A stretch of DNA of 64,000 nt from an uncultured Pelagibacteraceae bacterium (lineage in GTDB: Bacteria; Pseudomonadota; Alphaproteobacteria; Pelagibacterales; Pelagibacteraceae). Each line of letters begins with the position of its first letter. Within the stretch, counting starts at the first letter, position 1. The DNA lies in the NCBI GenBank assembly GCA_902538445.1, contig CACBFE010000001.1:1-64000 (forward strand), written 5' to 3'. Positions 1 through 64,000 of the stretch are shown piece by piece. Made by a program: the position numbers and the translations under genes. The notes below the pieces were generated by a model. It saw only the letters and a list, made by a program, of their open reading frames with translations, was not told the DNA's origin and searched no databases.

Positions 1-362
1 TAAAATAAAACTGTAAGTGCAAAAGATCCAACTAAAGCCAAAACTCCAGTGATCTTTGAAATTTTTAAATCAAAACCATATCCTAAATCCCAAACTAAAT
101 GACGTAGTTCATTTAAAATATGAAAGCTAAAACTCCAACAAAGACCAATAGCAACAAATTTACCAAAAAAACTTTGAAAAAAATTGTTTATTTTTAAATA
201 GTTTTCAGCACCGAGCAATAAAGACAAACTCCAAAAACAAATTATTGTAATAGCAATAATATTTATCACTCCGACAATTCTGTGTGTAATTGAAAGCAGA
301 GAAGATATTTGCCATCTATAGATTTGAAGATGAGGGCTTAAAGGATTATTTTTTTCTTCCAT
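1..362 (-). CDS. sdhC: Succinate dehydrogenase cytochrome b556 subunit (SdhC), cut by the window edge
   Basis: Membrane anchor of complex II that binds heme b and quinone. Reading from the ATG at 362 gives 120 residues before the window ends. Family marks are SPHLQIYRWQ at residues 9-18, SITHRIVG at 24-31 and HILNELRHLVWD at 81-92, with three hydrophobic segments. SdhC is usually about 125-130 residues, so almost all of it is here; the last two visible bases (TA) could begin the stop codon. The gene lies 20 bp upstream of asd on the same strand. The rest of the sdh operon should lie beyond the left edge or elsewhere. Identity is secure from motifs; the exact end is not visible. Confidence 0.9.
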   Translation of the reverse strand, partial: MEEKNNPLSPHLQIYRWQISSLLSITHRIVGVINIIAITIICFWSLSLLLGAENYLKINNFFQSFFGKFVAIGLCWSFSFHILNELRHLVWDLGYGFDLKISKITGVLALVGSFALTVLF

Positions 363-382
363 ACAAGATTTATAAACTAAAG

Positions 383-1375
383 TTATAATTTTTTCACTAA
401 GTGCTCAGCGATCTGAACAGTGTTTAAAGCCGCCCCTTTTAGCAAATTATCAGACACAACCCATATATTAATAGCTTTTACATTTGAGTTGTCTTTTCTG
501 ATTCGAGAAATATAAGTTGTATAATCTCCCTCTGCTTCGATGGGCGTAATATATCCACCGTCTTTTCTTTCATCGATGACTTTACATCCAGGTGCATTGC
601 TTAAAATTTTTATAACATTTTCAAAATCATATAAATTATCAAATTCAATATTAATAGACTCAGAGTGTCCAGTTTTAACCGGCACCCTTACACATGTTGC
701 GGTAACATCGATGTCTTTATCAAGGATTTTTTTTGTCTCATTTGTCATTTTCAATTCTTCTTTTGTGTAACCATCCTTATCGAAAATGTCGATATGTGGA
801 ATTAAATTGAATGCAATTTGTTTAGTAAAATTATTTGACTTAATTTTTTTATTTTCTAAATAATCTTTTGTTTGCTCAAATAATTCATCCATTTGTGCTT
901 TACCCGCACCGGATACTGCTTGATAAGTAGAGACGACAACTCTGTTAATTTTATATTCATCATGCAAAGGTTTAAGTGCAAGAACCATCTGCATTGTCGA
1001 ACAATTAGGATTTGAGATAATATTATTATGCTTGTTTAATGCTTCAACGTTTACTTCAGGTACAACTAAAGGAACATCTGATTGCATTCTGAAATAACTA
1101 GAATTATCAATTACTATAGTTTTCTTTGCAGCTTTAGGGGCCCACTCTTTTGCGACTTCGCTGCCTGCAGCAAAAAAAGTTATTTGAGCTTTTGAAAAAT
1201 CGTATCTTTCTAAATTTTCAATAACAATTTCTTTTCCTCGAAATTTAATTTTTTTTCCGGCGCTTTTTTTTGAAGCAACTAAATACAGTTCTTTAAATGC
1301 AATCTTAGATTTCTCTAATATTTCAATTGTTTTTCTTCCTACATTTCCCGATGCTCCGATAATTGCAAAATTCAT
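383..1375 (-). CDS. asd: Aspartate-semialdehyde dehydrogenase
   Basis: Reduces aspartyl phosphate to aspartate semialdehyde, feeding lysine/DAP, threonine and methionine synthesis in the cytoplasm. It has the N-terminal NADP-binding GASGNVG (residues 7-13), the catalytic Cys126 in SNPNCSTMQM, and a conserved His in VKTGHSESI. Its 330 residues are normal for the family. It is the last gene of the leuC-leuD-leuB-asd run, 12 bp after leuB, which is common alphaproteobacterial synteny. dapF of the same lysine pathway lies in this window at 7.7 kb. Nothing looks broken. Confidence 0.96.
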   Translation of the reverse strand: MNFAIIGASGNVGRKTIEILEKSKIAFKELYLVASKKSAGKKIKFRGKEIVIENLERYDFSKAQITFFAAGSEVAKEWAPKAAKKTIVIDNSSYFRMQSDVPLVVPEVNVEALNKHNNIISNPNCSTMQMVLALKPLHDEYKINRVVVSTYQAVSGAGKAQMDELFEQTKDYLENKKIKSNNFTKQIAFNLIPHIDIFDKDGYTKEELKMTNETKKILDKDIDVTATCVRVPVKTGHSESINIEFDNLYDFENVIKILSNAPGCKVIDERKDGGYITPIEAEGDYTTYISRIRKDNSNVKAINIWVVSDNLLKGAALNTVQIAEHLVKKL

Positions 1376-1387
1376 ATAATTATTACT

Positions 1388-2494
1388 TTATTTTAATTTT
1401 GCTATAATTGCATCACCCATGACAGAAGTGGAGACCTCTTTCATATTTTTTGACATTATATCTTTGGTTCTTAACCCGTCATCAAGAACACTTTGAACAG
1501 CCTGATCTAATTGTTCTGCCTCTTTATCTAAGTCGAGAGAATATTTTAATGCCATTGATAAGCTTAAAATTGAAGCGATAGGGTTAGCAATATTTTTCCC
1601 AGCAATATCTGGTGCGGACCCATGAACAGGTTCATACATTGATCTTATTTTTCCTTTTTTATCCCTAGTTCCTAAGGAGGCTGATGGTAGTAAACCCAAG
1701 GAACCAGTTAACATTGCAGCTTCATCTGAAAGAATATCGCCAAATAGATTATCAGTAACAATTACGTCAAATTGCTTTGGGTCTCTCAATAACTGCATTG
1801 CACAATTGTCTGCTAGCATATGGCTTAATTCAATTTTTTTGTATTCTTTGTCTTTAAGTGCCTGAACTTCTTCCCTCCATAGAATACCTGCCTCCATTAC
1901 ATTGGACTTTTCACAGGAAGTTACTTTATTTTTTCTTTTCTTTGCTAAATCGAAAGCTACTCTAGCTACTCGCTGAATTTCACTAGTGGTATAAGTATGA
2001 GTATTAATTCCTTTTCTCTCATTATTTTCAATTGGTTCAATACCTCTAGGTTCACCAAAATAAATTCCACCAGTAAGTTCTCTTACAATCATTATATCTA
2101 GACCAGATATTATTTCAGGCTTTAATGAAGATGCTTCTACTAATTGTTTAAAACATATTGCTGGTCGTAAATTAGCAAATAACTTTAATTCTTTTCTTAA
2201 TTTTAATAACGCCCTTTCTGGTCTCTTAGAGAATTCCAAATTATCGTACTTGGGTCCTCCAACAGCACCTAAAATTACTGCTTCACTCTCCAGCGCCTTA
2301 TAAAAAACCTCATCTGTAATTGGATTTTTATGTTTGTCGTATGAGGCTCCGCCAACAAGGCCTTCTTCGATTTTAAAGTCTAATGATTTATTTTTATTAA
2401 ACCACTCAATAATTTTTCTTACTTCTCTTATCACCTCTGGACCAATACCATCGCCCGGAAGTAGTAAAAGTTTTCTATCTTTTACTTTAATCAT
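1388..2494 (-). CDS. leuB: 3-Isopropylmalate dehydrogenase
   Basis: Oxidative decarboxylation of 3-isopropylmalate in leucine biosynthesis, NAD-dependent, cytoplasmic. N-terminal [12 protein letters not shown], a central [17 protein letters not shown] and a [12 protein letters not shown] segment are the beta-decarboxylating dehydrogenase signatures; 368 residues is the usual length. The start overlaps the 3' end of leuD by 8 bp, so translation is probably coupled. It follows leuC and leuD in pathway order, so all isopropylmalate steps after leuA are encoded here; leuA itself is not in the window. Confidence 0.97.
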
Positions 2495-3095
2495 TTTTTA
2501 AAAGCCAAGGCTTTTCTTTGATAAGTTTTTTTTCAAAATTATCTATCTGAAAGATTTTTTCCATTGACAATGCTATGTCGTCTAAACCTTCTATTAAACA
2601 TTTCTTTTTAAAAGCATCTACTTCAAACTTTATAACTTTATTTCCATATTTAATTTCTTGCTTTTCTAAATTTATTTCAATTTCATCTTTTCTCTTTGAA
2701 TATTCAGCAAGTTCTAAAACCACTTTATTATCAATTTTAATTGGTAAAATTCCATTTTTAAAACAATTGTTATAGAAAATATCCGCAAAACTAGAACTAA
2801 TGACACACTTGATGCCAAAATCTGATAAAGCCCAAGGAGCATGCTCTCTTGAAGACCCGCATCCAAAGTTTTTACCAGCAAGTAAAATTTTTGATTTGTT
2901 ATAAGGCTCTTTATTTAAAATAAAATCATTGATGATTTTTCCATTTTCATCATATCTCATCTCATAGAATAAGCTTTTACCCAATCCTGTTCTTTTTATA
3001 GTTTTTAAGAACTGTTTTGGAATTATCATATCAGTATCAATATTCTGAAGTGACAAATAAGATGGTATGGATTTTAAATTAGAAAATTTTTCCAT
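2487..3095 (-). CDS. leuD: 3-Isopropylmalate dehydratase small subunit
   Basis: Small (swivel-domain) subunit of isopropylmalate isomerase, partner of Leu[18 protein letters not shown] is the hallmark substrate-binding motif, and [14 protein letters not shown] near the N-terminus is typical. Length of 202 residues is normal. It lies one base from leuC and overlaps leuB, consistent with stoichiometric expression from one mRNA. Confidence 0.97.
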
Positions 3096-3096
3096 T

Positions 3097-4494
3097 TTAT
3101 ATCTCTCTCACATCTGTTAAATGGCCATTAATCGCAGCTGCAATAGCCATGCCTGGGCTCACTAAATGAGTTCTTCCTCCTCGTCCCTGTCTACCCTCAA
3201 AATTTCTATTAGATGTGGAAGCACATCTTTCTCTTGGTTTTAATTGATCAGGGTTCATTCCTAGACACATTGAACAACCAGGCTCTCTCCATTCAAATCC
3301 AGCTTCTTTGAAAATTTTATCTAGCCCCTCTTTTTCAGCTTGTTCCTTAACTAATCCTGATCCAGGAACAACCATCGCACTTACATTATTTGCAATTTTT
3401 TTACCTCTTAAAAGTTCTGCAGCAACTCTTAGGTCTTCAATTCTTCCATTTGTGCAACTTCCAATAAATATTTTATCTATTTTAATATCTGAAATTTTAG
3501 TATTAGCTTTAAGTCCCATATACTCTAGAGATCTTTTCATGGCCATTTTTCTGTCTTCATTTTTTTCTTTTTCGGGATCTGGTACTACCCCAGTTACAGG
3601 CGATACATCCTGTGGAGAAGTGCCCCAAGTTACTAATGGCTCAATATCTTTGCCATCAATATTTATTTCTTTATCAAATTTACATTCCTTATCTGAATAT
3701 AATGTTTTCCAAAATTTTACTGCTTTTAACCAATCTTCTCCTTTGGGTGACATAGATTTATTTTTTAAATAATCAAACGTTTTTTCATCCGGAGCTATTA
3801 AGCCCGCTCTGGCACCAGCTTCAATTGTCATGTTACAAACCGTCATTCTCTCTTCCATGCTAAGGTTGCGTATAACAGCACCGGCAAATTCTACAACATA
3901 TCCAGTCCCACCAGCTGTGCCTATTGTTCCTATAATTTTAAGAATTACATCTTTAGCTGTAACACCTTTGGGTAATTCTCCGTTTACATTTATTCTAAAA
4001 TTTTTAGATTTTTTTTGAATTAAAGTTTGGGTAGCAAGTACATGCTCAACCTCTGAGGTTCCAATGCCAAATGCTAAAGCACCGAACGCACCGTGAGTAG
4101 CGGTATGACTATCTCCACACACTATAACAGTTCCAGGTTGAGTGAATCCTTGCTCAGGACCTATAATGTGAACGATACCTTGACGTTTGTCGTTCACATC
4201 AAAAAGCTTTACACCAAACTCCTTGCAATTACTTCTTAATGTCTCTACCTGTATTCTTGACTCCTCATCATCAATACCTTTTGTTCTATCAGTTGTAGGA
4301 ACATTATGGTCAGGAACAGCTAAAGTTAATTCTGGTCTTCTAACTTTTCTTTTTTGCAACCTCAGGCCCTCAAAAGCTTGGGGACTTGTAACTTCGTGAA
4401 CTAAATGACGATCTACATAAATTAATGTAGTGCCGTCATTCTGTTCGTGAACAAGATGGTTTTCCCATATCTTATCGTATAGAGTTTTCGACAT
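3097..4494 (-). CDS. leuC: 3-Isopropylmalate dehydratase large subunit
   Basis: Aconitase-family [4Fe-4S] subunit that isomerises 2-isopropylmalate to 3-isopropylmalate with LeuD. Cluster ligands are seen in [13 protein letters not shown] and the CSMCLGMN segment near the C-terminus; [19 protein letters not shown] is the substrate-binding region. The 465 residues match the family. Only 6 bp separate it from rplS, so leucine genes may be read through from the ribosomal-protein operon. No leader peptide or T-box-like attenuator is visible because the gap is so short. Confidence 0.97.
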
Positions 4495-4500
4495 TTAATT

Positions 4501-5010
4501 TTATTTTTTTTCGCTAGTTTGCTTTTCAGCTTTAGCTTCGACTTTTTTGTGTTCTTTTTTCAATTCTTCAGTTTTAGGTACTTCTTTTACAGGCTCAGCT
4601 AAAACAACTTTTGGTTCTTCTGGTTTGACAGATACATCAACACCAATTTTCTTTTTGATTTTTTCTGCTATTCTAGCAGATTTACCTTTTCTGTCTCTTA
4701 AGTAATATAGTTTGGCTCGTCTTACTTTTCCCGATCGAATTACTTTAATAGAATCTACATTCGGGCTATACAACGCAAAGGTTCTTTCAACTCCTTCACC
4801 AAAAGAAATTTTTCTTACTGTGAAAGAGGAGTTTAAGTCTCTGTTCTTTCTTGCAATACAAACTCCTTCAAAATACTGAATTCGTTCTCTTTTACCTTCA
4901 ACAATTTTAACACCAACTTTAATAGTATCTCCTGGAGAAAATTCAGTAATTTTCTTGTTAGCTGTTATTTTTTTAATTGCTGCTTTATTTATATCTTCAA
5001 TATTTTTCAT
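4501..5010 (-). CDS. rplS: Ribosomal protein L19 with Lys/Glu-rich C-terminal tail
   Basis: Large-subunit protein at the 30S-50S interface. The core (about residues 1-117) is canonical: [13 protein letters not shown], then [22 protein letters not shown]19 usually ends near there (115-125 residues), but this protein runs to 169 with a tail rich in Lys, Glu, Pro and Val. A similar tail is on S16 nearby. The start overlaps the end of trmD by 14 bp. The tail is probably disordered; whether it touches rRNA or is merely tolerated cannot be told from sequence. Confidence 0.96.
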
Positions 5011-5698
5011 TTTTTTTCTCTAAGTATTTTTTCCAAAGATCAGGTCTTTGGCGTTGTGTTATAGCCTCAGATTGAGATAAACGCCACCCCTTTATTTTAG
5101 CATGATCGCCAGAAAATAAGACTTCTGGCACTTTTTTACCTTCCCAATCTCTTGGTTTAGTGTATTGAGGATACTCCAAAAGATTATTCTCAAAACTTTC
5201 ATCTTTAGCGGAATTTGCGTTGCCTAAGACACCCGGTAGAAGTCTAACTAATGCATCTACGAACACAAATGATGCACTCTCACCTCCAGATAAAATAAAA
5301 TCTCCTATACTGTATTCTTCAATATTTCGTGTCTCTAAAAGTCTTTGGTCAACACCTTCAAAATGACCACATAAAATATTTATTTTTTTAAGCTTACTCA
5401 AAGATTTTACTTCTCGTTGGTCTAACCTTTTGCCTTTAGGAGATAAGTAAATTATTTTTTCTTTAGATTTTATATTTTTATCTAAAGCAGATGCTACTAC
5501 ATCTGGTTTTAATAGCATACCGCTTCCACCACCAAAAGGTGTGTCATCGACTGTCCGATTATCATCAAAAGCATAGTCTCTAATATCTATAATTTTGAGA
5601 CTCCATTTTTGTTTTTCCTTGGCTTTCTTATAGATGCCCACATCTAAAAGCCCAGGATATAAATCTGGATACAAAGTAAATATTTGTACTTCGAGCAT
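4997..5698 (-). CDS. trmD: tRNA (guanine-37-N1)-methyltransferase
   Basis: Makes m1G37 in tRNAs reading CNN/CCN codons, preventing frameshifting; SAM-dependent SPOUT (trefoil-knot) enzyme acting as a dimer. Knot and SAM-site motifs [24 protein letters not shown] and LLPGVLGN are all present, with the N-terminal [10 protein letters not shown]. The 233 residues are normal. Gene order is rpsP-trmD-rplS; rimM, which usually sits between rpsP and trmD, is absent, the gap being only 11 bp. Confidence 0.97.
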
Positions 5699-5709
5699 TT
5701 TTTATAACC

Positions 5710-6195
5710 TTATTTTTTATCTTTTGGCTCTTCCTTTTTAGCTTCTGCTTTTGCTTCTTCCTTTTTAGGTTCTTCTTTTTTAGCTTCTGCTTTTGCTTCT
5801 TCCTTTTTAAGTTCTTCTTTTTTAGCTTCTGCTTTTGGTTCTTCTTTTTTACTATCTGCTTTAGGCGTTTCTTTACTTTCTTCAGCGCTTTTCTTTCTAT
5901 CCTTTTTAGGAATAGCTTTTTGAGGATTATTTCCTGGCTTCGGCATTGGCATTATTTGGAGTTCACCTAAAAGTCTAGAAACTCTAAGTGTAGGTTGAGC
6001 ACCTTTACTCATCCAATATTTTACTCTCTCAGTTTCTATTTTTATTCTTTCCTTTTTATCTTTTGGAAGTAATGGATTATAAGAACCAATTTTTTCAATA
6101 AATTTACCGTCACGCGGATATCTTCCATCAGCGATAACTATTTTATATATCGGTCTTTTCCTCACTCCTCCCATTGATAGTCTTATTCTTAACAT
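5710..6195 (-). CDS. rpsP: Ribosomal protein S16 with repetitive Lys/Glu/Ala tail
   Basis: Small-subunit assembly protein. The S16 fold covers roughly residues 1-88 (MLRIRLSMGGVRKRPIYKIV, then GSYNPL and KYWMSKGAQPT). The remaining ~70 residues are low complexity, built of KEEPK and KAEAKKEE-like blocks encoded by 42-bp DNA repeats. S16 is normally 80-90 residues, so almost half the protein is tail. It sits 10 bp from ffh and 11 bp from trmD. The core is certain; the function of the tail is unknown. Confidence 0.96.
   Translation of the reverse strand: MLRIRLSMGGVRKRPIYKIVIADGRYPRDGKFIEKIGSYNPLLPKDKKERIKIETERVKYWMSKGAQPTLRVSRLLGELQIMPMPKPGNNPQKAIPKKDRKKSAEESKETPKADSKKEEPKAEAKKEELKKEEAKAEAKKEEPKKEEAKAEAKKEEPKDKK
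5741..5851 (-). repeat. 42-bp tandem repeats in the rpsP tail
   Basis: The block beginning GCTTCTGCTTTTGCTTCTTC on the plus strand starts at 5741 and recurs at 5783, with a shorter copy at 5825, a period of 42 bp. On the coding strand this gives a 14-residue unit of Lys, Glu, Ala and Pro. The copies are nearly identical, so slippage or recent duplication is likely, and copy number may differ between related genomes. Confidence 0.85.
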
Positions 6196-6205
6196 GTTTT
6201 ACCTT

Positions 6206-7558
6206 TCATTTTAGTTTGTTGAGCATTTCATCCGGAATCATTCCAGATGGAATTTTTTTTCCTTGTGACATTTTTTTCATCATATCTGACATCATTTTAA
6301 ATTGTTTAAGTAACTTATTTATTTTGGAAACATCTACTCCAGCGCCTTGGGAAATTCTTTTTCTTCTAGAACCGCTTATAATTTTTGGATTTTCTTTTTC
6401 ATTTTTTGTCATAGATAAAATTATGGCCTCATTTTCAATAAGCATTCTCTCATCTATATTAGCTTGATCCATTTTTGCTTTCATTTTATTTACACCAGGT
6501 AACATCGACATAACTCCTTCCATGCCACCCATTTTTTTCATCTGCCTTAATTGTGAGAGATAAGAGTCCATTGTAAAAATACCTTGTTTAAGTTCTTCCT
6601 CAGTTTCTTTAATTTTTTCTTCACTTAAATCTTGCGCTGCTTTTTCAACAAGTGTAACTACATCGCCCATACCAAGGATTCTGTTAGCTAACCTGTTTGG
6701 ATGAAACATTTCAAAGTCAGAAACTTTTTCTCCAACACCAATATATTTTATAGGTTTGCCAGTGATGTGTTTCATGCTCAACGCAGCTCCACCTCGCGCA
6801 TCTCCATCAACTCTGGTTAAAATAATTGATGAAAGGTTGACTGCTGTATCAAATTCTTTTGCAACGTTTACAGCTATTTGACCAGTTAAAGAATCGGCAA
6901 CTAGAATAGTTTCGGCTGGTTTTGTTAAATCTTTAATTTGTTTAATCTCGGACATCATTGGTAAATCTATTTGTGTTCGACCAGCGGTATCAAAAATTAT
7001 AACGTCTGAACCACTTAGATTTGCAGCGTTGAGTGCTCTTTTAGTAATATCAATAGGTTGTTGTTTTTCTATAATCGGTAAATTTTGTATATTGTTTTTT
7101 TCTGCTAATAATTTTAATTGTTCTTGAGCAGCAGGTCTGTAAACGTCTAGACTTACAAGCATAACTTTTTTTTTATGATTTTTTTCGATTAACTTAGCTA
7201 ATTTAGCGGCTGAAGTTGTTTTTCCTGACCCTTGTAAACCTACTAATAATATAGAAACTGGTGGAACTGCTTTTAGATTAATTTCCTCATTCTTTGAACC
7301 AAGTATGTTTACAAGTTCATCATAAACAATCTTTACTATCATTTGACCAGGTGAAGTTGATCTTATGATTTCCTGGCCAATAGCTTTTGGTTTTACATTT
7401 TCAACGAAATCTTTAACAACTGGCAGCGCTACGTCAGCCTCTAATAAAGCTAAGCGTATTTCTTTCAAACCAGAATCTACTTGTTCTTCCGTTAAAGAAG
7501 GAGCACTTTTTAGTTTAGAAAAAATATTTTCTAATTTATTTGTTAAATTTTCAAACAT
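6206..7558 (-). CDS. ffh: Signal recognition particle GTPase Ffh
   Basis: Protein part of the SRP; binds signal sequences of nascent membrane proteins and hands them to FtsY. N domain at residues 1-90, P-loop GLQGSGKTTSAAKLA, then DTAGR and the M domain from about residue 300 with Met-rich segments (KKMGGMEGVMSMLPGVNKMK). I use the ATG at 7558 (MFENLTNKLENIF), which matches family N-termini; the open frame extends six codons further up to 7576 without family support. This gives 450 residues. ftsY lies divergently nearby, so both SRP-pathway GTPases are in one neighbourhood. Confidence 0.96.
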   Translation of the reverse strand: MFENLTNKLENIFSKLKSAPSLTEEQVDSGLKEIRLALLEADVALPVVKDFVENVKPKAIGQEIIRSTSPGQMIVKIVYDELVNILGSKNEEINLKAVPPVSILLVGLQGSGKTTSAAKLAKLIEKNHKKKVMLVSLDVYRPAAQEQLKLLAEKNNIQNLPIIEKQQPIDITKRALNAANLSGSDVIIFDTAGRTQIDLPMMSEIKQIKDLTKPAETILVADSLTGQIAVNVAKEFDTAVNLSSIILTRVDGDARGGAALSMKHITGKPIKYIGVGEKVSDFEMFHPNRLANRILGMGDVVTLVEKAAQDLSEEKIKETEEELKQGIFTMDSYLSQLRQMKKMGGMEGVMSMLPGVNKMKAKMDQANIDERMLIENEAIILSMTKNEKENPKIISGSRRKRISQGAGVDVSKINKLLKQFKMMSDMMKKMSQGKKIPSGMIPDEMLNKLK

Positions 7559-7663
7559 TTTAATAACGTCCAACACCTATCGCACTAGTGGGCGAACCTT
7601 CGCTGACTAGTGTCGACACTCTTGTTTAAGAGCACCGCAAAAACTTAAGTATTTGCGGAAAGT
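7559..7663 (-). promoter_or_regulatory. Structured 5' leader of ffh (candidate RNA element)
   Basis: On the minus strand the predicted transcript of about 105 nt before ffh folds into three consecutive hairpins: 7658-7635 (CCGCAAA/TTTGCGG), 7632-7619 (CTCTT, loop AAAC, AAGAG) and 7615-7581 (a 9-bp outer stem with one bulge containing CACTAGT/ACTAGTG, topped by GCGA-AGGT-TCGC). It is much more GC-rich than surrounding intergenic DNA. It lacks the GGAAGCAGC signature of SRP RNA. A cis-regulatory leader or a small RNA are both possible; no known class is recognised. Confidence 0.55.
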
Positions 7664-7669
7664 TCGAGG

Positions 7670-7698
7670 AAACTACAATTTGGGGTTTTAAAAGTCAA
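7670..7698 (-). promoter_or_regulatory. Probable sigma-70 promoter of the ffh operon
   Basis: Minus strand -35 TTGACT (7698-7693), a 17-bp spacer, and -10 TAGTTT (7675-7670). Initiation would fall near 7663, just ahead of the first hairpin of the ffh leader. The -35 is good, the -10 is moderate. A plus-strand TATACT at 7707-7712, 12 bp before the dapF ATG, may be the divergent -10 for dapF and would give an almost leaderless mRNA. Confidence 0.5.
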
Positions 7699-7723
7699 TG
7701 AATAATTATACTAATCTACTTAT

Positions 7724-8554
7724 ATGCCTTTGATTAATGCTTTTAGAATGGATGGTTTAGGTAATAAATTTATTATCATAGATAGAAGAGAAAAATCCAT
7801 AAATATACCTAAAGAAAAAATAATTCACTTGGGAAATATAAAGTCTTTTCATCGTAATATTGAATTTGATCAAATTATATTTATTGAAAAAGAAATTAAT
7901 AACACTTTTCCAATAACCATTTTTAATTCAGATGGAGGCGAGGTAAGTGCATGTGGAAATGGAAGTAGGTGTGTTGCTTACTTATTAAGCAAAGATTTAA
8001 ATATTAAAGAAATTAAATTAAAAACAAATAATAGATTACTAAATGCGAAAATTGTTGGAGAGTCAGATGTTCAACTGGAAATGGGGAAACCTGTATTTGA
8101 GTGGAACAAAATTCCATTAAAAGAAAAGTTAGATCACAAAAATATAACTCTAGATGTTGATGGTAAAAAATTCACCAATGGATTTAGCCTCAACGTGGGG
8201 AACCCTCATATAATTTTTTTTGTAAAAGATTGTTTTGAATACGATCTAAAAATATTAGGACCAAAAATAGAGACTCATGAATTATTTCCTGATCGAACTA
8301 ATGTAACTTTTGCTCAAATAAATGACGAAAATAATATTTCAATGAATGTTTGGGAACGTGGTGCGGGATTAACAAAAGCATGTGGAACAGCTGCTTGTGC
8401 TACTGCTGTTGCAGCTTTTATCAAGAAGTTAACTAAAAATGATATCAATATTAAATTTAAAGAAGGAAGTTTAAATATTAAAGTGGATTCAGATCTCAAT
8501 ATATTTATGAGAGGTCCAGTTTCAGAAATAAAACATACTAGCCTTGAAATCTAA
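7724..8554 (+). CDS. dapF: Diaminopimelate epimerase
   Basis: Converts LL- to meso-diaminopimelate for lysine and peptidoglycan. Both active-site cysteines are visible, in VSACGNGSRC and LTKACGTAACATA; N-terminal FRMDGLGNKFIIID is typical. 276 residues, normal. It is directly followed by ftsY with no gap (stop ends 8554, ATG at 8555). In many alphaproteobacteria a MiaB/MtaB-like methylthiotransferase gene lies between dapF and ftsY; it is missing here. Confidence 0.96.
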   Translation: MPLINAFRMDGLGNKFIIIDRREKSINIPKEKIIHLGNIKSFHRNIEFDQIIFIEKEINNTFPITIFNSDGGEVSACGNGSRCVAYLLSKDLNIKEIKLKTNNRLLNAKIVGESDVQLEMGKPVFEWNKIPLKEKLDHKNITLDVDGKKFTNGFSLNVGNPHIIFFVKDCFEYDLKILGPKIETHELFPDRTNVTFAQINDENNISMNVWERGAGLTKACGTAACATAVAAFIKKLTKNDINIKFKEGSLNIKVDSDLNIFMRGPVSEIKHTSLEI

Positions 8555-9475
8555 ATGGGTTTATTTGATAAATTTAAAATAGGATTAGGTAAAAGTTCAG
8601 ATGGGCTCTCTACTGGTTTTAAAAATATATTTTCCAAAAAAAAAGTTGATGAAACTGTTCTTACAGAATTTGAAGAGTTAATAATTACATCTGATGCGGG
8701 AGTAGAAGTTGCAAAAGAACTAAGAAAAGATTTTGAGAACTTCAAAGTTGATAAAAAGTTAGAAGATCATAAAGAAATTTTAAAACTGATAGCGGATAAA
8801 TTAGCAATTAATCTTCAAAAGTACGAAAAAGATCTAAGCCTGATGGGAAATGCAAAGTCTGCTGTAATTGTTGTTTCTGGTGTAAACGGTGTTGGAAAAA
8901 CTACTAGTATTGGAAAACTCGGGAAGTATTTTAAAGATAATAATAGATCCGTTGTTTTTGGAGCTGCCGATACTTTTAGAGCAGCAGCCATAGATCAACT
9001 GCAAGTTTGGGCTGCGAAAGTCAAAGTTGATATTATTAAATCTGAAGTCAATAGTGATCCAGCCTCTGTAGCTTTTAAAACTGCTGAATTTGCAAAAAAA
9101 AATGAGATTGATGTAGCTTTGATTGATACAGCGGGAAGACTTCAAAATAAAAAGAATTTAATGGAAGAGTACAAAAAAATTATTAATGTCCTTAAAAAAA
9201 TTGACCCTTCATATCCTAACGAAGTAATTCTTGTCTTAGATGCAACTACAGGGCAAAATGCATTAAATCAAGTTGAAGAATTTAGTAAAATTCACAATCT
9301 TACAGGTCTTATAATTACAAAACTTGATAGCACAGCAAAAGGAGGTGTGGTTTTAGCTATTTGTAAAAAATATAATTTACCTATAGTTGCAGTAGGGATG
9401 GGAGAAAAAGAAGATGACTTACAACCCTTTAATGCTGAATACTATTCAAAAGCTCTGTTAGGAATTGAAAACTAA
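8555..9475 (+). CDS. ftsY: Signal recognition particle receptor FtsY
   Basis: Membrane-associated GTPase that docks the SRP at SecYEG. It has the N domain, then P-loop SGVNGVGKTTSIGKL, a GAADTFRAAAIDQL segment, LIDTAGRLQNKKNLMEE and ITKLDSTAKGG. At 306 residues it is close to the minimal NG form: the acidic A domain found in E. coli is essentially absent. The 3' end overlaps the convergent hydrolase gene by 18 bp. Confidence 0.96.
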   Translation: MGLFDKFKIGLGKSSDGLSTGFKNIFSKKKVDETVLTEFEELIITSDAGVEVAKELRKDFENFKVDKKLEDHKEILKLIADKLAINLQKYEKDLSLMGNAKSAVIVVSGVNGVGKTTSIGKLGKYFKDNNRSVVFGAADTFRAAAIDQLQVWAAKVKVDIIKSEVNSDPASVAFKTAEFAKKNEIDVALIDTAGRLQNKKNLMEEYKKIINVLKKIDPSYPNEVILVLDATTGQNALNQVEEFSKIHNLTGLIITKLDSTAKGGVVLAICKKYNLPIVAVGMGEKEDDLQPFNAEYYSKALLGIEN

Positions 9476-10261
9476 AAACTTTTTTAAAGAATTTAAAAGT
9501 TGATCATTAAACTCCATCATATGATCATCGATATCAGAAAAATAACTAAACTTAGGTTGATTGGCATTTTCAAATAATTTTGTCCCCATTTTGAAAGGGA
9601 CAACATTATCTTTCTTGCCGTGCATCACCAAGATAGGAACATTTATATTTTTGATTTTTTTTAAAGAGTCGTATCTGTCTTTTATTAATAAATCGATTGG
9701 TAAATAAGGGTAATAAATTTTTGCCGCATCAGCAATCGAGGTAAAAGGTGACTCTAAAACAATTCCTGCAAAAGAATTATTCTGGCCCAATTCTGTAGCT
9801 ACACCTGTGCCTAACGACTCGCCATATAAAATTATGTTTTTATTTATAACACCGGCCTTGTTAAGCCATTCAACTGATTTTCTAGCATCATTATATAAAT
9901 TTTTTTCTGTAGGCTTACCTGGATTACCACTAAATCCTCTCCATGAAATTATAAGAATATTTATATCTAGTTTATTTAGTTCATTAAGCTTATGAACCCT
10001 ATTAGTTAGATCGCCTGCATTACCATGAAAGTATAGAATAGTTTTATTTTTTTTTAAGTCTTTTTCCAAAAACCATGATTTAAGTTTTATATCTTTATCA
10101 ACCTCAATAAAAACTTCTTTATAATCAAATTGAATTTCATCTCCAGTGTAGTTATTTTCACTTGGGTGATAAAGTAATTTTCTTTGGTATAGATAAGTGA
10201 AAAGTACAATTATAATGTAGGCTAATATAATTGATGACAAAGCTAAATAAAAATACTTCAT
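9458..10261 (-). CDS. Alpha/beta hydrolase, BEM46/ABHD13-like, membrane-anchored
   Basis: A hydrophobic segment at residues 5-25 is followed by a hydrolase domain: LYFHGNAGDL (oxyanion region), ISWRGFSGNPGKPTEK, nucleophile Ser in LYGESLGTG, Asp in VMHGKKDNVVP and His in IDDHMMEF. This resembles the BEM46 family of anchored serine hydrolases, whose bacterial substrates are mostly unknown. It is last in a minus-strand run below the TRAP transporter genes and overlaps the DMT transporter gene by 4 bp, so it may act on something handled by that operon; this is only inference. Confidence 0.8.
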   Translation of the reverse strand: MKYFYLALSSIILAYIIIVLFTYLYQRKLLYHPSENNYTGDEIQFDYKEVFIEVDKDIKLKSWFLEKDLKKNKTILYFHGNAGDLTNRVHKLNELNKLDINILIISWRGFSGNPGKPTEKNLYNDARKSVEWLNKAGVINKNIILYGESLGTGVATELGQNNSFAGIVLESPFTSIADAAKIYYPYLPIDLLIKDRYDSLKKIKNINVPILVMHGKKDNVVPFKMGTKLFENANQPKFSYFSDIDDHMMEFNDQLLNSLKKFLVFNS

Positions 10262-11160
10262 ACTTTTTTCCTAGCGAAATAAACTCCAGTAAAGACCAGT
10301 AAGCCACCTAAATAATGAAAACTGAGAAGAGGTTCTTCAAAGATTATAATTCCAAAGATAGATCCATAGACTGCAAATAAATATAAAGTAAACCCAGCAA
10401 AGGATGCGCCTACGTATTTTTGTAATCTTGTATACAAGGAAAAAGCTATAATGCTTGGAGAAATTGCTGCAAATATAATCCAGAACAAAAATGTCTGATT
10501 ATAGTTTGTCTTTGCAAAGTAAGTATTTTCTAAAATAAAAAATGGGAAAAGTGATATGAATCCAAACATAGCGATTAAAGTAAATCGAGCCATCAAACTA
10601 AATTTTGATTTCCAGTTTAATAAATAAATTGAGTAAAGAGCCCAGCCTAAGGCTGCTCCCAAAACCCATAAATCACCTGATGTAAAATTTAGGTTAATTA
10701 AAAAATCTAAATTACCTTTAGATATAATTGTAAAAACACCTGTAATACAAATTAATAAGCCCAATATTCTAAAAAAACTAATTTTTTCTTTAAAGAATAG
10801 AATTGATAAAAAAATTATTATTACTGGTGAAGATGTATATATTATACCAATATTAGCCATTGTTGTTGTCATGCCTGCAAGATTTGGGAAAGCTCCACAT
10901 ATACCACAGCCCATTGAGCCTAAGAAAAACAGCTTAAAAAACTCTTTATTAAATTCTTTTTTATATTTTAAAATTTCATTAAAAAAAAAGGGGAATAATA
11001 TGATGAATACTGTAAACCATCGCCAAAACGCTAAAGAAATAGGAGGCACAAACTCCACACCTCCTCTTGCAACAATAGTATTTGTAGCCATAAAAATTGG
11101 CTGAATTAACAAAAGTAAATAAGGAGCGTAAGGATTATTTTTTGTCAATGAAGGCTTCAT
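10258..11160 (-). CDS. DMT superfamily (EamA) transporter
   Basis: 300 residues with about ten hydrophobic segments arranged as two EamA repeats (each of five helices), typical of drug/metabolite exporters. Recognisable bits are the N-terminal PIFMATNTIVARGG and FFKEKISFFRILGLLICITGV ending the first repeat. The substrate cannot be inferred; members export amino acids or other metabolites. Its start overlaps a small membrane-protein gene by 26 bp and its end overlaps the hydrolase gene by 4 bp, so it is part of the same operon. Confidence 0.82.
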   Translation of the reverse strand: MKPSLTKNNPYAPYLLLLIQPIFMATNTIVARGGVEFVPPISLAFWRWFTVFIILFPFFFNEILKYKKEFNKEFFKLFFLGSMGCGICGAFPNLAGMTTTMANIGIIYTSSPVIIIFLSILFFKEKISFFRILGLLICITGVFTIISKGNLDFLINLNFTSGDLWVLGAALGWALYSIYLLNWKSKFSLMARFTLIAMFGFISLFPFFILENTYFAKTNYNQTFLFWIIFAAISPSIIAFSLYTRLQKYVGASFAGFTLYLFAVYGSIFGIIIFEEPLLSFHYLGGLLVFTGVYFARKKV

Positions 11161-11332
11161 AGAACATCATTACAATTACCATACCCATTAAAATATAAAC
11201 AGGAAGCACATCAAAAAAACCTATCATCATTGATCTAGTCAATGTTGTTGCTAAACCTATTAAAAAAAAGGTACAGAGCGCAACTCCAATAATTATTGTA
11301 ACTTTATCCTTCATCTCTACAATTTTTTTCAA
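11135..11332 (-). CDS. Small two-helix membrane protein, unknown
   Basis: 65 residues with two hydrophobic stretches (about 10-30 and 37-59) and charged ends (KDK, IDKK). No family recognised. It overlaps the amidase gene by 29 bp and the DMT gene by 26 bp; starting at the second Met (11314) would cut the first overlap to 11 bp. It is in the same direction as its neighbours and the frame is clean, so I think it is real, but small overlapping frames are the least certain kind. Confidence 0.55.
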   Translation of the reverse strand: MKKIVEMKDKVTIIIGVALCTFFLIGLATTLTRSMMIGFFDVLPVYILMGMVIVMMFYEAFIDKK

Positions 11333-12638
11333 GCCAGTTAGCTGTTCCTAAAAATCTCAAGTCATCAAGTTTATCGCCAACTAATTGAACTCCTAATGGT
11401 AAGTCATTTTCTCCTGTAAGTAAAGGTAATGAAATTGTAGGTAAGCCAAGATAAGTCCAAATCTTTTGAAAGTCTGCACTTCCAGTAGATTTTAATCCTT
11501 TGTCAGCAACACCGCTTGATGATGGAGTTATAATTCCATGATAGTCCTCAAAAACTTCTTTATATGACTCATAGCTTTGCTTCATAAAATCTGAAGCGTC
11601 TCCGTATTCTTTTGCTGAATATCTTAATCCTCTGGAAATAGCTTCTCTCATTTCTTTGGAAAGTTTTGTTTTATCTTTTTCATAATAAACTTGAAAATTA
11701 TTTGCCATGTCAACTTCATGAATTATTTGATGGTACTTTGGAATATCATCAAAATATGATGGTGTGTCAAAGACTTCTATATTCTTTTTAAAATTTTTTA
11801 TTAAAAATTCAAAAGCCTGCTGTGATTTTTTATTAATATCTTTCCAATTTTTTGTTTTATAAAAAATAAACTTAGGATCAAAAACAGGACCTTTCTCGCA
11901 TTCCTCCAACATCTTTTCTGCAGCGAAGTAGACAGTTGAGGGATCATGTAAATCTTTTCTAATTAATGACTTAGCAAGTAATGCAACATCTTTCACTGTT
12001 TTACCAAATACACCCACTGTATCCAATTTATCTGAAACTTTAAGGACACCGTTTCTTGAGATAAGTCCATAAGAAGGTTTATAACCAACAACTCCACAAT
12101 ATGATGCTGGCCTAATTACTGAACCTCCAGTTTGAGAGCCAACAGATAAAGGCGCCATGTGAGCTGAAACCGCAGCTGCTGATCCACTTGATGACCCTCC
12201 GGGTGTTCTTGAGTAATCATGGGGATTTTTAGTTTTAGAGGGATGTATGTATGCAAGTTCACAAGTGACAGTCTTACCCATTATAATCGCACCCGAATTT
12301 TTTAGTAAGTTTACAATTTCAGAGTCTTGTGAGTTAGACATTTTTTTTCTAAAAACTGTCCCGCATTCAGTTGGCATGTCATAAGTTCCAATAATATCTT
12401 TTATTGCGACTGGCATCCCATGTAGTGGTCCTAGAGGTTTTCCTGATTTTCTGTAAGTATCTGCTTCTTCAGCTTTTTCTATTAAAAGTTTTTTATCTAT
12501 AAATTGCCAAGCTTGAACATCCTTTTCAAATTTTTTTATTCTATCCAGATATGCTGTGCAGAGATCAACGGATGACATTTCACCTGAACGAAGTTTTTGA
12601 GATAATTCGTAAGCACTTAAAGATGTAACGTCTATCAT
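11304..12638 (-). CDS. Amidase-signature family hydrolase
   Basis: Related to GatA and other Ser-Ser-Lys amidases. Triad visible: Lys in PVAIKDIIGTYDM, cis-Ser in SQTGGSVIRPASYCG, nucleophile in PGGSSSGSAAAVSA. At 444 residues it is shorter than GatA (about 485), and no gatC/gatB lies nearby, so a catabolic amidase is more likely than the tRNA amidotransferase subunit. It is 9 bp downstream of the TRAP permease gene dctM; it may release an acid or ammonia from an imported amide, but the substrate is unknown. Confidence 0.87.
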   Translation of the reverse strand: MIDVTSLSAYELSQKLRSGEMSSVDLCTAYLDRIKKFEKDVQAWQFIDKKLLIEKAEEADTYRKSGKPLGPLHGMPVAIKDIIGTYDMPTECGTVFRKKMSNSQDSEIVNLLKNSGAIIMGKTVTCELAYIHPSKTKNPHDYSRTPGGSSSGSAAAVSAHMAPLSVGSQTGGSVIRPASYCGVVGYKPSYGLISRNGVLKVSDKLDTVGVFGKTVKDVALLAKSLIRKDLHDPSTVYFAAEKMLEECEKGPVFDPKFIFYKTKNWKDINKKSQQAFEFLIKNFKKNIEVFDTPSYFDDIPKYHQIIHEVDMANNFQVYYEKDKTKLSKEMREAISRGLRYSAKEYGDASDFMKQSYESYKEVFEDYHGIITPSSSGVADKGLKSTGSADFQKIWTYLGLPTISLPLLTGENDLPLGVQLVGDKLDDLRFLGTANWLEKNCRDEG

Positions 12639-12647
12639 TTAAATTTG

Positions 12648-14009
12648 TTAATTAGCAAATAATGCATCTGGCAACCAAAGCGCTATTCCTGGGAAGAGGT
12701 ACATTAAAAACATAGCTAATATAACTATACCTAAAAAAGGCATAATGCCTTTGAATATTTCCATTAACTCCACATTTTTAGTTTGCACACCTTTTAAATA
12801 GTATGCGGACATCGCCATGGGAGGAGTTAAAAATGAGGTTTGTAAATTTAATGCAATTAGCATTGCAAAAAAGTAAGGGTTAACTCCAAAAAATTCTACT
12901 AGAGGTAAAAAAATTGGAACAAAAATAATTAATATCTCAGTCCACTCTAATGGCCAACCGAGTAAGAAAATTATTATTTGCGTAATTACTAAGAACTGCC
13001 AAGGCTGTAGGTTCATTGATTTAAAGAAATGCTCAAATACTTCGTGGCCACCTAAATACGAAAAGACTGATGCAAAAGTCCATGAACCAATAAACAACCA
13101 CATAATCATAGCAGTCGTTTTTGCAGTTAAAAATACAGACTCTTTAAAATTTTTCCACTTAAGTGTTTTATAAAAATATGAAAGTATTAATGCTCCAAAT
13201 GCTCCAACAGCTGCTGCCTCTGCAGGTGTTGCTAGTCCTCCTAAAATAGTTCCTAATACTAAAATTATTAAAGAGAAAAGCGGTAAGAAAGAAACCATTA
13301 CCTCTTTTAGAATTACTGATCTTGGTGGAATATCTTCTTTAGGTGGTTTAGGTGCAATCGAAGGATTAAAATAAGCTAAAGTTACTGCATAACCAATATA
13401 AAGCCCTGCTAATAATAAACCTGGAAAAATTGCTGCAGCGAATAATCTTAAAGGAGAGAGTTGAGCAATTACAGAATAAACGATTAACATAATGCTAGGC
13501 GGAATTAAAATACCCAAACAACCTCCAGAACAAATTACTCCAGAAGCAAACTTTTTATCATATCCAGCTCTGATCATCGCCGGCCAAGCAAGAAGCCCCA
13601 TTAAAGTTACCACGGCTCCTATAATTCCAGTCGCTGTAGAAAATAATGCACATGTAACTAATGCAGCTACTGCCATTGAAGCTGGTAGTCTATGAGAAGC
13701 TAGTCTAATCGCAAAAAATAATCTTGAAACTATTCCAGCTCTTTCAACTAAATACCCCATAAATAAAAAGAGTGGGACCGCAGTCAAAACTGTATTATCC
13801 ATTACGGTATAAGTATTTTGAACGAATAATTGGAAGATTCTATTATCAAAAAGATGTTCCATTCTTGTCGGATCAAAGTAAGCGTAATAACCAAAACCAA
13901 CTCCCATTGCCATTAATGTAAATGCTATTGGGAATCCAAGTAGCACTGCAAAAAGGAATATTCCCATCATTAAAATTGCAATTTCAGGATTTGTTAAACT
14001 AAATAACAT
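12648..14009 (-). CDS. dctM: TRAP transporter large permease (DctM)
   Basis: Carries substrate across the inner membrane using the sodium gradient, with DctQ and the periplasmic DctP. About 12 hydrophobic segments over 453 residues; family marks include PLFLFMGYLVERAG, GCLGILIPPSIMLIVY and LNLQTSFLTPPMAMSAYYLKG. It overlaps dctQ by 11 bp, so the two are translationally coupled. Confidence 0.93.
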   Translation of the reverse strand: MLFSLTNPEIAILMMGIFLFAVLLGFPIAFTLMAMGVGFGYYAYFDPTRMEHLFDNRIFQLFVQNTYTVMDNTVLTAVPLFLFMGYLVERAGIVSRLFFAIRLASHRLPASMAVAALVTCALFSTATGIIGAVVTLMGLLAWPAMIRAGYDKKFASGVICSGGCLGILIPPSIMLIVYSVIAQLSPLRLFAAAIFPGLLLAGLYIGYAVTLAYFNPSIAPKPPKEDIPPRSVILKEVMVSFLPLFSLIILVLGTILGGLATPAEAAAVGAFGALILSYFYKTLKWKNFKESVFLTAKTTAMIMWLFIGSWTFASVFSYLGGHEVFEHFFKSMNLQPWQFLVITQIIIFLLGWPLEWTEILIIFVPIFLPLVEFFGVNPYFFAMLIALNLQTSFLTPPMAMSAYYLKGVQTKNVELMEIFKGIMPFLGIVILAMFLMYLFPGIALWLPDALFAN

Positions 14010-14583
14010 CTTTTTGATCCTCGTCTTGTGAAGTTCTCATTAACATTTTTTCTGTCTCCTCTGCTACAACCATTCGAGCAGGCCAATGACCAGTTTGAAT
14101 GCAAATTATTGATCTACAAACTTCGCTTATACCTTGAATAACTAATAAAATTCCCGCAGCAGGAATTAAAGATTTAGCCATATAAATTTGAATTTGTGCA
14201 GGACTATTCCAACTTGTTTCTTTAATCTTCCAAGCTAATGACGCATATTCGTAACCATAAAACGCTAGAGCAAGCACACCTGGAAAGAAAAATATAAAAT
14301 ATAAAACTAAATCGATGTAACCCTGAGTTCTTGGTTTAAAAAGTCTGTAAATTACATCACCTCTCACATGAGCCTCAGTAGAAAGAGTGTAAGCACCTGC
14401 CATCATAAAAATCGCACCGTACATTTGTAAACTGAAATCAAAATTCCATAAGGTAGGGGCATTAAAGGCATATGCCATAATAACTTCGTAGCAAGTTCCG
14501 CCCATCAAAATTACTATACACCAAGAAAACGCCTTTCCAACGGAAGTGCTTAAAGTATCTGCAAAATGAATAAATCCCCTCAT
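13999..14583 (-). CDS. dctQ: TRAP transporter small permease (DctQ)
   Basis: 194 residues with four hydrophobic segments; the GAIFMMAGAYTLSTEAHVRGD segment in the middle is typical of DctQ proteins, as is the first-helix region. It partners DctM, which it overlaps. It is separated from dctP upstream by 84 bp holding a strong terminator-like hairpin, so it is probably made at a lower level than the binding protein. Confidence 0.9.
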   Translation of the reverse strand: MRGFIHFADTLSTSVGKAFSWCIVILMGGTCYEVIMAYAFNAPTLWNFDFSLQMYGAIFMMAGAYTLSTEAHVRGDVIYRLFKPRTQGYIDLVLYFIFFFPGVLALAFYGYEYASLAWKIKETSWNSPAQIQIYMAKSLIPAAGILLVIQGISEVCRSIICIQTGHWPARMVVAEETEKMLMRTSQDEDQKDVI

Positions 14584-14621
14584 GAAATTTTAAACTATTC
14601 TAATTTTTTTGTTATTTCCAT

Positions 14622-14654
14622 AAAAAAAGGGGGCGCAAATACGCCCCCTTTTTT
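14622..14654 (-). terminator. Stem-loop between dctP and dctQ
   Basis: A 7-bp GC stem (GGGGGCG, loop, CGCCCCC) at 14629-14648 flanked by seven A and six T, giving a T tract on the minus strand after dctP. It looks like a rho-independent terminator, leaky enough to let some transcription reach dctQM, or a 3' stabiliser of dctP mRNA. Binding proteins are usually needed in excess of the permease, which fits. Confidence 0.85.
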
Positions 14655-14667
14655 GTTTAAAATATAA

Positions 14668-15816
14668 TTAAATTTTAACTTTTGCTATTGAGCCGAACTC
14701 ATTCTCATAAGCCAACTTGTAATTAGGCTGATTCATGAGTAAGTACTTCATAACCCTCTTAGCGTATTTCTTCTGTGAGTCTACAATCTTTTTAAAGAAT
14801 GGATCTTTCTTATTGAAATCTCCAATTACTTTATCCCAACCTTTTAACTGTTGAGCTAAGATCGCATCAGATGTTTGATACACATTTACTTTGTGCTGGT
14901 TCATCAATTTAGATAAGTCAGCAGAGTATCTTACTAATGCTTTAAAGTAGTTATCACTGTTCGCAGCATAAGCAGCATTTTTTAGAATAGCCTGATGCTT
15001 AGGCGATAATCCATTAAATGTCTTCTTATTTACTGGAATTTCAAACATCTCTTGTGATTGGTGGAAGCTTCCTAAGTGATAATGCTTAGAAACGTCTTGC
15101 ATACCAAACTGAGAGTCTGAAGTTGGGTTGTTAAACTCAGCAGCTTCAATCAAACCTGTCTTCATTGCAGGCTGAATTTCACCACCTGGTAATTGTCTTA
15201 CAACCATTCCCATTGCTGTTAATACGTTAGTAGCTAAACCTACTGTTCTGTACTTCATACCTTTTACATCAGATACTTTTGTTACGTTCTTTTTGAACCA
15301 TCCAAAAGGCTGTGCAGGCATTGGCATATGGAAGAAACCAATATAATCAAAACCGACTTTTGCAAGTGTTTCATCATAAAGTTTTCTACCTCCACCATAC
15401 TCTATCCATCCCATAATTTCTTGAGATGACATTCCGTATGACGGACCAGTACCGAATAGAGAAGCTGCTGGATTTTTTCCATACCAATAAGCTGTTACCC
15501 AGTGTCCCATATCAAGTACACCTGAACTTACTGCTTGTCCAATCTCCGAAGTCTTAACTACAGCTCCAACTGGCTGAAGATCAATTTTTAATTCACCTCC
15601 AGACATGTCGCCTACCATTTTTGCGTAGTCGCCAGCCATTTCAAAGAAAATGTTAGCGCCTGACGGCCAAGCCGCTTGCATCTTTAAAGTTTGAGGAGCA
15701 CCTAAAGCAATGTTTGGCATTGCAACAGTTGCTGCCGCTGCAGCACCCGTAGCTGCTGCTGCTTTAAAGAACTTACGTCTTGATGGAGTTTTTACTCCTT
15801 TTATTTTTTTTGACAT
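14668..15816 (-). CDS. dctP: TRAP transporter substrate-binding protein, TakP-like
   Basis: Periplasmic receptor of the TRAP system, 382 residues. It begins with a twin-arginine-type signal (SRRKFFKAAAATGAAAAATV; cleavage probably near ALGA-PQ, about residue 40). The mature part resembles the TakP/lactate-binding group: GHWVTAYWYGKNPAASLFG, GMKYRTVGLATNVL with the conserved Arg, and PGGEIQPAMKTGLIEAAEF. This group binds 2-oxo or 2-hydroxy monocarboxylates. A strong GGAGG ribosome site precedes the ATG, and GC content is visibly higher than in its neighbours, both pointing to high expression. The next genes upstream oxidise or reduce 2-hydroxyacids, supporting such a substrate. The specific ligand is inferred. 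Confidence 0.9.
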   Translation of the reverse strand: MSKKIKGVKTPSRRKFFKAAAATGAAAAATVAMPNIALGAPQTLKMQAAWPSGANIFFEMAGDYAKMVGDMSGGELKIDLQPVGAVVKTSEIGQAVSSGVLDMGHWVTAYWYGKNPAASLFGTGPSYGMSSQEIMGWIEYGGGRKLYDETLAKVGFDYIGFFHMPMPAQPFGWFKKNVTKVSDVKGMKYRTVGLATNVLTAMGMVVRQLPGGEIQPAMKTGLIEAAEFNNPTSDSQFGMQDVSKHYHLGSFHQSQEMFEIPVNKKTFNGLSPKHQAILKNAAYAANSDNYFKALVRYSADLSKLMNQHKVNVYQTSDAILAQQLKGWDKVIGDFNKKDPFFKKIVDSQKKYAKRVMKYLLMNQPNYKLAYENEFGSIAKVKI

Positions 15817-15930
15817 ATGTCCTCCGTTAGTTAATTAACCAAAAGATTTAAGCACAAACTCAAATCAGAGTCTCCATATATTTTTAGAATTATTTTAAAG
15901 TAAATTCATTGAATTCAATCTGAAGGTGTA

Positions 15931-16887
15931 TTAATTTACCTGATCTTGTGGTTTTTTTCCTGAGAAAAAATCTTCCAAATTTTTTGTAGCTCGATATGCC
16001 ATATCCCACCTTGTCCTTTTTGTAGCACTTCCTAAATGAGGAAGTAAAAAAATATTTTTTAACTTTAAATATTCAGGATGAATTTTTGGCTCACCATTGT
16101 AAACATCTAAACCATAAGCAAACACTTTCCCATTTTTCAAAGCCTCAACCATAGCATCATCATCAACCACATCACCTCTTGCTGCGTTGCCTATCACTGT
16201 ATTTTCCTTTAAATAACTTAAAGTCTCTTTATTGATTAGGTTTTTTGTTTCTGGTGTGGCTGGACAATTAATTGATAAAAATTCACTTTTTTCAAACAAA
16301 CTTTTTATATCTCTATGATAAATCGCACCATCCTCTAAATCAGAAGAAAGTTTAGATCTATTATGATAGTGAATTTCCATGCCAAAAGCCTTTGCTCTTT
16401 TAGCTACCGCTCTTCCAATTCTGCCCATTCCAAGAATTCCTAATCTCTTGTTTGACATTTGTTTTCCTAATAAAAAATCAAAAGACCATTTCCAGTTTTG
16501 AGTTTCGGCTGCAATACGACCCTCATAAGCTCTCCTAGACGCTCCTAATAAAAGTAATATTTGGATGTCAGCTGTGGCGTCAGTTAAAACATCAGGGGTA
16601 TTTGTTACTGTAATTCCTTTTGCTTTAGCAGCTTGAATATCTATATTTCCAAAGCCAACTGCACCGTTAGCAATAATTTTAATAGAGCTTGATAATTTTG
16701 ATATAGTATCAGCATTAATTGGGTCAGTAACCGAACTTAAGATTCCGTCATAATTTTTAGATCCATCAATAATTTCTTGAGGCTTATAAATTTTGTCATC
16801 TTTATTTAAATTAACTTCAAATAAGTTTTGAAGCTTCTCCTCGTTTTCTTTAAGGAGCCTTCTAGTAACAAAAATTTTTTTTTTCAT
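15931..16887 (-). CDS. D-2-hydroxyacid dehydrogenase (glyoxylate/hydroxypyruvate reductase-like)
   Basis: NAD(P)H-dependent enzyme of the GyaR/GhrB group, 318 residues. Rossmann motif LGILGMGRIGRAVAKRA, catalytic Arg in NAARGDVVDDDAM, Glu in GLDVYNGEP and His in LLPHLGSAT. It probably interconverts glyoxylate/glycolate or hydroxypyruvate/glycerate. It is one base from glcF, so it is co-expressed with glycolate oxidase. Running both enzymes on one substrate pair would be a futile cycle, so the real substrate may differ or direction depends on redox state. Confidence 0.88.
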   Translation of the reverse strand: MKKKIFVTRRLLKENEEKLQNLFEVNLNKDDKIYKPQEIIDGSKNYDGILSSVTDPINADTISKLSSSIKIIANGAVGFGNIDIQAAKAKGITVTNTPDVLTDATADIQILLLLGASRRAYEGRIAAETQNWKWSFDFLLGKQMSNKRLGILGMGRIGRAVAKRAKAFGMEIHYHNRSKLSSDLEDGAIYHRDIKSLFEKSEFLSINCPATPETKNLINKETLSYLKENTVIGNAARGDVVDDDAMVEALKNGKVFAYGLDVYNGEPKIHPEYLKLKNIFLLPHLGSATKRTRWDMAYRATKNLEDFFSGKKPQDQVN

Positions 16888-16888
16888 T

Positions 16889-18187
16889 TTAGAAATTATT
16901 TAATTTATATGGTTTTGGTCCGCCAGTGAACCAATCAAGTAATTCAACTGTATGAATGATAGGAATTCTAGTTCCAGAAGAAATTTGTGTCATACATCCT
17001 ATATTACCTGTTGAAATAAAATCAGGAGAAATTTTTTCAATATTTTTGACTTTATTTTTTAATAACGATTTTGCCATTTTTTGATGAAGAATATTGTAGG
17101 TCCCAGCAGATCCGCAACATAAATGTCCTTCCGGTATTTCTAAAACTTCGTTACCAGTTTTTGAAATTAAATCTTTAGGTTGTTGATGAACTTTTTGCCC
17201 ATGTTGCATCGAACAAGCTGAATGATAAGCAATTTTGTATTTTTTCTCAGTGTTTATATTTATATTCAACTTTAAATTCTCATCAAGATACTCGGTAATA
17301 TCTTTTGTTAATTCAGAAATTTTTTTTGCTTTTTTTTTCAAATCTTTATCATTTTTAAAAATATGCCCGTAATCTTTTAAAGTTGTACCACATCCTGAAG
17401 TATTGCTAATAATCGCATCTAAACCATTTTTAAGATATTCATCATGCCAACTATTAATATTTATTTTGAAAGACTCATGTGCCAATTTTTGTTTACCTAA
17501 ATGATGATTTAAAGAACCACAGCAATAGATATCTGGCATCACAACCACTTCAACATTATGTCTATTTAAAAGTCTAATTGTCGATTCATTTATTTCAGGT
17601 GAGATTACTCTTTGAACACATCCAGTTAATAATGCTACCCTTGAAATTTTTTTACCTTTCGTAACTTCATAAACTTTTTTTTCTTTTAATTTCTTGGAAG
17701 GTATTTTGTCTGGCATTAAACTTAACGCGTTCTTGAGAAATTTTGGAAATAAAAAACTAAAAGGTTTAATAATTTTAGAAGACAAAGCCATTAATAAAAA
17801 TACTTTTGGTCTTGGCAATACAAACGAAAGAATATTTCTAAACAATCTATCGAACAAAGGTCTTCTATAAGTTTCTTCAACATAATTTCTTCCATGATCG
17901 ATGAGGTGCATGTAGTTTACGCCTGATGGACAAGTCGTCATGCAGGAATAACAAGACAAGCAGCTATCAATGTGTTTTGCAATTTGTTTGGTAGCAGGTT
18001 TTTTATTCTCTAACATATCTTTTATTAAATATATTCTTCCTCTTGGACCTTCTAATTCTTCTCCATTAATTCCGTAAGTTGGGCAAGTTGCATTACACAT
18101 TCCACAGTGAACACATTTTCTTATAATTGTTTCACTGGTTTTGTTGTCTTTGTCTTTTAGCTGGTTCTCTGTAAATGATGTCTGCAT
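16889..18187 (-). CDS. glcF: Glycolate oxidase iron-sulfur subunit
   Basis: Electron-transfer subunit of the GlcDEF complex, which oxidises glycolate to glyoxylate and passes electrons to the respiratory chain. Two 4Fe-4S motifs, CVHCGMCNATCPTYG (residues 26-40) and CLSCYSCMTTCPSGV (about 77-91), are followed by two CCG domains (CCGSLNHHLG and CCGSAGTYNIL). 432 residues, normal length. Immediately follows glcE (0 bp gap). Confidence 0.96.
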   Translation of the reverse strand: MQTSFTENQLKDKDNKTSETIIRKCVHCGMCNATCPTYGINGEELEGPRGRIYLIKDMLENKKPATKQIAKHIDSCLSCYSCMTTCPSGVNYMHLIDHGRNYVEETYRRPLFDRLFRNILSFVLPRPKVFLLMALSSKIIKPFSFLFPKFLKNALSLMPDKIPSKKLKEKKVYEVTKGKKISRVALLTGCVQRVISPEINESTIRLLNRHNVEVVVMPDIYCCGSLNHHLGKQKLAHESFKININSWHDEYLKNGLDAIISNTSGCGTTLKDYGHIFKNDKDLKKKAKKISELTKDITEYLDENLKLNININTEKKYKIAYHSACSMQHGQKVHQQPKDLISKTGNEVLEIPEGHLCCGSAGTYNILHQKMAKSLLKNKVKNIEKISPDFISTGNIGCMTQISSGTRIPIIHTVELLDWFTGGPKPYKLNNF

Positions 18188-19441
18188 TTAAATTCCTGTA
18201 TACATCTTACCCGGGTTAAAAATTCTTTTCGGGTCAAAACTTTTTTTTATTTTTTCACTGATTTTATACTTAATTGGATCTATTGTAAAAATGTCGGCAG
18301 AGGCTTTAAAGTCATCCTCTATTTTAATTAATGTATAATATCCTTGGTGATTCTTGGTTATTTCCTTTATTTCTGAAAGGATTTTTGAATTTAGGTGGTC
18401 AAACGCCATCCATATAAGGCTTCCACCCCAGTCGATAAAATAATTTAAATCATCTTTTTTGAGCTTTTGAATAACTTGTAAAGTTTCACTTATAGGCACA
18501 ACTATTCTTATTAGGTTACTTTTTGAATTTTTAAAAACCTCTAAATTTTTTGTTTTACTCCAAAAAATTTCAGTTTGAACATTATCTAAAACTGAATACT
18601 CATTATTAATAAGAGCTAGTTCTTTTGAAAGTCTGTCAATCCTCTGGTCAACTGAGTTTGTGGGACCTTCTATTCTTATACCGGTTAAGCCACCATCATG
18701 CGTAAGATCATTTAAAATGAAATTTTTTCCAAAATAATCAGGATAAAAAACACCTCCAGAGGGGTCGGTTGATGATGATAAAGATTGTCCTAAATAATCA
18801 AGTGCTTTTTTAACATGAGGATTTTTTATTATTAATGTTTTACTTGTTTCTGGTTTTGGTAAAACTTTGATTGATATTTCTGTTAAAACTGTAAGTGTTC
18901 CAAAAGATCCTGATAATATCTTGCATAAATCGTAACCGGTTACATTTTTTACAACTGTTCCTCCTGATTTTATAGTTTCACCTTTTCCATTAACTCCTTG
19001 AAAACCAAGAAGATGGTCTCTAACACTTCCAACTTTAAATCTTCTTGATCCAGCAAAATTGCAAGCAACCACTCCTCCAATTGAACCGCTGTTGCTCTCA
19101 CCTGAAAATAAGTAGCCAAAGTCATTAGGTTCGAATGCTAATTGTTGATTATTTTTTTTTAGCACTTCTTCTATTTCACTTATAGGGGTGCCTGCCTTAA
19201 CTTTAATATAAAGTTCCTCAGGTTTGTAATCTATGATGCCTTTATAATTTGAAAGATCTAAAGTTTTCTCAGCCTGAAAATTTCTGCCAATTTTGTTTTT
19301 TGATTGTAAACCGCTTATTTCTAAAGGAGTGCTTTTTTTGTAACAATTTTTTACGATTTCTACAATTTCTTCTCTAGTGGATGGTTTAAAAATATTTTGA
19401 TTAAAATCTAGGGATGTCTGGAAATTTTGTTTTTCCTCCAT
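18188..19441 (-). CDS. glcE: Glycolate oxidase FAD-binding subunit GlcE
   Basis: Second flavoprotein subunit of glycolate oxidase. FAD-binding type 4 (PCMH) region with KVKAGTPISEIEEVL, the SGESNSGSIGGVVACNFAGS segment, VRDHLLGFQGVNGKG and SGGTVVKNVTGYDLCKI; C-terminal FNPGKMYTGI. 417 residues. Its first 41 bp overlap the 3' end of glcD; the overlap is unusually long but both frames are well supported by family motifs at the junction. Confidence 0.94.
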   Translation of the reverse strand: MEEKQNFQTSLDFNQNIFKPSTREEIVEIVKNCYKKSTPLEISGLQSKNKIGRNFQAEKTLDLSNYKGIIDYKPEELYIKVKAGTPISEIEEVLKKNNQQLAFEPNDFGYLFSGESNSGSIGGVVACNFAGSRRFKVGSVRDHLLGFQGVNGKGETIKSGGTVVKNVTGYDLCKILSGSFGTLTVLTEISIKVLPKPETSKTLIIKNPHVKKALDYLGQSLSSSTDPSGGVFYPDYFGKNFILNDLTHDGGLTGIRIEGPTNSVDQRIDRLSKELALINNEYSVLDNVQTEIFWSKTKNLEVFKNSKSNLIRIVVPISETLQVIQKLKKDDLNYFIDWGGSLIWMAFDHLNSKILSEIKEITKNHQGYYTLIKIEDDFKASADIFTIDPIKYKISEKIKKSFDPKRIFNPGKMYTGI

Positions 19442-20897
19442 GGACGTGAACTCTCCCTTCCTCAGCGCATTTTCTAAGTATTGGATAAACTTTGCCTGGA
19501 TTTAATAATGAGTTTGGGTCTAAAGCCACTTTTATAGTGAGCTGTTGCTGAATGTCTTTGTCGTTGAAAGCCTCGCACATTAATTCTCTTTTCTCTATTC
19601 CTACTCCATGTTCACCTGTAAGAGCTCCACCAACTTTAACGCAATATTTTAATATATCAGCTCCAAAGTCTTCGCATTTTTTAAGTGAGTTCTTATCATT
19701 AGCATCAAACATAATTAATGGATGTAGATTTCCATCACCTGCGTGGAAAGCATTTGCAACTGGTAAATCATATTTTTTTGATAGTCTCGTGATTTCTCTA
19801 AGTACTTCTGCAAGCTTACCTCTTGGTATTGAACCATCCATGCACATATAATCTGGTGCTAAAACTCCACATGCTGGGAAAGCTGCTTTTCTACCTGCCC
19901 AAAATTTTAATCTCTCTTCATTAGATTTGCTTACTTTTAAACTAGATGAATTATTTTTTTCAGCAATTTGTTTTGCTTTTTCGATATAGGTCTCCACTTC
20001 ATGCTGCGTTCCATCAAACTCAACGATCATCATTGCCTCTGCATCTGTTGGATATCCTGCCTTTGAATAATCATTTGTCGCTTTTGTAAGAGCTTTGTCC
20101 ATAATTTCCATTCCTGCAGGTATACATCCCTCTGCTATTATTTCTGCTACACAATTTCCTGCATCTTCAATAGTTGGAAAACCGATGAGTGCGGCCTTAA
20201 CAATCTCTGGTGACTTAAGAATTTTTACTGTTACTTCTGTTATAACTCCTAGTAAACCCTCTGATCCAGTCATTAAACCTAAAAAGTCGTAACCTTCTGA
20301 GTCCATTGCCTTACCACCAAATTTAGTTATTGTCCCATCCATGAGCACAACTTCAATACCTAAAAGATTATTTGTTGTTGCTCCGTATTTTAAAGAGTGC
20401 ACACCTCCAGAATTTTCAGCTACATTTCCACCTATAGAACATGCAATTTGACTTGAAGGATCTGGGGCATAGTAAAATCCTTTATCTTGAACGGCGTGAG
20501 TAATTGCTAAATTGGTTACACAAGGTTGTGTTACTACACATCTATTCTTGTAATCGATTTCAATAATTTTATTAAATTTTCCCATTGCCATTAGCACACA
20601 ATCTTCTAAAGGCAATGATCCCCCCGATAAACCCGTTCCAGCTCCTCTTGGAACTACTTTAACTTTATTGTCATTACAATATTTTAATATATTACTTACT
20701 TCCTCTACAGTCTCAGGCATAACTACGACTAAAGGCATTTGTCTATACGCGGTTAAACCGTCAGTTTCGAAAGGTCTTAATTCATCTGGGTGTGAAAGAA
20801 TATTTTTTGGATTTATTATTCTCCCTATATCAGAAACAATCTTATCTTTTTTTGATAAAATTGAAATATCGATTTTTGGCATTTGTAAACTACTCAT
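19401..20897 (-). CDS. glcD: Glycolate oxidase subunit GlcD (FAD-linked)
   Basis: Catalytic flavoprotein of glycolate/D-lactate oxidation. FAD-binding VPRGAGTGLSGGSLP, PSSQIACSIGGNVAENSGG, and catalytic-site His in FHAGDGNLHPL; LTGEHGVGIEKRE near the C-terminus. Ends with the usual GRVHVHGGKTKFPDIPRF. 498 residues, full length. First gene of the glcDEF trio, 8 bp after an aminotransferase gene. Confidence 0.96.
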   Translation of the reverse strand: MSSLQMPKIDISILSKKDKIVSDIGRIINPKNILSHPDELRPFETDGLTAYRQMPLVVVMPETVEEVSNILKYCNDNKVKVVPRGAGTGLSGGSLPLEDCVLMAMGKFNKIIEIDYKNRCVVTQPCVTNLAITHAVQDKGFYYAPDPSSQIACSIGGNVAENSGGVHSLKYGATTNNLLGIEVVLMDGTITKFGGKAMDSEGYDFLGLMTGSEGLLGVITEVTVKILKSPEIVKAALIGFPTIEDAGNCVAEIIAEGCIPAGMEIMDKALTKATNDYSKAGYPTDAEAMMIVEFDGTQHEVETYIEKAKQIAEKNNSSSLKVSKSNEERLKFWAGRKAAFPACGVLAPDYMCMDGSIPRGKLAEVLREITRLSKKYDLPVANAFHAGDGNLHPLIMFDANDKNSLKKCEDFGADILKYCVKVGGALTGEHGVGIEKRELMCEAFNDKDIQQQLTIKVALDPNSLLNPGKVYPILRKCAEEGRVHVHGGKTKFPDIPRF

Positions 20898-20905
20898 AAG
20901 TTCCT

Positions 20906-22069
20906 TTACTTAAGCATTTTTGATATTTTATCTAGTGCTTTTTGAATATTATCCTGAGAAGCTGCAAAGCTAAAACGTACAAAATCAACAGATGTCTTAC
21001 CAAAAGCCGTTCCTGGAACAATTGCCACACCAGCCTCATGCATACATTTTTTTGAAAATTCAGAACCGCTCATTCCTGTTCCGCTAACATTCGGAAAAGC
21101 ATAAAAAGCGCCGCCAGGCATACTACAAGTAACCCCTGGCAAATCGTTTAAACCTTTGTGAATTAATTTTCTTCTTTGATCAAATTTTTCCATCATGTGG
21201 TGAATAGAGTCGTCAGGACCATCTAATGCAGCTATCCCTGCAAATTGTGATGGTGCGTTTACACAAGAAAAACTATTTATTGCTAATTTTGTTACATGTG
21301 AAATTAAACTCTCAGGCCAAACACTCCAGCCCATTCTCCAACCAGTCATGGAGTAAGCTTTGCTCCATCCATCTAAGACTATTAATCTATCTTGTAGATC
21401 AGGATAATTAAAAAATGTTGGCATTTCTTTTCCGTCAAAAATTTGTCTACTGTAAATTTCATCACTTAATATGTAGACATGTGGATGTTTCTTTAAACCT
21501 TCTGCAAGAAAATCTATTGCGGGTTTTTCAACAAAACTACCAGTTGGATTATTTGGGTTAATTAAAATTACTAACCTTGTTTTGTCAGTGATTGAAGATA
21601 AAATTTTTTCTGGATCAAACTTTAAATCTTTTTCCTTTGTTAAATCATAAGGAACAGATTTTGCTCCAGTATAATTAATCATCGACTCATAAATTGGGAA
21701 TCCGGGTGTTGGGTGAACTATCTCTGCTCCAGGTTCCCCAATCATTTGAATTGCATAATACATTGTGGGTTTACCACCTGGCATAATCATAATTCTCTCA
21801 GGATCTACATCTTTTTTGTATAAACTTTTTATTTTTCTAGAAACAGCTTGCCTGCATTCTGTAATACCGTTCGCCAAAACATATCCATGATGTCCATCAT
21901 CAATAGCTTTTTTAGCTGCATCCATTATGTGTTGGGGAGTTTTAAAATCGGGTTGTCCTAAACCTAGGTGGATCATTTCTTTTCCCTGTGCCTCAAGTTT
22001 TTTAGCCTCAGCTAACACACTGAAAGCAGTTTCTGTACCCAATCTTTCTAAATTTTTCGCAAGTTTCAT
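20906..22069 (-). CDS. PLP-dependent aminotransferase, class I (AspC-like)
   Basis: Fold-type I aminotransferase, 387 residues. PLP-Lys in GWSKAYSMTGWRMGW, NPNNPTGS, SDEIYSR, and substrate-carboxylate Arg in VRFSFAAS. N-terminal GLGQPDFKTP is typical of aspartate/aromatic aminotransferases of the I-gamma type. Placement next to glcD suggests that it could aminate glyoxylate to glycine or a related 2-oxo acid, which would matter in SAR11 cells known to need a glycine source that glycolate can replace. The amino donor and acceptor cannot be read from sequence. Confidence 0.88.
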   Translation of the reverse strand: MKLAKNLERLGTETAFSVLAEAKKLEAQGKEMIHLGLGQPDFKTPQHIMDAAKKAIDDGHHGYVLANGITECRQAVSRKIKSLYKKDVDPERIMIMPGGKPTMYYAIQMIGEPGAEIVHPTPGFPIYESMINYTGAKSVPYDLTKEKDLKFDPEKILSSITDKTRLVILINPNNPTGSFVEKPAIDFLAEGLKKHPHVYILSDEIYSRQIFDGKEMPTFFNYPDLQDRLIVLDGWSKAYSMTGWRMGWSVWPESLISHVTKLAINSFSCVNAPSQFAGIAALDGPDDSIHHMMEKFDQRRKLIHKGLNDLPGVTCSMPGGAFYAFPNVSGTGMSGSEFSKKCMHEAGVAIVPGTAFGKTSVDFVRFSFAASQDNIQKALDKISKMLK

Positions 22070-22118
22070 ATTTTAACCCTAAAATAAATTGTCACTTTTG
22101 CATATTAGTTTTTTTGCA

Positions 22119-23267
22119 TCATCTATATGCAATTTTAGAGCTATTTAGCTCTTTTACGCTTTTACAACCTAATAATATCATATCTCTCCTTATTTCTTCT
22201 CGCATTCTTTTTAAAATTTGCTCCACGCCAGCCTGTCCGCCAGCACCTAGAGCAAATAAAAAACCTTTTCCAAAGCTACAGGCTGTTGCACCTAATGATA
22301 ATGCTTTTAAAACATGTGTGCCTCTTCTTATTCCTCCATCTAAAATAATTTCTAACTTATCTCCAACTGCTTCCTTGATTACCGGTAGTTGATCAAAAGG
22401 TGATCTAGAACCATCCAGTTGTCTTCCACCGTGGTTAGATAATAAGATTGCAGAGGCACCAATATCGATTGCTCTTTTTGCATCTTCAACTGACATCACG
22501 CCTTTTAATGCAAAAGGCCCACCCCATTTTTTAACAACGTACTCAGCATCTTTCCAACTCATCGCTGGATCGTATTGTTCGTTGATATAATCCATTACTC
22601 CTTTCGCGATACTAGATCCTTTCTTCGTCCAATGAGAAACATTTGCTAATTCAAATTTTTTATTTGTCAAATAATTGAATGCCCATTTAGGATGCATTGC
22701 AAAACTCATAATACTTTTTAAAGTTAATTTTGGTGGAGTAGTAAAACCCCATTTATGATCTCTTTCTCTATTTCCTGCTACAACTGTATCAACAGTTAAA
22801 CACAAAGATTTGAATCCTGCTGTTTTACATCTATCTATTAAATTATCTGTTAAACCTTGATCTTTATGAATATAAAGTTGAAACATCTTAGGCCCGCTTG
22901 CAGCATTGGCTATTTCCTCAATTGAAGATGTTGCCATAGTCGACATGCTATAAAAGGTTCCAAATTTTTCTGCAGCTCTCGCAGATGCTTTATCTCCATC
23001 GTGATGATACAACCTTTGCATTGCGGTTGGTGCTAAAAATAAAGGCATATCAATTTTCTGACCAAAAACAGTTGTTGAGAGATCGGGTTCTCCAACACTA
23101 GCCAGAATATTTGGTACCAAATCACATTTTAAAAACGATTCTGTATTTCTTTTTAAAGTTGTTTCATCGTCCGAACCACCATCGATGTAATGAAATATAG
23201 GTGCTGGTAAATTTTTTTTTGCTAATTTTCTGAAATCTTCAAAGTTATAACAATCATTTAGATTCAT
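22119..23267 (-). CDS. lldD: FMN-dependent L-2-hydroxyacid dehydrogenase (LldD family)
   Basis: Flavoenzyme that oxidises L-lactate or related L-2-hydroxyacids to 2-oxo acids. Seen: HYIDGGSDDETTL near the N-terminus (active-site Tyr), FLAPTAMQRL, QLYIHKD, the catalytic His-Gly-Gly-Arg in LLSNHGGRQLDG, and GGIRRGTHVLKALSLGA. 382 residues, normal. Complements GlcDEF (glycolate and D-acids) in the same strand run, so both stereoisomers could be covered. Lactate is the default guess; glycolate or mandelate-type substrates are also handled by this family. Confidence 0.88.
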   Translation of the reverse strand: MNLNDCYNFEDFRKLAKKNLPAPIFHYIDGGSDDETTLKRNTESFLKCDLVPNILASVGEPDLSTTVFGQKIDMPLFLAPTAMQRLYHHDGDKASARAAEKFGTFYSMSTMATSSIEEIANAASGPKMFQLYIHKDQGLTDNLIDRCKTAGFKSLCLTVDTVVAGNRERDHKWGFTTPPKLTLKSIMSFAMHPKWAFNYLTNKKFELANVSHWTKKGSSIAKGVMDYINEQYDPAMSWKDAEYVVKKWGGPFALKGVMSVEDAKRAIDIGASAILLSNHGGRQLDGSRSPFDQLPVIKEAVGDKLEIILDGGIRRGTHVLKALSLGATACSFGKGFLFALGAGGQAGVEQILKRMREEIRRDMILLGCKSVKELNSSKIAYR

Positions 23268-23272
23268 TATAA

Positions 23273-23776
23273 TTAAAAGTTTTTAGAAAATGTTATATGT
23301 TGGTTATCTGTTCCTGGATTTGAATCACCCCAGTCGTTATTTGAAATATGGCTATAGCTATAACTTAATTTAGAGTTTTCAAAAATATTAAAACCTACTT
23401 TTATTTCACTTTTAAATTCTAATGCACTCCCTAAGTCTTTTCCATCGCCCTTTTCATAATAACCTGGAGTAAAACTTGGTAAAATTTTTAAGGGTCCGAT
23501 CCCATATTGCCCCTCAATGCCAGTATAAAGGTAAACAGAACTATTTCCTGTCATAAATCCTCCGGTAACAGGTTTGAACTTTCCAAGAAAAGTATCTCTG
23601 AATAAATTTGGATTTTTGTGTTCAATTCCAAATAAACTCGTCTTATCATCACCCTCTTTATCTATTACATCAAAAGTACCAGTGTAAAATGAGATATCTA
23701 CGTCTCCTTGTTCTGCTTGTGCATGAACAAAAATGATGAAAGTAGATAATAAACTTATTAGCAATTTGAATTTCAT
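23273..23776 (-). CDS. PagL-like outer-membrane beta-barrel (lipid A deacylase family)
   Basis: 167 residues with a signal peptide ending near AQA-E (about residue 21), then alternating beta-strand pattern and a C-terminal aromatic residue (SKNF) typical of outer-membrane barrels. SYSHISNNDWGDSNPGTDN resembles the His-Ser(-Asn) active-site region of PagL / acyloxyacyl hydrolases that trim lipid A. Its size fits the eight-strand barrel. Whether it is an active deacylase or only a structural relative is unsure. Five bases separate it from lldD, with no evident functional link. Confidence 0.65.
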   Translation of the reverse strand: MKFKLLISLLSTFIIFVHAQAEQGDVDISFYTGTFDVIDKEGDDKTSLFGIEHKNPNLFRDTFLGKFKPVTGGFMTGNSSVYLYTGIEGQYGIGPLKILPSFTPGYYEKGDGKDLGSALEFKSEIKVGFNIFENSKLSYSYSHISNNDWGDSNPGTDNQHITFSKNF

Positions 23777-23825
23777 ACAAAAAAATACAACTAAATGTTT
23801 AATATGTACAGTTTCCTTTAGTGCC

Positions 23826-24185
23826 TTAATGTCTTTTTTTTAGAAAAGAGAAAATGAAAAACCCTCCAAAAATTAGTGCTATATAAGGCAAAATCCATAA
23901 CAAGGAATTTTGAATATTAAATTGAGGCTTAAACACAATCCAATCCCCGTATTTATCAGACATAAATTCATAAATTTCATCCTCTGTTTTGCCCTCGTCA
24001 ATTAAATCTTTAACTACTAATTTTATTGTCTGCGCAAAATCCGAATTTGAGTCTGATATAGATTGACCCTGGCAAACTAGACAACGCAAATTTTTATGAA
24101 TTAAATTTGGATCAACAGTCTTCTCTGCTGCAAAAGAAAATTTTGAAAAAAAAATAAATAGTATTAAAAGTAAATTTAATTTCAT
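23826..24185 (-). CDS. ccmH: Cytochrome c maturation protein CcmH (short, N-terminal type)
   Basis: Periplasm-facing thiol-redox protein that reduces apocytochrome c before heme attachment. Signal peptide, then LRCLVCQGQSISDSNSDFA with the redox Cys pair, ending in a C-terminal membrane helix (residues 95-115). The TPR half (CcmI) seen in E. coli CcmH is absent, as is usual in alphaproteobacteria where it is a separate gene; no such gene follows here. 119 residues. Confidence 0.94.
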   Translation of the reverse strand: MKLNLLLILFIFFSKFSFAAEKTVDPNLIHKNLRCLVCQGQSISDSNSDFAQTIKLVVKDLIDEGKTEDEIYEFMSDKYGDWIVFKPQFNIQNSLLWILPYIALIFGGFFIFSFLKKRH

Positions 24186-24187
24186 AA

Positions 24188-24703
24188 TTACTTTATAATT
24201 TTGATAATATTATTATAATCATCAACTGATAGCGGTCCTACAAATTTTTGTATAATCATTAATTCTTTATTTATTAATATACTTTCTGGAATTCCATAAA
24301 TACCAAATTTTACTGAATGCTTACCATTTTTGTCTTTCGCTAACAAATCATAAGGATTACCTAGCTCACTTAAAAAAGTTTTAGCTTGGGGCTCTTTATC
24401 CTTAAAATTAATACCTAGTATCACTAAATTTTTAGTTTTAGATAGTTTCATTAATATAGGATGTTCAACTCTGCAAGGTGCACACCACGATGCCCAAAAA
24501 TTTATTAGTGTATAATTATTTTTTTTTATGTCATCTCTTGTAAAATAATTTTCGTCATCAAAAGAAATAATTTTAAATTCAGGCGTATCCTTATTTACTA
24601 AACTTGAGGTATTATAATTAGTATCTCTTGTAAGACTTATATAAAATATACCTATTACAAATAAAAAAATGAATAAAATTATTATCTTAGTTATTTTTCG
24701 CAT
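24188..24703 (-). CDS. ccmG: Thiol:disulfide interchange protein CcmG/DsbE
   Basis: Membrane-anchored periplasmic thioredoxin that supplies reductant for cytochrome c maturation. N-terminal helix (residues 5-23) and active site FWASWCAPCRVEHP, then GIPESILINKE with the cis-Pro. 171 residues. Overlaps the end of ccmF by 17 bp and is 2 bp from ccmH. Confidence 0.95.
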   Translation of the reverse strand: MRKITKIIILFIFLFVIGIFYISLTRDTNYNTSSLVNKDTPEFKIISFDDENYFTRDDIKKNNYTLINFWASWCAPCRVEHPILMKLSKTKNLVILGINFKDKEPQAKTFLSELGNPYDLLAKDKNGKHSVKFGIYGIPESILINKELMIIQKFVGPLSVDDYNNIIKIIK

Positions 24704-26567
24704 TATTAAATAATCTTATAGAACCACCAACAACAATCATAATTACCGATATCCAAATCCAAGCCATTAATGGTTTTTTTTGAAATTTAATGTTGTAATA
24801 ATCTGATCTATCAATATTGCTCATGGTTAAATAATAATCTTTTATTAAACTGGTTTTTATAGCTGCTTCATAAGTTAAAGTTTTGGGCTTGTTGTAAATT
24901 CTTATTTCTGGATTTAAAATATTGGTTTGATTTGAATTTATATTTTTTATTTCTAACTTTCCAATAACTGCTTGATAATTTTTGTAATTTTTTAAATCTA
25001 AATTCTGTAATTGAATAGAGTAATTCTCAAATTTTTTTGTTTCCCCTAATTTAATATTATAATCTTTTTCCAATGAAAAAATATCATTCAACCCTATGAA
25101 TAAAACTAAAAAACCAAAAGACGTATGTGAAATAATTCTGGCAAAATCTAATTTATTTCTTTTAAGAGCTTTTGCTATATCCATTAAAGAGGAAATGATC
25201 AAAAATAGAGCGCTAATAATAATAAAATTAGATAACAGGGAATAGCTTTTAAAAAAAAAGATTATTGCTAAATTTAAACCAATCGCACCGGCTAATATAT
25301 AAAAATAAATTCTAATGTTTTCGAATTTGTTTTTTATCCATTTTGCACTTGGTCCTAAGGCCATAAATAGAAGAAATATAACAACTACTGGAAATATAAT
25401 TGCATTGTAAAAAGGTGGGCCTACCGAAATTTTATTATCTGTTATAGCATCAGTGAAAATTGGGTAAATAGTTCCTAGCAGAACAGTAATTAAGTAAAAC
25501 ATCATAAACCAGTTATTAACTAAAATGAATGTTTCTTTACTGTTCCGATTTAAATCATAATTTTCTTTTTTATACTTTTGAAAGAGGAGAAAAATAGACC
25601 CAAATATCATTAAACTTAAAAATATTAATATATAGACCCCCCTACTTGGATCGCTCGCAAATGTATGAACAGAATTTAAAATACCAGATCTTACTAAAAA
25701 AGTTCCTGTAACACTTAAAATAAAAGTAATTAAACAGAGGATTATAACCCAAAAATAAAATAAATTTCTTTTTTCGAAAACAATTAATGAATGAAATAAA
25801 GCAGTCATAGCAAACCAAGGTAACAAAGAAGCATTCTCAACAGGATCCCAAAACCAAAAGCCTCCCCAGCCCAATTCATAGTAAGCCCATATAGAACCAA
25901 CCAGAATTCCAAGTGTTTGGAAACACCAAGATATTAAAACCCAATTTTTAATTGAAAGAGAAAATGATTTCTCTGAGTAATTCGTAATTAACGATGCTAT
26001 TGCTGCTGAAAAATAAATAGATGCGCCAACAAAACCTATATAAAGAAGCGGAGGATGAATAGCTAAAGCGGGATCTTGTAATATTGGATTCAAACCTAAA
26101 CCTTCCAATGGGATTGGAGAAATTTTACTAAAAGGATTTGAGTTGAAAAGAATAAAAAAAAGGAAACCAAGGATTAATATGTTTTGAATTATTAAAGTAA
26201 AAAGTCTAAATTTTTTTGGATGATTTTTGTTATGGACTAAAAATAAAAAAGAAAATATTGAGAGAATGATGGCCCAAAGCAATAAGCTTCCTTCATGATT
26301 TCCCCATGTTCCTGCAATCTTATAAAATAAAGGCTTCAAAGAATGAGAGTTTTGATAAACGGTGATTAAAGAAAAATCTGAGACAATAAAAGCAGCTATC
26401 AAAACAAAAAAACAAACAATTATTGAGGTACTCTGGATTAAACTTAGTTGAAAAATATTTTTATTTACTCCTCCGGATATTTTTAGATTTCTGTTAGCAG
26501 TATAAATAATACTTAAACTTAAGATTACATTTAAAAATAATAATATATTGCCTAAATTACTTAGCAT
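24687..26567 (-). CDS. ccmF: Cytochrome c heme lyase subunit CcmF
   Basis: Multi-helix membrane protein that receives heme from CcmE and joins it to the apocytochrome. WWD-type signature GWGGFWFWDPVENASLLPW, GTWGNHEGSLLLW, and PALAIHPPLLYIGFVG are all present. 626 residues, about 14 hydrophobic segments. Overlaps ccmE by 11 bp. Confidence 0.96.
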   Translation of the reverse strand: MLSNLGNILLFLNVILSLSIIYTANRNLKISGGVNKNIFQLSLIQSTSIIVCFFVLIAAFIVSDFSLITVYQNSHSLKPLFYKIAGTWGNHEGSLLLWAIILSIFSFLFLVHNKNHPKKFRLFTLIIQNILILGFLFFILFNSNPFSKISPIPLEGLGLNPILQDPALAIHPPLLYIGFVGASIYFSAAIASLITNYSEKSFSLSIKNWVLISWCFQTLGILVGSIWAYYELGWGGFWFWDPVENASLLPWFAMTALFHSLIVFEKRNLFYFWVIILCLITFILSVTGTFLVRSGILNSVHTFASDPSRGVYILIFLSLMIFGSIFLLFQKYKKENYDLNRNSKETFILVNNWFMMFYLITVLLGTIYPIFTDAITDNKISVGPPFYNAIIFPVVVIFLLFMALGPSAKWIKNKFENIRIYFYILAGAIGLNLAIIFFFKSYSLLSNFIIISALFLIISSLMDIAKALKRNKLDFARIISHTSFGFLVLFIGLNDIFSLEKDYNIKLGETKKFENYSIQLQNLDLKNYKNYQAVIGKLEIKNINSNQTNILNPEIRIYNKPKTLTYEAAIKTSLIKDYYLTMSNIDRSDYYNIKFQKKPLMAWIWISVIMIVVGGSIRLFNNAKNN

Positions 26568-26985
26568 TTTTTTTCATCATATCTTTTAATTCTGGGGGCA
26601 TATAGTTTTCATCATGTTTTGCTAAAATTCTATCAGCTATAAAAAAAGTTTTATCTTGTAGCTTTCCTTCAGCGACAACACCTTTTTCCTCTGAAAATAG
26701 GTTAGGAACTGTGCCGCTAAAGCTAATATTAAGCTCATTATTAAAATCAGTGATTACAAACTTTATTTCTTCCTCTTTAATAATTAATGAATTTTTTTTA
26801 ACCATTCCACCTACTCTAATTTTTTTATCAAAAATAATATTTTGATTATTTTTTATATCTGTAGGGGATTTAAAATATAAAATATTTTTGCTTAATGATT
26901 GAAGTATAAAAAAAATTCCTGTTACTGAAACTAGTAACGTTATGGCTAAGAGTGATGCTCTTTTTTTTACTTTTTTTGGGAGCAT
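26557..26985 (-). CDS. ccmE: Heme chaperone CcmE
   Basis: Periplasmic chaperone that binds heme covalently through a histidine. N-terminal anchor helix (residues 11-30), OB-fold with VGGMVKK, and the heme-binding His in ILAKHDENYMPPE. 142 residues, normal. It sits between ccmD and ccmF. Confidence 0.95.
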   Translation of the reverse strand: MLPKKVKKRASLLAITLLVSVTGIFFILQSLSKNILYFKSPTDIKNNQNIIFDKKIRVGGMVKKNSLIIKEEEIKFVITDFNNELNISFSGTVPNLFSEEKGVVAEGKLQDKTFFIADRILAKHDENYMPPELKDMMKKNAK

Positions 26986-26993
26986 TAAATGCT

Positions 26994-27227
26994 TTAAATA
27001 GTTTTGCTAGATGAGGATAAAACTTGCGAAGCTATTTTTGAATTCTCGATAACTATTTTCTTTCTCTCAGATGAAAGCTCGTTGATCTCTCTCGCAAAAT
27101 CTCTTTCATACTTTTTTAGTGTTTTGAATGTTTTGTAGTAAAGCAATCCACACGCGATAAAGGTAATTGCGAAAGACCCCCATACAAATAGTCCATAACC
27201 ATTCATTGATAAAAAATTTTGAATCAT
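26994..27227 (-). CDS. ccmD: CcmD-like small membrane protein
   Basis: 77 residues: one N-terminal helix (residues 10-30; GYGLFVWGSFAITF is the recognisable CcmD start) followed by a charged coiled tail. CcmD helps release holo-CcmE from the CcmABC complex. Overlaps ccmC by 4 bp and precedes ccmE. Longer than the E. coli protein at its C-terminus. Identification rests mostly on position and the first helix. Confidence 0.85.
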   Translation of the reverse strand: MIQNFLSMNGYGLFVWGSFAITFIACGLLYYKTFKTLKKYERDFAREINELSSERKKIVIENSKIASQVLSSSSKTI

Positions 27228-27931
27228 AATCTTTTCAAGTTTTTCTTCTTTATTCTAATGATTTCTGTCTTGTATTTCATTAGAAAAATTAGCGCACAAT
27301 ACAATATTAAGACAAAAAACATTAACAATAATGGCATTAACATAGAAGAATGGATTGAGCTCTCTCCAGTTAACTTTATACTGGCGGGTTGATGAAGTGT
27401 GTTCCACCAATCAACGGAGTATTTAATTATAGGAATATTGATTAAACCTATTATCGCAATAATACTAGAAATTTTATTTGCTTTGTTTTCATCAGCAATA
27501 AATTTATGAGTTGAGATAAATCCAATATAAAAAAGAGCAAGGATCAACATTGATGTTATTCTAGCATCCCAAGCCCACCATGTTCCCCATGTTGGTTGGC
27601 CCCAAATAGATCCTGTAACTAATGCCAAGCATGTAAACATAAGGCCAATTGGAGCAATACTCTTAGTTATCAATTTAATGTTTTTAATTTTAAAAATAAA
27701 ATAAGCAATGGACAATATTGAAATTGAGGAAAAAGAAGCTAAACCAATCCATGCTGAAGGAACATGTACATACATTATTCTTACACTATCCCCCTGCAAA
27801 TAATCCGGCGGTGAAAAAATTAGGGCAAAAGAAAGTGCAACTAAGAGTAAAATAAAAAAGATCGAATTTATAAATCCAATCAATCTCTCAATCCAAAAAA
27901 ATATATTGCTTAAGTTTAAAATTTTAAACAT
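27224..27931 (-). CDS. ccmC: Heme transporter CcmC
   Basis: Six-helix membrane protein that loads heme onto CcmE. Conserved WGTWWAWDARITSMLILALFY (WWD domain) and flanking His residues in MYVHVPSAW and NTLHQPASI. 235 residues. First gene of the ccm run; ccmA and ccmB, which commonly lie just upstream, are not here. An inverted repeat lies between it and hspQ. Confidence 0.95.
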   Translation of the reverse strand: MFKILNLSNIFFWIERLIGFINSIFFILLLVALSFALIFSPPDYLQGDSVRIMYVHVPSAWIGLASFSSISILSIAYFIFKIKNIKLITKSIAPIGLMFTCLALVTGSIWGQPTWGTWWAWDARITSMLILALFYIGFISTHKFIADENKANKISSIIAIIGLINIPIIKYSVDWWNTLHQPASIKLTGESSIHSSMLMPLLLMFFVLILYCALIFLMKYKTEIIRIKKKNLKRL

Positions 27932-27979
27932 TTAACTTTGATTACTATAATATTTTTTTTATGTGAAGATGTATTATAG

Positions 27980-28033
27980 GCCCAACCGAGAATTAGGAGG
28001 GAGTCAACTAAAGAAGTATATCCTCAATTGGGC
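27980..28033 (-). promoter_or_regulatory. Long hairpin in the ccmC leader
   Basis: On the minus strand GCCCAATTGAG (28033-28023) pairs with CTCGGTTGGGC (27990-27980): 11 continuous pairs, two of them G-U. On the plus strand those two become A-C mismatches, so the structure favours the minus-strand RNA, i.e. the ccmC side. The 32-nt loop contains CTCCCTCC, resembling an anti-Shine-Dalgarno sequence. A TATAAT (28041-28036) lies directly upstream. No T-run follows, so it is not a simple terminator. No known riboswitch class is recognised. Confidence 0.5.
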
Positions 28034-28109
28034 TTATTATACATTTTCATATTACAAACTCTCTGTGACGGGTATTTGAATAAAAATTGTTAAATTTTAG
28101 GCAGTAAAA

Positions 28110-28433
28110 TTAATTTGAAATTTTAAGATAACTAGATCCTTTTTTTCCTAAGAAAATCTCTTCAATAAGTGGGTGCTTGACTGGCTCTTTTGATTGATCT
28201 AAGAGAAGGTTCTGCTCAGAAACATATGCTTCATATGTTACGTCATTACTTTCAGCTAACAGATGATAAAAAGGTTGGTCTTTTCTTGGCCTTACCTCTT
28301 TAGGAATTGATTGGTACCATTCCTCAGAATTATTAAATTCAAAATCAACATCATATATCACACCTCTAAAATCGAAGTGCCTATGTTTTACTACTTCGCC
28401 TATTGAGAATTTTGCTGTATTACTTTTGGACAT
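28110..28433 (-). CDS. hspQ: Heat shock protein HspQ
   Basis: Small hemimethylated-DNA-binding/YccV-like protein; in enterobacteria it modulates Lon and DnaA stability. Signature FSIGEVVKHRHFDFRGVIYDVD then QPFYHLLAE and YVSEQNLL. 107 residues, normal. It shares a 76-bp divergent intergenic region with yciB. Role in SAR11 is not shown by sequence. Confidence 0.92.
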   Translation of the reverse strand: MSKSNTAKFSIGEVVKHRHFDFRGVIYDVDFEFNNSEEWYQSIPKEVRPRKDQPFYHLLAESNDVTYEAYVSEQNLLLDQSKEPVKHPLIEEIFLGKKGSSYLKISN

Positions 28434-28509
28434 ACCTAATAATTAGTAATTTTTATTCATAAATCAATAACTAATTTAAAAAAAATTTATTATATGCTAA
28501 TAAATATTT

Positions 28510-29055
28510 GTGAATAAATCTTTTTTGAAATTTATTACTGACTTTGGCCCATTATTAATTTTTTTTATTATTTACTATAAAAGTGGCAATGACCTAAGTG
28601 CTGCAATTCCACCTTTAATTATCTCAACTTTGGTCGCAGTTGCAATAATGTATTTTGTAGATAAGAAAATTCCTTATGTGCCCTTAGTTGGGGCAATAGT
28701 TATTTCTCTATTTGGGGGATTAACATTATATTTTGATAATCCAATTTTTATTTATATGAAGCCTACGATTGTAAATCTAATATTTGCAGCTACACTTCTT
28801 ATAAGTAAATCATTTTTTGACAAAAATTTTTTGAAATTTTTTTTACAAACTGCCTTTCAGTTAAACGAAGAAGGGTGGGAGAAACTTAACTCTAGATGGG
28901 CTTACTTTTTTATTTTTTTAGCTTTATTAAATGAAATTGTTTGGCGCACACAACCAGAAACAACTTGGGTAAATTTTAAAGTTTGGGGAATGCTACCTAT
29001 CACGATAATCTTTACAGCAATACAGATTCCACTAATTAACAAATATAAAATATGA
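28510..29055 (+). CDS. yciB: Inner-membrane septation protein A (YciB/IspZ)
   Basis: 181-residue membrane protein with about five helices; FGPLLIFFIIYYK near the start and LNEEGWEKLNSRWAYFF in the cytoplasmic part are family marks. Involved in envelope integrity/septation in other bacteria; intracellular mechanism not defined. It begins with GTG and its stop overlaps the ATG of the next gene (ATGA). Confidence 0.92.
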   Translation: MNKSFLKFITDFGPLLIFFIIYYKSGNDLSAAIPPLIISTLVAVAIMYFVDKKIPYVPLVGAIVISLFGGLTLYFDNPIFIYMKPTIVNLIFAATLLISKSFFDKNFLKFFLQTAFQLNEEGWEKLNSRWAYFFIFLALLNEIVWRTQPETTWVNFKVWGMLPITIIFTAIQIPLINKYKI

Positions 29056-29399
29056 ATAATATTAGACTAATAATAAATAACGAACACTTTAAAAGTGAAA
29101 AAGAAAAATTTTTTATTAAAAAAGAATTACAAAGCATTCTAAACTTGTACGCAAAAATGGTTTCAAATGGATCATGGAAAGATTACTCATTTACGTCTGG
29201 AGTAAAAGAAGTATCTTTTAATGTTTATCAAAGAGCCTCCGATAAGCCAGTATTAAGAATTTTAAAAAATTTAAAGCCAAAATACTTAAATGAAAAATAT
29301 CTAATTAAAGACAAGAATGGTATTATTTTAAAAAAATCTGAAAATTTAAATCTTTTAATCAATAAAACTAGTTGGAATAAGTTGAGGCTGGTAAAATAG
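29052..29399 (+). CDS. DUF2794 family protein
   Basis: 115 residues. FIKKELQSILNLYAKMVSNGSWKDYSF followed by FNVYQRASDKPVLRILK and a closing SENLNLLINK segment match the alphaproteobacterial DUF2794 family, whose function is unknown. Overlaps yciB by 4 bp, so probably coupled. No signal peptide; likely cytoplasmic. Confidence 0.85.
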   Translation: MNNIRLIINNEHFKSEKEKFFIKKELQSILNLYAKMVSNGSWKDYSFTSGVKEVSFNVYQRASDKPVLRILKNLKPKYLNEKYLIKDKNGIILKKSENLNLLINKTSWNKLRLVK

Positions 29400-30152
29400 T
29401 TATCTTCTTTGACCAAAAAGTCTCAAGAGCATTATAAATAAATTTATAAAGTCTAAGTACAACGTTAAAGCTCCCATGACTGCTTTTTTACCAATCATTT
29501 CACCGCTGTCGCTTACTAAATACATGTTTTTGATTTTCTGTGTATCATAGGCGGTTAATCCTACAAAAAATAAAACACCAATTATTGAAATCACAAAGTA
29601 CATCATAGTTGATTTCATAAAAATATTTACCAGTGATGCAATTATTATTCCGAATAAACCCATCATTAGAAAAGATCCTAGTTTAGTGAGGTCTTTCTTA
29701 GTTGTATATCCATATATGCTCATTGCTCCAAATGTACCTGCAGTTATGAAAAAAACTCTTGTTATGCTTGTTCCTGTGTACATTAAAAAAATTGATGAAA
29801 GTGATGCGCCCATTAATGCCGCAAAGATCCAAAAAGCTGTTTGCGCTTTTGCTGCAGACATTTTTGCAATTCCAAAACTCATATAAAAAACTATTGCTAA
29901 AGGAGCTAACATTATGACCCATTTAAGTCCCGACGCATATATTGCGTTTCCAAAATTTGTTAAGCCTATTATTTGTCCTTCATTAGAAGTAACTACGGCC
30001 ATTTTAAAAAATGCGAGAGCTATAAAACCGGTTAATAGAACACCTGAAGCCATGTAGTTATAGACTTTAAGCATGTAAGAACGTAAACCCTGATCTATAA
30101 TTGCTTCAGAAGCCGACGATCTTACTGTTGATGTTTGTTTGTTAAATTCCAT
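29400..30152 (-). CDS. Bax inhibitor-1 / YbhL family membrane protein
   Basis: Seven hydrophobic segments in 250 residues, with family motifs RSYMLKVYNYMASGVLLTG at the start and GLTAYDTQKIKNMYL near the C-terminal helix. Members leak calcium or protons; YccA-type relatives interact with FtsH. It ends one base after the convergent DUF2794 stop. Physiological role unknown here. Confidence 0.92.
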   Translation of the reverse strand: MEFNKQTSTVRSSASEAIIDQGLRSYMLKVYNYMASGVLLTGFIALAFFKMAVVTSNEGQIIGLTNFGNAIYASGLKWVIMLAPLAIVFYMSFGIAKMSAAKAQTAFWIFAALMGASLSSIFLMYTGTSITRVFFITAGTFGAMSIYGYTTKKDLTKLGSFLMMGLFGIIIASLVNIFMKSTMMYFVISIIGVLFFVGLTAYDTQKIKNMYLVSDSGEMIGKKAVMGALTLYLDFINLFIMLLRLFGQRR

Positions 30153-30230
30153 AGGATATATATATGTTTTTTTATAAACTTTTCAATAGTCAAAAATTGA
30201 CCTAAAAAAGAGCTGTAAATATTAATTTTT

Positions 30231-31268
30231 ATGAAATTTAGAAAACTCGGAACTACAGACATTGATGTGAGTTTAATTTGTCTGGGTACTATGACATGGG
30301 GAACTCAAAATACTGAGAAAGATGCTTTTGAGCAAATGGACTACGCGGTATCGAAAGGAATAAATTTTTTTGATACAGCGGAACTTTACTCTGTTCCACC
30401 AACTTCGGAGTCCTTTGGCAAAACTGAAATAATGATTGGTAATTGGTTCCAAAAAAGAAAAAATAGAGATAAAATTATTTTAGCTTCCAAAGTTTCTGGA
30501 CCAGGATGTAGCTGGATAAGAGGTGGAGGAAACAATTTTGATGAAAAAAAAATTGGGGAAGCTATTGATGGTAGTTTAAAACGATTAAAAACTGATTATA
30601 TTGATTTATATCAACTACACTGGCCTGAAAGATCTACAAATTATTTTGGTAATAGAGATTTTCTTTATAATAATAAAGAAGGAAATTGGAATAGCTTTGA
30701 AGATATACTAGAGGCTTTAGAAAAATTTGTTAAAAGTGGCAAGATTAGGCATATCGGTATGTCTAATGAAACTCCATACGGGTTATCTAGGTATCTTGAA
30801 ATCTCAAAAAATAAAGGCGCTCCAAGGATGATGTCTGTCCAAAATCCATACAACTTGGTAAACAGAACTTATGAAATAGGTATGTCAGAAATCTCTATTA
30901 GGGAAAAATGTGGTTTGCTTGTTTATTACCCTCTTGCAGCTGGAGCACTTTCTGGCAAATATAGGAATGGTAAAATGCCTAAAGACTCAAGAATGGCACT
31001 CTTCAAAGGTTGGGAGAGACATTTAAATCCTTTAGCTATGAAGGCCTATGATAAATATTTTAAACTTGCCAAAGATTTTAACTTAACAATGGTTCAGCTA
31101 GCTCAGTCTTTTGTAAATTCTAGACCATTCGTAACAAGTAATATTATTGGGGCAACAACTATGGATCAACTTAAAGAGAATGTTGAAAGTATTAATATAG
31201 AATTTACGGATGAGATGATGGATAAAGTAAATGAAATCCATAACAACAACCCTAATCCATCACCTTAA
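30231..31268 (+). CDS. Aldo/keto reductase, Tas-like
   Basis: NADPH-dependent (beta/alpha)8 oxidoreductase, 345 residues. Catalytic Asp and Tyr in FFDTAELYSVPP, Lys in LASKVSG, His in LYQLHWPER; C-terminal cofactor site SNIIGATTMDQLKEN. Closest in style to E. coli Tas. Substrate unknown. Separated from the BI-1 gene by a short divergent promoter region. Confidence 0.92.
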   Translation: MKFRKLGTTDIDVSLICLGTMTWGTQNTEKDAFEQMDYAVSKGINFFDTAELYSVPPTSESFGKTEIMIGNWFQKRKNRDKIILASKVSGPGCSWIRGGGNNFDEKKIGEAIDGSLKRLKTDYIDLYQLHWPERSTNYFGNRDFLYNNKEGNWNSFEDILEALEKFVKSGKIRHIGMSNETPYGLSRYLEISKNKGAPRMMSVQNPYNLVNRTYEIGMSEISIREKCGLLVYYPLAAGALSGKYRNGKMPKDSRMALFKGWERHLNPLAMKAYDKYFKLAKDFNLTMVQLAQSFVNSRPFVTSNIIGATTMDQLKENVESINIEFTDEMMDKVNEIHNNNPNPSP

Positions 31269-31309
31269 TCGAGCGTTGAAATCAGATTTATTTAGTATAA
31301 AAGCGAACT

Positions 31310-31810
31310 ATGATGGTCAAAAAATTTTTTATAATATTTATCCTTTCAATTTTTTCTTTTAACGCTTTTGCTAATACCCCAAGGTCTACTGGCAAGTATA
31401 AAAATTGGGAGAGTTTTGTTGCAGAAACAGAAAAAGGTAAAATTTGTTTTGCTCAAACTGTTCCTACTAAGAGAGCTCCGGGAGCAATTCAAAGAGAGCA
31501 ATCTAAGTTGTTTGTCACGTTTAGACCTGGTGAGAATATTAAAGACGAAGTTAGTGTCACAAGTGGCCACGATTATAAAAGCTCTACTGTTACAGCTAGC
31601 TCAGGAAAAAAAAGGTATTCCTTTTTCTCGCAAAAAAATTTTGCTTGGCTACTAGATGATCAAGAAGAAAGAAATTTTATTAAATTAATGAAAAGAGCAA
31701 CAAATCTTATTGTTAAAGCTAGAACAACAAAAGGTGCGGAAACTACTGATCATTATTCAATGATGGGATTTACGAAAGCATATAACACCGCAAAAAAATC
31801 CTGCGGCTAG
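31310..31810 (+). CDS. Invasion-associated locus B (IalB)-like secreted protein
   Basis: 166 residues with a signal peptide ending near AFA-NT (about residue 22). Pattern W...G..C.., VTFRPGEN, WLLDDQEERNFIKLMKRA, an Arg/Lys-Thr-Thr-Lys-Gly segment, DHYSMMGFTKAYNTAKKSC matches the IalB family of periplasmic/outer proteins. Despite the name it is widespread in free-living alphaproteobacteria. Two cysteines probably form a disulfide. It ends immediately before the ATG of argG, so both are likely on one mRNA. Confidence 0.82.
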   Translation: MMVKKFFIIFILSIFSFNAFANTPRSTGKYKNWESFVAETEKGKICFAQTVPTKRAPGAIQREQSKLFVTFRPGENIKDEVSVTSGHDYKSSTVTASSGKKRYSFFSQKNFAWLLDDQEERNFIKLMKRATNLIVKARTTKGAETTDHYSMMGFTKAYNTAKKSCG

Positions 31811-32995
31811 ATGAAGAAAATTGTATTAGCTTACTCAGGTGGATTAGATACCTCAATTATTTTAAGATGGTTGCAAGAAAATTACAGAGCAGAGGTAATT
31901 GCTTATACATCAGATATTGGCCAAGAGATTGATAAAAAAAAAATTATAACTAACGCAAAAAATCTCGGAGTAAAAAAAATAATAATTGAAGATTTAAAAA
32001 ATATTTTTGTAAAAGACTACGTATTTCCGATGATAAGAGCACATGCTGTTTATGAAGGTATTTATTTACTTGGCACATCAATTGCTAGACCTTTAATAGC
32101 TAAAAGACAAATTGCAATTGCAAAAAAATTTAAAGCTTACGCAGTATCTCATGGAGCTACAGGTAAAGGAAATGATCAGGTTAGATTTGAACTCGGTTAT
32201 GCTTTTTTTGGTGGAAAAAAAATTAAAACTATTGCGCCTTGGAGAGAGTGGAAATTACAATCTAGAGCAGACTTAATTAAATATGCAAAAAAAAATAATA
32301 TTCCAATTCCTAAAGACAAAAAAGGTGCTCCACCTTTCTCTATTGATGATAATATTTTTCATACCTCTACCGAGGGTAAAGTTTTAGAAAATCCAAAAAA
32401 TTCTGCACCAGAACTTATTTTTCAAAGAACTGTTTCACCGGAGAAAGCTCCAAATAAAAAAACGAGAGTAAAGATTACATTTAAAAATAGTGACCCAATA
32501 GCTGTAAATGGAAAAAGATTAAGGCCTGATAGACTTTTAGACAAATTGAATATTCTTGCTGGTAGAAATGGCGTTGGAAGAGTAGATCTTGTTGAAAATA
32601 GATTTATTGGCATTAAATCAAGAGGTGTTTACGAAACACCAGGTGGAACTTTGTTGTATGTTGCACATAGAGCGATGGAGTCGGTGACCTTAGATAAAAA
32701 GACTACCCACGATAAAGAGAGAGTAATGCCTGAATATGCTGAATTAGTTTACAATGGATATTGGTTTTCAAAAAAAAGAATAAAGCTGCAAAAAATAATT
32801 GATAAAAAAAGAAATCAAGTTTCTGGTGAAATAGTTTTAAGCTTGTACAAAGGAAATATAACAATTCTGTCAAGGAGAACAAAGAACAAAGCCTATTCAA
32901 TGAAAAAAGTTTCTTTTGAAGAAAATAAAACCTTCAATAAGAAAAAAGTTGAAAAATTTATTAAATTTCATTCTAAACAGTTAAACAAAGGTTAA
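31811..32995 (+). CDS. argG: Argininosuccinate synthase
   Basis: ATP-dependent condensation of citrulline and aspartate in arginine synthesis. PP-loop AYSGGLDTSIILRWL at the N-terminus, GATGKGNDQVRFE, and APWREWKL. 394 residues, normal. No intergenic space after the IalB-like gene. No argH is visible nearby. Confidence 0.97.
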   Translation: MKKIVLAYSGGLDTSIILRWLQENYRAEVIAYTSDIGQEIDKKKIITNAKNLGVKKIIIEDLKNIFVKDYVFPMIRAHAVYEGIYLLGTSIARPLIAKRQIAIAKKFKAYAVSHGATGKGNDQVRFELGYAFFGGKKIKTIAPWREWKLQSRADLIKYAKKNNIPIPKDKKGAPPFSIDDNIFHTSTEGKVLENPKNSAPELIFQRTVSPEKAPNKKTRVKITFKNSDPIAVNGKRLRPDRLLDKLNILAGRNGVGRVDLVENRFIGIKSRGVYETPGGTLLYVAHRAMESVTLDKKTTHDKERVMPEYAELVYNGYWFSKKRIKLQKIIDKKRNQVSGEIVLSLYKGNITILSRRTKNKAYSMKKVSFEENKTFNKKKVEKFIKFHSKQLNKG

Positions 32996-33017
32996 ATTTT
33001 TGATACAATACTTTTAG

Positions 33018-33404
33018 ATGAATAATTCGATTCGAAATATACAACTAGTTGCTGTTGTAGTTGTCCTAATCTCTACTATCATTGCTTTCTTTTTAGAGAT
33101 GAAAGAAATGTATGAAAATAGGGATATAACTTTAGCAGACCTGCTTTTGATGTTCATCTACATAGAGGTTATTGGATTAGTTAGATCTTATTGGGAAACG
33201 AGAGCAGTTAGAATTACTTACCCTTTAGTAATTGCAATAACAGCTTTAGCCCGATTTATTATATTGCAAGATAAAGAAAGTGATCCAACAAACTTAATTT
33301 ACATTTCAGTTGCGATTCTAATAGTAGCTTTAGCTACTGTAATAATTAGATTTAGAAATAGTAAATACTTAAAAATTGATAAATCAAAATCTAACGAGCT
33401 TTAA
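33018..33404 (+). CDS. PsiE-like (phosphate-starvation-inducible E) membrane protein
   Basis: 128 residues with four hydrophobic helices (about 9-26, 40-57, 68-84 and 94-111); MFIYIEVIGLVRSYWE with acidic residues in the second helix and TALARFIILQ resemble PsiE. Function unknown in the family. It overlaps the convergent folD by 14 bp. Confidence 0.75.
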   Translation: MNNSIRNIQLVAVVVVLISTIIAFFLEMKEMYENRDITLADLLLMFIYIEVIGLVRSYWETRAVRITYPLVIAITALARFIILQDKESDPTNLIYISVAILIVALATVIIRFRNSKYLKIDKSKSNEL

Positions 33405-34230
33405 AACAATCCAAGGTATTTTTTAGCAAACAAGCAATGGTCATTGGTCCTACCCCACCAGGAACCGGAGTTATAGCTTTAGATTTTTCTTTTACAGCAT
33501 CAAAATCAACATCCCCTACAATTTTATCTCCCACTTTATTTATTCCTACATCAATAACTATTGAGTTTTTTTTTACCCAATCTTCTTTTACTAATTTAGC
33601 TACTCCAACCGCAGCAACAAGGATATCAGCCTTTAAACACTCTTGTTTTAAATCTTTCGTTTTTGAATGAACAATTGTAACAGTACAATTTTCTTTTAAA
33701 AGTAATTGAGCCATAGGTTTACCATTTAAATTTGATCTACCAATTATAACTGCATGTTTTCCTGATAAATTTTTTTCAACTTTTTTTATCAAATACAAGC
33801 ATCCTAAAGGCGTGCAAGGAACTAAAGCATGATGTCCAGATGAAAGGTTGCCAACATTCATAGGATGAAATCCGTCCACATCTTTTTTAGGACTTACAGC
33901 ATTTATAATTTTTTCCTTATTAATTTGAGGAGGCAAAGGTAGCTGAACTAGTATACCCGAAACATCGATATCATTATTAAGATCTTCAATCTTTTTTAAA
34001 ACTTCTTCTTCTTTAACTTCTTTGGAGTATCTCACAACATTTGAATTAATTCCGACTTCTTTGGCGCTTTTTTCTTTGTTCTTAACATAAATCTGGCTTG
34101 GCGCAAAATCACCAATTAATATGACGGTTAATCCAGGAACTTTATTATCTTTAGATTTTAATGACTCAATTTCTTTTTTGATCTCTTGTCTTAAAATTTC
34201 AGCTTCTTTTTTTCCATCAATAATCATCAT
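33391..34230 (-). CDS. folD: Methylenetetrahydrofolate dehydrogenase/cyclohydrolase
   Basis: Bifunctional one-carbon enzyme producing 10-formyl-THF. Catalytic Lys in IYVKNKEKSAKEVG, GILVQLPLPPQI, KDVDGFHPMNVG, VIGRSNLNGKP and C-terminal TPVPGGVGPMTIACLL. 279 residues. Overlaps yggT by one base. Its product is used by purH in this window. Confidence 0.97.
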   Translation of the reverse strand: MMIIDGKKEAEILRQEIKKEIESLKSKDNKVPGLTVILIGDFAPSQIYVKNKEKSAKEVGINSNVVRYSKEVKEEEVLKKIEDLNNDIDVSGILVQLPLPPQINKEKIINAVSPKKDVDGFHPMNVGNLSSGHHALVPCTPLGCLYLIKKVEKNLSGKHAVIIGRSNLNGKPMAQLLLKENCTVTIVHSKTKDLKQECLKADILVAAVGVAKLVKEDWVKKNSIVIDVGINKVGDKIVGDVDFDAVKEKSKAITPVPGGVGPMTIACLLKNTLDCFKAR

Positions 34231-34520
34231 TAAAATAAGCTTGGGGCAAACATTTCAAAAATAAAATTTCTTAAAAACATTAGTGCTAAAATTAATATTA
34301 CAGGAGAAATATCTATCGAACCTAAATTGGGCAGAAATCGTCTTATATAGTTTAAAGGTGGGGCAGTTAATCTGTAAGAAAAATCAAGAACTGCATAAAC
34401 AAACCTATTTCCAGTGTTTAAAACGTTAAATGCAACTAACCAACTTATAACTGCGTTTATGATTAATATCCAAATGTAAAGAGTAATTACATTATCAAAC
34501 AGTATTAAAACTGACTTCAT
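34230..34520 (-). CDS. yggT: YggT family membrane protein
   Basis: 96 residues with two or three helices; IINAVISWL and the YRLTAPPLNYIRRFLPNLG linker followed by DISPVILILALMFLRNFI are typical. Linked to osmotic or division functions in other organisms, without a defined activity. Overlaps both folD and the MscS gene by a few bases. Confidence 0.9.
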   Translation of the reverse strand: MKSVLILFDNVITLYIWILIINAVISWLVAFNVLNTGNRFVYAVLDFSYRLTAPPLNYIRRFLPNLGSIDISPVILILALMFLRNFIFEMFAPSLF

Positions 34521-35611
34521 GAATTTTTCTCCACATAAACCGATGTGCTTGGGAACGCAAATGAAGCTTTATTTTTTTCTACAATGTTTTTAATCTCTAA
34601 AGCCAAAGTATCTTTTACATTAAGCCACTCTTGGAATTGCCTTGTTTTTGTAAAACAAATTAGTCTAATATCTATAGAGCTTGCAGCAAATTGATCTATT
34701 TTAACTGATAACAAAGTGTCCTCAGATTTAACGAAATCATCATTTTTTTTAATATAGTCTTCAATTTCTTTTTTAATATTTTTTAGTTGTTCGCTAGAAG
34801 TTCGATATTCTAAACCAATCATCCAATTAATTCTTCTGTTTGTTGTTTGAGTATTGTTAATCACTGCATTCTCAGCAAATTGAAAATTTGGAATCGTTGC
34901 TAGAGATTTATCAAATCTTCTTACTACAGTTGATCTAAAGCCGATACTCTCTACAGTTCCTTCAATTACTCCCTCTACGTAAATCCAATCACCAACTTGA
35001 AATCTTCTCTCAACTAAAACTAATATGCCTGAGATTAAGTTTTTAAATAAATCTTGAGCTCCAAGTGCTACCGCTACACCAAATAAACCTAAACCAGCAA
35101 TGATGGGGCCAATTTTTATTCCCCATAGTTCGAGAACAGCTGCGGCTCCCAATATGAAAATTAAAACTTTTATGGCTTTTATAATCCAATTGATTAAATC
35201 TTTTGAAAGTAGACCTCCAACCGATTTGATAACCACTGATAAAGGTCCAATGACTTGATGAAATGTCCAAAATATTAAAATAGTTATTAAAGATCGATTG
35301 ATATTTTCTAAAAATTCAGCTGCTTGTGTTTCAACACTTAAATAACTTGTTGAGACAAAAAATCCTAAAACCACTGGAAAGAACTTTGCTGGCCCTTCCA
35401 TTGAAAAAACAAGAGAGTTATCAAAATTATTTGTAGATTTTGACACGTAATTTTCTAATCTTTTGACTACAAACTTTGAAAAAACACCCCTTAAAAATAA
35501 AAAAAATAAAAAAATTAGCAATGCAATTATTATCTCTGAAATATTAATTCCAGATATGCCTTTGTTCCATACATCAAAAAATAAATTTTTAAAATTTTGT
35601 AGAACTTCCAT
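34517..35611 (-). CDS. MscS-type mechanosensitive ion channel
   Basis: 364 residues: three or four N-terminal helices, then the pore helix and beta domain (LGLFGVAVALGAQDLFKNLI, ERRFQVGDWIYV, GTVESIGFRSTVVRRFD). It releases solutes on hypo-osmotic shock. The Gly/Ala pattern of the pore helix is well kept. Coupled to yggT by a 4-bp overlap, 4 bp after hemD. Confidence 0.92.
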   Translation of the reverse strand: MEVLQNFKNLFFDVWNKGISGINISEIIIALLIFLFFLFLRGVFSKFVVKRLENYVSKSTNNFDNSLVFSMEGPAKFFPVVLGFFVSTSYLSVETQAAEFLENINRSLITILIFWTFHQVIGPLSVVIKSVGGLLSKDLINWIIKAIKVLIFILGAAAVLELWGIKIGPIIAGLGLFGVAVALGAQDLFKNLISGILVLVERRFQVGDWIYVEGVIEGTVESIGFRSTVVRRFDKSLATIPNFQFAENAVINNTQTTNRRINWMIGLEYRTSSEQLKNIKKEIEDYIKKNDDFVKSEDTLLSVKIDQFAASSIDIRLICFTKTRQFQEWLNVKDTLALEIKNIVEKNKASFAFPSTSVYVEKNS

Positions 35612-35615
35612 ATGT

Positions 35616-36314
35616 TTAATCTTTCAATTTTTCTAATTCGTCTCCTGGTTGGAAAACTTCTAATTTTTTCCATCCCGAGTTTTTAAATATACTTAAAACT
35701 TTTTCACTTATACATAATACTCTAGAATCTGTCATCAACCCATTAAGAGAGTATTTTTTTACTATTTCAGTAAAACTTTCTGCGCTTCTTTTAGAATAAA
35801 TAAAAATTATGTCAGGAGGATGATTATTAATTATTTTGTTGTTTTCCTCATTAAGATCAGTAATTTTTTCAGAAGTATAGTTGATAATCTTATCAATCTG
35901 AAATCCATCATTTTTAAGTTCAACATCTAGATTAGAAGAAATGTTATCCCCGCAAAAATAAGCAATAGATTTTTTTTTATCAATTTGATCTGAGTTTAAA
36001 ATAATATTTTTTAAAGCATTAACAGTTCCACCTGCAGAAATTGTATTATTGTATCCTTTTTGCCTTACAATTTTTTCTGTAATGGAGCCCACACAAAAAC
36101 ATATTTTACTATTATCTTGATTATTTAAATTTAAATTTCTAATAGCATTAGCGCTTGTAAAAATAAACGCATCATATTTTTTTGCGTCAACTGGGATAGC
36201 ATTGGCTGCTGAGATTTTTAAAGTTGGGATGTGAATAATCTTATGTCCTAGAGAAAAAAACTTTCCCATTAAATCCTCTGAGTCTATTAAAGGTCTTGTA
36301 ATTAGAATATTCAT
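35616..36314 (-). CDS. hemD: Uroporphyrinogen-III synthase
   Basis: Cyclises hydroxymethylbilane in heme synthesis. The family is poorly conserved; ILITRPLIDSEDL at the N-terminus, FTSANAIRNL and the IFIYSKRSAESF segment support it, as does direct overlap with hemC. 232 residues, normal. With hemC here and hemE, hemH and hemJ at 55-57 kb, much of the heme pathway is in this window. Confidence 0.9.
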   Translation of the reverse strand: MNILITRPLIDSEDLMGKFFSLGHKIIHIPTLKISAANAIPVDAKKYDAFIFTSANAIRNLNLNNQDNSKICFCVGSITEKIVRQKGYNNTISAGGTVNALKNIILNSDQIDKKKSIAYFCGDNISSNLDVELKNDGFQIDKIINYTSEKITDLNEENNKIINNHPPDIIFIYSKRSAESFTEIVKKYSLNGLMTDSRVLCISEKVLSIFKNSGWKKLEVFQPGDELEKLKD

Positions 36315-37231
36315 TTTTTTTTAAATTCCGATCCTGCAAGTTTTAATAATTTTTCCCCTACTGATTTCCCAATGTCTTCTGCTTCACTAGTTTTACCCTT
36401 CATCTCGTACTCAAAACTTTTCAATCCTGAATCTGAAAATAATTGAGCTACAAATTTAAGATTATTATTTTCTATTATTGCTAAACCACCTACAGCTGTT
36501 TCGCAATCACCTTTGATTGCTCGTAGCATTGCGCGTTCAGATTTTGCGCATACTTCAGTATCTGTATCATTTATATTTCTCAAAAGATTTCTAATTACGT
36601 CGTCATTTTTATTACATTGGACAGCTATAATTCCTTGTCCTACCGCTGGTAGAACGTCTTCGGTTTTAAAAGAAAGACCTATTTTATCATTTAAATGTAA
36701 GCTTTTAACTCCTGCTGCAGCTAAGATTATTCCATCTAATTTACTCTCTTTAAGTTTTTTAATTCTAGTATCAATATTTCCTCTCAAACTTATTACAGAA
36801 ATATTTTTATTAATTTTTTTAAGCTGTAATTCTCTTCTTTTAGAACTTGAGCCAATAACTATTTTACCTTTTAGGTCTTTTAGGCATTTAATCTTGTCGC
36901 TTATAATCACATCTCTATAATCATTTCGCTTTATATATGCGCCAATGATAAGGTTGCTATCTTCCACGGACTCCATATCTTTTAAGGAGTGAACAGCAAT
37001 ATCAATTTCTTTCTTTAAAAGCTTCTCTTCAATTTCTTTACAAAATAGATTTTTGCCACCTATTTCAGATAATTTTATATTTTGATTAATATCACCAGAA
37101 GTTTTGATAGCTTTAAAATCTATGTTTTCCTCTTTCAAGTCAGTATTTTTTTGAATTAAAAGCTTTTTCACTTTTTCAACATAAGCCGTTGAAAGCTTGC
37201 TTCCTCTGGCACCGATTGTAATTTTAGTCAT
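36311..37231 (-). CDS. hemC: Hydroxymethylbilane synthase (porphobilinogen deaminase)
   Basis: Polymerises four porphobilinogens. GARGSKLS at the N-terminus, AVHSLKDMES, and the dipyrromethane-cofactor Cys in IKGDCETAVGG. 306 residues. Divergent from tsaD across 57 bp, overlaps hemD by 4 bp. Confidence 0.97.
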   Translation of the reverse strand: MTKITIGARGSKLSTAYVEKVKKLLIQKNTDLKEENIDFKAIKTSGDINQNIKLSEIGGKNLFCKEIEEKLLKKEIDIAVHSLKDMESVEDSNLIIGAYIKRNDYRDVIISDKIKCLKDLKGKIVIGSSSKRRELQLKKINKNISVISLRGNIDTRIKKLKESKLDGIILAAAGVKSLHLNDKIGLSFKTEDVLPAVGQGIIAVQCNKNDDVIRNLLRNINDTDTEVCAKSERAMLRAIKGDCETAVGGLAIIENNNLKFVAQLFSDSGLKSFEYEMKGKTSEAEDIGKSVGEKLLKLAGSEFKKK

Positions 37232-37288
37232 AAATTGATTATATATTTGAAAGAACTAAATTATACTATTTAAATAATTGAACATTTA

Positions 37289-38365
37289 ATGGCAAAAAAA
37301 ATAACATTTCTTGGAATAGAAACCAGTTGCGATGAAACAGCTGCTGCTGTCATAAGAGAAAATGACAAAGGAACAGCAGACATCCTATCCAATATAGTTT
37401 CAAGTCAGATCGAAGAACATAAGAAATTTGGAGGTGTTGTACCTGAGTTGGCGGCTAGAGCTCACCTAGAAAATATTGAATACATTATAGATACAGCTTT
37501 AAAAGAAAGTAAAATCTCTATTGATGAATTAGATGGTGTTGCGGCAACTGCTGGGCCTGGTTTAATTGTTTGTTTGACTGTTGGTTTAAATATTGGAAAA
37601 TCAATCGCTGCATTTTCTAATAAACCTTTTATTGGAGTGAATCATTTAGAAGGACATGCGCTAAGCCCTGGCTTAGTAAAAAAAATTAAGTTTCCTTACT
37701 TATTATTATTAATTTCAGGAGGTCATACACAATTTTTAATAGTTAAAGATGTAAATGAATATGAACAATTAGGAACAACTATTGACGATGCTTTAGGAGA
37801 AGCCTTTGATAAAACAGCAAAAATGTTGGACTTGGGTTACCCTGGTGGGCCTAATGTTGAAAAATTTTCAAAATTAGGAGACAAAAATTTTTTTAAACTA
37901 CCTGAGCCAATTATTAATAAAGCAGGTTGTAACCTGTCCTTTGCTGGTCTTAAAACAGCAGTACTAAGGGAGTCAAAAAAGATTAACGGGCAAGATAAAT
38001 TGAAATATAATTTAGCAGCCTCTTTTCAAAGTACTATTAATAAAATTCTTTATAAAAAAACTAAAGTTGCTGTTCGAATGTTTAGAGAGAAAACAAAAAA
38101 AGAAAGTTTTCAATTAATAGTAGCTGGAGGTGTTGCAGCCAACGAGTCCATAAGGAAAAATTTATCAATTTTGTCTAATGAAATTGGTTTTGAAACTATC
38201 TATCCAGATTTAAAATTTTGTGGTGATAATGCTGCTATGATTGCTTGGACAGGTATACAAAGATTTAAAAAAAATATAATTGATGATATCACAGTATCAG
38301 CAAAATCAAGATGGCCTCTTGATGAAAACGCTCCTTACATGAAAGGGCCTGGATTAAAATTATAA
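37289..38365 (+). CDS. tsaD: tRNA N6-threonylcarbamoyladenosine transferase TsaD
   Basis: Transfers threonylcarbamoyl to A37 of ANN-decoding tRNAs. Metal-binding HLEGH in GVNHLEGHALSPG, N-terminal GIETSCDETAAAV, ISGGHTQF and GGVAANESIRK. 358 residues. Its stop overlaps the ATG of the EVE gene by one base (TAATG). gpsA, often next in alphaproteobacteria, is absent. Confidence 0.97.
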   Translation: MAKKITFLGIETSCDETAAAVIRENDKGTADILSNIVSSQIEEHKKFGGVVPELAARAHLENIEYIIDTALKESKISIDELDGVAATAGPGLIVCLTVGLNIGKSIAAFSNKPFIGVNHLEGHALSPGLVKKIKFPYLLLLISGGHTQFLIVKDVNEYEQLGTTIDDALGEAFDKTAKMLDLGYPGGPNVEKFSKLGDKNFFKLPEPIINKAGCNLSFAGLKTAVLRESKKINGQDKLKYNLAASFQSTINKILYKKTKVAVRMFREKTKKESFQLIVAGGVAANESIRKNLSILSNEIGFETIYPDLKFCGDNAAMIAWTGIQRFKKNIIDDITVSAKSRWPLDENAPYMKGPGLKL

Positions 38366-38787
38366 TGCAATATTGGTTAATGAAATCTGAGCCTGATGTT
38401 TGGTCAATAGAACAACAAAAGAAAGCTGGGGAAAAAGGAGTGGCTTGGGATGGTGTTAGAAACTATCAAGCAGCTAATAATTTAAAAGCAATGAAGGTAG
38501 GTGATTTATGCTTTTTTTATCACTCGAATATTGGAAAAGAAATTGTGGGCATAGTAAAAGTAATTAAAGAGGCATTTATCGATAAAACTGATAAAAAAAA
38601 AAGATTTGTAGCCGTCCAGGTTAGGTTCGAAGAGTATATAAAATACCCAATATCACTTGAAAAGATTAAAAAAATAAAGACTATTTCTCATTTACCGCTT
38701 ATCAAACAGAGCAGATTATCAGTAATGCCGATTGATTATAAAAGCTGGAAAATTATTTATAAGATGGGTAAAATAAAATCTATTTAG
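38365..38787 (+). CDS. EVE-domain protein (thymocyte nuclear protein 1-like)
   Basis: 140-residue single EVE domain: [39 protein letters not shown] and the C-terminal [15 protein letters not shown] domains belong to the PUA-like fold and bind modified bases in DNA or RNA. Eight bases upstream of acsA, a common alphaproteobacterial pairing whose meaning is not established. Confidence 0.92.
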
Positions 38788-38795
38788 GAGAAATT

Positions 38796-40946
38796 GTGGC
38801 TAAAAGAAAAAAAAAGAAAAAAAAATCTAAAAAGACAAAAAAGACTAGAAGGAAAAAGTCTAAAAAAATTATTAGATCTAAAAAGAAATCTAGAAAAGTA
38901 AAAAAAACAAAAAAATCGAAATCCAAAAAAAGAAAAAAATCAAAATCAAGGAAAGCAAAACCAAGAAAGTTTAATTTTAAGGCACCAAAACTCCTTGAAG
39001 ATGGTGATGGAAAATCTTTAATTAAAGTGTCAGATAGCTGGGCAAATCATGCATATGTGAATGAGTCTAAATATAAAAAAAAATATAAGCTTTCAATCAA
39101 AGAGAATGATAAATTCTGGGCTAAAGAAGGAAAAAGAATTACTTGGATTAAAAAATATACAAAAATTAAAGATGTTAAATACAGTAAAGAAGAAGTAAAA
39201 ATTAAATGGTTTTATGATGGAACATTAAATGCCTCAGCTAACTGTATTGATAGACATCTTAAAAAGAATCCAAGCAAAACTGCAATAATTTGGGTAGGTG
39301 ACGATCCAGCTGACTCGAAAAAAATTTCATATAAAGAATTACATCAAAATGTAAGCAAAGCTGCTAACGGATTAAAAAGTTTAGGTGTTCAAAAAGGAGA
39401 CCGAGTGACAATTTACTTAACTATGATACCAGAACTTGCTTATATAATGCTTGCTTGTGCAAGAATTGGTGCGGTTCACTCGATTATTTTTGGTGGTTTT
39501 TCTCCAGACTCAATTGCAACAAGAATTACAGATTGTGAGTCCGAGTACTTAATCACAGCAGATGAAGGAGTTAGAGGCGGAAAAATAATTCCATTAAAAA
39601 AAATTGCAGATGAAGCTTTAGATCAATGTCCCAATGTAAAGAAATGTGTTGTTATTGAAAGGACAGGAAATCAAGTCAATTGGAATAATGAAAGAGATGT
39701 ATCATATAAAAAATTAATTTCCTCTGTGCCGACAAAATGTGACCCTGAAGAAATGAGCGCAGAAGATCCTCTATTTATACTTTACACATCAGGATCCACT
39801 GGAAAGCCAAAGGGTGTTTTGCATACAACTGGTGGATACATGGTTTATGCCTCAATGACACATCAATATATTTTTGATTATAAACCGAATGATATTTATT
39901 GGTGTACGGCAGATATTGGTTGGGTAACTGGTCATAGCTATATTATTTATGGTCCACTTGCTAATGGTGCTACGACAATAATGTTTGAAGGAGTTCCAAA
40001 CTATCCTGATAATTCAAGATGGTGGCAAATCGTAGATAAATATAAAGTCAATACATTTTATACTGCTCCAACTGCAATTCGAGCTTTGATGAGAGAGGGA
40101 GATGGACCAGTTAAAAAAACAAGCAGAAAGTCTTTAAAATTATTAGGTACGGTTGGCGAACCAATCAACCCTGAAGCTTGGATGTGGTATTACAAAACGG
40201 TTGGTGACTCTAGATGTCCTATAGTTGATACCTGGTGGCAAACAGAAACAGGGGGAATATTGATAGCTCCTCAGCCTGGTGCTATCGATTTAAAACCGGG
40301 TTCAGCAACTAAACCTTTTTATGGAATTAAACCCGTGCTAGTAGACAAAGACGGGAAAATAATTAAAGGGGAAGGGCAAGGAAGATTGTGTATGGCTAGT
40401 TCTTGGCCGGGACAAATGAGAACTGTATATGGGGATCATCAAAGATTTATTGATACTTACTTTTCTCAATTTGATGGAAAATACTTTACTGGTGATGGAT
40501 GTAAAAGGGATAAAGATGGTTATTATTGGATAACTGGAAGAGTAGATGATGTAATTATTGTTTCTGGGCACAATCTTGGAACAGCAGAAATTGAAAGTGC
40601 ATTTGTTGCTCACCCTAAGGTCGCTGAAGCAGCAGTGGTAGGTTTTCCTCATAGCATTAAAGGAAATGGATTATACTGCTATGTGACATTAAACGCTGGA
40701 GAAAATCCCACTGGTGATTTAGAGAGAGATCTTAAACAATGGGTAAGAAAACAAATCGGACCGATTTGTTATCCAGACGTAATTCAATTTGCACCAGGAT
40801 TACCTAAAACAAGATCTGGTAAAATCATGAGAAGAATTTTAAGAAAAATTGCAGCCAATGAACCAGATAATCTTGGAGACACTACAACTTTAGCTGATCC
40901 AAGTGTTGTCACTTCGCTTGTAGAAAATAGACAAAACAGAGATTAA
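38796..40946 (+). CDS. acsA: Acetyl-CoA synthetase with a Lys-rich N-terminal extension
   Basis: Activates acetate to acetyl-CoA via acetyl-AMP. The enzyme core from about residue 78 is complete: [37 protein letters not shown], and the acylation-site Lys in [13 protein letters not shown]. The first ~60 residues are nearly all Lys, Arg and Ser, which is not part of the usual ~650-residue protein. A good Shine-Dalgarno (TTTAGGAG) precedes the GTG start at 38796, supporting the long form; the only plausible internal start, GTG at 39027, has no obvious ribosome site. The symporter pair for acetate lies 0.8 kb downstream. Confidence 0.95.
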
Positions 40947-41572
40947 TTAAAACTTAAATTTTTTGTCAACTTCTTAAATTCATCAATTTTTAAATTCCAC
41001 TTTAATCTCATGGAATTTAAAACTATTTCTTTATCTAAGATTTTTAACTCATCCGCTATAGGTGCCCAGTTATATAGTGCCATACAACTTTCTTTAAATG
41101 GATTGTCCAGATAATATTTTTGAAAATTAATTTTTTCATATCGATTTAAAAATTCTTGTTTAGCTTTCAGATGCACCTCATTACTTAAACCATTAGCTTT
41201 TTCTTTTTCAATAATATCTAAGTAAATCTCTTTACAATCATTTTCTTTAAGATTTTTTTCACTAATCAAGTAAGAAAAAGTATAAAAAGCACAATCAGCG
41301 ATAGCGATCATGTAAATATTCCATTTTGCAATATTTATTGATTTCGAAAAAACCTCGTCATCAACCATGGCAGTATATTTTACTCCAATTCTGGTCTTAA
41401 GATATCCGTATAAAGTTGTTTGAGTAACATGAGCTGATCTTTGTTGAATAAATTTTTGAAGATCACTCTTAGATTTAATACTCTTGAAATAGCTTGTTAC
41501 CTTTTCTATGGGAAATAAATATTCTCCCATAGTTTTTAGAGTGATTCTAAGTTTTTCAAGATTCAATTTCAC
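40943..41572 (-). CDS. Conserved alphaproteobacterial protein of unknown function
   Basis: 209 residues, no signal peptide, no clear transmembrane helix. I recall similar proteins in other alphaproteobacteria around the segments [21 protein letters not shown] and ESINIAKWN, but know no domain name or activity. It overlaps the convergent end of acsA by 4 bp and lies between acsA and the symporter genes, so a role in acetate metabolism or its control is conceivable. Confidence 0.75.
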
Positions 41573-41687
41573 GTTGTATTTTAAAAACCCTTATTTTACT
41601 TAACTTATAGCATTTCATATTGGTTTTAGGGTCCTTTTTTCTCTTTAAATTAAATTCATAATGGGTAAGGTTCCTACAACTAATAAT

Positions 41688-41705
41688 ACTTTTTACGTAA
41701 AAAGT
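41688..41705. promoter_or_regulatory. Perfect 18-bp palindrome before the symporter operon
   Basis: ACTTTTTACGTAAAAAGT is its own reverse complement and lies 20 bp before the DUF4212 start. It could be a dimeric regulator's operator or a weak hairpin in the leader. A purine-rich ribosome site (AGGGGGA) follows directly before the ATG. Confidence 0.5.
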
Positions 41706-41725
41706 TAAAAATAATAGGGGGAAAT

Positions 41726-41983
41726 ATGTCAAATAAAGACGCATATTGGAATAAGACCAAAAACCATATGATCGTAACATTGGTTCTTTGGGCTTTCTTC
41801 TCATTAGTGATCTTCATGTTTGGTTCAGAACTGAACACGATGTCTTTTCTTGGCTATCCATTAGCATATTACATGACTGCGCAGGGTTCACTTCTTGCCT
41901 TTGTGATAATTTTGTTTTGGACTGCAAATAAACAAGAAAAAATCGACGAAGAACATGGTTTCTCAGAAAGAGAGGATGACTAA
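41726..41983 (+). CDS. DUF4212 small subunit of sodium/solute symporter
   Basis: 85 residues, two helices (about 16-36 and 48-70), with the start YWNKTKNHMIVTLVLWAFFS typical of the DUF4212 family that always accompanies VC_2705-type symporters. The stop overlaps the start of the symporter by one base. Probably needed for assembly or gating. Confidence 0.92.
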   Translation: MSNKDAYWNKTKNHMIVTLVLWAFFSLVIFMFGSELNTMSFLGYPLAYYMTAQGSLLAFVIILFWTANKQEKIDEEHGFSEREDD

Positions 41984-43839
41984 TGTTTAAAGGAGATTTT
42001 ATAAAAAACCTTCCTAAAATATACGGGACCTACACAGGTGGTTTCATAGTATTCATCATATTGATGGCTATTGCGGAACAAGCTGGTGTGTCGGCTAAAA
42101 ACATCGGAGTGATGTTTGTAGCTTTCACGGTTTTGATTTATGCCTTAATTGGTTATTTATCACGAACCATACAAGTAGATGCCTACTATGTTGCAGGAAG
42201 ACAAGTGCCTACCGTATTTAACGGGATGGCAACAGCAGCTGACTGGATGTCAGGTGCTTCATTCGTAGCCTTAGCGGGTGGAGTTTACTTTGGTGGCTAT
42301 ACTTATATGGCCTTCTTAGTAGGTTGGACAGGTGGATACGTACTTGTTGCAACTTTGATGGCTCCATACCTAAGAAAATTTGGATGTTACACAGTTCCTG
42401 ATTTTATCGGAACACGATATGGTGGTAATCTCGTAAGAGCTTGCGCAGTATTCGTGCTTTTCATAGCATCATTTACTTATGTAACTGCACAAATTAACGC
42501 TACGGGTACAATTGCTTCTAGAGCTCTTGGAATTCCGTTTGAAGCAGGTGTATGGGTAGGATTAATAAGTATTCTTATCTGTTCAATGCTTGGAGGGATG
42601 AGGGCTGTAACTTGGACTCAGGTTGCTCAGTACATTGTATTAATCATCGCATACTTAATACCAGTATTTTGGATTAGTTCTAATGTTGGTGGAGGAATTT
42701 TCCCTCACTTGATGTTAGGTGATGAAGTTGCAAGACTTGGTGAACTTGAACAACAATTTGGACTAGTTAAAAACAGCGCCGCAGATATGAAAGCAGCTGG
42801 GGTACCAGGAGGATTGAAATACATCTCTGGAACTCACTCTGGAGTACCTGAAGGTGGAATGGCTGTCTGGAAATACTTATCTTTAGCGATTTGTATGATG
42901 GTGGGAACTGCATCGTTACCTCATATCTTAATGAGATACTTTACAACTCCTTCTGTTAGAGCAGCAAGAAAATCAGTAGCTTGGTCGCTATTCTTTATTT
43001 TCTTACTTTACTCTTCAGCGCCTATGTTAGCGACATTGTCTAAGTTGGCATTAATGGATCCAAACCTACCAACTGGAATTATTGGAAAATCTATTTCTGA
43101 AGTTCAGTCGATAGAATGGGTTCAAAGATGGTCTGAAGTTAAACAAGTATTTATCGCAGACTTTAATGGTGACGGTATACTTCAGTTGAACGAATGGTTC
43201 ATGAGAGGTGATGTTGTAGTATTAGCTACTCCAGAAGTAGCGGGACTACCGTTCGTAATCTCAGGACTAGTGTTTGCTGGTGGTATGGCTGCTGCCATGT
43301 CAACTGCTGACGGTCTTGTATTAGCGATATCAAATGCTTTATCTCATGATATTTATTACAAAATCATAGATCCAAAAGCTGATACAGCTAAAAGACTTTT
43401 AGTTGCTCGTGTACTTCTAGTAATAATCGGAGCTGCTGGTGCTTACATAGCCTCTTTCAGGCTAACAAGTATCTTAGGTTCGGTTGCCTGGGCATTCGAC
43501 TTTGCAATGTCTGGTTTATTCTTCCCACTTGTACTTGGTGTATGGTGGAAGAGAGCTACTAGAGCAGGTGCAATCGCCGGTATCGTAGCAGGAATTGCTT
43601 CAGGAACATTATACTTATTGTGGGTGTTCCCTAAATTCTCTGTGCCAATATTCGGTGGTGTAAATACTCCATTCTTAGGTATCGACCACTTAAGATTTGG
43701 TTTAATCGGTGCACCAATTTGTTTAGTTGTGATGGTTGTAGTTAGTTTAATGACTAAAGAACCAAGTCCAGCTGTTCAAAAAATGGTAGACGATACAAGA
43801 ATACCTACAGGTAAGGCTATTCTTGGTAAGCAACACTAA
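41983..43839 (+). CDS. Sodium/solute symporter, VC_2705 family (probable acetate uptake)
   Basis: Member of the SSS family, 618 residues, about 13 helices. DAYYVAGRQVPTVFNGMATAADWMSG and GTASLPHILMRYFTTP and AMSTADGLVLAISNALSHD are family marks. An extramembrane loop (residues 393-404) reads DFNGDGILQLNE, a full EF-hand calcium loop. The nearby acsA suggests acetate or another short carboxylate as substrate. GC content is higher than the surroundings and a strong terminator follows, suggesting high expression. Confidence 0.92.
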   Translation: MFKGDFIKNLPKIYGTYTGGFIVFIILMAIAEQAGVSAKNIGVMFVAFTVLIYALIGYLSRTIQVDAYYVAGRQVPTVFNGMATAADWMSGASFVALAGGVYFGGYTYMAFLVGWTGGYVLVATLMAPYLRKFGCYTVPDFIGTRYGGNLVRACAVFVLFIASFTYVTAQINATGTIASRALGIPFEAGVWVGLISILICSMLGGMRAVTWTQVAQYIVLIIAYLIPVFWISSNVGGGIFPHLMLGDEVARLGELEQQFGLVKNSAADMKAAGVPGGLKYISGTHSGVPEGGMAVWKYLSLAICMMVGTASLPHILMRYFTTPSVRAARKSVAWSLFFIFLLYSSAPMLATLSKLALMDPNLPTGIIGKSISEVQSIEWVQRWSEVKQVFIADFNGDGILQLNEWFMRGDVVVLATPEVAGLPFVISGLVFAGGMAAAMSTADGLVLAISNALSHDIYYKIIDPKADTAKRLLVARVLLVIIGAAGAYIASFRLTSILGSVAWAFDFAMSGLFFPLVLGVWWKRATRAGAIAGIVAGIASGTLYLLWVFPKFSVPIFGGVNTPFLGIDHLRFGLIGAPICLVVMVVVSLMTKEPSPAVQKMVDDTRIPTGKAILGKQH

Positions 43840-43862
43840 AATATAATTATTTAAAATTAAAA

Positions 43863-43890
43863 GGGGCGATTTATTCGCCCCTTTTTTTTT
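43863..43890 (+). terminator. Rho-independent terminator of the symporter operon
   Basis: Stem GGGGCGA (43863-43869), loop TTTAT, TCGCCCC (43875-43881), then nine T. It lies 23 bp after the symporter stop. It is a textbook intrinsic terminator and one of only two clear ones seen in the window. Confidence 0.93.
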
Positions 43891-43915
43891 ACCTAAATCA
43901 TGATATTTTAAAAAT

Positions 43916-44251
43916 ATGATACCTACTTGGGCAATAGTTTTAGATTACGTACTTGGCACTATTATGTGGACGTTAATAGGTCGGGCTTTTATGAATATTT
44001 TCCAAAGAGAAGACTCCACGTTCTTCTTCATGAGAGTTTTTGTAAAATATACAAATCCGATTATTAATCTTTTTAAATTTGTAACGCCGAGTTTTTTGTT
44101 CGGTCCATTTATAGCTCTGTATGTTGCCTGGTTTTTCTATCTTTTTAGATTTTATGCTATGCCCTATATTTTAGGCTATGATGTCTGGGGTATGTTAGCA
44201 TTTCCACTTGAAAGTGATTTTTCTAGACAACTTTACCAGTTATTCAACTAA
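43916..44251 (+). CDS. Small YggT-like membrane protein, unknown
   Basis: 111 residues with two main hydrophobic segments (about 5-25 and 62-82). The EDSTFFFMRVFVKYTNPIIN and FVTPSFLFGPFIALYVAWFFY segments resemble a conserved alphaproteobacterial family loosely related to YggT. No function can be given. It is 26 bp beyond the terminator, so it has its own promoter or runs by read-through. Confidence 0.7.
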   Translation: MIPTWAIVLDYVLGTIMWTLIGRAFMNIFQREDSTFFFMRVFVKYTNPIINLFKFVTPSFLFGPFIALYVAWFFYLFRFYAMPYILGYDVWGMLAFPLESDFSRQLYQLFN

Positions 44252-44265
44252 CACCTTAATTTTTT

Positions 44266-44293
44266 TTGACAAAGTTTAAGTATAAAATATAAA
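44266..44293 (+). promoter_or_regulatory. Sigma-70 promoter before rpe, probably leaderless
   Basis: TTGACA (44266-44271), 16-bp spacer, TATAAA (44288-44293). Initiation 7 nt after the -10 falls on or next to the rpe ATG at 44300, and no Shine-Dalgarno fits, so the mRNA may be leaderless. Confidence 0.6.
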
Positions 44294-44299
44294 CAAATT

Positions 44300-44962
44300 A
44301 TGAGCGGTTTAATTAAAATTTCTCCTTCAATTTTGTCTGCTGATTTCAGCAAGTTAGGTAGTGAAGTTATTTCTTTAGAAAAAGCAGGCGCAGATTATAT
44401 CCATATTGATGTTATGGATGGACATTTTGTTCCAAATCTTACTATAGGGCCTGAAGTTATAAAAAAAATTAGACCTCTTACCAAAAAAGTATTTGATGTT
44501 CATTTAATGATTTCGCCAGTTGACAATTTTATTAAAGATTTTGCTAGTGCTGGCGCAGATATAATTACTTTTCATCCAGAAGCTACTTCTAACGTTTCTC
44601 AAACAATTAAGCTAATAAAAGATCAAAACGTGAAAGTTGGCATTTCTTTAAAACCAAAATCGAAGGTTGAATTAATAAAAAACCATTTAAGTCAAATTGA
44701 TTTGGTTTTAATCATGAGTGTAGAACCTGGTTTTGGAGGGCAAAAATTTATGCCAGAAGTTTTAGAAAAAACAAAAGTCATAAGAGGACTAATTAATGAA
44801 AAAAAATTAAACGTAGATGTTGAAATAGATGGAGGGATTAATTTCGAAAATTGTTCTAAAGCAAAAGATGCAGGTGCTAATATACTTGTATCAGGGTCTA
44901 CAATCTTTAAGGAAAATAAGGGTGACCTTAAAAAAAATATAGAAATTCTCAGAAACAATTAA
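44300..44962 (+). CDS. rpe: Ribulose-phosphate 3-epimerase
   Basis: TIM-barrel enzyme of the pentose phosphate pathway. SPSILSADFSKLG, HIDVMDGHFVPNLTIGP, DVHLMI, LIMSVEPGFGGQKF and EIDGGIN cover the metal and active-site residues. 220 residues. Directly abuts the next gene. Confidence 0.97.
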   Translation: MSGLIKISPSILSADFSKLGSEVISLEKAGADYIHIDVMDGHFVPNLTIGPEVIKKIRPLTKKVFDVHLMISPVDNFIKDFASAGADIITFHPEATSNVSQTIKLIKDQNVKVGISLKPKSKVELIKNHLSQIDLVLIMSVEPGFGGQKFMPEVLEKTKVIRGLINEKKLNVDVEIDGGINFENCSKAKDAGANILVSGSTIFKENKGDLKKNIEILRNN

Positions 44963-46603
44963 TTGATGTTTGGCCTGAAAAGTGTCTACTTTTATTTGAT
45001 TGCATGTCAAATAACCTTAATTAAATTTTTTAAAAAATTATATTTTTTATCTAAAAATTACAATAAGTCTTTGGAGTCTAAAACTCCTCAACAAATATAC
45101 TATAACCCCAATCCTTTTTTATTATCTATAATTACATCTTACAGTAACCAATCTTTTAAAATTAGTGATCTAGATCCTAATATTTTTTGGTTGGAAGACA
45201 AAAAAAAAGACTCCGAGCAAATGCATAATTTTTTTTGGCTTAATCTCATAGATAGAAAAACAGACCATACAAAAATAAAAAAAATTATTTATGTATGGAT
45301 GTTAAAGAATTCAAAATATAGAACAAAAATATGGGAGACCACAACTCTAAGTGCAAGAATTATAAGTTGGATATTAAATATAGATATTATTTTAAATAAT
45401 AGTACATTTGAGTTTAGAAAAAATTTTTTAAATTGTATTATAAGCCAGACTAATCACTTAAAAAAAAATATTAGATTTGAAAAAAATCTTTCTAAGAAAA
45501 TTGAAATCTTAACAGCAATTATTCTAACTGGTCTTGTATTTAAAGAATATAAAGAGAATTTTGATATTGGCATTAAAGAGCTAGAGACACTAGTAAAAGT
45601 TTTTTTTGACAAAGATGGCTTTCCTTCATCAAGAAATCCAAATGATTTAATTTTTTTCACTAAATATTTCTTGTTCTGTAAAGAAATAATTAAGGATAGC
45701 CAAAAATACGTTCCAGAGTTTTTAGAGGATATTGTTGAAAAAAATCTTAATTGTATTCATTTTATTAAAACACCTGATGATCAGCTTCCTTTATTTAATG
45801 GGGCCACTTCTATTAAATTAAATCAAATTGAAAAATATTTAGATAATTTTAAACCAAATATAAAAAATAATAACTTGGGTGGATTGTTTAAGATCAAGCA
45901 TAAGAATCATTTTTTACTAATGGATATTGATAAACCACCTAAAAAAAAATTTTCAAAAACATATCAATCTGGGCCTTTATCATTTGAGTATTTTTTAGAT
46001 GGAATAAAGATAATTACTAACTCAGGATTTGGATGCCATATTTCAAAAAAAGCAGAACTACTCAGCAGGCTTACAGCTTGTCAATCAACTTTAACAGTTA
46101 ATGATACCTCAATAACAAAATTTGAAAAGAATGAATTAATTATAAAGGTTTTTGGAAATTCAATTAAAGACAGTTTTAAGTTTTTTGATATAGATTTAAA
46201 AGATAAAGGTCATCTTATAGGATGCTCTGCTTCAAATAACGGTTATGAAAATAAGTTTGGATGCACTCATAAAAGGGAAGTTTATTTAGATAAAGAAAAT
46301 AATTATCTTAAAGGCACAGACCATATATTTAAATCAAAAGATGGATACCCAATAAGGTACGCATTTCGATTTCACATAAATCCTAAACTCAACGTAGTCA
46401 AAACTATGAGTGGAAATAGTGCTTTAATTCAAATCTCTAAAAATAAATCTCTTATCTTTAGTATTAAGGATGAAAATTTGGAGATAGAGAAAAGTGTATT
46501 TTTAGGTGAAAAAAAAATAATAGATAGTGCTTGTATAACAATAAGTGGTAATTTAGTTAATAAAAATAAAATCTTTAATTGGGTAATTAGGAAAAATATT
46601 TAA
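44963..46603 (+). CDS. Heparinase II/III-like protein
   Basis: 546 residues with an alpha-helical N-terminal half and beta-rich C-terminal half. FSKTYQSGPLSFEYFLDGIK and ITNSGFGCHI correspond to the heparinase II/III core. Found between rpe and purH in many alphaproteobacteria, so it is probably a housekeeping envelope or polysaccharide enzyme rather than a real heparinase. No classical signal peptide, although the first 25 residues are hydrophobic. Activity not known. Confidence 0.85.
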   Translation: MMFGLKSVYFYLIACQITLIKFFKKLYFLSKNYNKSLESKTPQQIYYNPNPFLLSIITSYSNQSFKISDLDPNIFWLEDKKKDSEQMHNFFWLNLIDRKTDHTKIKKIIYVWMLKNSKYRTKIWETTTLSARIISWILNIDIILNNSTFEFRKNFLNCIISQTNHLKKNIRFEKNLSKKIEILTAIILTGLVFKEYKENFDIGIKELETLVKVFFDKDGFPSSRNPNDLIFFTKYFLFCKEIIKDSQKYVPEFLEDIVEKNLNCIHFIKTPDDQLPLFNGATSIKLNQIEKYLDNFKPNIKNNNLGGLFKIKHKNHFLLMDIDKPPKKKFSKTYQSGPLSFEYFLDGIKIITNSGFGCHISKKAELLSRLTACQSTLTVNDTSITKFEKNELIIKVFGNSIKDSFKFFDIDLKDKGHLIGCSASNNGYENKFGCTHKREVYLDKENNYLKGTDHIFKSKDGYPIRYAFRFHINPKLNVVKTMSGNSALIQISKNKSLIFSIKDENLEIEKSVFLGEKKIIDSACITISGNLVNKNKIFNWVIRKNI

Positions 46604-46605
46604 CA

Positions 46606-48156
46606 ATGAATTTGAAAGTAAAAAACGCTTTAGTATCAGTTTCCAATAAAGAAAATTTAGTCTCGCTCCTTAAAACTTTAAATAGATTTAAAATCAATAT
46701 TATAAGTTCGGGTGGCACATACGCTTATATAAAAAAATTAGGTTACAAATGCACTGAATTATCAAAATATACAGGCTTTAAAGAAATGCTGGATGGAAGA
46801 GTTAAAACTCTTCATCCCAAAATACACGCGGGTATTCTTCATGATAGACAAAATAAAAAACATAAAAATGAAATGTCGAAACAAAATTTCCCGCCGATTG
46901 ATTTGATAGTGGTTAATTTTTATCCATTTCAAAAAATTGTAACTAATACAAAAAATTCAAAACAAATAATTGACAATATAGATATAGGTGGTCCTACTAT
47001 GGTTAGAGCTGCTGCAAAAAATTTTAAAAACGTAACTATAGTGACTAACAAAAATGACTATGAGTCCCTAATTAAAGAAATAGAAACCTTAAAAGGAAAA
47101 ACTTCTTTAAAATTCAGAGAGTTGATGTCCTCTAAAGCATTCGGTCTAACTGCATATTATGATGCTATGATTGCAAATTGGTTCAATTCAAAACTCAAAA
47201 TTGAATTTCCAGAAAGAAAAACAATTTTTGGAAGAAAATTACAAAAATTAAGATACGGAGAGAACCCGCACCAACAAAGCTCTATATATGTAAATGACTA
47301 TAATGATAAACAATTGGGTTTTACTCAAGTTCACGGAAAAGAGCTTAGTTATAATAATTATAATGATATGTTTGCATCATTAGAGATTTTAAATTCGTTA
47401 AAAAAAAACACAGGCACTGTTATAATAAAACATGCTAATCCGTGTGGAGTTTCAGAAAATAAATTACCGTATATTTCTTTTCAAAATGCTTATGCATCAG
47501 ATCCAATAAGTGCTTTTGGTGGTGTCATTGCTTGTAATTATAAGATCAATAAAAAAATTGCTAACGAAATTAATAAAAATTTTTTAGAAGTTTTACTTGC
47601 GAAGGGATTTGACGAAGATTCTTTAAAAATATTAAAAAGGAAAAAAAACTTGCGTATTATTGATATTTCTAATTTTAAACATAATAGTCCTACTTCAATT
47701 AAATTATTTGATGGATCATTCTTGATACAATCCAAAAATAATATCGTATTAGATAAAACAAAATTAAGATGTGTTACTAAATTAAAGCCTAATAAAAAAG
47801 AAATAGCTGAAATTCAATTTGCTTTCAATATCTGTAAATATGTAAAATCTAACGCGATAGTATTGTGTAATAATTTTTCAACAATAGGAATTGGTGCAGG
47901 ACAGTCAAGCCGATTAGATAGCTGTAAAATTGCAGTACAAAAAGCAAAGCAGTTTCAATCCACAAAAATTAAAAATTCTATAGCAGCATCAGATGCTTTT
48001 TTTCCTTTTGCAGATGCAATAAATATACTCATAAAGGCTGGAGTAAAAACTATAATTCAACCGGGTGGATCAATTAGAGACCAGGAGGTTATCAATGCAG
48101 CTAATAAAGCAAAAATTAAAATGTTTTTTACTGGCATAAGACACTTCAATCATTAA
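46606..48156 (+). CDS. purH: Bifunctional AICAR formyltransferase / IMP cyclohydrolase
   Basis: Last two steps of IMP synthesis. N-terminal MGS-like cyclohydrolase domain (GRVKTLHPKIHAGIL, DIGGPTMVRAAAKN), C-terminal formyltransferase (KHANPCGVS, GIGAGQSSRLDS, AASDAFFPFADAI). 516 residues. Overlaps convergent phhB by 4 bp. Uses 10-formyl-THF made by FolD. Confidence 0.97.
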   Translation: MNLKVKNALVSVSNKENLVSLLKTLNRFKINIISSGGTYAYIKKLGYKCTELSKYTGFKEMLDGRVKTLHPKIHAGILHDRQNKKHKNEMSKQNFPPIDLIVVNFYPFQKIVTNTKNSKQIIDNIDIGGPTMVRAAAKNFKNVTIVTNKNDYESLIKEIETLKGKTSLKFRELMSSKAFGLTAYYDAMIANWFNSKLKIEFPERKTIFGRKLQKLRYGENPHQQSSIYVNDYNDKQLGFTQVHGKELSYNNYNDMFASLEILNSLKKNTGTVIIKHANPCGVSENKLPYISFQNAYASDPISAFGGVIACNYKINKKIANEINKNFLEVLLAKGFDEDSLKILKRKKNLRIIDISNFKHNSPTSIKLFDGSFLIQSKNNIVLDKTKLRCVTKLKPNKKEIAEIQFAFNICKYVKSNAIVLCNNFSTIGIGAGQSSRLDSCKIAVQKAKQFQSTKIKNSIAASDAFFPFADAINILIKAGVKTIIQPGGSIRDQEVINAANKAKIKMFFTGIRHFNH

Positions 48157-48491
48157 TTAATTTTATCAATTTTTGCAGCTAATATAAAATCACTTTCCGC
48201 AAGTCCTTTGATTGCATGAGTAAAAATTTTTATTTTGCAATAGCCCCAACCAAATGAAATATCTGGGTGATGATTTTCTGCTTCAGCTAAATTGCCTACG
48301 TTGTTTACAAATTTTTGACTTTCCTCAAAATTTTTAAATTTAAAATCCTTAATTAAATAAAAGCTTTTATCATCATTACTTTTTACTTCCCAGCCATCAA
48401 CTTTTTTCAAGTATTTGTGAATTTCACTAGTGTCAAATGGTGGAATATTTCCTTCGCATGGCACACATTTTTTTTTTGATAAATCACTCAT
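48153..48491 (-). CDS. phhB: Pterin-4a-carbinolamine dehydratase
   Basis: 112 residues from MSDLSKKKCVPCEG. The AENHHPDISFGWGYCKIKI region and THAIKGLAESDF are the active-site and dimer motifs. In other bacteria it recycles the pterin cofactor of phenylalanine hydroxylase. The open frame continues upstream to 48542, but those codons are the tRNA-Gly gene, so I start at 48491, only 6 bp after the tRNA 3' end; the two are likely cotranscribed. Confidence 0.92.
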   Translation of the reverse strand: MSDLSKKKCVPCEGNIPPFDTSEIHKYLKKVDGWEVKSNDDKSFYLIKDFKFKNFEESQKFVNNVGNLAEAENHHPDISFGWGYCKIKIFTHAIKGLAESDFILAAKIDKIN

Positions 48492-48497
48492 AATTTC

Positions 48498-48572
48498 TGG
48501 AGCGGGCAAAGGGGTTCGAACCCTCGACCTTCTCGTTGGCAACGAGACGCTCTACCACTGAGCTATGCCCGC
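48498..48572 (-). tRNA. tRNA-Gly (anticodon GCC)
   Basis: Cloverleaf on the minus strand starting GCGGGCATAGCTCAG, D-loop AGTGGTA, anticodon stem TCTCG with loop TTGCCAA, T-arm with TTCGAAC, acceptor end TGCCCGC, discriminator T and an encoded CCA. All stems pair. It is the only tRNA recognised in the window. Confidence 0.97.
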
Positions 48573-48707
48573 ACAATTTAAATTATTAATTTAACCTTAT
48601 AAGACTTATAAAGCAAGAAATTGAATTTTATTAAGTAAATTAGCTTGTCTTCTAAACGAATTGCAAAACTAGATAGTTAATATCACTGTTTCAAACAAAC
48701 TTTTAAC

Positions 48708-51458
48708 TTAACACGTTCTTCCACCGTTACCACATTCTTCACCTTCTCCGTCTGCATTTGGATCTGCTCTAGACTCGTCTAATGCTCGTTGTGCGTCTGC
48801 TAGCGCCTGTTGTGCCTCTGCATTTGCTTGTGCTAATTCCTCTGATATTTCACCAGCAGCTGAATTAATTGCGTCTTGGACATCGGCCGCTGCTTGACTC
48901 GCAGAAGCAATATCTGCTTGTAGACCAGCTTCTGAAGCCACTGTATCCATTGCATCCAAATGAGCAGCAATATCAAATGAAGGATCCATAATTGCATCAA
49001 TTGAAGGAATGCCATCATTACTTAAGCCGACTGCGGCGTATGCCTCTGAAACCTTATTTGCAGCATCTAATATTCCTAATTCCTCAAAATATAATTGCAT
49101 ATCTATAACTTTACTATTACTCAAAGTCCTATTTGAAATTTCTAGATTAGAAATACTTTTGTCTTGGACCATTGTTTGAAAGTTTTTAATAAGCTCTACT
49201 TTCTTAACTTTTTCAGCTTTTTTTATAAATACGTCTATTGGCATAATTGGATTTATCGGAGTTGGTCTAACCGGTGGACTAATGACGAAACAGTCTTCGT
49301 TTACACAAATTTCTTTCGGTATATTATCTAAATCCTTTTTATTCTCTTTTATTACTTCACTAACAGCATCATTTGATTGATCTGCTATTTCATTTGTTGC
49401 TGCCTCTAATGAAATAAGGCTAATACTATAATTTAATTTCTTTGCTAAATTTTTGGATTGAATATCTTTAACTTGTATTGAGTTTAAAACTTTCATTGTT
49501 CTTTCAAATATTCTTGGGTCAACATAGTCACCTGCACCTAATTCATCCTCTCCGGTACCAAAACTAGCTGCAGCTAAAACCCTAGCTTTTTTTTCATCTG
49601 CTTGTTCTTTTGCTATTTTAGCTAATTTTATAACATTTAGAGGGGACGGTGAAACTATTAATGAAACTACGGTCAGCGGTGTATTAATTTCTTGATAAAT
49701 TTCTCCTGCGGTAAATTTTTTTTGAAAAACTTCTATTTGTTTATTTTTTTGTTCTTCTAAAAATTTATCGTAGAACATATTTCTACTTCCATCTGAAAAG
49801 AAATTATTCGTATACCCAGATCCTCCTACTTGAGCAAATACAAAAGCATTTTGATCAAGATCATTATCATCAGGAGCCAAAGTGGCTAAATTTGATCTAT
49901 CTATTTGTTTTTCTACTTGGCCTAGCAATTTATCTATCTTTCTATATGTTTCTACTGCATTAGTAATCTGTATTTTACTTTTAACATTTTTAGCTGGTAT
50001 TCCTCGTGACCTAGCATTGAGAGCGACTAGGTATGCATCATTTTGAAGATTTGAAATATTTATACTGCTCCACAAATTTATTTCATCTTGAATCTCTTTA
50101 TCACCTGCGCCAGAAATCATCATATGTCTGGCAGTTAAAATATTTTGAGATAATTCTGAATTTATCCCAGTTGATTTTATTATCTCTATCTCTTTATTAA
50201 TTTCATTAGTGCTATAGCCTAATTTGCTCATTGATTCCTCTATAAGGGAAACCCGGTTTTGAAGTAATTCGACTAAATTATCACTTGGTTCTTTAACTGC
50301 TACAACTTTATTGTCAGCAAATTTTGAAACATCCTCGAATTTAACAGTCTCAAATCCTAATTGCTTTAAGTTTCTATTTAATTTAAATATATTTAATCCT
50401 TGATTATTAATTTCAGCCATATCTGATAAGAGATTATTAATGTCTTTTTCTCTTTTATCTTTTATATTTTGAGTTATTCCAGACATTACGGTAGAAGCAT
50501 TTTTGCTTATTTTATTAATATCGACTTTCGAAAGATCGTTTGAATATTCTTTTGATAATTTGTTGCTAATGCTAGTTAATTTATTTTTAAGTACATCTAA
50601 ACCTAAGTTGTTAAGTAGTTGATTATTTTTTTGTGAATTTAATAATATGAAATCTGTTAAATTATTAATTTCTACTATGGCTTTATCGAAATTTTTTGCT
50701 TGAGCAATTTTTCCTTCAGGCAAAGAAGCTGCTGTTTTTTTTAACTTTGTATAATCATCTTTAAATTTTGTATATGGATCTTTTTTTAAATTTAATTCTA
50801 AATTAATTTTTTTTTTAATTAATTTATCATAAAATTTTTTTTCTTTTTCCTTTGAAATACTTGTTTTTAAGTTACTTACAATTGATATATATTTTTTAAT
50901 AATCTTTTTTCTTTTTTTTATTTCTTTATTTACTTTATTTTTTTTAGTTTCTCCTTGATTGAGAAAGTCTCCCATAATCCAATAATTTTCTATGACCTGC
51001 TCCGTACTTAGTTTCAAATCCATTCCTAAGCTTGATCTCATCTTTTTTCGCGCTTCATTAAGCTTGATTAAAGATGCTATATCTTTTTTATTGTTTTTAT
51101 TTGTGATGAATTCTTTAATTTTATCTTCATTATCTTTAAGTTTTTTTTGATAAAAAACCTCATACATGGCCATAGCGTGTAGTTGGGTGCCGGGGTATTT
51201 TTCTAAATAAGCCCCTTTTCTATTAAAAGCGATGATCATTTCCTTTGCTAAATTGTCTGCCGTACATGAAAATCCATTACAACCAGCTATAAATAAATTT
51301 TGCATGCCAAGTGGATAGTTTTTTGGCTCAATAAATTCTCCTAGCTCTTCAACTTTTTTAATAATAGATGTATTTTCTGTAATCTCCTCCGATTTTAAAG
51401 GAGAAAGGAGCACTAAGAATAATTTTAAAAAGAATATTATTTTTATAACTTTTTTCAT
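48708..51458 (-). CDS. Large secreted helical protein of unknown function
   Basis: 916 residues. Hydrophobic start MKKVIKIIFFLKLFLVLLSP with a likely cleavage near LKS-EE, then a mostly charged, helix-rich body with coiled-coil potential (Lys/Glu/Asn-rich, residues 100-420), a more hydrophobic middle (about 590-640), and an Ala-rich C-terminal helical region ending in an acidic Gly segment. Its six cysteines form three close pairs: 60/65 (CNGFSC), CVNEDC and the terminal CGNGGRTC, so disulfides in the periplasm are likely. A GGSGYTNNFFSDGSRN segment lies near residue 555. No family recognised. Flanked by tRNA-Gly and by surface-modification genes. Confidence 0.85.
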   Translation of the reverse strand: MKKVIKIIFFLKLFLVLLSPLKSEEITENTSIIKKVEELGEFIEPKNYPLGMQNLFIAGCNGFSCTADNLAKEMIIAFNRKGAYLEKYPGTQLHAMAMYEVFYQKKLKDNEDKIKEFITNKNNKKDIASLIKLNEARKKMRSSLGMDLKLSTEQVIENYWIMGDFLNQGETKKNKVNKEIKKRKKIIKKYISIVSNLKTSISKEKEKKFYDKLIKKKINLELNLKKDPYTKFKDDYTKLKKTAASLPEGKIAQAKNFDKAIVEINNLTDFILLNSQKNNQLLNNLGLDVLKNKLTSISNKLSKEYSNDLSKVDINKISKNASTVMSGITQNIKDKREKDINNLLSDMAEINNQGLNIFKLNRNLKQLGFETVKFEDVSKFADNKVVAVKEPSDNLVELLQNRVSLIEESMSKLGYSTNEINKEIEIIKSTGINSELSQNILTARHMMISGAGDKEIQDEINLWSSINISNLQNDAYLVALNARSRGIPAKNVKSKIQITNAVETYRKIDKLLGQVEKQIDRSNLATLAPDDNDLDQNAFVFAQVGGSGYTNNFFSDGSRNMFYDKFLEEQKNKQIEVFQKKFTAGEIYQEINTPLTVVSLIVSPSPLNVIKLAKIAKEQADEKKARVLAAASFGTGEDELGAGDYVDPRIFERTMKVLNSIQVKDIQSKNLAKKLNYSISLISLEAATNEIADQSNDAVSEVIKENKKDLDNIPKEICVNEDCFVISPPVRPTPINPIMPIDVFIKKAEKVKKVELIKNFQTMVQDKSISNLEISNRTLSNSKVIDMQLYFEELGILDAANKVSEAYAAVGLSNDGIPSIDAIMDPSFDIAAHLDAMDTVASEAGLQADIASASQAAADVQDAINSAAGEISEELAQANAEAQQALADAQRALDESRADPNADGEGEECGNGGRTC

Positions 51459-51539
51459 AGAGTTGTATTATATAAATTTTGTAGTTTTGTTCAAAGCCTA
51501 TCCTTATAATGTTTTTGATGTTACATATTAAAACCTAAA

Positions 51540-52205
51540 ATGATAAAAGAAAAACTCAAAAGAGGGTCGGTTCCTTACAAATTATACTTATATTTTAATA
51601 TTTTTATCAGATATTATTTTTTCTATCGAAACAGAAAAACATTTTCGCAATTTGGGGAAGATTTATTTATAAAAAAATTTTTTGAGTATAAAAAAAAGGG
51701 CAAATATGTAGATTTAGGTGCTTTCCATCCAATGAGGTTAAGCAATACATATTTACTATATAAAAGTGGATGGTCAGGAACCAATGTTGATTTAAACCCT
51801 ATTACAATTGATTTATTTGATATAGCACGAAGTAAAGACAAAAATATATGTTGTTTGATTGGAGAAGCAAACGGTCTTCTAAAAGATGTATATTATGAAG
51901 ATTGGAGTGCAGCTAATAGCTTAACCGAAAATGAGAATCTTAAAGATAAAAAGCAAATGAGAACACGGACTTTTGAAGATTTAATAAATCATGACTTTGA
52001 TTTTTTGAATATTGACTTGGAGGGACATGATTATGAAATTTTAAGAACTATTAATTTAAAAAGGTATAATCCGATATTAATATGTATTGAAATATTAAAA
52101 AATTGTTCTGACAAAGAAAATATATTTAGGTTTATGCAGCAAAATAATTATATTTTTATAAAAAACCTTGGACCAAGTTATTTTTTCAAAAAAGAGTTAA
52201 AATGA
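51540..52205 (+). CDS. FkbM-family SAM methyltransferase
   Basis: 221 residues. GKYVDLGAFHPMRLSNTYLLY is the SAM-binding motif I region; MRTRTFEDLI, FDFLNIDLEGHDYEILRTI are typical FkbM. Such enzymes O-methylate sugars or polyketides. It is coupled by a 4-bp overlap to a glycosyltransferase gene, so it may act on the same surface glycan. Divergent from the large secreted protein. Confidence 0.88.
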   Translation: MIKEKLKRGSVPYKLYLYFNIFIRYYFFYRNRKTFSQFGEDLFIKKFFEYKKKGKYVDLGAFHPMRLSNTYLLYKSGWSGTNVDLNPITIDLFDIARSKDKNICCLIGEANGLLKDVYYEDWSAANSLTENENLKDKKQMRTRTFEDLINHDFDFLNIDLEGHDYEILRTINLKRYNPILICIEILKNCSDKENIFRFMQQNNYIFIKNLGPSYFFKKELK

Positions 52206-53023
52206 AAATTATTGATTGTTTTATGTACTTTGATGAGGATCACTTGCTTGAGATAAGACTTAATACATTAAATGATTTTGTAGATAAATTTGTAATTGTT
52301 GAAGCAAATTTAGATCATGCAGGTAATTTCAGAAAACCTCAATTTAATATGGAAAATTTTTCAAAATTTGAAAAAAAAATAAAATATATTCTCATAAAAG
52401 ATTTACCTGCTCATAATAATTTTTATAAAAAGAACTGGGGTCCTGCTTGGCGTAGAGAAAATTTACAACGAAATGCGCTTTCAAAAGGATATGAAGATTG
52501 TAATCCGGAAGATTTAATAATGATCTCGGATTTGGATGAAATTCCAAATCCATTAAAGATTTCACAATTCACCAATAAAAATAAATACGGATGTTTTGTT
52601 CAAAAAAACTTTCTTTATAAATTTAATCTTTTAAATGTAGATGAGCCAAAATGGTACGGTACAAGAATTTGTAGAAAAAAAGATTTGAAAAACCCGCAGT
52701 GGCTTAGAGAAATTAAAGCTAGAAAAATCCCTTTTTACAAATTTTATAAACCTAGGTTTGATATTTTTATTGAGGATGGTGGCTGGCATTTCAGTACTGT
52801 AAAAACTGTGAAAAATATTTATAAAAAACTTAATTCTTACGCAGAACAACAGTATAATAATGAAAAATTTAAAAATATTTCAACCATAGAAAAAAAGTTA
52901 AAAAATAAGCAAGATTTATTTGATAGAAAATATAAATATGAGACAATTAAAATTGACAAATCTTACCCAGACTTTATTTTAAAAAATAAAAATAATTTTA
53001 AAGAATTTATTTATGAAAACTGA
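52202..53023 (+). CDS. Glycosyltransferase family 17-like protein
   Basis: 273 residues. MKIIDCFMYFDEDHLLEIRL, VIVEANLDHAG, MISDLDEIPNPL (DxD-like metal site) and GGWHFSTV match GT17, the family of eukaryotic bisecting GlcNAc transferases with many bacterial members in surface-glycan clusters. Acceptor unknown. Ends 5 bp before the Lon-domain gene. Confidence 0.87.
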   Translation: MKIIDCFMYFDEDHLLEIRLNTLNDFVDKFVIVEANLDHAGNFRKPQFNMENFSKFEKKIKYILIKDLPAHNNFYKKNWGPAWRRENLQRNALSKGYEDCNPEDLIMISDLDEIPNPLKISQFTNKNKYGCFVQKNFLYKFNLLNVDEPKWYGTRICRKKDLKNPQWLREIKARKIPFYKFYKPRFDIFIEDGGWHFSTVKTVKNIYKKLNSYAEQQYNNEKFKNISTIEKKLKNKQDLFDRKYKYETIKIDKSYPDFILKNKNNFKEFIYEN

Positions 53024-53028
53024 TTATA

Positions 53029-53649
53029 ATGACAGATAAATTTCCAAATCAAATTCCAGTATTTCCTTTGAGTGGTGTTATCTATTTTCCAAAAACAAAT
53101 CTTCCACTTAATATTTTTGAAGAGAGATATTTAAATCTCGTCACTGACGCCTACAAAAATGATAAGCTTATGGGGATGGTGCAATCAAAAAGAGAGGGTA
53201 AAAGCGTTTATCAAGTTGGATGTCTAGGAAAAATAAGCGACTTTCAAAAGAGTAGGGATGGAAGAATCTTGATTAATTTAACTGGGATTTCTAGATTTAA
53301 AATATTAGAAGAAGTATCCAACAGTAAATTATATAGAGAATTTAAAGTTGATTATAAGAACTTTGAAAGTGATGTAAAAAATGAACCTTTTGAAATTGAT
53401 ACAGAATCTTTGATGAGTAAGACCAAAATATTTTTTAAAAGAAATGGGCTTTTGCTTAATTGGAAAGAATTTGAAAAATTAGATCAATTACAAAGAATTA
53501 ATACTTTAGCTATGATTGCACCAGTTACAAATGAGGAAAAACAAAAGATGTTAGAGGCGGTTTCTATAAAAGATAAGGTAAGAACCTTAGAGAGTGTTAT
53601 CAGTTTTTACTTGTATGACTCAAGCTTTAATAATCAGACAATTCAATAA
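53029..53649 (+). CDS. Lon N-terminal (substrate-binding) domain protein
   Basis: 206 residues, stand-alone LON-substrate-binding domain without ATPase or protease: IPVFPLSGVIYFPKTNLPLNI, FEERYLNLVTDA, GCLGKISDF, followed by a helical part. Common in alphaproteobacteria. Function unknown; perhaps an adaptor. It ends 2 bp from convergent rho. Confidence 0.9.
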   Translation: MTDKFPNQIPVFPLSGVIYFPKTNLPLNIFEERYLNLVTDAYKNDKLMGMVQSKREGKSVYQVGCLGKISDFQKSRDGRILINLTGISRFKILEEVSNSKLYREFKVDYKNFESDVKNEPFEIDTESLMSKTKIFFKRNGLLLNWKEFEKLDQLQRINTLAMIAPVTNEEKQKMLEAVSIKDKVRTLESVISFYLYDSSFNNQTIQ

Positions 53650-53651
53650 AA

Positions 53652-54926
53652 TTAGTTAGCAGTTTTATTCATTGAGACAAAAAAATCTGCATTATTTTTT
53701 GTGTTTTTTAATTTAGCAATTAAAAACTCTATTCCATCCATTGTTCCCATCGGACTAATAATTCTTCTAAGAACATTCATCTTAGCAAGGTCATCTTTTT
53801 CAAATAAAAGCTCTTCTCTCCTAGTGCCTGACCTTGTTATATCTAGTGCAGGATAAATTCTTTTATCTGCAACTTTTCTATCAAGAATTAATTCGGAATT
53901 TCCAGTTCCTTTAAACTCCTCAAATATTACTTCGTCCATTCTGCTACCAGTATCAATTAATGCTGTTGAAATGATAGTTAATGACCCTCCCTCTTCAACA
54001 TTACGTGCCGCACCAAAAAATCTTTTTGGTCTTTGCAGAGCATTTGCGTCGACACCACCAGTTAAAACCTTTCCTGAACTTGGTATCACTGCATTATAAG
54101 CTCTTCCTAATCTTGTTATTGAGTCTAATAGTATTACCACATCTTTTTTGTGCTCAACTAAACGCTTGGCTTTCTCTATTACCATTTCTGCAACAGCGAC
54201 GTGTCTTGAAGCCGGTTCATCGAAAGTAGAAGCAACCACCTCACCTTTTACAGATCTTTGCATATCTGTTACCTCTTCTGGTCTCTCGTCTATTAATAAA
54301 ACCATCAGGTAACATTCTGGATGATTGGCTGTAATTGATTGTGCTATATTCTGAAGAATTATAGTTTTTCCTGCTCTTGGAGGAGAAACTATAAGAGATC
54401 GTTGACCTTTACCAATGGGGCTCACTAGATCAATTAGTCTTGCAGTGTTGTCAGGTTTTTTTTCAACCTTGTTTGTTTCGACTTCTAGCTTTATTCTTTC
54501 GTTTGGATATAATGGTGTTAAGTTATCAAATGCAATTTTGTTTTTTCCTTTATCTGTCTCATCAAAGTTAATTTTATTTACTTTTAAGAGCGCAAAGTAT
54601 CTTTCTGCATCTTTTGGTCCTCTTATTTCTCCCTCCACTGAGTCTCCTGTTCTCAGACCAAATCTTCTAATTTGGCTGGGGCTAACATAGATATCATCGG
54701 GTCCTGGCAAATAATTAGACTCGATTGCTCTTAGAAAGCCAAAACCATCCTGTAATACTTCGAGTACGCCTGTAGCTGTAATCTGTTCATTTTTTTCAGC
54801 TAATTTTTTTAATATGGCAAAAAGTATTTCCTGCTTTCTTAAAGTGCTTGGATTTTCGATACCAAGTTTTTCGGCTTCGATGATTAGCTCTGCAGGATTC
54901 TTTTGCTTGAGTTCTTGTAAATTCAT
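53652..54926 (-). CDS. rho: Transcription termination factor Rho
   Basis: Hexameric RNA helicase. N-terminal cold-shock-like RNA-binding domain ([14 protein letters not shown]), Walker [40 protein letters not shown], and [12 protein letters not shown]. 424 residues, normal and without long insertions. Gene order rho-hemJ-hemH-hemE next to the origin is typical of alphaproteobacteria. Confidence 0.97.
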
Positions 54927-54990
54927 GGAATTGTTTAGATTAATAGAAATGTATTAAAAATATATGTCTTTTTTAAAAAAATTCAACCCC

Positions 54991-55425
54991 TTATATTATT
55001 GGTTTAAAAACAACAACAAACACAGTAACAATCAATATAATTGTAGGTATTTCATTGATAATTCTAAAGAATTTAGATGACTTGAGATTATCATCTCTAG
55101 CAAAATCGCTGAGATATTTTCCAAGTAAAAAATGGTAATAAGTCAAAATCAATACTGCTAACATTTTTATCTGCATCCATAACTCAGTAAAAACACTAAA
55201 TCCCAAACTGTGAATTAACAAGAGACCAAAGAGCCAAGACAAAAACATTGCCGGCATCATGATATAATTATAGAGTTTTCTTTCCATTATTTTAAAAGTG
55301 TCTTTTTGAGATACATGAAACGCTTCTGAGTGGTATACAAATATTCTTGGCAAATATAGCAACCCAGCCATCCAGGAAATTACAGCAATTAAGTGTAAAG
55401 ATTTGAAAAGGAGGTATAAGTTCAT
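54991..55425 (-). CDS. hemJ: Protoporphyrinogen IX oxidase HemJ
   Basis: 144-residue four-helix membrane protein of the HemJ/CopD-related family: LYLLFKSLHLIAVISWMAGLLYLPRIF with the conserved His and RKLYNYIMMPAMFLSW. Oxidises protoporphyrinogen IX in bacteria without HemG/HemY. It lies directly after hemH in pathway neighbourhood. Confidence 0.92.
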   Translation of the reverse strand: MNLYLLFKSLHLIAVISWMAGLLYLPRIFVYHSEAFHVSQKDTFKIMERKLYNYIMMPAMFLSWLFGLLLIHSLGFSVFTELWMQIKMLAVLILTYYHFLLGKYLSDFARDDNLKSSKFFRIINEIPTIILIVTVFVVVFKPII

Positions 55426-55426
55426 T

Positions 55427-56422
55427 TTAAATATATTTTTTTACAAGAGTTTCAAATAAATTAATATGATCTGGATTATCATTAAGACATGGTATCAATT
55501 CAAAATTTTCCCCACCATTCTTTAAAAAGCTTTCTCTACCTTGAATGTTAATTTCCTCTAGAGTTTCAACACAATCTGACGCAAAACCTGGGCAAATAAC
55601 TAATAAATTTTTAACCCCTCTACCAGGTAAATCTTCTAAAGTTTTGTCTGTGTAAGGAGTTAACCATTCTTGCGGACCAAACCTTGACTGAAAAGTAGTC
55701 TGTATATCTATTGAAGTATATTGTTCTTTCATAAGTCTGGTTGTTTTGTGACAGTAGCAGTGATAAGGATCGCCTTTATCAAAATATTTTTTGGGTATTC
55801 CATGGTAAGAGGAAATTATTAAATCTGGTTTCCAACTTATTGTCTTAATTTTACTCTCAATGCTCTTTGTTAAAGCATTTATATATGCAGGTTCAGACTC
55901 ATAATGCGGTATTACTTGTAAGCTAGGCTGCCACCTCATTTTCATCAATGAACGATAAACCTCATCACAAACAGTAGCTGTAGTTGCTGCTGCGTATTGA
56001 GGATAAAGCGGTAAAATAATTATTTTTTCACATCCCAAGTTTTTAAGCAAATTTAACTTTGATTTAACGCTAGGATTGCCATATCTCATGGCAAAATCTA
56101 CTATAATTTTTTCATTTCCAATTTTATCTTTTAATTTTTGGGCTTGATTTCGAGTAAAGTACAATAGAGGCGACTCATTGCTCTCCTTCCTCCATATTTT
56201 TTTGTAAGCATGTGCAGTTTTCGCTGGTCTAAATGTAAGTATAAATAGATTTAAAATAATTTGCCAAAGAATTGGGTTTACCTCTATTACTCTTCGATCG
56301 GATAAAAATTCTTTTAAATATCTTCTAATATCCCACCAGTTGGTAGAGTCTGGTGTTCCTAAATTTATTAGCAATACTCCAGTTTTTCCAAATTTAACTT
56401 CTGGATGATCGTTTTTCATCAT
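55427..56422 (-). CDS. hemH: Ferrochelatase
   Basis: Inserts Fe2+ into protoporphyrin IX. LINLGTPDSTNWWDIRRYLKEFL, LPLYPQYAAATTATV, SYHGIPKKYFDKGDPYHCYC with the catalytic His, and QSRFGPQEWLTPYT. 331 residues. Overlaps hemE by 4 bp. Confidence 0.96.
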   Translation of the reverse strand: MMKNDHPEVKFGKTGVLLINLGTPDSTNWWDIRRYLKEFLSDRRVIEVNPILWQIILNLFILTFRPAKTAHAYKKIWRKESNESPLLYFTRNQAQKLKDKIGNEKIIVDFAMRYGNPSVKSKLNLLKNLGCEKIIILPLYPQYAAATTATVCDEVYRSLMKMRWQPSLQVIPHYESEPAYINALTKSIESKIKTISWKPDLIISSYHGIPKKYFDKGDPYHCYCHKTTRLMKEQYTSIDIQTTFQSRFGPQEWLTPYTDKTLEDLPGRGVKNLLVICPGFASDCVETLEEINIQGRESFLKNGGENFELIPCLNDNPDHINLFETLVKKYI

Positions 56423-57426
56423 TGATGTTCTCTATAAAATTTAATTAATCTCTCAACTTTAACTGGATCTGTCTCAGGAAGCAAACCATGGCCAAGATTG
56501 AATACATAGGGTGAATTTTTAAAAGTATCGAGATACTTCTTTGCTCTATCAAACATTTCTTTCTCGGGTTTTAATAAGACTCTGGGGTCTAAACCACCTT
56601 GTATAACTACATTTTTTAAATTTGCTTTTGCCCAACCTGGGTCAACCTCATAATCAATATTTAAACCATGTGATTTGACGACTTCGTTGAACCTTTTATA
56701 TTTTTTTCCAATCCCCTTCGGGAAACAGATAACTGGGATATTTTTACTTTTACAAAAATCAACTATTTTTAAATTAGGGTTTATGCAATAATTTTCAAAG
56801 TCCTCATCTTTGATAAAACCTGCCCAAGAATCAAATATTTGTATAACGTTTGCTCCAGAGTTTATCTGGTTTTCAATATGAATAATAAGAAATTTAGTTA
56901 AGTTATCTAATATTAAATTTATCTGCTCGACCTTTAATTTAATTTTATTGTGATCTATTTCATTTTTTTTTAATTTCATATCCAACATATAAACTAATAA
57001 TGTCCATGGAGCTCCAATAAATGCAATTAGAGATTTATTTTTATTTAACTTTTCTCTTGTTTTTCGAATAGCATCATAAACAGGTTTTAATTTTTGATTG
57101 AATAAATTTTTATCATTATTTAAAAATTTATAATAATCAAACTTTTCTAATTTTGGTCCTGTATCTTGTACAAAATTTACACTCTGACCTAGAGCATAAG
57201 GAACTAACAAAATGTCTGAAAAAATAATAGCCGAGTCTATATCGAACCTTTTTATAGGTTGTAATGTTATCTCAGTACTTAATTTGCTATCTAAACAAAG
57301 TTGAATAAAATCTTGGTTTTGTTGCCTAATATTTTTAAATTCAGGTAAGTATCGTCCTGCTTGTCTCATAAACCATACAGATTTACAAATGTTTTTATTT
57401 ATTAAAATTTCTTTTAGATTACTCAT
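56419..57426 (-). CDS. hemE: Uroporphyrinogen decarboxylase
   Basis: Converts uroporphyrinogen III to coproporphyrinogen III. SVWFMRQAGRYLPEF, FSDILLVPYALGQ, FIGAPWTLLVYM, and GHGLLPETDP at the C-terminus. 335 residues. Its 5' end borders the candidate origin, as in Caulobacter. Confidence 0.96.
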   Translation of the reverse strand: MSNLKEILINKNICKSVWFMRQAGRYLPEFKNIRQQNQDFIQLCLDSKLSTEITLQPIKRFDIDSAIIFSDILLVPYALGQSVNFVQDTGPKLEKFDYYKFLNNDKNLFNQKLKPVYDAIRKTREKLNKNKSLIAFIGAPWTLLVYMLDMKLKKNEIDHNKIKLKVEQINLILDNLTKFLIIHIENQINSGANVIQIFDSWAGFIKDEDFENYCINPNLKIVDFCKSKNIPVICFPKGIGKKYKRFNEVVKSHGLNIDYEVDPGWAKANLKNVVIQGGLDPRVLLKPEKEMFDRAKKYLDTFKNSPYVFNLGHGLLPETDPVKVERLIKFYREHQ

Positions 57427-57695
57427 TAAATAAATTAGTTTATAACTTTAATTAATGCTTTAGACTCTGTTAATTAGTTATATAACCATTTTTACAAGAT
57501 TTATACATATCATGGCTAATAACTTCATAAGGATTATCTCAATAATCGGATTTTATTCATTTTATAAACACTAAAAAAACATTATTATCAACATCCAATA
57601 AACTGTTTAAATAATGTTGATTAATGTTAATTATTTTTTTTCTACTTAAACTAAAATGTAAAACATGGAGTAATCAATAGTTTATTAACATAGAT
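57427..57695. other. oriC: Candidate chromosomal replication origin (oriC)
   Basis: 269 bp without a gene, very AT-rich, between divergent hemE and the DUF299 gene ppsR, the same position as the Caulobacter origin. Sites one base off TTATNCACA are TTATACATA (57501-57509), TTATAAACA (57562-57570) and TTATCAACA (57585-57593); a weaker inverted one is near 57615-57623. A long A/T tract (57604-57660) could unwind. Genes on both sides for several kb point away from it. Promoters for hemE and ppsR must also lie here. Confidence 0.72.
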
Positions 57696-58514
57696 ATGAA
57701 CGAAAAATACAATGTATATCTTGTGTCTGACTCAACCGGTGAAACCCTTGATAGAATATTTTTGTCTTTGAAATCACAGTTTGCTAACTTTAAGTATGAA
57801 AAAAAAGAATATGCTTTTGTAAGAACCGAACAACAAATTGATAAAATTATAAATGAGTGTAAGGAAGTTGATAATTCAATTATTCTATACACCATCGTAG
57901 AAACTAAGTTAGCCAAGTATCTTGCCAAAAAAAGTGAAAATAATTCTGTTCCTTGTTTTGGAGTTCTAGGAAATCTAATTTTAAGTTTCTCAAAACTTTT
58001 AAATAAAAAAGCTATTCATAAACCAAGCGCCCAACACGTTTTAGATGAAGATTATTATAAAAGGATTGAAGCAATTCAGTTTACGATGTCACATGACGAC
58101 GGTAAAAAAATAGACGATATTAATATCGCTGATGTTGTACTATTAGGTGTTAGTAGAACCAGCAAAACTCCGACATCAATTTATTTAGCAAACAGAGGCT
58201 ATAAAACAGTAAATATTCCTTTAGTATTAGATCAAAAAATACCAGAAGATTTGTATACAAACAAAACATCATGCATTGTTGGATTAGTAGCTGACCCAGA
58301 AAGACTTTCGGATATTAGAAGGAATCGTGTAGCAATTATGCAAGATCAAAACTTAAAAGAATATACTGATTTAGAATCTATTAAAAAAGAGGTAGAAAAC
58401 TCAAAAAACCTGTTTAAAAAAAATAGTTGGCCAATAATCGATGTTACTCGAAGATCTGTTGAAGAAACAGCCGCATCAATACTAAAGATTATAGAAATTA
58501 AGAAAAACAAATGA
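57696..58514 (+). CDS. ppsR: PEP synthase / pyruvate phosphate dikinase regulatory protein (DUF299)
   Basis: Bifunctional kinase/pyrophosphorylase that switches PPDK or PEP synthase on and off. VYLVSDSTGETLDRI, the P-loop-like LLGVSRTSKTPTSIYLANRG, and GLVADPERLSDIRRNR are the signatures. 272 residues. Equivalent of RP001 at the Caulobacter origin. Overlaps maf by 4 bp. Confidence 0.95.
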   Translation: MNEKYNVYLVSDSTGETLDRIFLSLKSQFANFKYEKKEYAFVRTEQQIDKIINECKEVDNSIILYTIVETKLAKYLAKKSENNSVPCFGVLGNLILSFSKLLNKKAIHKPSAQHVLDEDYYKRIEAIQFTMSHDDGKKIDDINIADVVLLGVSRTSKTPTSIYLANRGYKTVNIPLVLDQKIPEDLYTNKTSCIVGLVADPERLSDIRRNRVAIMQDQNLKEYTDLESIKKEVENSKNLFKKNSWPIIDVTRRSVEETAASILKIIEIKKNK

Positions 58515-59095
58515 AAGTAATTTTAGCATCCAAAAGCGGTGTAAGAAGACAAATTTTAGATAAATTTAAAATTGAAAATGAGGTAGTAGTGTCAAATGTT
58601 GATGAGGAAGAAGTTAAAAAATCCTTATTATCTGAAGGAGCAAATCCATTAACAATTTCAAAAAACCTTGCCGAGATAAAGTCCATCAAGGTTAGCAATA
58701 AAAATCCTGATAGATTAGTCATCGGGGCAGACAGTGTAATATCTCTTAACGATAAACTTATTAACAAACCAAAATCTAGGGAAGAAGCTTTCACAATATT
58801 AAAAAGACTGAATAATTCAAAACATTATTTAATAAGTTCTGTTTGCATCTCTAAAAATGGTTCAATGATATGGAATCACTCCGACTCTTCTGAGCTTAAG
58901 ATGAAGAATTTAACAGATAAAGAATTATCAAATTATTTAGATAAAATTGAAACAAAAACTTTATTAGCATATGGTGTTTATCAAATTGAAGCTGAGGGGT
59001 TAGAGCTTTTCGAGTATGTCAAAGGAGACAGGGACTCAATAATGGGCCTGCCTATAAAAGAAATTATTAGTTATATAGAGAAATTAAAAAAATGA
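58511..59095 (+). CDS. maf: Maf-family nucleotide pyrophosphatase
   Basis: Hydrolyses non-canonical or methylated nucleoside triphosphates; also linked to septum inhibition. LASKSGVRRQIL, VIGADSVISL, RDSIMGLPIKEI. 194 residues. Overlaps aroE by 4 bp. Confidence 0.94.
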   Translation: MKVILASKSGVRRQILDKFKIENEVVVSNVDEEEVKKSLLSEGANPLTISKNLAEIKSIKVSNKNPDRLVIGADSVISLNDKLINKPKSREEAFTILKRLNNSKHYLISSVCISKNGSMIWNHSDSSELKMKNLTDKELSNYLDKIETKTLLAYGVYQIEAEGLELFEYVKGDRDSIMGLPIKEIISYIEKLKK

Positions 59096-59913
59096 AAAAA
59101 GTTTTTGGAATAGTAGGAAATCCCGTTAAACATTCTCTTTCACCAGTATTACATAACTATTGGTTTAATAAGTACAGTTTAAAAGCAGAATATAATATAA
59201 TTGAGGCTACCGAAAAAGATTTACCAAGTATAGTAAACAAATTAAAGAATGGTTTTCTAAGCGGAATAAATGTTACTTTGCCCTTTAAGCAAAAAATTCT
59301 CAATCATGTTGATAAAGTTGTTAACGATGCAGAACCTACAGGTTCTGTGAATACTGTTTTTTTAGACAAAGACCAATCTATTATTGGAGAAAATACAGAC
59401 GTTTATGGATTACAAGCGGCGTATCTTAAAGAAATCGATTATAACTTAAATAAAAAATCTATAGTTATTGGCGCTGGCGGTGTTTCTCCTTCTGTTATTT
59501 TCTCTCTTCAAAAGTCAGGTATAAAAAATATATCAATAACAAACAGAACTATGGAAAAATGTATATTTTTAAAAAAAAAATTTAAAAATTTAGAAATTTT
59601 ACCCTGGGATAATTTAAGATCTGAAATTAAAAATTTTGACATTATAATCAATGCAACCAGCTTAGGATTAAAAAATGGAGAAGATTTTAATTTTAATTTC
59701 AATGGAACTAAAAAAGAAGTCATTTTTATAGATACAATTTATAATCCATTAGAGACAAAAACTTACAAGCATTTAAGAGATGAAGGAAAAAAAGTTTTCA
59801 ACGGACTTGATATGTTTATTTACCAAGGACAAAAGTCCTTTTATTTATGGAATAAGATTAATCCTGAAATCGACGATGAATTAATAGATTTACTTTGTTC
59901 AAAATTAAAATGA
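59092..59913 (+). CDS. aroE: Shikimate dehydrogenase
   Basis: NADPH-dependent reduction of 3-dehydroshikimate. GIVGNPVKHSLSPVLHNYWF, GINVTLPFKQKI with the catalytic Lys, GENTDVYGL, and cofactor loop GAGGVSPSVIF. 273 residues. Stop overlaps the coaE start. Confidence 0.95.
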   Translation: MKKVFGIVGNPVKHSLSPVLHNYWFNKYSLKAEYNIIEATEKDLPSIVNKLKNGFLSGINVTLPFKQKILNHVDKVVNDAEPTGSVNTVFLDKDQSIIGENTDVYGLQAAYLKEIDYNLNKKSIVIGAGGVSPSVIFSLQKSGIKNISITNRTMEKCIFLKKKFKNLEILPWDNLRSEIKNFDIIINATSLGLKNGEDFNFNFNGTKKEVIFIDTIYNPLETKTYKHLRDEGKKVFNGLDMFIYQGQKSFYLWNKINPEIDDELIDLLCSKLK

Positions 59914-60476
59914 TGAAAATTGGTATTACAGGTTCTCTAGCATCAGGAAAGTCAACAGCAAGTAAATTTTTATCAAACAAATATGGACCTCTTTTTGATG
60001 CTGATAAAGTTGTTAAAAAAATCTATAAAAATAGATATTTTAAAAAAATAGTGAGCAAAAAGTTTAACCTCCCAAACAACAGTCATTTAAAAAAAAATCT
60101 TAAGATATTTATTCTAGATAATAAAAAAAATATTAAAAAACTCGAAAAAATTATTCACCCACTAGTAAGAAAGGAAATGATAAATTTTACCTCGAAAAAT
60201 AAAAGAAACAGGTTTCTCTTTTACGAAATACCTTTGCTTATCGAAAGTAAGTTAATGAAATATTTTGATATAATTATATTTATTAAAGCAAAAAAAAATT
60301 TAAGGTATAAAAGATTTAAATCTAAGTCAGGGGATAAAAAACTATTTACTTTATTGGACAAAAAACAATTAAATTACAAGAAAAAAGTTAAATTTTGTGA
60401 TCATGTAGTTGTTAATGAAAAAAATATTAAGTTTTTAAGAAAAAACTTATCAACTATAATCAGAAAATATGTATGA
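59910..60476 (+). CDS. coaE: Dephospho-CoA kinase
   Basis: Last step of coenzyme A synthesis. P-loop GITGSLASGKSTASKFL, FDADKVV, IHPLVRKEM, and FYEIPLLIE. I start at the first of two adjacent ATGs (59910 or 59913), since the frame upstream to 59895 lies inside aroE. 188-189 residues; very Lys-rich in the C-terminal half, as AT-rich coding predicts. Confidence 0.94.
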   Translation: MMKIGITGSLASGKSTASKFLSNKYGPLFDADKVVKKIYKNRYFKKIVSKKFNLPNNSHLKKNLKIFILDNKKNIKKLEKIIHPLVRKEMINFTSKNKRNRFLFYEIPLLIESKLMKYFDIIIFIKAKKNLRYKRFKSKSGDKKLFTLLDKKQLNYKKKVKFCDHVVVNEKNIKFLRKNLSTIIRKYV

Positions 60477-61128
60477 AGTTTTTTTAGATACTGAAACAAC
60501 AGGTTTATCTTTTAAAGAGGGCCACAAGATAGTCGAAATTGCTTGTGTCGAAACTAAAGATTTAATCGCTACAGGAAAAGTTTTTCATAAACTAATAAAT
60601 CCAGGAAGAAGTATTTCAGAAGAAGCTTTTAAAGTTCACGGTTTTTCAGAGAATTTCTTAAAAAATAAAGAAACTTTTTTACAAATAGCAGATGAATTTT
60701 TAAATTTTATCAGAAATAAAAAAATTATTATACATAATTCTTCTTTTGATCTTGGATTTTTAAATGGAGAACTAGAGATAATACAAAAAGATAAAATTGA
60801 TAAAAATTTTGTTATAGACTCATTAGAAGTCGCTAGAAATAAATTTCCTGGAGCCTCTAATTCACTAGATGCGCTTTGCAAAAGATTTAACATTGATTTA
60901 TCACGTCGTGTAAAGCACAATGCTTTATTAGATTGTGATTTACTAAGAGAAGTTTATATAAATTTACTTGATGTCAAAGAACCCAAATTTAATCTTTCTA
61001 GCAATCATGTTGAACAAAATACTAATGTGGCAAAGGATTATAATAAAACTATAGTAAAAATATCAGAAAGTGAACTAAAAAAGCATAAAGATTTTTTAAA
61101 GTCTGAATTAAAAAAAAATTTTTACTGA
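60469..61128 (+). CDS. dnaQ: DNA polymerase III epsilon subunit (3'-5' exonuclease)
   Basis: Proofreading subunit. EXO I FLDTETTGLSF, EXO II IIHNSSFDLGFLN, EXO III RRVKHNALLDCDLLREVY with catalytic His-Asp. 219 residues, with a C-terminal tail for alpha binding. Overlaps coaE by 8 bp and convergent secB by 7 bp. Confidence 0.95.
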   Translation: MYEVFLDTETTGLSFKEGHKIVEIACVETKDLIATGKVFHKLINPGRSISEEAFKVHGFSENFLKNKETFLQIADEFLNFIRNKKIIIHNSSFDLGFLNGELEIIQKDKIDKNFVIDSLEVARNKFPGASNSLDALCKRFNIDLSRRVKHNALLDCDLLREVYINLLDVKEPKFNLSSNHVEQNTNVAKDYNKTIVKISESELKKHKDFLKSELKKNFY

Positions 61129-61541
61129 GTCTTTCTCTTTTTATAAAGTTCTTCAAAATTAACTGTTTCACTTATTTTCACATCTTTGAAACCTGAGTTT
61201 TCAAACATAAAAACAAATATTCTTCTTAATTCAGAATAAATTTTGTTTGGAACCTCTACAAGAATAATTCTTTCCATTTCGTTTTTAGATAATTTGTTTG
61301 CTTCCAATTCAATTAATGTGGAATAAATTATTTTTGTATTTATAGTTTCAAAATTATTTTTCGTTGGAGAAAGACTCAAGCTAGTTAAAACTTCAATAAT
61401 ATTTTTTTTTGCTTGTGAACTTCTTATATCAATATTGATCTTATAGTTAGATATATCTTTAGATAGTAAAAAAAAAGTTTTTGGATTAGGAATATTGAAA
61501 TTCAATTCCTTAATGTATTTTCCTATTATTTTAAAATTCAT
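61122..61541 (-). CDS. secB: Protein-export chaperone SecB (divergent)
   Basis: 139 residues. GKYIKELNFNIPNPKTFFLL, VEVPNKIYSELRRIF and FMFENSGF follow the SecB pattern (YVKDLSFENP..., CP..LFPYAR), though conservation is weak. Location opposite dnaQ and next to fxsA fits alphaproteobacterial synteny, which raises confidence. It holds preproteins unfolded for SecA. Confidence 0.83.
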   Translation of the reverse strand: MNFKIIGKYIKELNFNIPNPKTFFLLSKDISNYKINIDIRSSQAKKNIIEVLTSLSLSPTKNNFETINTKIIYSTLIELEANKLSKNEMERIILVEVPNKIYSELRRIFVFMFENSGFKDVKISETVNFEELYKKRKTQ

Positions 61542-61950
61542 CTTTCTTGTTTTCTACAATTTCACCATCAATAGTTTTATCTTGAGATTTTATATTCACT
61601 TTTGTCTTATTTTTAAAAGCCATGTAAAAAAAAAGTTTTCTAGTAAATGGGACCAAAAGTAAGAAACCAAGAAAATCTGTAAAAAAACCTGGAATAATTA
61701 GTAATAAGGCTGCAAGCGCAATTGATGCTCCAGACATAACCTCATACATAGGAATCTTATTTTGATATAAATTAATTACTCCCGATCTTAAAGTTTGGAC
61801 ACCTTGTTTTTTTGCAAAATATAAGCCAATTATCGCTGTTAAAAAAATTAAAGCTACAGTATTTAAGGCACCTACCTGCCCTCCTATTTTGATCATTAAA
61901 TATATCTCTAAAGCTGGAAGACATATAAATATTAAAAAAAATGGGTTCAT
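61531..61950 (-). CDS. fxsA: FxsA family membrane protein
   Basis: 139 residues with three or four helices. LEIYLMIKIGGQVGAL, GLYFAKKQGVQTL and LLLIIPGFFTDFLGFLLLVP are diagnostic. Overexpression suppresses phage-F exclusion in E. coli; native role unclear. Overlaps secB by 11 bp. Confidence 0.93.
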   Translation of the reverse strand: MNPFFLIFICLPALEIYLMIKIGGQVGALNTVALIFLTAIIGLYFAKKQGVQTLRSGVINLYQNKIPMYEVMSGASIALAALLLIIPGFFTDFLGFLLLVPFTRKLFFYMAFKNKTKVNIKSQDKTIDGEIVENKKDEF

Positions 61951-61994
61951 TTGTCTGATACAAAAATATATGATTAATGTATATTTATCAAATT

Positions 61995-62597
61995 ATGAGT
62001 AACAATTTTGGATATTTAGACATCATTTTACTAGGCATGATCGCTGGATTTATCATTTTGCGTTTAAGAAGTATACTTGGAAGAAAGACCGGTCATGAAT
62101 CAAAGATATACCCCGGCTTTGCTGAAAAAGAATTCAGTATGCCAAAGCAAGAGACCAAAGTTACAAAAAAGAATTTAGAAGTTTTAGAGGGAAATGATAA
62201 AAAAGAATTTTTAAGAGGAGCCGAAATCGCCTATGAAAGTATTCTAACTTCTTTTGCAACTGGTGATTTGATTAAGCTCAAAAGTTTATTATTATCTAAT
62301 ATGTTTTCAAATTTTTCGGATGCTATCAAATCTAGAAATAAAGAAGGAATAAAATCTGAGTTTACATTTATTGGAGTAAAAGAGTCCACTGTTGAAAAAT
62401 ATGAGAAAATCAAAGATAATTTATATGCTACAGTAAAATTTGTTGCAGAGGTAATTTCTGTTAAAAAAGATAAAGATGGAAAAGTAATAGAAGGTAATCC
62501 CGATAAAATAAAATTTGTAACAGATAGTTGGAAATTTACTAGAAATATAAAACAAAAAGATCCTAATTGGTATTTGTCTGAAATCATTAATAAGTGA
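61995..62597 (+). CDS. Tim44-domain protein (TimA-like)
   Basis: About 200 residues: a hydrophobic N-terminal helix (LDIILLGMIAGFIILRLRSILG) followed by the Tim44-like domain (AYESILTSFATGDLIKLKSLL and TDSWKFTRNIKQKDPNWYLSEI). The alphaproteobacterial relatives of mitochondrial Tim44 sit in the inner membrane. I start at the ATG of MSNNFGYLDI (61995) rather than the upstream 61977, matching family N-termini. Its stop overlaps the Smr gene start. Confidence 0.88.
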   Translation: MSNNFGYLDIILLGMIAGFIILRLRSILGRKTGHESKIYPGFAEKEFSMPKQETKVTKKNLEVLEGNDKKEFLRGAEIAYESILTSFATGDLIKLKSLLLSNMFSNFSDAIKSRNKEGIKSEFTFIGVKESTVEKYEKIKDNLYATVKFVAEVISVKKDKDGKVIEGNPDKIKFVTDSWKFTRNIKQKDPNWYLSEIINK

Positions 62598-63013
62598 TAA
62601 AAAAAAAAGAACTAAGCCAAGAAGATAAAAAAGCTTGGGAAGATTATATTAGAAACCCTTCCGACATTTACAACAAAGATAAAAATATTCAAAAAAACGA
62701 TAAAAAAAAAACACGATATAAATACGATTTACACGGATTTACTTTGGATGATGCAAACATTAAAGTTAGAGAGATTGTAGAGTATTGTATTAAACATAAG
62801 TTTAAAGAACTTCTACTTATTACTGGTAAAGGATTACATTCTACTAATGACAGGGATGCATATGTATCCAAGGATCTTGGAAAATTAAAATACTCTGTCC
62901 CTGAATTTATAAAAAATAATTATGATTTGAATAAATTTATAGTATCTATTAATGACGCTGATCATAGCGATGGCGGTCAGGGTGCTATAATAATTAAATT
63001 AAAAAGCTTATAA
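62594..63013 (+). CDS. Smr-domain protein
   Basis: 139 residues with GTG start at 62594. The Smr nuclease domain covers the C-terminal two-thirds: [15 protein letters not shown] and [10 protein letters not shown], then [19 protein letters not shown]. Family members may nick or cleave nucleic acid. mltA, which frequently lies between timA and smr, is absent. Overlaps the convergent hslU end by 6 bp. Confidence 0.9.
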
Positions 63014-64000
63014 AATAAATTTTGATAAATCAGTATCTTTTACTAGATTACCTAAATTGTCCTGTACGTATTTTTTGTCTATTTTAATTGTTTCCCCGGC
63101 TCTATCTGTAGCATTAAAGCTTATTTCATCTAAAACTTTTTCAATTATGGTGTGAAGTCTTCTTGCTCCTATATTTTCAACTGACGAATTTACTTCTGCA
63201 GAAATTTTGGCAAGCATATCAATGCCATCATCTGTAAATTCAAGATTTACATTCTCCGTGTTAAGCAATTCTTTATATTGTTTAATTAAACTATTATCTG
63301 GTTCCTTTAGAATTCTTTTAAAATCATCTTCTTTTAAAGCATCCAATTCAACTCTTATAGGTAATCTTCCCTGTAACTCTGGTAATAAATCTGAGGGCTT
63401 AGCTAGTTGAAATGCTCCCGAAGCAATAAATAAAATGTGATCTGTTTTAATTGGCCCGTGTTTTGTACTTACTGTTGTACCTTCAATAAGCGGTAACAAG
63501 TCTCTTTGTACACCTTCTCTTGATACATCTCCGCCTACTCTATCGCTTCTAGCTGAAACTTTATCTATTTCATCTAAAAAAACTATTCCATTGTCCTCTG
63601 TAGCTCTTTTTGCTTCTTTTATAATTTTATCTTCTTCAATCATTTTATCAGATTCTTGCGCAACTAATATGTCGTGGGACTCTTTTACGGTCATTTTTTT
63701 CTTTTTACCTTTTTTACCACCCATTGATTTTCCAAGAATGTCTCCAAGGTTGACCATTCCAACATTTCCTCCAGGCATGCCCGGTATTTCAAAACTTTGA
63801 AGTGGGGATGAAGTATTTTGAACTTCTATCTCAATTTCATTGTTATCTAAGTCACCAGTTCTTAATCTTTTTCTAAAACTTTCTCTAGTTGCAACACTAG
63901 CTTTATTTCCAACAAGCGCATCTAATACTTTATCCTCTGCTTTTAATTCTGCTTTAGCTTTGACTTCTTTTCTTTTCTTTTCTCTTTCCATAGCTATAGC
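63008..64000 (-). CDS. hslU: HslU ATPase subunit of HslUV protease (partial, 5' end outside window)
   Basis: Unfoldase of the ATP-dependent HslVU protease. The window holds the C-terminal 330 residues: [18 protein letters not shown] of the I domain, Walker [12 protein letters not shown], arginine-finger region [13 protein letters not shown], and [18 protein letters not shown] at the C-terminus. HslU is about 440 residues, so roughly the first 110, including Walker A, are beyond the right edge. The Met at 63991 is internal. Confidence 0.96.

Follow-up and report, generated by a model that had tools for sequence, protein, structure and literature searches.

The hemE-ppsR gap and its DnaA-box-like sites

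The window examined here is a 64,000-nucleotide stretch of DNA. Among named organisms, its closest relatives are single-cell genomes of Pelagibacteraceae, HIMB058 and further SAR11 bacteria, which confirms the earlier assignment to SAR11. Within it, a 269-bp intergenic gap runs exactly from the end of the hemE start codon (57426) to the start of ppsR (57696). A sequence-only reading had proposed this gap, bounded by hemE and a DUF299 gene, as the likely replication origin of a SAR11-type genome. Its coordinates prove exact, and both neighbors are confirmed by matches to PF01208 and PF03618. The genes hemE, hemH, hemJ and rho on the left all lie on the minus strand and point away from the gap over 3.8 kb, and ppsR, maf, aroE, coaE and dnaQ on the right all lie on the plus strand and do likewise over 3.4 kb, as the proposed divergence for 3-4 kb on each side requires. 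Similarly, the A/T-rich stretch claimed for the gap is borne out by a GC content of 0.193, compared with 0.305 for the contig, which falls within the lowest 1% of 269-bp windows. The features of the locus are as follows.

56419-57426, minus strand: hemE (URO-D; PF01208, 3.5e-85), left flank of the predicted origin
57427-57695, no strand: hemE-ppsR intergenic gap, candidate oriC by position, AT content, box cluster, conservation in the genus, and the skew and orientation pole in closed relatives
57468-57476, minus strand: DnaA-box-like site TAATTAACA; ACA core invariant in 57 of 57 gaps
57490-57509, plus strand: paired TATACA-type sites, TTTTACA and TTTATACATA; conserved block TTTATACATATTT-TATACAT
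57501, plus strand: TTATACATA, second member of the TATACA pair; one base off TTATNCACA
57562-57570, plus strand: DnaA-box-like site TTATAAACA; one base off TTATNCACA; ACA core in 81% of 57 gaps
57585-57593, plus strand: DnaA-box-like site TTATCAACA; one base off TTATNCACA; ACA core invariant, 57 of 57
57604-57612, minus strand: degenerate DnaA-box-like site, genus consensus ATTTTAACA; ACA core in 96% of 57 gaps
57607-57656, no strand: 50-bp stretch with the lowest duplex stability in the gap by nearest-neighbor energy, ranking in the bottom 1% of the contig for stability; candidate unwinding element
57615-57623, minus strand: DnaA-box-like site TAATCAACA; ACA core invariant; each position of the consensus TAATTAACA conserved at 88-100%
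57625-57633, minus strand: DnaA-box-like site TAATTAACA, 10 bp from the 57615 site; ACA core invariant, 57 of 57
57672-57684, plus strand: single match to the IHF consensus WATCAN5WTR, by pattern alone in an AT-rich gap
57682-57690, plus strand: DnaA-box-like site TTATTAACA, adjacent to the start of ppsR; one base off TTATNCACA; ACA invariant, 57 of 57
57696-58514, plus strand: ppsR (DUF299/COG1806; PF03618, 7e-92), right flank of the predicted origin

Perfect copies of the canonical DnaA box, TTATNCACA, do not occur in the 269-bp gap. Four 9-mers that deviate from it by a single base are present, at 57501, 57562, 57585 and 57682, compared with 0.71 expected from dinucleotide shuffles (P = 0.008). 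No other part of the 144 kb of contig scanned holds so dense a cluster: only 2 of 2,875 windows reach four sites, both of which overlap the gap. Three of the four had been noted previously and are indeed present, but that set was incomplete: the fourth, TTATTAACA at 57682, was missed, and the minus-strand sites TAATCAACA (57615) and TAATTAACA (57625 and 57468) were likewise overlooked. A specific variant, TTATNAACA, accounts for three copies in the gap against 0.12 in shuffles, and for 14 copies over the 144 kb. Genome-wide counts of perfect TTATNCACA are uninformative as an origin signal (22 copies versus 27 for the reversed control, and thus no enrichment).

A pattern search for CtrA sites (TTAA-N7-TTAA) finds none within the 269-bp gap, and CtrA control of this origin was dropped as a candidate for that reason. 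An ortholog of ctrA is reported to be missing from Pelagibacter (PMC2877005), and CtrA sites are optional in origins of the hemE-COG1806 type, with Ehrlichia ruminantium also lacking them (PMC1914354).

Conservation in the genus and family

Among the 57 genomes of the genus that carry ppsR, including the window's own, hemE is the divergent neighbor of ppsR in every case, and the gap between them spans 263-286 bp with a GC content of 0.18. Alignment of the 57 gaps reveals 23 invariant positions, 15 of which form five ACA/TGT triplets. These triplets are the 3´ ends of the box-like sites at 57468 (minus), 57585 (plus), 57615 (minus), 57625 (minus) and 57682 (plus). Because the cores are invariant while the adjacent HemE protein is just 52-72% identical across the genus, the ACA cores are evidently under strong selection. 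Thus, the expectation that the 9-mers should be conserved among close relatives holds in 57 congeneric genomes. The PpsR protein is 64-93% identical across the genus, far above its neighbor HemE, although no ppsR turned up in those genomes that were sampled from the order's other family.

Conservation also extends to the way in which these sites depart from the canonical box. The gaps contain on average 2.18 copies of TTATNAACA, where 0.146 are expected. The broader motif ATNAACA averages 4.25 per gap against 0.86 expected, whereas ATNCACA occurs at 0.16 against 0.18. Canonical TTATNCACA is missing from 56 of the 57 gaps and present in one, and the box consensus of the genus is shifted to T(T/A)ATNAACA.

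A model built from the right half of the gap, using DNA alone and therefore blind to the neighboring genes, matches 90 genomes of the genus at one site each (E 3.5e-21 for the window's site), except that one genome, G518, yields two further weak matches. In genera g173 and g174, the same model finds ten weak matches (19-24 bits), all ten of which lie in hemE-ppsR gaps. Since the model had no access to gene neighborhood, these matches independently confirm the site. A further match, L234 of genus g175, lacks synteny and was regarded as a chance hit.

The corresponding gaps in Pelagibacteraceae genera g173-g179 and g6 resemble that of the window in location, length (271-353 bp) and GC content (0.15-0.22), and nearly all contain TTATNAACA sites. 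Several differ in that TTATNAACA is accompanied by one or two canonical boxes (TTATACACA, TTATCCACA, TTATTCACA or TTATGCACA). At the level of the class, a sample of 29 hemE loci from across the Alphaproteobacteria shows the hemE-ppsR arrangement in 20.

Gene content beside the gap is not uniform. The hemH gene next to the origin is only ~30% identical to the window's hemH at two loci, L225 (6278-7213) and L328 (1185-2117), compared with 73% at others. The neighboring genes there show normal identity, a pattern suggesting that a foreign or paralogous hemH has probably displaced the original gene.

Strand asymmetry and alternative readings of the gap

The window genome is a 909,513-bp draft of 33 contigs (81% complete), which allows no full skew curve, so skew was read from closed relatives and long contigs. 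For three closed genomes of the same family (G314, G218 and G312), one third of the sequence was sampled, every 60 kb, a spacing that limits the precision of the distances that follow. The cumulative GC-skew minimum lies 5.2 kb from the ppsR gap in G314 and 6.5 kb from it in G218, and the maxima are 560 kb and 594 kb away, respectively, near half of the circle. When all possible poles are scanned for gene orientation, the best pole falls at 1,080 kb in G314 (gap, 1,090 kb) and 140 kb in G218 (gap, 141 kb). A skew minimum at the gap, proposed earlier as a check of the origin, is therefore seen in two of the three closed relatives, but not in G312, whose minimum is 128 kb off and whose orientation optimum (~130 kb off the gap) is a flat and ambiguous peak. 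On the 637-kb contig of AG-426-L23, a member of the window's genus, only 1 of 494 rotations equals the split in gene orientation seen at the gap. Coding on the leading strand ranges from 0.61 to 0.67 in all seven genomes tested.

Gene orientation accounts for most of the skew minimum in these relatives, since synonymous GC skew, once corrected for strand, either disappears or changes sign. Specifically, G314 and G218 show no GC effect, and in the window's genus the synonymous-site skew of the leading strand is reversed, with C over G and A over T (window positions 1-64000 with L089-L092; L204-L223; L313-L322). Taken by its sign, this skew would make the gap a terminus. We set that reading aside and treat the sign as specific to the genus, because gene orientation, the raw skew of closed relatives and the box cluster all indicate an origin. 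A relaxed E. coli-like dif pattern was rejected as a marker of the terminus since its matches are no more numerous than those of a control.

Position, conservation, box clustering, low duplex stability, and the skew and orientation pole in relatives all support the proposal of a chromosomal origin at this site. From these sequence comparisons, we predict that the hemE-ppsR gap (57427-57695) is very probably the chromosomal oriC of this SAR11 bacterium. Its location is also to be expected, given that the same position is established in Caulobacter, predicted in Rickettsia, and recurrent among the hemE loci of the class.

Two other explanations deserve mention. The gap might be a mere conserved two-way promoter or operator for hemE and ppsR, with the (T)TAACA repeats serving as binding sites for a transcriptional regulator such as one controlling haem synthesis. 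Promoters for both genes must indeed fit into this space, its hemE side carries conserved TATAAC-like and TATACA blocks, and operators typically contain repeated half-sites. However, a regulator leaves unexplained why the chromosome-wide skew and the orientation pole fall at the gap, and the arrangement in G218 disfavors a simple hemE promoter. In that closed genome hemE has relocated, yet the remaining rho-ppsR gap keeps three copies of TTATAAACA along with the skew minimum. We therefore regard an exclusively regulatory role as improbable, whereas promoter or operator function may coexist with origin function in the same DNA. The relocated hemE of G218 (locus L093) resides far from the origin in a hemC-hemB-hemE-hemH-hemF-hemJ cluster, and its product is 31% identical to the HemE of the window.

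Less credible still is a true origin beside dnaA, as in many bacteria, with the hemE-ppsR gap as an ancestral relic. In all seven genomes, just 60-73 kb separate dnaA-dnaN from the gap (dnaA is ~72 kb away in the window genome), a distance at which skew of low resolution might by itself fail to tell the two apart. However, the 213-bp rpsT-dnaA gap holds no site within one mismatch of TTATNCACA, the skew minima of G314 and G218 fall within ~6 kb of the ppsR gap and ~65-75 kb from dnaA, and a relic would not retain invariant box cores across 57 genomes. The G314 record even starts at dnaA, yet its skew minimum sits at the ppsR gap 70 kb off. Likewise, the largest strand-corrected skew step in AG-426-L23 is at 286 kb, the position of the gap, and not at 215 kb, the position of dnaA.

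A proposed shift of the box code and its possible use by DnaA

With the gap read as an origin, its neighborhood is that of a known alphaproteobacterial origin type and its box set is a lineage variant. The Caulobacter crescentus origin, Cori, likewise lies between hemE and the DUF299/COG1806 gene (PMC1914354) and is AT-rich relative to its own genome. Cori is reported to use weak, non-consensus DnaA sites called G-boxes (TGATCCACA) and W-boxes (PMC1914354, PMC4468827, PMC4285127). The G-boxes are moderate and the W-boxes very weak, and strengthening them by mutation can lower replication (PMC4468827). Because Cori works with such sites, Caulobacter provides a precedent for initiation from weak boxes. 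The two origins differ in length (269 bp in the window versus 404 bp) and in the lack of a CtrA site in the window gap. They also differ in how their boxes deviate, with C changed to A at position 6 in the window and T changed to G at position 2 in Cori. The predicted origin of Rickettsia prowazekii resembles the window's in its hemE and COG1806 neighbors and very AT-rich gap (PMC1914354, Table 1). Predicted Rickettsia origins, which were searched for with the canonical TTATNCACA box (PMC1914354), differ in being described with CtrA sites and in their lengths of 383-396 bp, whereas the window gap has neither a CtrA site nor a canonical box.

A change in the initiator protein could in principle accompany this change in the boxes. 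Alignment with solved DnaA proteins indicates that domain IV of the window genome's DnaA keeps the RRSR..RPRQ, SLPEIG and RDHTT motifs. Moreover, the motifs RRSR, RPRQ, SLP[ED]IG and RDHTT are identical in genera with and without canonical boxes. Co-change of domain IV with the boxes is thus unsupported, as is an altered initiator domain. Given that the DNA-contact motifs are retained, the origin with the shifted consensus T(T/A)ATNAACA is probably served by a DnaA of the ordinary kind. What the alignments demonstrate is a lineage-wide non-canonical consensus; that the gap sites have low affinity for DnaA is what we infer.

In the initiation scheme that we envision, DnaA would assemble cooperatively on about seven weak T(T/A)ATNAACA boxes distributed over both strands, and the paired TATACA element on the hemE side would join this assembly. 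The complex could then open the very AT-rich DNA around 57607-57656, the presumed place of melting, and two forks would be loaded, one leaving through hemE-rho and the other through ppsR-dnaQ. By a slight preference, we favor the broader hypothesis that SAR11 bacteria have rewritten the DnaA-box code of their origin by changing position 6 from C to A (TTATNCACA to TTATNAACA). Canonical high-affinity boxes would have been lost genus-wide with the DNA-contact helix of DnaA unchanged, such that initiation would depend wholly on cooperative weak sites and would proceed without CtrA. If true, the shift in box code may represent streamlined growth control in one of the ocean's most abundant cell types. 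If the shift is real, it raises a clear question: what allows a DnaA of ordinary type to initiate at an origin lacking any consensus box?

The hemE-COG1806 location is a known one for origins in this class, and the novelty here is a detailed map in SAR11 together with the lineage-wide box shift. We found no experimentally mapped SAR11 or Pelagibacter origin in the open full-text papers searched, a set that includes neither subscription articles nor DoriC or similar origin databases, and prior prediction of the hemE-ppsR site elsewhere is therefore likely. Regardless, the position has practical value, as growth estimates for marine SAR11 rest on origin-to-terminus read ratios. One such tool, GRiD, puts the origin at the dnaA contig (PMC7852909), and a precise, conserved origin ~60-73 kb from dnaA offers a fixed anchor for read-ratio growth methods.

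Elsewhere in the window, positions 48708-51458 (minus strand) encode a protein of 916 aa that begins like a signal peptide and continues as a long, charged, coiled-coil-like body.
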